33,235 bases of DNA from Bacteroidales bacterium (lineage in GTDB: Bacteria; Bacteroidota; Bacteroidia; Bacteroidales; F082), in the NCBI GenBank assembly GCA_017460915.1, contig JAFUAA010000026.1, positions 1 to 33,235 of the forward strand. The letters are read 5' to 3'. This document shows, one piece after another, positions 1 to 33,235 of the stretch; position 1 is the first letter of the stretch, and each line of letters begins with the position of its first letter. The position numbers and the translations under genes are program-made. The notes under the pieces were generated by a model that saw nothing but the letters and a program-made list of their open reading frames with translations, was not told the DNA's origin and searched no databases.

Positions 1-219
1 GTATTTACCTTTGTGCATATTGCCGTCGTTTGTTTTGACGGCAAAGATAAATTCAAATCGGCGCGCTCGAAAAACCCTTGTAACTTTCTAACTTACAGTA
101 ATTTCAAAGAACTATTATGATTTTTTAGTGGACAGCAATGACACTAAATTACAATAAAATGAGAATTTCCGAATTCGGTGGTCCGCGAATATCATCCTTT
201 GCAATGCGGAACCAGCCGT

Positions 220-267
220 TGTAGGGCTGTCGTACCATGGCAGCCGCCACAGTGTGACAGCCCTACA
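220..267. repeat. 12-bp perfect inverted repeat, possible terminator or interspersed palindrome
   Basis: TGTAGGGCTGTC at 220-231 is matched exactly by GACAGCCCTACA at 256-267, around a 24-base loop. No T-run follows, so a standard intrinsic terminator is not obvious. It starts with TGTAG and ends with CTACA, like the separate 30-bp palindrome family at 18286, 21304 and 23664. Confidence 0.7.
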
Positions 268-288
268 GGCACAAAAAAGGCTGTTTCA

Positions 289-320
289 TTGCGACATCCA
301 AAATAATATGTCTACCTTTG
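289..320 (+). promoter_or_regulatory. Bacteroidetes-type promoter upstream of the tandem repeats
   Basis: TTG at 289-291 is followed 21 bases later by TACCTTTG at 313-320, which fits the TTTG / TAnnTTTG pattern of the Bacteroidetes primary sigma factor. Transcription would begin near 327 and run through the tandem repeats into the ATPase gene, leaving a leader of about 180 nt. Confidence 0.4.
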
Positions 321-396
321 TCGCACAAACAAGCATCTAACGCCATGAAAGCCTATCCGATGGTGGAGTGAATGAAAACATCATGGAGACGGATGT

Positions 397-465
397 TTTT
401 GGCCAAATAGGTGAACGGATTTTGGCCAAACGGGTGAACGGACTTTGGCCGAATGGGTGAACGAA
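397..465 (+). repeat. Three tandem 23-bp repeats, candidate operator
   Basis: Units lie at 397-419, 420-442 and 443-465. Each has a TTTGGCC core followed by GGTGAACG; the first two contain the palindrome TTGGCCAA. The spacing is exactly 23 bp, roughly two helical turns. The array ends 14 bp before the TATTTTTG box at 479-486, so unit 3 overlaps the expected -33 region. This position suits an operator or a structured leader controlling the DUF4143 ATPase. No binding protein can be named. Confidence 0.75.
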
Positions 466-478
466 AATAGATTTTTCG

Positions 479-486
479 TATTTTTG
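479..486 (+). promoter_or_regulatory. -7 promoter box for the DUF4143 ATPase
   Basis: TATTTTTG matches TAnnTTTG and lies 22 bases before the ATG at 509. No TTTG is seen at -33; that interval is occupied by the third 23-bp repeat, which may mean the promoter needs an activator or is blocked by a repressor there. Confidence 0.45.
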
Positions 487-508
487 CGGCGCAATTCAAG
501 CAAAAAGT

Positions 509-1783
509 ATGGATAAGACCTATAAAAAAAGGATAGCTGACAGACTGTTGGAGCGCAAGTTAGCAGGTAAAGGGGCTGTGCTTATTGAGGGTGCAAAGTG
601 GTGCGGAAAGACCACAACGGCTGAGCAGATTGCCAAGAGCGTAAAGTATATGACGGAAACAGGCATGGTTGACCAGAACATCAAAATGGCGATGCTGAAT
701 CCGAAGCTGCTGCTGAGAGGTGAGTTTCCTCGGCTTATCGACGAATGGCAAATTGCCCCTCAGCTGTGGGACAGCATTCGCTTTGAATCAGACCACGGCC
801 CACTGGGCCAGTTTATTCTGACAGGCTCTGCTGTTCCTGCCGACATGAGCAAAGTGGTTCATTCGGGAACGGGACGCATTGGGTGGCTGAGAATGCGCCC
901 CATGAGCCTGTGGGAGTCACAGGAATCGACTGGCGCGGTGTCGTTGGCCGAATTGTTCGAGTCACCTGAACAGATTGGCGCAATCAATAATATTGACATC
1001 GAACAGCTGGCTTTCCTGACCTGCCGTGGTGGATGGCCATTGGCTGTGGGTATGAAAAACGAGATTGCCTTGGATCAGGCGTTTGACTATGTGGAAGCGA
1101 TTGAAAAACGCGATATTTCAAAGGTGGATGGCGTGGAGCGCGATCCTGTAAGGGTTCACCGCCTGCTACGCTCACTGGCGCGAAACCAAGGCAGCCAGGC
1201 ATCGTATGGCACTATCAAGGCAGACTTGATGGCGAATGAGTCAGACGCTTTGTCGGAAGACACCATCGCATCGTATATCAAGGCTCTGAAAGAGATTTTT
1301 GTGGTCGAGGACAGCGAGGCATGGAATCCGAACCTGCGAAGCAAAACGGCGATACGGACGAGCAACACGCGGTATTACACCGACCCATCGATTGCCACCG
1401 CTGCCTTAGGCATAGGCCCGCGCGACTTGGTGAACGACTTGAACACCTTCGGGTTGATTTTTGAGACGTTGGCCGTGCGTGACCTTCGTACTTATGCGGA
1501 GGCTCTTAATGGCAAAGTGTATCACTTCAAGGACAAGAACGGGCTGGAATGTGACGCTGTGGTGCATTTGAGGGATGGACGTTATGGCCTGGTTGAGATA
1601 AAGCTGGGCGGCGGCGACCTCATCAATGAAGGCGCGGCATCATTGACGGATCTTGCAGGCAAGATTGACACGGAGAAGATGAAGGAACCATCGTTTATGA
1701 TGGTGCTGGTGGGCGTGGGAACGTATGCCTATCGCCGTGAAGACGGTGTGTCTGTCGTGCCCATAGGGTGCTTGAAAGATTGA
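509..1783 (+). CDS. AAA-type ATPase with C-terminal DUF4143 domain
   Basis: This 424-residue protein belongs to the large family of stand-alone ATP-binding proteins with DUF4143, common and multi-copy in Bacteroidetes. The P-loop is seen at residues 28-36 (GAKWCGKTT), and RLIDEWQ (about 76-82) looks like the Walker B region. The C-terminal part ends with a pattern resembling a PD-(D/E)XK core: ECDAVV followed by LVEIKLG. Family members are annotated as ATPases of unknown cellular role, and a role in toxin, defence or DNA processing is only guessed at. It stands alone, with its own repeats and promoter upstream and rnr 60 bp downstream. The first ATG fits the TATTTTTG box well. No truncation is apparent. 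Confidence 0.88.
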   Translation: MDKTYKKRIADRLLERKLAGKGAVLIEGAKWCGKTTTAEQIAKSVKYMTETGMVDQNIKMAMLNPKLLLRGEFPRLIDEWQIAPQLWDSIRFESDHGPLGQFILTGSAVPADMSKVVHSGTGRIGWLRMRPMSLWESQESTGAVSLAELFESPEQIGAINNIDIEQLAFLTCRGGWPLAVGMKNEIALDQAFDYVEAIEKRDISKVDGVERDPVRVHRLLRSLARNQGSQASYGTIKADLMANESDALSEDTIASYIKALKEIFVVEDSEAWNPNLRSKTAIRTSNTRYYTDPSIATAALGIGPRDLVNDLNTFGLIFETLAVRDLRTYAEALNGKVYHFKDKNGLECDAVVHLRDGRYGLVEIKLGGGDLINEGAASLTDLAGKIDTEKMKEPSFMMVLVGVGTYAYRREDGVSVVPIGCLKD

Positions 1784-1846
1784 GGTGTGCAGCACCCTTA
1801 ACAAAGATTTCAGTATAATTTTGAATTGTTACTTATACTTTTAACC

Positions 1847-4039
<2,193 letters not shown>

Positions 4040-4134
4040 AGCCAGCCTTATAATGTATGTCATTCCTGCGCAGGCAGTGCGATTCCCACCGGATTGACAT
4101 GAAAGGGAAGGCAAAGGCCGTTTTTTGGCTTCTA

Positions 4135-4166
4135 TTGGTCCAAATCAATAAAAATTAGTACTTTTG
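4135..4166 (+). promoter_or_regulatory. Promoter of the BACON lipoprotein pair
   Basis: TTGG at 4135-4138 and TACTTTTG at 4159-4166 are separated by 20 bp, a close match to the Bacteroidetes consensus. Predicted transcription starts near 4173, about 20 bases before the ATG at 4194. Confidence 0.6.
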
Positions 4167-4193
4167 CACCACTAATTAATGTAAAATAGGAAT

Positions 4194-5006
4194 ATGGAAA
4201 AGAGAATCAACTTATTGACTTTTGTGGCCATGCTGTTCGCCACGGTTGCGCTTGTTGGCTGCGGAAAAAAAGACAGCGTTCTTGTTTCAACGCAAGACCT
4301 TTGGTTCGGCACGAATGCTAACACGAAAGAGCTTCAAGTCACCGCCAACTGCGAGTGGACGGTCACCCAAAACGACACCGCCAGCTGGTACACCATCAGC
4401 ACGATGAGCGGCAAGAACGATGGCACCATCACCGTCACCGTGCAAGCCATGGAGGACGCCGACTACCGTAGCTCCACCTTCGTCGTCACCTCGCCTGGAG
4501 GCCACATCCGCCGCACGGTCTTCGTCACCCAAAACAAGCTTGAATTCGATGGCCTCCTCAACAAGGTGTTTGGCGTGATGAGCGTAGAATATTGGAATAC
4601 AGATTATTACGACCAAATGATTGAGGACTCCTACAAGCATAAGGTTTACGACCCCTACGACACCACGACGGGCTATCAGATGTATTTCCTTGCCGATGGC
4701 CAAGGTGTGCAGCGCGACCATCATAAGGACACGGTGGTGTATTATCGGTTTGACTATGAATACAATCCCTTGGATCGGATTCTCAAAATACAGTTTGAAA
4801 CCGTTGACGAAGGCCACGAGAGTTACGCCCCATTGGTGCTGACCGCCAGCGATTCGTTGTTCCGTTTCATCCACGAGTATAAAGACCACTGGTGGGAGCG
4901 TGCCGATATGCGCAAGGTGGGCATCATCAACCCAGGCGAGGGCATGATGCTCAGGCAGGCTGCCACTAAACGCAAGGCAGACGAGCCGATATTTAAATTT
5001 GAATGA
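4194..5006 (+). CDS. Lipoprotein with one BACON domain and a novel C-terminal domain
   Basis: The 270-residue product starts with a lipoprotein signal (hydrophobic stretch ending in LVGCGKK, Cys at about 23), so it should be anchored in the outer membrane or periplasm. Residues about 30-115 form one BACON domain, a beta-sandwich often linked to carbohydrate or surface binding in Bacteroidetes, with the typical sequence NCEWTV and closing VTQNK. The remaining ~150 residues contain VEYWNTDY, QMIEDSY, DPYDTTTGY, QRDHH and WERADMRKVG. I do not recognise this part, but it is shared almost unchanged with the next gene. It is first in a short operon; the gap to the next gene is 20 bp. Ligand and function are unknown. 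Confidence 0.82.
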   Translation: MEKRINLLTFVAMLFATVALVGCGKKDSVLVSTQDLWFGTNANTKELQVTANCEWTVTQNDTASWYTISTMSGKNDGTITVTVQAMEDADYRSSTFVVTSPGGHIRRTVFVTQNKLEFDGLLNKVFGVMSVEYWNTDYYDQMIEDSYKHKVYDPYDTTTGYQMYFLADGQGVQRDHHKDTVVYYRFDYEYNPLDRILKIQFETVDEGHESYAPLVLTASDSLFRFIHEYKDHWWERADMRKVGIINPGEGMMLRQAATKRKADEPIFKFE

Positions 5007-5026
5007 TTCAATAGCAACAAAAAACC

Positions 5027-6103
5027 ATGAAAACGAAAAACCTTTTCATCATCGCCATGGCAGTGTTGGGGCTTTTCGGGTGTCGGAAAGACAACCTTGT
5101 CCTTTCTTCATGCGACCTTTGGTTTCCGATTGAAGGCGACACCACCACCATCACCATCGAAGCCAACTGCAACTGGACCATCAGCATCGATGGCGACGTG
5201 GATTGGCTGACGGTTACGCCTATGTCGAGCCTTGAGGCCAGCGACGGACTCATCACCGTCGTTGCCCAACCTTGCCTCGCCACGGATTTCAGGACCGCAT
5301 CGTTCACCGTCATTTCCGAACACGGGCATTTCCATCCTACGGTTACGGTCACGCAAAAGAAAGAAGCCATCACCCTCTCCAAATATGAGTTTTGGTTCCC
5401 GACCGAGGCGAGCACGAAATCCATCGAAATCAACGCCAACTGCAAATGGACGCTCAACATCGACGACGGCGCCGATTGGTACAGCGTTTCGCCCACGTCG
5501 GGCGAGCCGGTCAACCAAGGCAGCCTTTCGATGACGGTGCAACCCTATGAAGGCGATGGCTACCGAAGCTCGTTGTTCACCCTCACTTCCGAACATGGCT
5601 TCGAGGTGGTGACGGTGTACCTCTCGCAAAACAAGCTCGAGTTTGAAGAGATTTTCAACTTGGTTTTCGGCGTGTCGAAGGTGGAGTATTGGAACACCGA
5701 CTACTTCGGACAGATGATTGAAGACTCTTACCGACACAGGGAATACAACCCCTATGACACGACGACAGGCTATATGATGTATTTCTTTGATGACGGCACG
5801 GGCATCCAACGCGACCATCACGAAGACTCCGTGGTGTATTACCTGTTCTCCTACGATTACAATGCCGCAAACCGCACCATTCGCATTGAGTTTGAGACGG
5901 TTTCCGACACTTTGGTGGAAAACTACAGCGCTTCGGTGCTGACTGCCTCCGAAGAGTTGTTCCGTTTTGTCCATGAATACAAACCCAACTCGTGGGAGCG
6001 TGCCGATATGCGCAAGGTGGGCACCATCAACCCAGGGGAGAAATCGTTGCTGAAGCGCATCGCCAAGCGACGCAAGAGTTCGGAAGGCATTTTTATTTTC
6101 TGA
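5027..6103 (+). CDS. Lipoprotein with two BACON domains, paralogue of the preceding gene
   Basis: This 358-residue lipoprotein (LFGCRKD, Cys at about 19) carries two successive BACON domains. They are centred on NCNWTI and NCKWTL, and each repeat opens with a DLWFP or EFWFP strand. The C-terminal domain found in the upstream gene follows (VEYWNTDY, QMIEDSY, NPYDTTTGY, QRDHH, WERADMRKVG). The pair clearly arose by tandem duplication with gain or loss of one BACON unit. The stop TGA overlaps the ATG of the next gene by one base, so translation of the membrane glycosyltransferase is probably coupled to it. That link suggests a cell-surface or glycan role, which is inference. Confidence 0.82.
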   Translation: MKTKNLFIIAMAVLGLFGCRKDNLVLSSCDLWFPIEGDTTTITIEANCNWTISIDGDVDWLTVTPMSSLEASDGLITVVAQPCLATDFRTASFTVISEHGHFHPTVTVTQKKEAITLSKYEFWFPTEASTKSIEINANCKWTLNIDDGADWYSVSPTSGEPVNQGSLSMTVQPYEGDGYRSSLFTLTSEHGFEVVTVYLSQNKLEFEEIFNLVFGVSKVEYWNTDYFGQMIEDSYRHREYNPYDTTTGYMMYFFDDGTGIQRDHHEDSVVYYLFSYDYNAANRTIRIEFETVSDTLVENYSASVLTASEELFRFVHEYKPNSWERADMRKVGTINPGEKSLLKRIAKRRKSSEGIFIF

Positions 6104-7512
6104 TGAGTACCAAACTGCTCCGCCATATCAACTTGTTTGGCATCGGCGTTTATCTGCTGGCTCTCATCGTCGTCAGCACGGCGTTTCATGCCCATGCCTT
6201 GCAGGCCAAGTGGGTGCTTTGGGGCATCGGCGAGGTGCTGTTTTTCTTCGTGCTGACGGCCGTTTTCTATCCCCGTTGGAAAAACGACGAAAAAAAACGG
6301 TTCCTTTGGAAAGTGTTCCTGGTGGCTTTCGTCATCCGAGGGCTGTATGCTTTCCTGATTAGCTATTACTATTATTACGAGACAGGCCATGCCTTTGAAT
6401 ACGATGCCGCCGACAGCGTTTGGTATCACCCCACGGCGGTTTATTTGTCGCGATGTGTGCGCAAAGGCTATGTTTCATACATTTTTAAGTATCTGAACGC
6501 CTACACGATGGGGTGGTCGGACCAAGGGTATACACTTTGGCTGACCTTGATTTACACCATATTTGGCCGCAATCTGCTGACTCCCAGACTGTTTAAGGCT
6601 TTGATGAGCGCTTGTCTTTGCGTCGTGGTCTACCGACTGGGGACGCGGACTTTCGGTGAGCGGACGGGCCGACTGGCCGCCGTGCTGACGGTTTTCATGC
6701 CCATCCTCATCCAGAGTTGCGGACTGCACACCAAGGAGATGGAGATGATTTTCCTTTCCCTCTTGGCCCTTGAACGCATGGACTACCTCATCCGCAGCAA
6801 GAAATACACTTTCTGGAATGTCTTTTGTCCCATTTTGCTGACGGGCATGACCTTCGGTTTCCGTACCATTATTGGCATGTGCCTGATTTTTGCCTTCTTG
6901 GCGTTCGTCGTGCTGTCGTCCAAGGATTTGGTGGGCAAAAGGACGAAAATCATCACGTTGGTGGGGATTGTGGCTGTGTTTTTCGTGTTTCTCTTTTCCC
7001 CCGTCGGGCGCGAGATGAAGATTGTCTATCGCCTGAAGTTCGCCGACTTGAGCTATCAGTCAAGGAAATACGAATCGATGGGTTTGAAACACAGCGAATT
7101 GGCGCAGAGTTGGCTGATGGCTCCTGGCGCTTTCATCTTGCCCTTGTCGCCGATGGTGGAGGAGTCGCCAGACCACAACAAAATGATTCACGGCAGCACC
7201 TATGTCAAGAATTTCCTCGCCTTTTTCGCCATGCAGGCCATCGTGATTGCTTTCAGGCAAAAGAAGTGGCGCGATTTCTCGCTCATTGGTGCCTATGAGT
7301 TGTCGTATCTGGCCATCATCATGTTCTCTTTTGCGGCCAACAGCGAACGGTATCACGAGCCCGCCATTCCAATAATCATCCTGATGGCGGCTTACGCCAT
7401 GGCGCATTTGCGCCATAAAGACCTGAAAATCTTTTATGCTTATTGTGGATTGCTCTTGGTCGCCCTGCTTGTTTGGAATGGGCTGAAACTCTCGGCACGG
7501 GGCTTGGTTTGA
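6103..7512 (+). CDS. Polytopic membrane protein, GT-C/GT39-like glycosyltransferase
   Basis: The ATG at 6103 overlaps the preceding stop (TGATG) and gives 469 residues beginning MSTKLLRHINLFG, directly entering a membrane segment; a longer upstream extension would run inside the lipoprotein gene. About ten hydrophobic segments are visible. The loop after the early helices (FEYDAADSVWYHP) and the segment GWSDQGYTLWLTLIYTIFG resemble GT-C fold enzymes of the PMT/ArnT type, which transfer sugars from polyprenyl-phosphate donors at the outer face of the inner membrane. GERTGRLAAVL and CGLHTKEMEMIFL fit the helix pattern of this superfamily. Acceptor and sugar are unknown. A flippase-like or ligase-like membrane protein cannot be excluded. 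Confidence 0.7.
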   Translation: MSTKLLRHINLFGIGVYLLALIVVSTAFHAHALQAKWVLWGIGEVLFFFVLTAVFYPRWKNDEKKRFLWKVFLVAFVIRGLYAFLISYYYYYETGHAFEYDAADSVWYHPTAVYLSRCVRKGYVSYIFKYLNAYTMGWSDQGYTLWLTLIYTIFGRNLLTPRLFKALMSACLCVVVYRLGTRTFGERTGRLAAVLTVFMPILIQSCGLHTKEMEMIFLSLLALERMDYLIRSKKYTFWNVFCPILLTGMTFGFRTIIGMCLIFAFLAFVVLSSKDLVGKRTKIITLVGIVAVFFVFLFSPVGREMKIVYRLKFADLSYQSRKYESMGLKHSELAQSWLMAPGAFILPLSPMVEESPDHNKMIHGSTYVKNFLAFFAMQAIVIAFRQKKWRDFSLIGAYELSYLAIIMFSFAANSERYHEPAIPIIILMAAYAMAHLRHKDLKIFYAYCGLLLVALLVWNGLKLSARGLV

Positions 7513-7532
7513 AAAAATTCTTTGAAAATATG

Positions 7533-7561
7533 TTGCGGTTCAGCAAAAAGTTGTATCTTTG
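7533..7561 (+). promoter_or_regulatory. Promoter of tRNA-Cys
   Basis: TTGC at 7533-7536 and TATCTTTG at 7554-7561 lie 17 bp apart. Transcription would start around 7568, a few bases before the mature tRNA 5' end at 7574. Confidence 0.65.
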
Positions 7562-7573
7562 CAGCCGCAAAAG

Positions 7574-7644
7574 GGTACCTTGCCCGAGTGGTTAGGGATC
7601 GGTCTGCAAAACCGGGGACGGCGGTTCGAGTCCGCCAGGTACCT
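7574..7644 (+). tRNA. tRNA-Cys (GCA anticodon)
   Basis: All cloverleaf parts pair. The acceptor is GGTACCT with AGGTACC (7574-7580/7637-7643), and the D arm is CCC/GGG. The anticodon stem is TCGGT/ACCGG with loop CTGCAAA (anticodon GCA at 7606-7608), and the T arm is GGCGG/CCGCC with loop TTCGAGT. The discriminator base is T, as expected for cysteine tRNA. CCA is not encoded. The length is 71 nt. Confidence 0.97.
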
Positions 7645-7645
7645 C

Positions 7646-7676
7646 AAAAGCCTGCTGAATTTCAGTGGGCTTTTTT
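7646..7676 (+). terminator. Intrinsic terminator after tRNA-Cys
   Basis: AAAAGCC (7646-7652) pairs with GGGCTTTT (7668-7674), with an inner CTGA/TCAG stem. The hairpin is followed by T residues (to 7676), immediately after the tRNA. Confidence 0.8.
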
Positions 7677-7708
7677 CGTTTTATGTACCCTAAATCATTT
7701 GGAATCCG

Positions 7709-7716
7709 TATTTTTG
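7709..7716 (+). promoter_or_regulatory. -7 promoter box for gltX
   Basis: TATTTTTG, 21 bases before the gltX ATG. A clear -33 element is not seen. Confidence 0.45.
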
Positions 7717-7737
7717 CAGCCGAAAAACCGTAACACA

Positions 7738-9255
7738 ATGAAAGAAGTAAGAGTTAGATTTGCCCCTAGCCCGACGGGTCCTTTGCACATCGGGGGCGTG
7801 CGCACAGCGTTATATAACTATCTGTTTGCCAAAAAGAACGGAGGCAAGATGATTCTCCGCATCGAGGACACCGACCAAACGCGCTTCGTGTCAGGTGCCG
7901 AACAATACATCGTCGAGTCGCTCGACTGGTGCGGCATCAAGTTCGACGAAAGCGACTACGTGGGCGGCGAATTCGGTCCCTACAAGCAAAGCAACCGCAA
8001 GCATCTTTACAAGCAATACAGCGACGAACTGCTGGCCAAAGGCTGCGCCTACATCGCCTTCGATACGGCTGAGGAACTCGACCAATACCGCAAAGAAGCC
8101 GAAGCCAACAAGCAGACCTTCATCTACAACTGCCAAAGCCGCAAACACCTGCGCAACAGCTTGACGATGAGCAAGGAAGAGGTTGAAAAACTCATTGCTG
8201 ACGGCACGCCTTACACGGTGCGCTTCCTCATTCCCGAGGACCGCGAAATCGTCATGCACGACCTCATCCGCGGCGAGGTACACGTGCAGACCAACACTTT
8301 GGACGACAAGGTCTTGTTCAAGAGCGACGGCATGCCGACCTACCATTTGGCCAATATCGTCGATGACCACCTAATGCAAATCAGCCACGTCATCCGTGGC
8401 GAGGAATGGCTGCCTTCGATGCCGCTCCACGTCATGCTTTACGAGGCTTTCGGTTGGGAAGCCCCGCAATTCGCCCACCTGCCGCTGTTGCTCAAGCCCG
8501 ATGGCAACGGCAAACTCAGCAAGCGCGACGGCGACCGCCTCGGTTTCCCCGTCTTCCCGTTGTTCTGGCAAGACCCGAAGACTGGCGACACGGCTTCGGG
8601 CTACAAGCAATCGGGTTATTATCCCGAGGCGTTCATCAACATGCTGGCATTGTTGGGCTGGAACCCGGGCACGGAGCAGGAGATCTTCACCATGGACGAA
8701 CTCATCCAAGCTTTCTCGCTGGAGCGTTGCAGCAAGAGCGGCGCCAAGTTCAACGTGGAGAAGACCAAGTGGTTCAACCATGAGTGGCTGATGCGCAAGT
8801 CGAACGAGGATGTCGGCGAGGACTATCAGGCTTGGCTGAAGGCCGAAAAAGGCATCGAGACTTCGATCGATTTTGCCGTGAAAGTGGCTGGCTTGGTGAA
8901 AGATAGAGTCAATTTCGTGAAGGAAATCTGGGACCAAAGCTTCTTCTTCTTCGAGGCGCCCACGGAATATGACCCCGTCACCGTCAAGAAGCGCTGGAAG
9001 GAAAACTCGGCCGAAACGATGCTCAAGGCAAAGGAAGTCATCAGCGGCATCGAGCCGTTCAGCTTGGCCAACATCGACGAAACCTTGAACAACTGGATTA
9101 CGAGCAACGAGCTCAACATGGGCCTGGTGATGAACGGCCTCCGCCTGATGGTGGTCGGCGCTGGCAAGGGACCGCACATCGGCGAAATCCTCGAACTTTT
9201 GGGCAAGGAAGAGGTCCTGAAGCGCATCGACGCTGGCGTGAAAGCACTGGGCTGA
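7738..9255 (+). CDS. gltX: Glutamyl-tRNA synthetase
   Basis: Class I aminoacyl-tRNA synthetase charging tRNA-Glu. The 505-residue protein begins [20 protein letters not shown], containing the HIGH-type motif (HIGG). It has the KMSKS-type motif as KLSKRDG and the usual anticodon-binding C-terminal domain. The frame stays open upstream through the tRNA gene, but the ATG at 7738 is the correct start: the family motif begins within eight residues and a promoter box lies just before it. The stop TGA overlaps the next gene's ATG by one base, so the DUF748 gene is likely co-translated. Confidence 0.97.
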
Positions 9256-10853
9256 TGAAAAAGACGCCAAAAGCGATTCTCATCGTCGTGAGCAGTATCT
9301 TCGTCATACTGCTCACGACTACGTTTTTAGTATCGCCCACCGCGAAAAGCTATCTCGAAAAACACGACAAAGAGCTGTTGGGGCGTGAGTTGAGCATCGG
9401 GAAACTGTGGGTAAACCCATTGTCGGGCTCTCTGAAAATCAAGGAAGTCACCTTGTTTGAAGACGATGCCGCCACACCTTTCGTAAGCTTCGATAGGTTT
9501 GAAACCAAAATCAGGCTGCGTGAATTGTTCAGAAGTCGTCTTTGGGTGAAATGCGCTTCGCTTTCAGGTCTGCAAGTCAACGTGGAACAGAACAAGGATT
9601 GGTCCAATTTCAGCAGTTTGCGGGAACATTTTGCCTCCGATAAACCAGAGGATGATTCATCGGATTTCGGACTGATTTTCAATGATGTGCGTATCGAACG
9701 AAGCACCATCCGCTATGCCGACTTGGCCTTGGGCAGCGAGTTCCTGTTGCGCGACATCGCATTGCACATTCCCACCATCGACTTTTCCGACTTGAAAACC
9801 GATGTCGGCCTCGACCTCAATCTGGCCGAAAATGCCACTTTGCACACCGATTTGCGGCTTTCCGACAATGCAAAACAATACGCCGTCAACATGAAATTGG
9901 ACCATTTGGGCATCGAAGTCATTGAGCCTTATTTGCAGCAATATTGTCCCGTCGATATGCTGAGCGGTTATGCCAATTTGGACGTGGAAGTCCAAGGTCT
10001 CACCGAGCACCTGCTTGATTTTGACTTGACAGGTAGCTTCGCCCTCAACGACATCGCGCTCCAGGATACGGAGAGCCATCCTTTGGCAACACTTGATTCG
10101 GTTTTTGACGAAATATCGCGTTTTCAGTTGAATGACAAGACGTTAAGTATTGAAGAACTCTATCTTTCGGGCTTGAATGCGGCTTATATTGTCCAAGCTG
10201 ACGGCACCACGAATTTCGATTTGTTTTGGAACCGCAGTTTTGGGATGGATTCCACGGATATGGAGCAGGATCACGATGCGGTTTCTGTTGAAAATGAGAA
10301 AGATAAATCATGGGAAATCAGTATTGCGGATTTGAATCTCGACAAGGCGGAGGTGCTTTATGAAGACCATACGCTTCCGCAGGTGTTCCATTACGAGGTT
10401 TCAGACATCGGCTTGACGTCGAAACACTTCTCGAACGAAGGCAACAACGCCGTCCAGCTTCAGGCCGTCCTCAACAAAGTCGGCAAACTGCATCTGAACT
10501 GGCAGGGTAGTTTCGGCGGCCGCGACAACCATAATCTGACCTTGATGCTCAGCAACGTGAAAGTGGCCGATTTTTCGCCTTATGCGGTGCAGATGTTCGG
10601 CGTCCCTTTGGAAAACGGCACGCTTTCATTCCGAAGCCAAAACATTATTTCAGAAAGTAACTTAAATGGTATCAACAAGTTGCAAATTGGCGGTTTCATC
10701 CGCAATTGGAGAAGGTTCCGCTCAAGTTGGGCCTGTATTTGCTCAGCGACAAACACCATAACGTCAGCCTCGACCTTCCCGTTTCGGGCAATCTCAACGA
10801 CCCTAGTTTCTCATACGGCAAAACGTTGGCCAAAGTGTTTTCCAACCTCTTGA
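9255..10853 (+). CDS. DUF748/AsmA-like envelope protein, N-terminal part (frameshifted)
   Basis: The frame starts with a single N-terminal membrane segment (about residues 7-28) and continues with the beta-rich DUF748/AsmA-like pattern (ELSIGKLWVNPLSGSLKIKEVTLFED). DUF748 proteins span the periplasm and belong to the AsmA-like group linked to lipid transport between membranes. After the conserved NLNGINKLQIGGFIRN the frame turns into an unrelated sequence and stops at 10853. The natural continuation is one frame back, from about 10706. Restoring one T in the AATTGG at 10704-10709 gives RNLEKVPLKLGLY, exactly as expected. So residues after about 482 are not genuine. The gene overlaps gltX by one base. 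Confidence 0.8.
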   Translation: MKKTPKAILIVVSSIFVILLTTTFLVSPTAKSYLEKHDKELLGRELSIGKLWVNPLSGSLKIKEVTLFEDDAATPFVSFDRFETKIRLRELFRSRLWVKCASLSGLQVNVEQNKDWSNFSSLREHFASDKPEDDSSDFGLIFNDVRIERSTIRYADLALGSEFLLRDIALHIPTIDFSDLKTDVGLDLNLAENATLHTDLRLSDNAKQYAVNMKLDHLGIEVIEPYLQQYCPVDMLSGYANLDVEVQGLTEHLLDFDLTGSFALNDIALQDTESHPLATLDSVFDEISRFQLNDKTLSIEELYLSGLNAAYIVQADGTTNFDLFWNRSFGMDSTDMEQDHDAVSVENEKDKSWEISIADLNLDKAEVLYEDHTLPQVFHYEVSDIGLTSKHFSNEGNNAVQLQAVLNKVGKLHLNWQGSFGGRDNHNLTLMLSNVKVADFSPYAVQMFGVPLENGTLSFRSQNIISESNLNGINKLQIGGFIRNWRRFRSSWACICSATNTITSASTFPFRAISTTLVSHTAKRWPKCFPTS

Positions 10854-11452
10854 CCAAGGCAGCCTCGTCGCCTTTCCACCTGCTGACCGACGAGGACAGC
10901 AACCTGAAATACATCCCCTTCGACCCGCTTCAGTTCGATTTCTCGCCCGAACAGTATGTGATGATCGACAACGTGGTGGCCACCCTCCAAAGCCGCTCGG
11001 ACATGGCCATCGTCTTGGAAGAGCAAGTCCAATATGAGGAAGTCGTCGAGCAATTGAGTGTCATGCAGTTGAAACGCGACTATTACCTTTCGCAACATCC
11101 CGAATTGAAGCTTTCGGACCTTTATTTCATGATTGACGAGACCATCCGTGCCATCAAGTTGAACGACAAGGGATTGTGTGATTATGCGGCGGAGTGTTCC
11201 AATAAAAAACGGCTGCATTCGAAGAAAGACGTGGCTTCGGTGGCTTGTGCCGTGTATCGCGACAAGTCCGAAAAGCTGTTGGCCCAACTGATGGAACGCC
11301 ACAACCAGATGCTATCGGATTATCTGCTGAACGTCAACGGTTTGGACACGGCACAAATCTCAGTGACGATGATCGATGCCTGTCTGATGAAAGCCTTCGC
11401 CAAATCGTCGCGTTATGAGATGCACGTGTTCACTTACGAGGACATGGAATGA
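10706..11452 (+). CDS. DUF748/AsmA-like envelope protein, C-terminal part (frameshifted)
   Basis: This frame (about 248 residues) continues the preceding gene after a -1 shift: LEKVPLKLGLYLL, VSLDLPVSGNLNDPSFSYGK and SPFHLL are the hallmark DUF748 C-terminal motifs. A helical, charged tail follows. It has no ATG at its start (the first codon counted is TTG in mid-domain) and a TAA at 10658 closes this frame upstream, so it is not an independent gene. No slippery heptamer is seen, so programmed frameshifting is unlikely. It ends 1 bp before the convergent peptidase gene. Confidence 0.8.
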   Translation: MEKVPLKLGLYLLSDKHHNVSLDLPVSGNLNDPSFSYGKTLAKVFSNLLTKAASSPFHLLTDEDSNLKYIPFDPLQFDFSPEQYVMIDNVVATLQSRSDMAIVLEEQVQYEEVVEQLSVMQLKRDYYLSQHPELKLSDLYFMIDETIRAIKLNDKGLCDYAAECSNKKRLHSKKDVASVACAVYRDKSEKLLAQLMERHNQMLSDYLLNVNGLDTAQISVTMIDACLMKAFAKSSRYEMHVFTYEDME

Positions 11453-11453
11453 C

Positions 11454-12671
11454 TCATTGGATGGTCAATCGCTTGGCGATAGTGCCTTTTCCCGTCGTGA
11501 TGCTCAAAACGTAAATCCCTGATGCAAAATTGTTTGTGTCTATGGTGCACGTCGACTCACCCTTCAGTTCCACCAACTTGAGGGGTTGCCCCAACAGATT
11601 GCATACCACAATCTGTTGCAGTCCGTCATGCGTCAGAATGTTGATTTCGTCCTTGGCCGGATTGGGATAAAGCGCCACTTGCACGGATTCGTTTTCGGGC
11701 AGGGAGAAATTGTTGAGACCAGCCAAAAGCGCCACCGTGCCGAGGTTGAGTTCGGTGAAACGTTTGCATTGGTCTAAGTTGTTGACGCTTAACCCCATAA
11801 TGTCATCTCTTGTGTGGATATACGGCGAACTGGCATGGGTGTCCTCGAAAGGATGGATGGCGGCATAGCCGTTGCGGTTGAACGAGGAATAGTCGCTGTC
11901 GCCCCAGGCGAGCCAGTCCTGCCAGATGCGCATTTCTGGGAAATAGGTACGGCTGAAGCTTTTGACATAATCGCCGAGGGGAGCGTCTTGGCTGGTGTAC
12001 ATGAGGTTGACGTGGATGTCGGAGCCTTCAGCCAAATATCCCGTCATGTCGAGGTTGAAATAAGCCACGATGTCCATGCCTTGCTCGGCCATGTCGTGTG
12101 CATAAGCTGCACTTCCCACCAGTCCGATTTCTTCGGCGCACCAGTTGGCAAAGATGATGGAGCGGTCAAAAGTGTAAGGACTTAGCAATCTTGCAGTTTC
12201 GAGGATGCCAGCCACGCCCGTGGCGTTGTCGTCGGCACCTGGCGAACGGATGGTGTCGGGGTCGGCACCGTCCGAGTTCCACGAATCGTAGTGTGCGCCG
12301 CAGATGACGAACTCTTCGGGTTTGGTGGTGCCCCATTTCACGGCAAGCACGTTGTCGGCAGTCTCGATGTCGGAATTGGGCACGGGGAAATCGTGGAGCA
12401 TCACCGTGTCGACGCCGAAGCTCTTGTAACGTGATATCAGCCAGTCTTGTACGTCCCAAATGTATCGGCTGTCATAACGTCGCGTCCAATAGGAGCTGAG
12501 GTGCTCGATGTTGGCCTTGATGCTGTCGACCGAGACGGAATCCATCAGGGCGCGGAGGTGAGGGTCGACGCCCGTAACGACGGGATAATCGTGTTCATAA
12601 ATGTGAGGCACTTGGGCCTTGACCAATAATCCTCCCGCCAAAAGCAAACCAATAAATAATAATTTCTTCAT
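11454..12671 (-). CDS. Secreted M28 family metallopeptidase with T9SS sorting domain
   Basis: Zn-dependent aminopeptidase-like M28 protein of 405 residues. The signal peptide is MKKLLFIGLLLAGGLLVKAQ (cleavage after about 19). Visible metal and catalytic residues are H127 (GAHYDS), D147/D148 (PGADDNATG), E180/E181 (WCAEEIG), D208 (NLDMTG) and H286 (YIHTRDD). The last ~75 residues (VALYPNPAKDEINI to GTIAKRLTIQ) are a type A type IX secretion sorting domain, so the enzyme should be exported across the outer membrane and anchored or released. The ATG at 12669-12671 is preferred over a TTG two codons upstream. It lies 24 bp downstream of tsaB on the same strand and is probably co-transcribed with it. 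The substrate is unknown. Confidence 0.92.
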   Translation of the reverse strand: MKKLLFIGLLLAGGLLVKAQVPHIYEHDYPVVTGVDPHLRALMDSVSVDSIKANIEHLSSYWTRRYDSRYIWDVQDWLISRYKSFGVDTVMLHDFPVPNSDIETADNVLAVKWGTTKPEEFVICGAHYDSWNSDGADPDTIRSPGADDNATGVAGILETARLLSPYTFDRSIIFANWCAEEIGLVGSAAYAHDMAEQGMDIVAYFNLDMTGYLAEGSDIHVNLMYTSQDAPLGDYVKSFSRTYFPEMRIWQDWLAWGDSDYSSFNRNGYAAIHPFEDTHASSPYIHTRDDIMGLSVNNLDQCKRFTELNLGTVALLAGLNNFSLPENESVQVALYPNPAKDEINILTHDGLQQIVVCNLLGQPLKLVELKGESTCTIDTNNFASGIYVLSITTGKGTIAKRLTIQ

Positions 12672-12695
12672 ATACAATAATTTATAATTCCTACC

Positions 12696-13409
12696 TCAAA
12701 CTTCCTCCCTCAAACCTAATCCTTTCACATGCGGTTTCCCCGCAATGAAATCCTTCAAGTAAAACGGTTCGAAATACACCACGTCGACAAACCTTTGTTC
12801 GCGCAAAGCCTTCTCAGCCAAAGGAAGCATAAACGCCGCCGAAGGCTTGAAGCCGTCAACAATGCTAATATGAGGCTGGTTCTCGAACACTTTGCTGAGT
12901 TTTGGTGCGCCGTCTCCGAAAAGCCAAAGATGATGGTCGGGAAGCAAGTCCTCAAACGAGTTTTCGTCGATGACGAGGGCTGCCGTGTCGTTGATTTTGT
13001 TCAGTTGGGCATCGAAAACGGCGGTGTAAACCTCCATTCTTCGGGCATCAATCATCGGGATAAGCAGGTCGTTTTCAGAGATTTGGCTGCCGAGTTTCGT
13101 TTTCATGCCGTAGGCCATGGCCTCCAAGGTGTCGATGGCCATCAAGGGCAAATTGGCGGCATAACAAATGCCTTTGGCCGTGCTCACGCCGATGCGGAGG
13201 CCCGTATACGAACCTGGTCCCCGACTGACTGCAACGGCATCCAACTGTCTATAATCGATGTTGGCCACCTCCATCACTTCGCGGATGAAGTTGGTAATCT
13301 TCTCGGAATGAGCGTTTTGGCCTTCCGTTTCGCGCACGGCGATGGTGCAACAGCTTTCGTTGAGGGCGACCGAACAAACCGGCGTGGCCGTTTCCAAACA
13401 TAGTATCAT
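12696..13409 (-). CDS. tsaB: tRNA threonylcarbamoyladenosine biosynthesis protein TsaB
   Basis: TsaB (YeaZ) is the scaffold partner of TsaD in making the t6A37 modification of ANN-decoding tRNAs. The 237-residue protein begins MILCLETATPVCSVAL and has the diagnostic VAVSRGPGSYTGLRIGVSTAKG followed by a DTLEAMA segment, as in the actin-like ATPase fold of the family. Length is normal. Its promoter box (TATTTTTG, complement of 13429-13436) lies just upstream on the minus strand. Confidence 0.95.
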   Translation of the reverse strand: MILCLETATPVCSVALNESCCTIAVRETEGQNAHSEKITNFIREVMEVANIDYRQLDAVAVSRGPGSYTGLRIGVSTAKGICYAANLPLMAIDTLEAMAYGMKTKLGSQISENDLLIPMIDARRMEVYTAVFDAQLNKINDTAALVIDENSFEDLLPDHHLWLFGDGAPKLSKVFENQPHISIVDGFKPSAAFMLPLAEKALREQRFVDVVYFEPFYLKDFIAGKPHVKGLGLREEV

Positions 13410-13428
13410 AGTCGTTTCTTTTGTGGTG

Positions 13429-13436
13429 CAAAAATA
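13429..13436 (-). promoter_or_regulatory. -7 promoter box for tsaB and the M28 peptidase
   Basis: On the minus strand the sequence reads TATTTTTG, 19 bases before the tsaB ATG. No clear -33 element. Confidence 0.5.
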
Positions 13437-13519
13437 GGCAATTTTATGGTATGGATGAAAGCATAGTGATATTCTTTAATATTATTAAAATTAAATGAGT
13501 GCGGAAATCAGAAAAATCG

Positions 13520-13527
13520 TATATTTG
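13520..13527 (+). promoter_or_regulatory. -7 promoter box for the adenine methyltransferase / galE operon
   Basis: TATATTTG matches TAnnTTTG. Transcription from about 13534 leaves an ~87-nt leader. The leader holds an 11-codon frame (13562-13594, possibly nothing) and a strong AGGAGG at 13603-13608, unusual in Bacteroidetes, 12 bases before the ATG at 13621. Confidence 0.45.
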
Positions 13528-13620
13528 CCCCATTAATTTGCCGAATTAGGCATTGTTGTATATGATTGAAACAGAGTTCGTTAAGCATTCTTGATGGGAC
13601 TTAGGAGGCGAAGCTATACC

Positions 13621-15330
13621 ATGACGGAACCTAAAATTTACATTTCAAAAGCCACCCAGCGCAACTGGGACAAGTTGAAAAACAACGGCTCCAATCGCTT
13701 GACGAGCCGTGCCAACAAGAGCCGCTCACAAAAAATCATCACGCCCGAAGGCTATGTGATGGCGGGCAGCCTACCCCGCTTCGTGGAGGATTTGAAGGCG
13801 GCCGATTATCCTATCGACAACCTGATTTTCAGCCTTTGCGCCATGTATGTGGAGCATAATCGCGTCAACCAGGGAAATCGAAACCGTTTTTTTGAGGAAT
13901 ATGCACATTATCAACGCATTGGGCTCGATGTGCCGCGACAAATCCTGAAAAACCGTCAGGACGATTGGATTGGCTTTGTGTACCAATCGCTGACCGCAGA
14001 GGGAAGCCGTATCATCAAAGGCTTGTATTACACCAAGCCAGTGATTGTCAACGAGATGCTTTCCGATATTCGCCTCCTCAATGGTGAACGGTTTCTTGAC
14101 CCTTGCTGCGGTAGCGGCATCTTTCTGCTGAAAGTGGAACATGCAACGTTGGAACAGCTTTATGGCATCGACAACGACCCTTTGGCCGTGATGATTGCCA
14201 AAGCCAATTTGATTGTAAGATATGGAGAATCAACGGTTTATCCTCGGATTTACCAAATGGATTTCCTGCTTCACGCGGCCTCGGCTTTGGGCGATTTGCG
14301 GTTCGACTACATCGTCACCAACCCGCCGTGGGGCACTGAGAAAGACAAGCATCATAGTTCGGAGATAATCAGTTCGAGAGAGAAGGCTTCTTTGTTTTTC
14401 ACCGAGTCGTTCAAGTTGTTGAACAGGAACGGAATACAGCATTTCCTTTTGCCTTCGTCGTTGATGAAAATCAAGGTGCACGCCGACTTGCGTCGTTTTG
14501 TGACCCACGAGACGCGGATGGAGAGCCTGAAATGCTACCGCGAACGTTTCAAAGGGGTATTTACGGACTTCATCAGCCTGAAAGTCAGCAATAAACCAGT
14601 GTTTGGGACGCAGAATTACACTGTCACGACCGAGAGAAACGCCGTGTCGCGGAAGGAGTTTGTGCCGCGTGAGGACGATTTCTGCGCCATCCCGATGCTC
14701 AACGACCGCGACGAGGCCATCATCAGCAAGGTGGAGCGTTTCCGTCACGACGACCTCTCGCATAGTCGCTGGGCTTTGGGTATCATCACGGGCAGCAATG
14801 CCAAAGTGCTGAAGGACAGACCATCCGATGGTTTGGAACCCATTTTCACGGGCAAGGACATCGGCCAGTACAGTTTGAGGCCAGCCACCCGTTTCATCAA
14901 ATACGACCGCGCCAATTTCCAGCAATGTGCCAAGGATGAGTTCTATCGTGCGCCTGAGAAGCTGGTCTATAAGTTTGTTTCGGGGCGGCTTTGCTTCACT
15001 TACGACGACAAACAGCGCCTGTTCCTCAACAGCGCGAACATCCTCATTCCCGAGGTGGCCGGCATGAGCATCAAGACGGTGTTGGCATTTCTCAATTCGT
15101 CATTATTCAACTTTTTGTATGTCAGGCGTTTCGATGATTTAAAGATTTTGAAAGGCAACCTGTCGGCTTTGCCATTCCCAAAAACCACGATGGACGACGA
15201 CAAGAGGCTTTCTTCCTTGGTCGACCGCGCTTTGCAGGGCGATGCATCGGCGCTTGAAGAAATCGATAAGGTTATTTTTGATTTGTATCAGATTGATTCG
15301 GAAGAAATTAAAATAATAAGCGAGCAATAA
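13621..15330 (+). CDS. TaqI-type N6-adenine DNA methyltransferase
   Basis: The 569-residue protein has the gamma-class adenine MTase layout. An N-terminal helical part is followed by motif I DPCCGSG (residues 160-166), the acidic IDNDP of motif II and the catalytic NPPW (234-237). A C-terminal specificity region of the TaqI type follows ([15 protein letters not shown] and [13 protein letters not shown]). It should methylate adenine in a specific site. No companion endonuclease is adjacent, so it is either an orphan MTase or a single-chain enzyme lacking an evident nuclease domain. The ATG at 13621 follows AGGAGG; an upstream TTG/ATG start is possible. Its TAA overlaps the galE ATG by one base. 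Target site unknown. Confidence 0.85.
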
Positions 15331-16340
15331 TGAACATCTTAGTAACAGGCGGAGCCGGTTTCATCGGCAGCCATACCTTAGTGGAACTCAACGCTGCGGG
15401 ACACGAGACCGTAGTCATCGATAACCTCAGCAACGCCAACCGCAAATCCTTGGAGCGCGTGGCAGAGCTGACGGGCAAGGAAATCCCTTTCTATGAAATC
15501 GACATCCGCGACCGCGAAGGCCTCAACCGCGTGATGAGTGTCCATCGCTTCGATGCCTGCATCCACTTTGCAGGACTGAAAGCTGTGGGCGAGAGCGTGG
15601 AGAAGCCTTGGGAATATTACGAAAACAACATCGGCGGCACTTTGACACTCCTCGACGTGATGCGCAAGCACGGCTGCAAAAACATCATCTTCTCGTCGTC
15701 GGCCACCGTTTATGGCGACCCGACCATCATCCCGATTACGGAGGAATGCCCCAAGGGACATTGCACCAACCCTTACGGCCAGACCAAAAGCATGTTGGAA
15801 GAGATTATGATGGATATGCAAAAGGCTGACAATGAGTGGAATGTGGTGCTGTTGCGTTATTTCAATCCCATCGGAGCGCACCCGAGCGGCAGGATAGGCG
15901 AGAACCCCAACGGCATCCCGAACAACCTGATGCCTTACGTCACGCAAGTGGCCGTGGGCAAGCGCCCTGAACTCGGTGTGTTCGGCAACGATTATAATAC
16001 GCCCGACGGCACGGGTGTCCGCGACTATATCCACGTCGTGGACTTGGCTCGAGGTCATGTGGCGGCACTGAAGGCCATCGAAAGGCATTGTGGCTGCGCG
16101 ATTTACAACCTCGGCACGGGACAAGGCTACTCGGTGTTGCAGTTGGTGAAGGCTTTCGAGAAGGTCAACGGTATCAAGATTCCGTATAGCATCAAGCCGC
16201 GTCGTGCTGGCGACATTGCCACCTGTTATTCCAATCCCGCCAAGGCAGAGAAGGAATTGGGATGGAAGGCACAATACGGCCTCGAAGAGATGTGCCGCGA
16301 CGCCTGGAACTGGCAGCGCAATAATCCCGACGGGTATTGA
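15330..16340 (+). CDS. galE: UDP-glucose 4-epimerase
   Basis: Interconverts UDP-glucose and UDP-galactose. The extended SDR protein of 336 residues starts [15 protein letters not shown] (NAD-binding GxxGxxG). It has FSSSATVYG, catalytic Tyr/Lys in [20 protein letters not shown] and [13 protein letters not shown], all diagnostic for GalE. The ATG shares one base with the methyltransferase stop codon, so translation is coupled. It heads the nucleotide-sugar cluster, although the next gene, rfbA, is separated from it by a repeat-bracketed GIY-YIG remnant. Confidence 0.96.
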
Positions 16341-16375
16341 TTATAGGACATTTACGACATACTTTCACCAACGGA

Positions 16376-16407
16376 GTCATTGCAGGCATAGACCCTCAAT
16401 CTCCTGA
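16376..16407. repeat. Hairpin repeat (TCATTGC family), left flank of the GIY-YIG gene
   Basis: GTCATTGCAGGC...GACCCTCAATCTCC, a degenerate copy of the family whose perfect copies lie at 16795-16826 and 17801-17893. Orientation is opposite to the right-flank copy. Confidence 0.75.
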
Positions 16408-16428
16408 AAGAAACGACACACCAAAGCC

Positions 16429-16822
16429 ATGATGAAACAAGGATATGTGTATATATTATGGCCAATAAACACAACACTACCCTTTACACGGGAGTAACGA
16501 ATGACTTAAAAAGAAGAACTACCGAGCATAAACTACACATCAACAAGAGTTTTACTGATAGATATAATATCGAGAAATTCGTTTGTTTTGAAACGTGCGA
16601 AGACATGACAACAGCCATTCATCGAGAGAAACAACTGAAGAAATGGAAAGGGAATGGAAAGAGACTTTGGTAAATGGCATGAATCCTGAATGGAAAGACT
16701 TGGCAATAGAAATAGGAGTGGACGAGGAGTATATGAGATCGGTAAAAGAGTTTTATGATGTAATGGTTCCCGAGGAAGTATCGTCAAAAAGCGTAGGAGA
16801 TTGCGGGTCAAGCCCGCAATGA
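16429..16822 (+). pseudogene. GIY-YIG nuclease family gene with two frameshifts
   Basis: Small single-domain GIY-YIG (URI-type) proteins are common in Bacteroidetes. Translation pieces appear in three successive frames: MMKQGYVYIL from 16429, then NKHNTTLYTGVTNDLKRR...IHREKQLKKWK from about 16461, then EWKETLVNGMNPEWKDLAIE from about 16656. Together they make a typical ~95-residue family member, with the GIY-YIG motif represented by GYVYIL and LYTGVT. Each junction is explained by loss of one A, near 16457 and in the AAAGGG near 16650. The third frame runs on into the right-flank repeat and stops at 16822. The gene sits between galE and rfbA, bracketed by inverted copies of one hairpin repeat. 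If the indels are sequencing errors the gene is intact. Confidence 0.75.
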
Positions 16823-16826
16823 CGAC
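16795..16826. repeat. Hairpin repeat (TCATTGC family), right flank of the GIY-YIG gene
   Basis: ATTGCGGG (16800-16807) pairs perfectly with CCCGCAAT (16813-16820) around TCAAG, flanked by AGGAG and GACGAC. It is the inverted counterpart of the 16376-16407 copy and supplies the last codons of the GIY-YIG frame. Confidence 0.85.
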
Positions 16827-16865
16827 TTCCCATTATTGTTGCAATAAAAACAAAAAATAAACAGA

Positions 16866-17789
16866 ATGAAAGGCATAGTATTAGCCGGAGGATCCGGCAC
16901 GAGATTGTACCCCATCACGAAGGGCGTGAGCAAGCAGCTCCTCCCCATCTACGACAAGCCGATGGTGTACTATCCCATCTCGGCCTTGATGTTGGCGGGC
17001 ATCCGCGACATCCTCATCATCTCGACACCCTACGACCTGCCCAGCTTCAAGCGCTTGCTGGGCGACGGCTCCGACTACGGCATCTGCTTTGAATATGCCG
17101 AACAGCCCTCTCCCGACGGCCTGGCCCAAGCTTTCATCATTGGAGAGAAGTTCATCGGCGACGACTGCGCCTGCCTCGTCTTGGGCGACAACATCTTCCA
17201 CGGCAACGGCTTCACCAAACTGTTGGAAGAAGCCGTGCGTACTGCCGAGGAGGACAAGAAAGCCACCGTCTTCGGCTATTGGGTGGCCGACCCCGAGCGC
17301 TATGGCGTGGCCGAGTTCGACAAACAGGGCAACTGCATCAGCATTGAGGAGAAGCCCAAGAATCCCAAGAGCAACTACGCCGTGGTGGGCCTCTATTTCT
17401 ATCCCAACAAGGTGGTCGATGTGGCCAAGACCATCAAGCCTTCTGCACGCGGCGAGCTGGAAATCACCACGGTGAACCAGCATTTCCTTGAGGCCGGCGA
17501 GCTGAAGGTGCAGACTCTCGGTCGCGGCTTCGCTTGGCTGGACACGGGTACGCACGACAGTCTGGCCGAAGCCTCCACTTTCGTGGAAGTCATTGAGAAA
17601 CGCCAAGGCTTGAAGATCGCCTGCCTCGAAGGCATCGCCTTCCGTAAAGGCTGGATTACCGAGGAGAGGATGCGTGAACTGGCCAAACCTATGCTGAAAA
17701 ACCAATATGGCCAATACCTGCTCCACGTCATTGACGAATACAAGTCGGAGATCACCTCGGATACGCTGACACACCTGAATAGGAATTAG
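16866..17789 (+). CDS. rfbA: Glucose-1-phosphate thymidylyltransferase
   Basis: RfbA/RmlA makes dTDP-glucose from dTTP and glucose-1-phosphate, the first step towards dTDP-deoxysugars. The 307-residue protein starts [18 protein letters not shown], has [45 protein letters not shown] and [11 protein letters not shown], all matching the family end to end. No rfbC (3,5-epimerase) or rfbD (reductase) lies in the window, so the pathway as seen stops at the RfbB product. Confidence 0.96.
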
Positions 17790-17800
17790 TACCAATGCGC

Positions 17801-17893
17801 AGGAAATCGCGGATCAAGTCCGCGATGACGACACAATGGGTGGGTTCTCTCCCAGGTCGTCATTGCGGGCACAGACCCGCAATCTCCCTGACC
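17801..17893. repeat. Paired hairpin repeats between rfbA and rfbB
   Basis: Two TCATTGC-family hairpins face each other. One is ATCGCGGA/TCCGCGAT (17806-17813, 17819-17826; loop TCAAG). The other is ATTGCGGG/CCCGCAAT (17862-17869, 17876-17883). Both keep the same outer GACGAC / GTCGTC boundary, so the whole 93-bp block is itself an imperfect palindrome, like BIMEs built from REP units. It fills most of the 125-bp gap between rfbA and rfbB. Confidence 0.85.
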
Positions 17894-17914
17894 AAACGAC
17901 AAATTAAAAAGATC

Positions 17915-19072
17915 ATGACATACAATAGATCAGTCATCATCACGGGCGGCGCAGGCTTCATCGGGAGCCACGTCGTGCGCCTGTTCGTCAACAAATATCC
18001 TGACTACAAGATCATCAACCTCGACAAGCTGACCTACGCCGGCAATCTCGCCAACCTGAAAGACATCGAGGACAAGCCCAACTACCGTTTCGTCAAGATG
18101 GACATCTGCGACTTCGAAGGCGTGCTGAAGCTGATGCAGGACGAACACGTGGACGGAATCATCCACCTGGCCGCCGAGAGCCATGTGGATCGCAGCATCA
18201 AGGACCCGTTCACCTTTGCGCAAACCAACGTGATGGGTACGCTGAGCCTGCTGCAAGCCGCGAAATTGTATTGGGAACAAAACCCTGTAGAGACGCAAAA
18301 TCTTGCGTCTCCACAACGCAGATTCTATCATATCTCGACCGACGAGGTCTATGGCGCCCTCGAACTGACGCACCCCGATGGCATCGAGCCGCCGTTCACC
18401 ACCAAGGCTAGCAGCGGCAAGCACCATTTGGCTTACGGCGACAAGTTCTTCACCGAGGAGCTGAAATACCAGCCGCACAGCCCCTACAGCGCCGCCAAGG
18501 CCAGCAGCGACCACTTCGTGCGTGCCTTCCACGACACCTACGGCCTGCCCACCATTGTGACCAACTGCTCGAACAATTATGGCCCTTACCAGTTCCCCGA
18601 GAAGCTGATACCTTTATTTATTAATAACATCCGCCACCGCAAGCCGTTGCCCGTCTATGGCAAGGGCGAGAATGTGCGCGACTGGCTCTATGTGGAAGAC
18701 CACGCAAGGGCAATTGACTTGATTTTCCACGAAGGGAAGATTGCCGAGACCTACAACATCGGCGGCTTCAACGAGTGGAAGAACATCGACATCGTGAAGG
18801 AGCTCATCAACACGACCGACCGACTGTTGGGAAGGAAGGAAGGCGAGGACATGGACCTGATCACCTACGTCACCGACCGCGCCGGCCACGATTTGAGGTA
18901 TGCCATCGATTCCAGCAAACTCCAAAAGGAATTGGGTTGGGAGCCAAGCCTGCAGTTTGAGGAGGGCATCGAGAAGACCGTCCGCTGGTACTTGGACAAC
19001 CAGGAATGGATGGACAATGTGACTTCTGGCGACTACCAGAAATATTACGACGACATGTACAAAGGAAGATAA
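17915..19072 (+). CDS. rfbB: dTDP-glucose 4,6-dehydratase (with in-frame repeat insertion)
   Basis: RfbB/RmlB converts dTDP-glucose to dTDP-4-keto-6-deoxyglucose. The ATG at 17915 gives 385 residues: [14 protein letters not shown] motif, STDEVYG with the catalytic Asp-Glu, YSAAKASSDHFVRAF with the Tyr-Lys pair, and NCSNNYGPYQFPEKLIPL. An upstream extension exists but would read through the hairpin repeats. Residues about 124-134, just before the RFYHISTDEVYG active-site strand, are encoded by a copy of the 30-bp palindrome (18286-18315) that also occurs between genes. The insertion keeps the frame and lies in a loop position, so activity is plausible. The next gene starts 11 bp downstream. 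Confidence 0.95.
   Translation: MTYNRSVIITGGAGFIGSHVVRLFVNKYPDYKIINLDKLTYAGNLANLKDIEDKPNYRFVKMDICDFEGVLKLMQDEHVDGIIHLAAESHVDRSIKDPFTFAQTNVMGTLSLLQAAKLYWEQNPVETQNLASPQRRFYHISTDEVYGALELTHPDGIEPPFTTKASSGKHHLAYGDKFFTEELKYQPHSPYSAAKASSDHFVRAFHDTYGLPTIVTNCSNNYGPYQFPEKLIPLFINNIRHRKPLPVYGKGENVRDWLYVEDHARAIDLIFHEGKIAETYNIGGFNEWKNIDIVKELINTTDRLLGRKEGEDMDLITYVTDRAGHDLRYAIDSSKLQKELGWEPSLQFEEGIEKTVRWYLDNQEWMDNVTSGDYQKYYDDMYKGR
18286..18315. repeat. 30-bp palindrome copy inside rfbB
   Basis: Starts TGTAGAGACGCAAAATC and ends GCGTCTCCACA. It differs from the intergenic copy at 21304-21333 by two bases. It is read in frame as about ten residues (VETQNLASPQ). Confidence 0.92.
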
Positions 19073-19083
19073 AACCCACATAA

Positions 19084-21294
19084 ATGGATAAGGTAACCAT
19101 CATCGACTATGACCGGATTCACAAGAACTTCATCGAAGAGAAATACTTGCACGACGGCCATGACGAATACTACTACCGCAACCAGCAGGTCAAGAAACCC
19201 GAAGGCGGTTGGCGGCACCTGCGTTCCGACGAAATCGAACGCCTGGTGAAAAACAGCAACTCGGCCACCAACTGGGACGACATTTGGGTGACCGACGAGT
19301 TCGACACCAACATGATTCGCAACAACCATTTCTTCGGCATGGTGCGCATTGGCAGAGTGACCCGTAAAGTGCTGCAATATCACGATTTGCGGGTTCCCAT
19401 TGGCATCACCAGCAGTAGCATCATCTCGTGCGACATCGGCGACGACGTAGCCATCCATGATGTGCATTATATGGCGAACTACATCATTGGTGACAAGAGC
19501 ATCCTTTTCAATATCCAGGAACTCTCCACCACCGACCACTCCAAGTTTGGCAACGGCACCATCAAGGAAGGCGAGCCCGAGAGTGTGCGCGTGTGGCTTG
19601 AGGTGATGAACGAAATCGGGAGCCGCAAAATCATGCCTTTCGATGGCATGACCACTGCCGATGCCTATCTTTGGGCGAAATACACCGACGACACTAAGTT
19701 GCAGCAACGCCTTGCGGAAATCACGCAAAACAGCGTCGATTTCCATCGTGGCTATTATGGCACCATCGGCGAGTCGTGCGTCATCAAGAACTGCTGGATC
19801 CTGAAGGACGCCAAGGTGGGAACGCACTGCTATATAAAAGGTGCGAGCAAGTTGAAGAACGTCACCATCAATTCATCAGAGGAAGAGCCTTCGCAAATCG
19901 GCGAGGGCGTCATCCTGGTGAACGGAGTGACGGGCTACGGCTGCCGCATCTTCTATTCCGTGGTGGCCACGCGCTTCGTCTTGGGCGACAACTGCAACCT
20001 GAAATACGGTGCACGACTTATCCACTCGGTGATGGGCGACAACTCCACGATTTCCTGTTGCGAGGTCTTGAACAACCTGATTTTCCCCTCGCATGAGCAA
20101 CACCACAACAATTCCTTCCTCATCTCCGCCTGCATGATGGGACAGAGCAACATGGCCGCTGGCGCCACCATCGGTTCCAACCACAACAGTCGCGCCACCG
20201 ACGGCGAGATTGTGGCCTCGCGCGGCTTTTGGCCGGGGCTTTGCTCCAGCGTGAAGCACTCGTCGCGGTTCGCTTCGTTCACCTTGCTCAGCAAGGCCGA
20301 CTATCCTAATGAACTCAACATCATGCTGCCATTCTGCCTTGTGAACAACAACACGGCCAAGAACGAGTTGGAAGTGATGCCCGCCTATTGGTGGATGTAC
20401 AACATGTATGCCATCGCACGCAACACATCCAAATACCTCAGCCGCGACAAGCGCAAGCGCAAAATACAGAATATCGAATTTGAGACACTTGCTCCCGATA
20501 CAATGGAAGAAACCATCGAGGCGAGGAAGTTGCTCGAGGTTTGGGTGGCCAAAGCCTATCTCCGCAAACAAGGCGAAAACCCGGAAAAATACGAATATTA
20601 CGACTTGCGCGAATGCGGCAAGAACCTCTTGGACAATGAGCCTGAGACCGTCAAAAAGCTGGAGGTCTTTGGCGAACATATGGAGAAAGGCAAACGCAAG
20701 GTGCGTATCCTGAAGCCGTTGCAGGCTTATCACGCTTATGGCGACATGATTACGTATTATGCCGTCAAAACGCTTCTGAATTATATCGAGAACCATCCGG
20801 GAGTGGACATGGAAGCCATCGTCAACCACATGAAGGGCAAGCGCCTCCGCAAATGGATCAACCTGGGCGGTCAGACGATGCCCGAAGAATACGTCGACCA
20901 GCTGCGTGCCGACATCCGCGACGGCGTGCTCAACACTTGGGACGAAATCCACCATCGTTACGACGAGCTGTGGGCCAATTATCAGAAGGAAAAACTGCGT
21001 CACGCCTACTTCTCACTGATGTTCCTCTACAAGGACGAGACCGACGTGCTCACCGAAGAAATGTGGCACGAGAACCTAGATAAAGCCATCCGTATCCAAC
21101 ACTTCATCTGCGACCAGGTCTATGAAAGCCGCAAGAAGGACTACGACAACGAGTTCCGCAACGCCACCTTCCGCAACGAAGCCGAGAAACTGGCCGTCAT
21201 CGGCAGCATCGACGATGTGTCGTTTGTGAAACAGATTCGTCAGGAGACGGAAAATTTCGTGAAATTGGTTCAGAAATACAGAGATAACCATTAA
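19084..21294 (+). CDS. DUF4954 family protein with left-handed beta-helix region
   Basis: This 736-residue protein matches DUF4954, a family found mainly in Bacteroidetes and spirochaetes. The central part (about residues 95-370) shows hexapeptide-like repeats with many I/V-G-D, NC and GA turns (CDIGDDVAIHDVHYMANYIIGDKS, GCRIFYSVVATRFVLGDNC). This implies a left-handed parallel beta-helix as in acyl- and nucleotidyl-transferases. A long charged helical C-terminal half follows. Substrate unknown. Its place 11 bp after rfbB and before nagB suggests a role in sugar-nucleotide or aminosugar metabolism, but that is inference. Confidence 0.85.
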   Translation: MDKVTIIDYDRIHKNFIEEKYLHDGHDEYYYRNQQVKKPEGGWRHLRSDEIERLVKNSNSATNWDDIWVTDEFDTNMIRNNHFFGMVRIGRVTRKVLQYHDLRVPIGITSSSIISCDIGDDVAIHDVHYMANYIIGDKSILFNIQELSTTDHSKFGNGTIKEGEPESVRVWLEVMNEIGSRKIMPFDGMTTADAYLWAKYTDDTKLQQRLAEITQNSVDFHRGYYGTIGESCVIKNCWILKDAKVGTHCYIKGASKLKNVTINSSEEEPSQIGEGVILVNGVTGYGCRIFYSVVATRFVLGDNCNLKYGARLIHSVMGDNSTISCCEVLNNLIFPSHEQHHNNSFLISACMMGQSNMAAGATIGSNHNSRATDGEIVASRGFWPGLCSSVKHSSRFASFTLLSKADYPNELNIMLPFCLVNNNTAKNELEVMPAYWWMYNMYAIARNTSKYLSRDKRKRKIQNIEFETLAPDTMEETIEARKLLEVWVAKAYLRKQGENPEKYEYYDLRECGKNLLDNEPETVKKLEVFGEHMEKGKRKVRILKPLQAYHAYGDMITYYAVKTLLNYIENHPGVDMEAIVNHMKGKRLRKWINLGGQTMPEEYVDQLRADIRDGVLNTWDEIHHRYDELWANYQKEKLRHAYFSLMFLYKDETDVLTEEMWHENLDKAIRIQHFICDQVYESRKKDYDNEFRNATFRNEAEKLAVIGSIDDVSFVKQIRQETENFVKLVQKYRDNH

Positions 21295-21303
21295 ATAATA
21301 CCC

Positions 21304-21333
21304 TGTAGAGACGCAAAATTTTGCGTCTCTACA
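21304..21333. repeat. Perfect 30-bp palindrome after the DUF4954 gene
   Basis: Core GACGCAAAATTTTGCGTC, extended to TGTAGA...TCTACA; all 30 bases are self-complementary. It begins 9 bp after the stop codon and could also act as a transcript-end hairpin, though no T-run follows. Confidence 0.95.
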
Positions 21334-21407
21334 AACCCACAACAAAGCCCTGAAAGGGCGACCAGAATATAACGGGTAATTTCAATCCCCGTATAAACAA
21401 CAAAAAA

Positions 21408-22199
21408 ATGAGAGTAATCATCGAAAAAAACTACGACGCTATGTCACGTTGGGCCGCCAATCATATTGTTGAACGCATCAATGCCTTCAAGCCGACGGCC
21501 GAGAAACCCTTCATCTTGGGTTTGCCCACGGGTTCAACGCCCATTGGCACCTATCGCGAATTGGTTCGTCTCCACAAGGAAGGCAAGGTGTCCTTCCAAA
21601 ATGTGGTCACCTTCAACATGGACGAATACGTCCGCATTCCCGAAGACCACCCCGAGAGCTACCACAGCTTCATGTGGAACAACTTCTTCAGCCATATCGA
21701 CATCAAGAAGGAGAACGTCAACATCCTGAACGGCAACGCTGAGGACCTTGAAGCCGAATGTGCCCGCTACGAAGCCAAGATCAAGAGTTGCGGCGGCATC
21801 GACCTCTTCATGGGCGGCATTGGCCCTGACGGCCACATTGCTTTCAACGAGCCAGGCAGTAGCCTGACTTCACGCACCCGCGTGAAGACCTTGACGACCG
21901 ACACCATCATCGCCAACTCGCGCTTTTTCGACAACGATATTAATAAGGTGCCGAAGACCGCCCTCACCGTGGGCGTGGGCACCGTCATGGACAGCCGCGA
22001 GGTGATGATTCTGGCCAACGGTCACGGCAAGGCTCGTGCTTTGGCGCACGCCATCGAGGGCGCCGTCAGCCAGATGTGGACGATCAGCGTGTTGCAGATG
22101 CACCCCAAAGGCATCATCGTTTGCGACGACGCTGCCTGCGACGAAATGACCTATGGCACGGTGAAGTACTTCAAGGACATTGAAAAGAATAATTTGTAA
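21408..22199 (+). CDS. nagB: Glucosamine-6-phosphate deaminase
   Basis: NagB converts glucosamine-6-phosphate to fructose-6-phosphate and ammonia, linking amino-sugar use to glycolysis. The 263-residue protein is the classical hexameric length. It has [16 protein letters not shown], the active-site [24 protein letters not shown] with the catalytic Asp/His, and [13 protein letters not shown]. The 113-bp gap upstream contains a 30-bp palindrome and no clear promoter. A four-helix-bundle remnant and repeats follow. Confidence 0.96.
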
Positions 22200-22236
22200 A
22201 CGGCTTTTGGCTACTGACCTCTGGCAACTGAATCCC

Positions 22237-22256
22237 GCCAAAGGCCAGCAGCCAAT
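22237..22256 (+). repeat. GCCAAAGGCCAG repeat, left of the first four-helix-bundle gene
   Basis: A 20-bp block identical at 19 of 20 positions to 22662-22681 (direct repeat). An inverted, degenerate arm of the same family lies at 22202-22225. Confidence 0.8.
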
Positions 22257-22281
22257 GGCTAATTTCATAATAACCGCAAAC

Positions 22282-22631
22282 ATGAGAAATTTCAAGAATT
22301 ACGAGATTTGGATAGATTCAATCGAATTAACAGATATCATTTATGATATTAGTTTCCCAAAAATGAAGTGTATCAATTAGAAAGCCAAATGGAAAGGGCT
22401 GTGGTTTCCATTCCTTCGAATATTGCAGAAGGTGCAGGCAGAAGGTCGGAAGCCGAGTTTGCCCATTTCCTTGACATTGCTTTAGGCTCTGCTTATGAAT
22501 TGGAAACACAACTTATCATAGCCCATAGAAGAAAATATTTGTCTGATGAAACATACAAGACTACAGACGAAATCATTGTAAGTTTACAAAAGAGAATCGG
22601 TTCGTTTATAGTTACATTAACAGAAAAATAA
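22282..22631 (+). pseudogene. Four-helix-bundle (S23/IVP-like) protein gene, frameshifted
   Basis: The first frame gives MRNFKNYEIWIDSIELTDII up to SFPK. The second, one frame back, continues NEVYQLESQMERAVVSIPSNIAEGAGRRSEAEFAHFLDIALGSAYELETQ, the unmistakable core of the TIGR02436 four-helix-bundle family. That family was first seen in 23S rRNA intervening sequences and is related in fold to the Avd protein of diversity-generating retroelements. One missing A in the A5 run at 22359-22363 (or a T just before) explains the break. Restored length is about 116 residues. It is bracketed by direct copies of a 20-bp repeat and separates nagB from the WlbA-like gene. Function unknown. Confidence 0.82.
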
Positions 22632-23660
<1,029 letters not shown>

Positions 23661-23663
23661 CCT

Positions 23664-23693
23664 TGTAGAGACGCAAAATTTTGCGTCTCTACC
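23664..23693. repeat. 30-bp palindrome after the WlbA-like gene
   Basis: Same family as 21304-21333, differing only at the last base. It starts 3 bp after the stop codon. Confidence 0.95.
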
Positions 23694-23720
23694 AACCACA
23701 GAAAACAAAACAACATTATT

Positions 23721-25019
23721 ATGAACATCGCAGTAGCAGGCACAGGCTATGTCGGCCTGAGCATCGCCACATTGCTGGCACAACACAACCATGTGACCGC
23801 TGTTGACGTAGTCCCCGAAAAGGTCGAACTCATCAACCAGCGCAAATCGCCTATCCAGGACGAATACATCGAGCAATACCTGGCCGAAAAAGACCTTGAC
23901 CTTACCGCAACCTTGGACGGCGCTTCAGCCTATAAGGATGCCGAATTCATCGTCATTGCCGCCCCGACCAACTACGACCCGCAGAAGAACTTTTTCGACA
24001 CCTCGCATGTCGAGGAGGTCATCGACTTGATTCTCAGTGTCAATCCCGATGCTGTGATGGTCATCAAGAGCACGATTCCGGTGGGGTACACCCGAGGCTT
24101 GTATGTCAAATATGCCGCCAAGGGAGTCAAGAAGTTCAACCTGCTCTTCTCGCCTGAGTTTCTGCGTGAGAGCAAGGCCCTCTACGACAACCTCTATCCC
24201 AGCCGCATCATTGTCGGCATTCCGAAAATCATTGAGGGCTTTGAGGAGGAGAACAAAGCCATCCAAGCCTTGGTATGTCCCGACATCGAGGAGAAAGCCC
24301 ACCAGTTTGCCTCGCTTCTTCAGCAAGGCGCTATCAAGCAGGACGTGCCTACGCTTTTCATGGGCATGAAGGAGGCCGAGGCCGTGAAGCTCTTCGCCAA
24401 CACCTACCTCGCCTTGCGTGTGAGCTATTTCAACGAGTTGGACACCTACGCCGAGGTGAAAGGTCTCGACACCCAGGCCATCATCGACGGCATCTGCCTC
24501 GACCCGCGTATCGGGAGCCACTACAACAACCCATCGTTTGGCTATGGCGGCTATTGTTTGCCGAAGGACACCAAACAACTGCTGGCCAACTACGAGGACG
24601 TGCCCGAAGACCTCATCCGCGCCATCGTGGAGAGCAACCGCACCCGCAAGGACTTCATTGCCGACCAAGTGTTGAAGAAAGCGGGGTATTACGACTATTA
24701 CGACCTGGGACAATACGACGCCTCACAGGAACGCCATTGCGTCATCGGCGTCTATCGCCTGACGATGAAGTCGAACAGCGACAACTTCCGCCAGAGCTCT
24801 ATCCAAGGCGTGATGAAACGCATCAAGGCCAAAGGCGCCGAGGTCATTATCTACGAGCCGACCTTGCAGGACGGCACCACCTTCTTCGGCAGCCTCGTGG
24901 TCAACGACATGGCGAAATTCAAGGCCATGAGCCAAGCCATCATCGCCAACCGCTACGACGCCTGCCTCGACGATGTCATAGAGAAGGTCTACACTAGAGA
25001 TATTTTCAAGAGGGATTAA
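23721..25019 (+). CDS. ugd: UDP-glucose 6-dehydrogenase
   Basis: Oxidises UDP-glucose to UDP-glucuronic acid in two NAD-dependent steps. The 432-residue protein starts [23 protein letters not shown] and has [37 protein letters not shown] and the active-site [15 protein letters not shown] with Cys279. It resembles the short Klebsiella/E. coli-type enzyme, with a somewhat longer C-terminus. Its product feeds both the WlbA-like enzyme (after 2-acetamido variants, by analogy) and the UDP-GlcA 4-epimerase downstream. A hairpin with 7-bp arms follows (25101-25119). Confidence 0.95.
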
Positions 25020-25031
25020 TATAGTAGTTTT

Positions 25032-25087
25032 ATCAAGAATTGGAGAGTGTAGAGAAAGGCAATTCTCCAATTCTCTGGATTCTTGAT
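25032..25087. repeat. Imperfect inverted repeat after ugd
   Basis: ATCAAGAAT (25032-25040) mirrors ATTCTTGAT (25079-25087), with further inner ATTGGAGA/TCTCCAAT complementarity. The AATTCTTGATA end recurs at 25179-25189, next to the PIG-L-like gene. Confidence 0.6.
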
Positions 25088-25100
25088 AGTTAGAAAACGG

Positions 25101-25120
25101 AAATCGCGCCCCGCGATTTT
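25101..25120 (+). terminator. Probable hairpin terminator downstream of ugd
   Basis: AAATCGC pairs with GCGATTT around GCCCC, preceded by an A-rich stretch and followed by a short T-run. Confidence 0.45.
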
Positions 25121-25216
25121 CCCGCAAATTCCAAACAAATTCAAGAGAAGAGACCCGAACGATAAATTCACAAATTCCCCGAATTCTTGATAAAAAACAA
25201 AAGCCATAGTATTTAC

Positions 25217-26647
25217 ATGTTTAACAAAACCGCTCCCGATTACTTTAACAAGGGTCCGTGGACCTTCGAGAAGACCGAACACGCCGTCCTCGGACTCTGC
25301 AAGATTCTCGACCGTTATGCCCACAAGCTGACCTTGGAGGACTTGCAAAACGACTCGCGTTGTTCTAAAATCCCCAACCTGAGTTTGGACACGGTGCAAA
25401 AGGTCATCCACGATGTGGAAACCAAACTTTGGCGTGGCGTGAAACCGTTGGAGAACGAGGTCATCTATCACACAGGTCCGCACCACGACGACATCATGCT
25501 GGGTCTCATGCCTTTCATCAACAGGCAGCTGCGCTCGCCTCGCAACGAGGTGCACTTCGCCATCATGACCTCGGGCTACCACTCCGTCACCGACGCGTTT
25601 TTGTTGGATGCCTTGGCCGACACCCTCGACCTCCTGCGGCGCGGCCTCATCCAAATGGTTAACTATCCCGATTTCTTCGAGAAAGGCTATCGTTTCAAGC
25701 AGGAAAAAGACATCCATCATTACCTCGACAACGAGGCTCGCAAGAACCCCGATGAAAAGCGTAGAGGCTTCTGTCACCGTATTCTGCGCGATGCCGTGGG
25801 ATTGTGGCAACTGAAGAGCGTCAGGGAAGTGGAGGAACGGTTCGCAGCAGAGATTGAAAACCTGAGAGAAGGCAAACCCAATAGTCAAGATCTCCAGAAA
25901 CTCAAAGGCGAGATTCGCGAGTTCGAGGAAGAACTGGTTTGGGCTTACGCCGGCACGGCATTGGACCATATCCATCATTTGCGGCTGGGGCTTTACGAGG
26001 ATAATGGGGTTAAGGCTCCTGAGCCTGTCGAAGGACCGACTCCAACAAAATCTACTTTAATTGAACCGGCCCTTCGACGAGCTCAGGAACCTTGGTCGCC
26101 TAACTATGAGCGCGACGTCGCTCCCATCCTCAACCAGCTGCGAGCCCTGAAGCCTACCGTCATCACTGTGGCCATCGACTATGAGGGTCTCGGTCCCAAC
26201 ACCCACTACAAAGTCATGCAAAGTATTGCCGAAGCAGTCCACCTTTGGAGCGAGGAGGCTGACCTCAGGGACTTGAAGATTTTCGGCTACCGCAACGTGT
26301 GGTCGACTTTCCATCCGGCCGAAGCCAACGTGTATGTGCCCGTGTCGCTCAACGCCATGTCAGTCTTCGAGAAGGCTTTCAGGGACAGCTACTTGACGCA
26401 AGTCAAGGCAGAGTTCCCTAATCCCGACTTCGACGGGCCTTTCAGCGATCTGGCCGAGCAGATTTGGGTGAAGCAGTTGAAAGACATACAGTTGGTGCTC
26501 GGCAAGAACTATTTCTACGAGAACCGGCATCCGCTCATTCGCGCCACGCATGGGTTGCTGTTCCTCAAAGAGATGAATGCCAATGAGTTTGTGGCTTTGG
26601 CGGAGGAAATGGCTAGGAGAATTGAGAATAATAGAATTGATAATTGA
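25217..26647 (+). CDS. PIG-L/LmbE-like deacetylase family protein (with in-frame repeat insertion)
   Basis: The 476-residue protein resembles the LmbE-like part seen with glucosamine-6-phosphate deaminases in Bacteroidetes. The metal-binding motif appears as HTGPHHDDIMLGL (H89, H90, D91, D92) followed by VHFAIMTSGYHSV. It may deacetylate an N-acetylated sugar derivative; this is inferred from the family. Residues about 267-291 are encoded by a 72-bp palindromic element (26017-26088) lying between LYEDNGV and WSPNYERDV, presumably in a surface loop. The C-terminal RRIENNRIDN and the stop codon derive from a GAATTGAGAAT repeat shared with the flanks of the next gene, so the original C-terminus was probably replaced. 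The ATG at 25217 is chosen; a TTG lies ten codons earlier. Confidence 0.72.
   Translation: MFNKTAPDYFNKGPWTFEKTEHAVLGLCKILDRYAHKLTLEDLQNDSRCSKIPNLSLDTVQKVIHDVETKLWRGVKPLENEVIYHTGPHHDDIMLGLMPFINRQLRSPRNEVHFAIMTSGYHSVTDAFLLDALADTLDLLRRGLIQMVNYPDFFEKGYRFKQEKDIHHYLDNEARKNPDEKRRGFCHRILRDAVGLWQLKSVREVEERFAAEIENLREGKPNSQDLQKLKGEIREFEEELVWAYAGTALDHIHHLRLGLYEDNGVKAPEPVEGPTPTKSTLIEPALRRAQEPWSPNYERDVAPILNQLRALKPTVITVAIDYEGLGPNTHYKVMQSIAEAVHLWSEEADLRDLKIFGYRNVWSTFHPAEANVYVPVSLNAMSVFEKAFRDSYLTQVKAEFPNPDFDGPFSDLAEQIWVKQLKDIQLVLGKNYFYENRHPLIRATHGLLFLKEMNANEFVALAEEMARRIENNRIDN
26017..26088. repeat. 72-bp palindromic element inside the PIG-L-like gene
   Basis: Arms TCCTGAGCCTGTCGAAGGAC (from 26017) and CCCTTCGACGAGCTCAGGA (to 26088) match at about 19 of 21 positions. 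The length, 72, is a multiple of three. It encodes a peptide with PVEGPT in the left arm and LRRAQ in the right arm. Confidence 0.92.
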
Positions 26648-26667
26648 GAATTAAAGAATTGAGAATT
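26618..26667. repeat. GAATTGAGAAT repeats, left of the second four-helix-bundle gene
   Basis: Several GAATTGA(G/T)AAT units in a row, forming the last codons of the PIG-L-like gene and the leader of the next. The inverted counterpart is 27016-27050. Confidence 0.8.
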
Positions 26668-27015
26668 ATGGCTAATGTGATACAGGATAAAAGCAGGGAT
26701 TTTGCAATAAAGATAATCAATTGTTATAAGTATTTGATTGAAGAGCAACACGAATACATCCTATCGAAACAGTTGGTTCGCAGTGGAACAAGCATAGGGG
26801 CAAACACACGTGAAAGCAAAAACGCTCAATTTCGAAACGACTTTATCAGCAAGTTGAGCATAGCCATAAAAGAAGCTGATGAAACCGGTTATTGGCTTGA
26901 CCTTCTCCATGCCACAGATTATTTGGACAATCAAATGTATGACTCTCTCGCAAAGGATTGCAATGAAATAATAAGAATTCTTACTTCAATCATCAAATCC
27001 CTAAAAGACAAATAA
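26668..27015 (+). CDS. Four-helix-bundle (S23/IVP-like) protein
   Basis: An intact 115-residue member of the four-helix-bundle family, with a characteristic core QLVRSGTSIGANTRESKNAQFRNDF and a helical C-terminus ending SIIKSLKDK. It belongs to a different subgroup from the frameshifted gene at 22282. Family members have no firmly known function; related folds bind nucleic acid and, in Avd, partner a reverse transcriptase. It lies between the PIG-L-like gene and pnuC, with GAATTGAGAAT repeats on the left and their inverted complement on the right. It therefore looks like an insertion rather than an original operon member. The ATG is at the edge of the left repeat. Confidence 0.88.
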   Translation: MANVIQDKSRDFAIKIINCYKYLIEEQHEYILSKQLVRSGTSIGANTRESKNAQFRNDFISKLSIAIKEADETGYWLDLLHATDYLDNQMYDSLAKDCNEIIRILTSIIKSLKDK

Positions 27016-27050
27016 TTGTCAATTGAAAAATTCTCAATTCTCAATTAACA
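27016..27050. repeat. Inverted GAATTGAGAAT repeats, right of the second four-helix-bundle gene
   Basis: Reads ATTCTCAATTCTCAATTAAC on the plus strand, the reverse complement of the left-flank motif. It ends 5 bp before the pnuC ATG. Confidence 0.8.
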
Positions 27051-27055
27051 TTAAT

Positions 27056-27640
27056 ATGGAATTCCTCTCCGCTCATTGGCTCGACATCACCACCACCGCC
27101 CTCGGGCTGGCTTACATCCTTTTGGAGTACAAAGCCAGCGTGTGGATGTGGGTCGTCGGCTTCGTGATGCAAAGCCTGGGCATCGTATTATACTATCAGA
27201 AAGGACTTTACGCCGACTGCGGCATGGAGTTCTACTACTTGGCCATGACGGTCTACGGCTTCGTCGCATGGATGCGCCACAAGCAGAAGGCCACCGACCT
27301 GTCCATCCGTCACATGCCCAAGAAACAAGCCGCCATCTGGCTCGGTCTCGCTGCCTTGGTTTGGGCAGCCCTCTATTTCTTGCTGTCACGTTTCACCAAC
27401 AGCAACGTCCCCGTTCTCGATGCCTTCACCACCTCCTTGAGCATCGTCGGCATCTGGGCCTTGGCACGCAAGTATCTGGAACAGTGGTTCGTATGGATTG
27501 TTGTCGACGTGGTCACATGCGGGTTGTATTTCTACAAGGACATCCCTTTCAAGGCCAGCCTTTATGCCGTTTATGTCGTCATTGCCGTGTTGGGTTACTT
27601 CAAGTGGAAGCGACTGATGGCAGAGCAGGTGAGAAAATAA
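27056..27640 (+). CDS. pnuC: PnuC-type nicotinamide riboside transporter
   Basis: PnuC proteins carry nicotinamide riboside (or, in some lineages, thiamine) through the inner membrane by facilitated diffusion. The 194-residue protein has about seven hydrophobic segments and the typical ILLEYKASVWMWVVGFV early helix, FYYLAMTVYGFVAW, and late VDVVTCGLYFYKDIPFKASLYAVY. Length is normal. There is no TPP riboswitch or thiamine gene beside it, so nicotinamide riboside is the more likely substrate. The sugar-cluster neighbours give no functional link. An upstream extension would be repeat-encoded. Confidence 0.92.
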   Translation: MEFLSAHWLDITTTALGLAYILLEYKASVWMWVVGFVMQSLGIVLYYQKGLYADCGMEFYYLAMTVYGFVAWMRHKQKATDLSIRHMPKKQAAIWLGLAALVWAALYFLLSRFTNSNVPVLDAFTTSLSIVGIWALARKYLEQWFVWIVVDVVTCGLYFYKDIPFKASLYAVYVVIAVLGYFKWKRLMAEQVRK

Positions 27641-27648
27641 AAAAAACA

Positions 27649-27681
27649 TTTGTTTTTTTAGAGGGTATTTCCATATCTTTG
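27649..27681 (+). promoter_or_regulatory. Promoter of the UDP-glucuronate 4-epimerase
   Basis: TTTG at 27649-27652 and TATCTTTG at 27674-27681 are 21 bp apart, an excellent Bacteroidetes match. A leader of about 138 nt follows; a 29-codon frame from 27689 within it has no other support. Confidence 0.65.
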
Positions 27682-27825
27682 CAACGCAATGAAAGATGGA
27701 AAGGAAACGACAAGACTTAGTTTTGTTGATTTTGTTTTATCTTGTTATGGGACAAAGAGTTGTCAACACGAAATGTGACTGACGTAGCGAAGCTATGAAA
27801 AGCTATAAACTCCAAAAAGCAAAGT

Positions 27826-28911
27826 ATGAAAAATATACTTCTTACCGGTGCCGCTGGTTTCATCGGCGCCAATCTGGCACTTTGATTGTTGAAGACCGAA
27901 AATGACATTCATATTGTTGGTCTTGATAGCATCAACGACTATTATGATGTTCGACTGAAAGAATATAGGCTTTCACAAATAGAAGAAACAGTGAAGGCCA
28001 CTAAGCCCGTTGAAGGGCCGACCATGAATGAATCGGCGTTTCGACAAGCTCAACATCCTAACAATCATTGGACTTTCGTCAAAGGCAACCTTGCTGACAA
28101 AGCCCTTATCGATAGCCACTTCGACATCGTGGTGAACCTCGCTGCCCAGGCAGGTGTAAGGTATTCTATTGAGAACCCTGACGCCTACATCGAGAGCAAT
28201 ATTGTGGGTTTTTATAATATCCTCGAAGCCTGCCGTCATCATCCTGTGAATCATTTGGTCTATGCCAGTAGTAGCAGTGTGTATGGTGGCAATAAGAAAG
28301 TGCCTTTCTCGGTTGACGACCGCGTTGACAATCCCGTGAGCCTCTATGCCGCCACCAAGAAGAGCAACGAACTCTTTGCCCACTGTTATAGCAAACTCTA
28401 CGACATTCCCACCACGGGCTTGCGTTTCTTCACGGTCTATGGTCCTGCGGGTCGCCCGGACATGGCCTATTTCGGTTTCACGAACAAGCTGGTGAAAGGT
28501 GAGAAGATACAGATATACAACTACGGCAACTGTCGCCGCGACTTCACCTATGTGGACGACATCGTGGAGGGCATTGTGAGGGTGATGAAGAAGGCACCCG
28601 AACGCAAGACAGGCGACGACGGTCTGCCCTTTCCACCTTATAAAATATATAATATCGGCGGCGGACAGCCCGAGAACCTGTTGGACTTTGTGACCATTCT
28701 CCAAGAGGAATTGGTTCGTGCGGGCGTATTACCGCAAGACTACGACTTCGAGGCGCACAAGGAACTTGTCCCGATGCAGCTTGGCGACGTGCCTACCACA
28801 TACGCCGATGCCACGGCACTGGAACGGGATTTTGGATTTACGCCAAAGATTACGTTGAGAGAGGGCTTGCGGAAGTTTGCGGAGTGGTATAAGGAGTTTT
28901 ATTTGGCCTAA
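27826..28911 (+). pseudogene. UDP-glucuronate 4-epimerase interrupted by an in-frame TGA
   Basis: Translation from 27826 gives MKNILLTGAAGFIGANLAL, then TGA (27883-27885), then LLKTENDIHIVGLDSINDYYDVRLKEYRL in the same frame. This is exactly a UDP-GlcA 4-epimerase (LpsL/CapI type, making UDP-GalA) with Arg CGA changed to TGA at codon 20. The rest is complete: YASSSSVYGG, YAATKKSNEL with Tyr/Lys, RFFTVYGPAGRPDMA, GNCRRDFTYVDDIVEG. Residues 59-78 are a degenerate copy of the palindromic element seen in the PIG-L-like gene. A restart after the stop would lack the NAD motif, so the gene is inactive unless the TGA is a sequencing error or suppressed. Confidence 0.88.
28002..28058. repeat. Palindromic element inside the epimerase gene
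   Basis: Degenerate left arm (CCCGTTGAAGGGCCGACC) and well-kept right arm (TTTCGACAAGCTCAACATCC) of the 26017-26088 family. It is read in the same frame, giving PVEGPT and FRQAQ. Confidence 0.85.
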
Positions 28912-29292
28912 TTGGTTAGCCTCCCATGTCATGCCAACGCAGGCTTGTGCGAGAGCGGGCATCTGTGGGAGGCGGCTTACGGATCAAGGAACAGTCCCCT
29001 GATTTCCGTCCTAGTCTTTCATTAGACAAAAGGATCTCGGCCAAGCCAAGCGAACAGAGTTCGAAAGCAAGAACAGTGGTCCGCTCTTTTTCAAAGAAAT
29101 AAATAATACAATATATGTTCAACTTAGACAAGTTTATATCGGACAGCGTGACGTTCCGTCAGACAAGGGAACCGTCCCTTGATTCTGATTTACGTGATTT
29201 CTAGAGAAAAAGCAGAGAGGAAGCAGAGGAACGGGAAACAACGAAGAAGCCATAAAGGAAATAACACGCCAAAATACACCAAAAATACAAAT
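28912..29292 (+). other. Degraded intergenic region before the wecB fragment
   Basis: No intact gene. A 29-codon frame at 29115-29204 starts [15 protein letters not shown], which resembles the N-terminus of CapD-type polysaccharide sugar epimerases, and then diverges. I read it as a possible remnant only. Near-repeats of CAAGGAACAGTCCC / CAAGGGAACCGTCCC (about 28986 and 29164) flank this stretch. Confidence 0.35.
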
Positions 29293-29661
29293 ATGAAAAA
29301 AGTAATGCTAGTCTTCGGCACGCGCCCCGAGGTCATCAAGATGTGCCCGTTGGTGAAGGAGTTCCAGAAATATCCTGAGGATTTCGAGACAATAGTTTGC
29401 GTGACAGGACAGCACCGCGAGATGCTTGACCAGGTGCTGAACTTCGCGAGGCTTTTGTCCGCCTGGGCTTCTTTCGTTCCGACAGCTCCAAGCGCGGCTT
29501 TGCCCAGCATTTGGCCGTACCTCATGCTGACCAACGTCCAGTGTGGCTTCAACAGCCGTGGCGGCTATGTCGATTCCAACAAGACAAGCACCATCATCAG
29601 AGAGATGGTCACCGAATTCGAGGACGTATCAGCAATAGGTGGTATTGAGGTGAAGAAATAG
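29293..29661 (+). pseudogene. wecB: wecB (UDP-GlcNAc 2-epimerase) 5' fragment joined to unrelated sequence
   Basis: The first 51 residues, [20 protein letters not shown] through [14 protein letters not shown], are a perfect start for UDP-N-acetylglucosamine 2-epimerase (normally about 380 residues). From about 29446 the reading changes to a sequence unrelated in any frame to WecB and ends at 29661. The last ~30 residues ([36 protein letters not shown] region) look protein-like but I do not recognise them. This is a recombination or deletion junction that ends the polysaccharide cluster. The epimerase cannot be active. Confidence 0.75.
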
Positions 29662-29727
29662 CTATTAAAAACTGTTAAAAAGCGATTGCCCCGTTGGCTT
29701 CATGCCTGTGGTTTGGATAAAAAGTCG

Positions 29728-29735
29728 TAATTTTG
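29728..29735 (+). promoter_or_regulatory. -7 promoter box for the defence-like cassette
   Basis: TAATTTTG, 18 bases before the ATG at 29754. No well-spaced -33 element. Confidence 0.45.
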
Positions 29736-29753
29736 CAAGATAAATTATTTATT

Positions 29754-30866
29754 ATGGCGAACAAGAATGATAAGATAATAGAGATTCCAATTGGGAATTT
29801 GGTCTATGACATAGAGAATCCGCGCATTCCTCAGTCTATCAAACAGGAGAATGAGGTAAGTGTGCTTGAGTGGATGATCAATAAAGAAAATGTCATCGAC
29901 TTGATGTATTCAATTGGAGAAAAGGGCTTTTTCCCTGGCGAGCCGTTGTTGGTTATTAAGAATGCTGCCGGGAAATACGTCACAGTAGAAGGCAATCGTC
30001 GATATACAGCAACCTATCTTCTTCAATATCCAGATAAGGCACCAGTTAGAAAATCCACTATCCAGGAGATATCAGATAGAGCCAACCATCGTCCGGACAG
30101 GTTGCCCGTCGTGGTGTTTGACTCGCGCGAAGATATTGTAGATTACTTGGGCTATCGCCATATTACAGGTGTGGAGCCATGGGATGCGCTGTCCAAAGCT
30201 AGGTATCTGAAGCTATTATATGAACGTTTGGATAGCAGCATGACTGCGGCTGAGAAATACAATGCGCTGGCGAGGCAGATTGGTAGTCGCCCGTCATACG
30301 TGCGCCAAATATTGGTTGGTGGCAGGCTGGTGGATGTAATAGAGGGGAAGGACTACTTCGACATTCGCGAATTGAGTGACCAGACCTTTGAGTTCGGCTC
30401 CTTCTATACGGCAATCGTAAAGCCCAATATCGCTCAGTACATCGGTTTGAACATAGATGATGATGACCCCTTGATTAACCTGAACGAGGAACACCTCCGT
30501 AATTTAGTGTCATGGATGTTCGAGAAGAATGGCGAGAATCAAACACGTGTCGGTGAGTCCCGTAATCTGAACAGACTGAATAAAATCCTAGACCCTCGAT
30601 ACTCCAAGGCTTTGACGGCCTTCAAGAGCGGAACTACGCTGTCTGCCGCAGCAGAACTGACCGACGAGGCAGATGAGATAGTAAGTAAGAAAATCAGTGA
30701 GTCATTGGACGCCATTAAAATTGCCTGGTCATATTTCCCCTCTATCAAGGAATGCGACAGCATAGATCAAGAACAGTTGAAGGATATTAACAAGACAGCT
30801 GCTGCATTCTATAAGGCATTGGTGGCAAAAATGACCTCAGAGTCAGGACTTGAAGACGTTGATTGA
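29754..30866 (+). CDS. ParB/Srx N-terminal-domain protein
   Basis: The 370-residue protein begins with a ParB/sulfiredoxin-like domain: IPIGNLVYDIENPR, then FFPGEPLLVIKNAAGKYVTVEGNRRYTATYLL, where GNRRYTA (80-86) corresponds to the GxRR CTP/nucleotide-binding or nuclease motif. A middle part with a helix-turn-helix look (YNALARQIGSRPSYVRQIL) is followed by a helical C-terminus. Similar proteins occur in phage-defence and DNA-modification loci as well as in partition, and there is no ParA here. It is the first gene of a tight three-gene unit; the next gene begins within a few bases of its stop. Its codon use is more A+T-rich than that of the genes left of 29 kb, suggesting transfer. Confidence 0.78.
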   Translation: MANKNDKIIEIPIGNLVYDIENPRIPQSIKQENEVSVLEWMINKENVIDLMYSIGEKGFFPGEPLLVIKNAAGKYVTVEGNRRYTATYLLQYPDKAPVRKSTIQEISDRANHRPDRLPVVVFDSREDIVDYLGYRHITGVEPWDALSKARYLKLLYERLDSSMTAAEKYNALARQIGSRPSYVRQILVGGRLVDVIEGKDYFDIRELSDQTFEFGSFYTAIVKPNIAQYIGLNIDDDDPLINLNEEHLRNLVSWMFEKNGENQTRVGESRNLNRLNKILDPRYSKALTAFKSGTTLSAAAELTDEADEIVSKKISESLDAIKIAWSYFPSIKECDSIDQEQLKDINKTAAAFYKALVAKMTSESGLEDVD

Positions 30867-30868
30867 AG

Positions 30869-31804
30869 ATGATAGACATGATAAGTACCGATAAACTGGT
30901 AAAAGCCCCCGACACTAATGAGTCCAGGAACATGTGGGCAGATTATTGCGAGTTGCAATGTCTTGTTGCGGATGGAAAGAAAATAGACCAGGACCAGTTA
31001 AGTAGCATAGCAATAAAGTCATACGACTTTAGTGAATACAGTGCAAGACGGGAAAAAAACAAGAAGGAGAAACTGACAACTATTCTAACCGATGTATATG
31101 CCCGTGTGAAGCAAAGAAATCAGTTGTTGGGTGACAAGTATCCTTTCGAGATTGATGCGGACGAACAGCTTAGTCTGAAAACGGATGATTTATCTGGCAT
31201 CAATCGACTCTATCTGCTGTTATTGTGTGCTTCCAATCTGGGTTATATGAAGGCTGTCAATGGTTTGACAAGTGATTTCGAGGTTGTTAGTCTGCTCTAC
31301 ATGCGCAAGCTGTTTCCTTCAATGAACTTCAAATTGTTTGGAAGCAGTAACACCAACACCTGTCTTCGCGAAGGAGATGTAATAAATGATGCTAAACTAA
31401 AGGACAGGATTGTGAGCCTCTCAAAGTTTATTTCAATAAACTGTCATGAGGATTTGGTGATTAGTATTCGTTCCGACAACAAGGGCGATGGCGGGCTTGA
31501 TTTGGTTGGTGTCAGGCCAATGGGCGACGAGAGGAAGTCAATACCCGTAATATTTGGTCAGTGCGCTTGTAGTCCCGAGCAATGGGCAGACAAGCAGCAA
31601 TCTATCAGCGAAAACCATTGGAGTAAATACCTGAGGACATGGGAGACTTCTTTCCAAAGATACATCTTCATCCCTATCTGGTATATGAATAGCGAAAAGC
31701 AGTTCGAAGACGAACTGAAAATAAATGGATGTGTCGTCGTAGATAGGCTGCGTCTTCTGAATATGGCTGATGATGACTTCATAACCAAGTGTATTACTAT
31801 TTGA
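30869..31804 (+). CDS. Putative restriction endonuclease-like protein of the cassette
   Basis: I do not recognise a named family. The 311-residue protein is soluble. The region NKGDGGLDLVGVRP (about 204-217) followed by IPVIFGQCACSPEQW (about 226-240) looks like the D...(D/E/Q)xK layout of PD-(D/E)XK nucleases, with QCA where QxK is usual. Position between a ParB-like gene and a C5 methyltransferase argues for the restriction or effector subunit. This is inference from context and a weak motif. The ATG at 30869 is chosen (TTG at 30863 overlaps the upstream stop, and another ATG lies at 30878). The stop is followed after 12 bp by the methyltransferase ATG. Confidence 0.55.
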   Translation: MIDMISTDKLVKAPDTNESRNMWADYCELQCLVADGKKIDQDQLSSIAIKSYDFSEYSARREKNKKEKLTTILTDVYARVKQRNQLLGDKYPFEIDADEQLSLKTDDLSGINRLYLLLLCASNLGYMKAVNGLTSDFEVVSLLYMRKLFPSMNFKLFGSSNTNTCLREGDVINDAKLKDRIVSLSKFISINCHEDLVISIRSDNKGDGGLDLVGVRPMGDERKSIPVIFGQCACSPEQWADKQQSISENHWSKYLRTWETSFQRYIFIPIWYMNSEKQFEDELKINGCVVVDRLRLLNMADDDFITKCITI

Positions 31805-31816
31805 TAGTATCAAACT

Positions 31817-32821
31817 ATGCGAATACTCTCTTTCTTTTGTGGTTGCGGAGGTCTTGATTTGGGTTTTCGGAATGCAGGTTATCAAATTGTATGGGCTAAC
31901 GACAATGCACACTCTGTAAAGGAATCATACGAATACAATTTTCCGGACACAACGTTTTGCGACAGCAATATCAACACTCTTTCATTAAATGATATTCCTA
32001 ACGGTGCTATTGGAATTATTGGGGGGCCGCCGTGTCAGAGCTGGAGCAATGCCGGTAAAGGAGGCGGTTTCGATGACCCTCGTGGAAAGGTTTTTCTGAC
32101 CTTCATCAATATTCTGAAAGAAAAAAGACCGCTTTTCTTTGTGGCCGAGAATGTGAAGGGTCTTTTGGCGGCAAGGAACAGTAATTCTTTCGAGCAGATA
32201 AAAGAGGCTTTCAAGGAAGCTGGATATGATGTGTGGGTGGAGTGTTTAAATGCAAACGATTTTGATGTTCCACAGAATAGAGAAAGAGTGATATTTGTTG
32301 GTTTCAGGAAAGGACTGAATGTAAACTATCGTTTCCCTATGCCTCTTTCCCACAAGCCGACAGTGCAGGAGGCAATCCAAGATTTGCAAGATACGGTAGT
32401 GCCTATGGGAGGATTGCCCGTTATCAATGCACATGAGTATTGGGAAGGCGGTTATTCGTACATCTTTATGTCAAGAAACAGAGTCCTCGACTGGAATAAG
32501 CCGAGTTTTACTATTCAGGCATCAGGCAGGCAGACTTCCATTCATCCAAGTGCACCTAAAATGATAAAGGTAATGAAAGATGTATTTATGTTCGATCCTG
32601 AAGGTCTTAATCTTTACCGAAGACTTTCAGCAAGAGAATGTGCCCGCATTCAGACCTTCCCTGACAATTTCGTCTTCAAGTACCAGGTGTTAAACGATGC
32701 ATATAAAATGATTGGCAATGCCGTTCCCGTTAATTTGGCTTACCATGTTGCGTTGTCAATAAGAAACGTCATTGTGTCTTTGCCTGCAAACTTTCTTCAG
32801 CAGTATCAGGTGAACATCTGA
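31817..32821 (+). CDS. DNA cytosine-5 methyltransferase, M.HaeIII-like
   Basis: The 334-residue protein contains the ordered C5-MTase motifs: I (FFCGCGGLDLGF, 6-17), IV with catalytic Cys73 (GGPPCQSWS), VI (FFVAENVKG), VIII (PQNRERVIFVGF), IX and X (GNAVPVNLAYHVA). In the target-recognition region IFMSRNRV, FTIQASGRQ and IHPSAP are very close to M.HaeIII as I remember it, so a GGCC-like target with methylation of the inner C is plausible but unproven. It would protect the host from the nuclease upstream in the same operon. A+T-rich codon use suggests acquisition. Confidence 0.92.
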   Translation: MRILSFFCGCGGLDLGFRNAGYQIVWANDNAHSVKESYEYNFPDTTFCDSNINTLSLNDIPNGAIGIIGGPPCQSWSNAGKGGGFDDPRGKVFLTFINILKEKRPLFFVAENVKGLLAARNSNSFEQIKEAFKEAGYDVWVECLNANDFDVPQNRERVIFVGFRKGLNVNYRFPMPLSHKPTVQEAIQDLQDTVVPMGGLPVINAHEYWEGGYSYIFMSRNRVLDWNKPSFTIQASGRQTSIHPSAPKMIKVMKDVFMFDPEGLNLYRRLSARECARIQTFPDNFVFKYQVLNDAYKMIGNAVPVNLAYHVALSIRNVIVSLPANFLQQYQVNI

Positions 32822-33235
32822 CTCTTGACGCTGTACCTCAAAACTTGAACTCTTGACCCTTCACCTTGAACCAAAAATGAACATAGGGTTCGTGAGCACT
32901 TGAACCTATAGTTCGGGAAACGGGGCAGATAATTACAATTTGTAGAATACATTTTTGTGGAGAGCAGCCGCCAGAAGAAGTTGGCAACAAATAAAGTAGA
33001 GAGAAGGGATTAACACCTATATCGAACCATAAACGTTCAGAAACGGTCATTATGCACAATACAATACGGGTATTTCCGTTTCCTAAATAATAAAATATAA
33101 CCCGTTGGCGGAATTAAAAAAGTGTCAAAAGGCGATGGGATAAATGGATAAAAAGATGTACATATTATTGGTTTTCAGTAATTTTGTGGTTGAAATCAAA
33201 AGTAAACCACAAGAAAGCCCCATGTACAACTTTTG
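32822..33235. other. Non-coding right end
   Basis: No gene is supported in these 414 bases. They hold TTGAACTCTTGACC-type short repeats just after the methyltransferase (about 32840-32880), a weak GGTTC/GAACC inverted repeat near 32886-32907, and a TAATTTTG promoter box at 33179-33186. The last probably serves a gene starting beyond the window. Confidence 0.5.
33179..33186 (+). promoter_or_regulatory. -7 promoter box near the right edge
   Basis: TAATTTTG followed by an open, A-rich leader; the gene it serves would lie outside the window. No well-spaced -33 element is seen. Confidence 0.35.

Follow-up and report, generated by a model that had tools for sequence, protein, structure and literature searches.

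We found that a palindrome read in frame inside a PIG-L-like gene of a Bacteroidales bacterium consists of two inverted copies of a short dispersed repeat, R1, which also lies in frame in other protein genes of the same genome and which, in related genomes, is missing from the same protein loops or replaced there. We hypothesise that R1 is a REP/MITE-like non-autonomous repeat, that its copies in genes survive in flexible loops, which trap repeats, and that the peptide they add is a passenger; we give this reading a rough probability of 0.83. Throughout, the window is the whole stretch of DNA analysed, a complete contig 33,235 nucleotides long.

The PIG-L-like, deacetylase-family gene occupies 25217..26647 of the forward strand, starting at the ATG at 25217, and is supported by its open reading frame, its homologues and an AlphaFold2 model; its product matches PF02585 weakly, under the Pfam cut-off. 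Inside it, a length-variable loop segment of 99 nt (25997..26095, forward strand), read EDNGVKAPEPVEGPTPTKSTLIEPALRRAQEPW, carries the R1 pair: the left arm CCTGAGCCTGTCGAAGG in reverse orientation (26018..26034, minus strand), read PEPVEG, and the right arm CCTTCGACGAGCTCAGG (26071..26087, plus strand), read LRRAQ. The arms, 17 bp each, form an inverted repeat that keeps the frame of the gene. At up to 3 mismatches the window holds two R1 arm matches against 0.06 expected, and none of 100 shuffles had two, so that the in-frame palindrome reported here by an earlier note on this DNA stands above chance.

Among 80 named homologues the corresponding loop measures 9-120 nt and is a multiple of three and stop-free in all 80; the same holds for the 19 loops measured at the 20 loci of a genus-wide search, a set that overlaps the named one in its genomes. 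Loops with no obvious repeat span 9-30 nt, and most of the distant homologues have 21 nt, a seven-residue loop that often reads KGDIFTE or TGDIFTE. In near relatives the site is filled by a whole, half or nested R1 or by a CGTC-type repeat (REP). Checked for conserved sequence as long as the insert, the homologues showed a short or different loop instead. The earlier note had put the insert at exactly 72 bp, which is right against the 27-nt loops (L141, L144, L149, L151) and not against the other loops of 9-30 nt. Across 49 aligned homologues the R1 loop is the only place of large internal length variation, one sequence having a separate 9-column insertion. The AlphaFold2 model has a mean pLDDT of 86.6, with residues 262-289 below 50, and the insert is predicted to be disordered. 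This low confidence is the one support for a surface loop, which the earlier note had considered; a search found no solved structure of the PIG-L-like protein.

A search of the whole 2.98-Mb host genome for the arms, as the earlier note had suggested, established R1 as a dispersed repeat, with 82 arms at up to 2 mismatches and a single one in the backward control. At up to 1 mismatch there are 76 copies in this genome, and 0-168 per genome in 35 genomes of the same genus (17 of which have at least 15); 24 genomes from elsewhere in the order have 0-9. A sample of 395 genomes from the phylum has the exact arm in 53, with 203 in one of them, so its distribution is patchy. Aligning 79 distinct copies gave a unit of about 27 bp with fairly sharp borders and the core GTCGG-CCCTTCGACARGCTCAGG-GACCTT; clusters with two arms span 53-80 bp. 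We found no match to the R1 arms in open-access papers, and no open-access paper with two or more of the five R1-type peptides.

The description of the element as palindromic applies to inverted pairs only, since the lone consensus unit forms no significant hairpin (z 0.03). As single-stranded DNA, the pair of the PIG-L-like gene has a strong fold (z -5.9 against shuffles), which could suggest that the repeats act as DNA or RNA inside genes, as mRNA hairpins or as transcription or decay signals, with the peptide as a by-product. We hold this to be highly improbable: 32 of the 38 clusters lying in open frames of at least 200 aa are single units, which as a consensus lack a significant fold, and the insert in MurB described below is missing from most relatives. 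Tail-inside (+-) pairs, of which 9 of 12 have no open frame of 200 aa around them, as would fit such a role, are the other point in its favour. In total the genome has 68 distinct R1 clusters, 20 of them with no spanning frame. Of 2000 places drawn at random from the R1 loci 76% lie in such long frames, against 38 of the 68 clusters, which indicates that R1 is somewhat depleted from genes.

To identify the genes concerned, we scanned 30 chosen R1-bearing open reading frames (of 49 clusters' frames), each taken as the longest frame across the copy, so that a few could be wrong. Matches to Pfam families were obtained for 26, among them MurB, AnmK, Mur ligase, KdtA, the A subunit of gyrase/topoisomerase IV and NqrF-type domains, as well as ABC, solute-binding and glycosidase families. 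For nine or more of these 26, R1 lies within the matched domain. The NqrF, MurB and PyrC proteins also match solved structures of those names. In one reverse-transcriptase case (L108), R1 may sit upstream of the true start. The supported intragenic copies number 28, namely 27 in the 26 Pfam-matched proteins (KdtA having two) and that of the window's PIG-L-like gene. They are read as PEPVEG 15 times, PSTGSG six, LRQAQG five, LSLSKG twice and FDRLR never, the sixth frame containing a stop, and uniform use of the five open frames is rejected (chi-square p 9e-5). The single reading phase claimed in the earlier note is therefore a bias towards PEPVEG (15/28), with four of the five open frames in use. 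This bias is not what insertion and neutrality would predict without site preference or selection on the peptide.

We compared seven sites in six genes among relatives (PIG-L-like, epimerase, MurB, KdtA twice, PyrC and NqrF). The four genes outside the window, KdtA at two sites, were compared across the genus and had been picked for carrying R1 in the host genome. At all seven sites every measurable loop differs by a multiple of three and is stop-free, and the frame disruption that the earlier note had considered was not seen in any measured loop. The counts are 29/29 for each of MurB, KdtA site 1, KdtA site 2 and PyrC, and 25 measured of 26 for NqrF, where one gene of genome G012 is counted twice (L327 and L328). 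Many of the inserts common to several relatives were probably inherited, and the number of species that carry one does not give the number of insertion events.

MurB is, on comparison of the sequences, the cleanest case of insertion. A PSTGSGT-type insert in the host genome, in G033, in G030 and in others (7 of the relatives compared) makes the gene 27 nt, or nine codons, longer, and the relatives lacking it have between the same flanks a single W codon (21/29) or, in one, an L codon. An insert of the R1 kind is present in PyrC of many relatives compared, and the G033 gene is longer there by 21 nt, which are an R1 core lying within R1. Alignment to solved structures from other bacteria leaves the MurB and NqrF inserts as gaps; in PyrC the insert region is not one clean gap.

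At several of the sites, unrelated repeats occupy the same loop in different relatives, most clearly in NqrF. The R1 of the host and that of G033 lie there in opposite orientations, at 94% identity, and G021, G018 and G024 share the orientation of G033. The site is taken by a palindrome of another family, R4, in G007, G028, G016 and G012, G007 having a hairpin (CCCCCTTTGAAAGGGGG) inside it, and by R5-type repeats in G022, G031, G035 and G012; in ten relatives the loop is shorter than the flanks used. A further repeat, also present in other loci, fills the second KdtA site of four relatives. The reversed control for R5 gave one match each at the PIG-L-like site (named set), MurB and KdtA site 1, and the reversed controls otherwise gave none beyond those of R7, a candidate of AACTCTCAACTCT type in relatives of the epimerase, which we keep as a weak lead as its reversed control was equal (2 and 2). 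Another candidate, R6 (CTAACCGAA type) in NqrF of G008, is also a weak lead only, its core counting 27 against 45 in shuffled sequence.

These comparisons also bear on whether the inserts are selected functional linkers. A useful proline/glutamate-rich PEPVEG (and PSTGSG) would explain both the preferred frame of 15/6/5/2/0 and the use of the same loops, and the inserts recur in MurB of seven and in PyrC of many of the relatives compared. Both enzymes are expected to be essential. However, R1 is read in four frames and in both orientations, unrelated repeats and peptides substitute for one another in NqrF, in close relatives the insert is different or absent, and the peptide has, in the one model made, the very low confidence of disordered segments. 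Selected linkers are thus very unlikely in our judgement.

The second insert in the window lies in a UDP-sugar epimerase gene (27826..28911, forward strand), which carries a TGA in frame at 27883-27885 and whose open frame resumes at the TTG at 27886. Its insert segment of 60 nt (27997..28056, forward strand) joins a degenerate R1-like left arm (28000-28016, 4 of 17 bases mismatched) to an exact right arm GTTTCGACAAGCTCAAC (28038..28054, forward strand) of a sister repeat, R2, which has 12 copies at up to 1 mismatch in 283 kb of the host's own sequence and none in shuffled sequence. As the earlier note had observed, the inserts of the two genes are read in the same phase, PVEGPT coming from the left arm and [LF]R[RQ]AQ from the right. 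Its view of the epimerase insert as a decayed copy of the same element fits in that the inserts are related and the left arm is degenerate, and fails for the right arm; reading the latter as a decayed R1 was rejected, because it is an intact R2 copy. The mixed palindrome is weak (z -2.1, with 7 of 200 shuffles as good, and missing from the inverted-repeat listing). The loop of the closest relative, G033, has 3 nt, 57 fewer than in the window, and in all 18 genes it is a multiple of three and stop-free; against solved structures the insert region aligns less cleanly, with no single clean gap. The gene itself looks damaged: it carries the TGA and is short of five residues that each of the 17 other homologues compared has. 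As the same genome also has a second epimerase-like gene (52% identity), the one in the window may be in decay, and it speaks only weakly for tolerance.

The in-frame TGA, together with the origin of the nearest named homologues of the PIG-L-like gene, which are metagenome-assembled Bacteroidales/Bacteroidia, several of them from rumen or gut samples, and which suggest a host of the same kind, could raise the suspicion of an assembly or binning artefact. We find this scarcely credible, as the same kinds of insert recur in many separately assembled genomes and are in frame wherever measured.

A third gene of the window, that of RmlB (dTDP-glucose 4,6-dehydratase, 17915..19072, forward strand, named from its own sequence, not from a library search), carries in frame a different palindrome, R9 (TGTAGAGACGCAAAATCTTGCGTCTCCACA, 30 bp, 18286..18315, forward strand), read within PVETQNLASPQ. 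The genome has 44 forward and 44 reverse matches to R9 at up to 3 mismatches, most copies of this near-palindrome matching both strands, and the backward control has none. Open-access papers gave one match, in a nematode paper. In the relatives L137, L145 and L157 the same loop has R1/R2 instead. We kept this case out of the clean insertions, since the loop of L156, which has no repeat, is about equally long.

We propose that R1 would have spread through one lineage of Bacteroidales from gut and rumen, with transposition as the presumed route, inserting as single units or as inverted pairs. Copies landing in genes would be kept only if they preserve the frame, bring no stop and fall in a flexible loop, and such loops would consequently act as traps. 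One and the same loop holds, in different species, R1 in either orientation, R1 nested in R1, or unrelated repeats. The inserted peptide, which we infer to be expressed and neutral, would most likely be tolerated as a passenger and not serve as a functional module. As to the mobiliser, none of the seven RAYT (Y1_Tnp) genes of the host genome is flanked by R1 within 1.5 kb, and 37 RAYT loci from nine genomes have 5 arms in 119 kb, about the genome-wide density and no enrichment, so R1 as a RAYT-linked REP was rejected. RAYTs were the sole autonomous partner sought, and no mobilising enzyme was found for R1. Of the features of MITEs, inverted pairs of R1 exist; no target-site duplication was seen by eye at the MurB junctions.

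The want of a linked transposase at the RAYT loci checked, the several unrelated sequence types at one site and the recurrence of nested repeats would also suit hypervariable loops that came to resemble one another by slippage or by recombination between dispersed repeats, a repeat-templated patching without transposition. We think this rather unlikely, as the conserved core, the fairly sharp borders and the single 27-nt insertion in MurB fit an inserting unit. Beyond the trapping of R1 by tolerant loops, we give a low probability to a further reading, in which the loops are persistent landing pads where later repeats of unrelated families enter or replace earlier ones, the loop being repeatedly rewritten in frame by the targeting of repeats into repeats and not by chance and selection alone. 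R1 is nested in R1 at seven places among the loci analysed, six of them within an open frame of more than 200 aa; such nesting, the hairpin in the R4 palindrome and R1 beside an older repeat are examples of the arrangement. If this were true, the turnover of repeats would be a main source of new peptides in enzymes that are otherwise conserved in length.

Comparable systems have been described. Rickettsia palindromic elements (RPEs; Ogata et al. 2000, as described in PMC10969869) are dispersed elements of about 150 bp found in frame in unrelated metabolic genes. The parallel with them, drawn in the earlier note, holds in that R1 is a dispersed short element that adds a peptide in frame and belongs to one of several repeat families per genome. 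It does not extend to a fixed phase, nor to the epimerase copy, which is mixed R1/R2. Moreover, and likening the two by description only, R1 differs in having single units of about 27 bp and clusters of 53-80 bp against an RPE palindrome of about 150 bp, in the phylum of its host, and in the use of orthologous loops by unrelated families at one site in many species. According to Di Nocera et al. 2013 (PMC3733652), GTAG/CGTC REPs also lie within genes, many of them in the form of dimers that encode 20-30 residues; at about the same recB site, two Xanthomonas species have different REPs; the CGTC REPs of R. conorii are equated with RPE-6 and RPE-4; and Bacteroidetes are among the phyla with CGTC REPs, which have a CGTC tag, an 8-9 bp stem starting AT, a short loop and a CCA-like tail. 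One type of insert found here, GTCATTGCGG...CCGCAATCTCC, looks by eye to be built alike, as CGTC-ATTGCGGG-loop-CCCGCAAT-CTCC, with CTCC as its tail where the CGTC REP has a CCA-like one, and the window has intergenic CGTC-type repeats at 16796-16826 and 17856-17887. Unlike these REPs, the R1 consensus carries neither tag and its lone unit does not fold on itself, and, unlike the recB case, the occupation of one loop by unrelated repeats involves here several sites and many species. The enterobacterial RU-1/2/3, described as MITE-like small mobile sequences of 103-168 bp that are intragenic with the amino acid sequence maintained (Delihas 2007, PMC2759123), resemble R1, again by description, as intragenic MITE-like sequences, but the R1 unit is far below their size. 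On our analysis R1 is best filed neither as an RPE nor as a GTAG/CGTC REP, because the tag, the self-folding and the size of an RPE all failed, although it works like both of these known kinds.

What differs here is another repeat family, its presence in Bacteroidales and the recurrent use of orthologous loops. For annotation, this means that peptides like PEPVEGPT, PSTGSGT, LRQAQG or VETQNFASL, where they recur in this group in proteins with no relation to one another, are likely to be repeat DNA and not a conserved motif. The in-frame insertion of palindromic sequence, best known from the obligate intracellular Rickettsia, is thereby extended to core enzymes of gut Bacteroidales, MurB, PyrC, KdtA and NqrF. 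The loops common to dozens of related genomes form a natural record of the protein sites that accept inserts, and they make it possible to ask whether repeats are targeted to such loops or merely tolerated in them.

Two palindromic repeats other than R1, the dispersed repeat of about 27 bp, are also found in the window. The first, R9 (TGTAGAGACGCAAAATYTTGCGTCTCTACA), lies in frame within the RmlB gene at 18286-18315, and further copies at 21304-21333 and 23665-23692 are not within long ORFs. Beyond the window, some R9 copies of the source genome fall within open frames of putative genes, and several translate as VETQNFASL. The second, R4 (TGTAGGGCTGTC...GACAGCCCTACA), occupies 220-267, not within listed ORFs, and is present in frame in NqrF of relatives. 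Arms of R4 were detected at most 1.5 kb away from 4 of 37 loci of RAYT, the Y1_Tnp-type candidate REP mobiliser.

On contigs C34 and C48 of the source genome, R1 and R9 copies are spaced identically, which suggests that a segment was duplicated, either in the genome itself or by the assembly. Unlike the dispersed R1 copies of this genome, R1 arms on one contig each of two compared genomes have a serial layout, spaced about 81 bp apart on contig C10 of G422 and 100-125 bp apart on contig C7 of G438.

Hairpins resembling the CGTC-type REP flank the nucleotidyltransferase gene (16866-17789), with one at 16796-16826 on one side and two, at 17802-17832 and 17856-17887, on the other. Next after the PIG-L-like gene comes a gene for a 23S rRNA-intervening-sequence protein (26644-27015, PF05635 match). 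In the epimerase gene, codon 20 is an in-frame TGA (27883-27885), and five residues present in 17/17 other homologues aligned are missing at about 28113-28120; this gene may be decaying, or may contain an assembly error.
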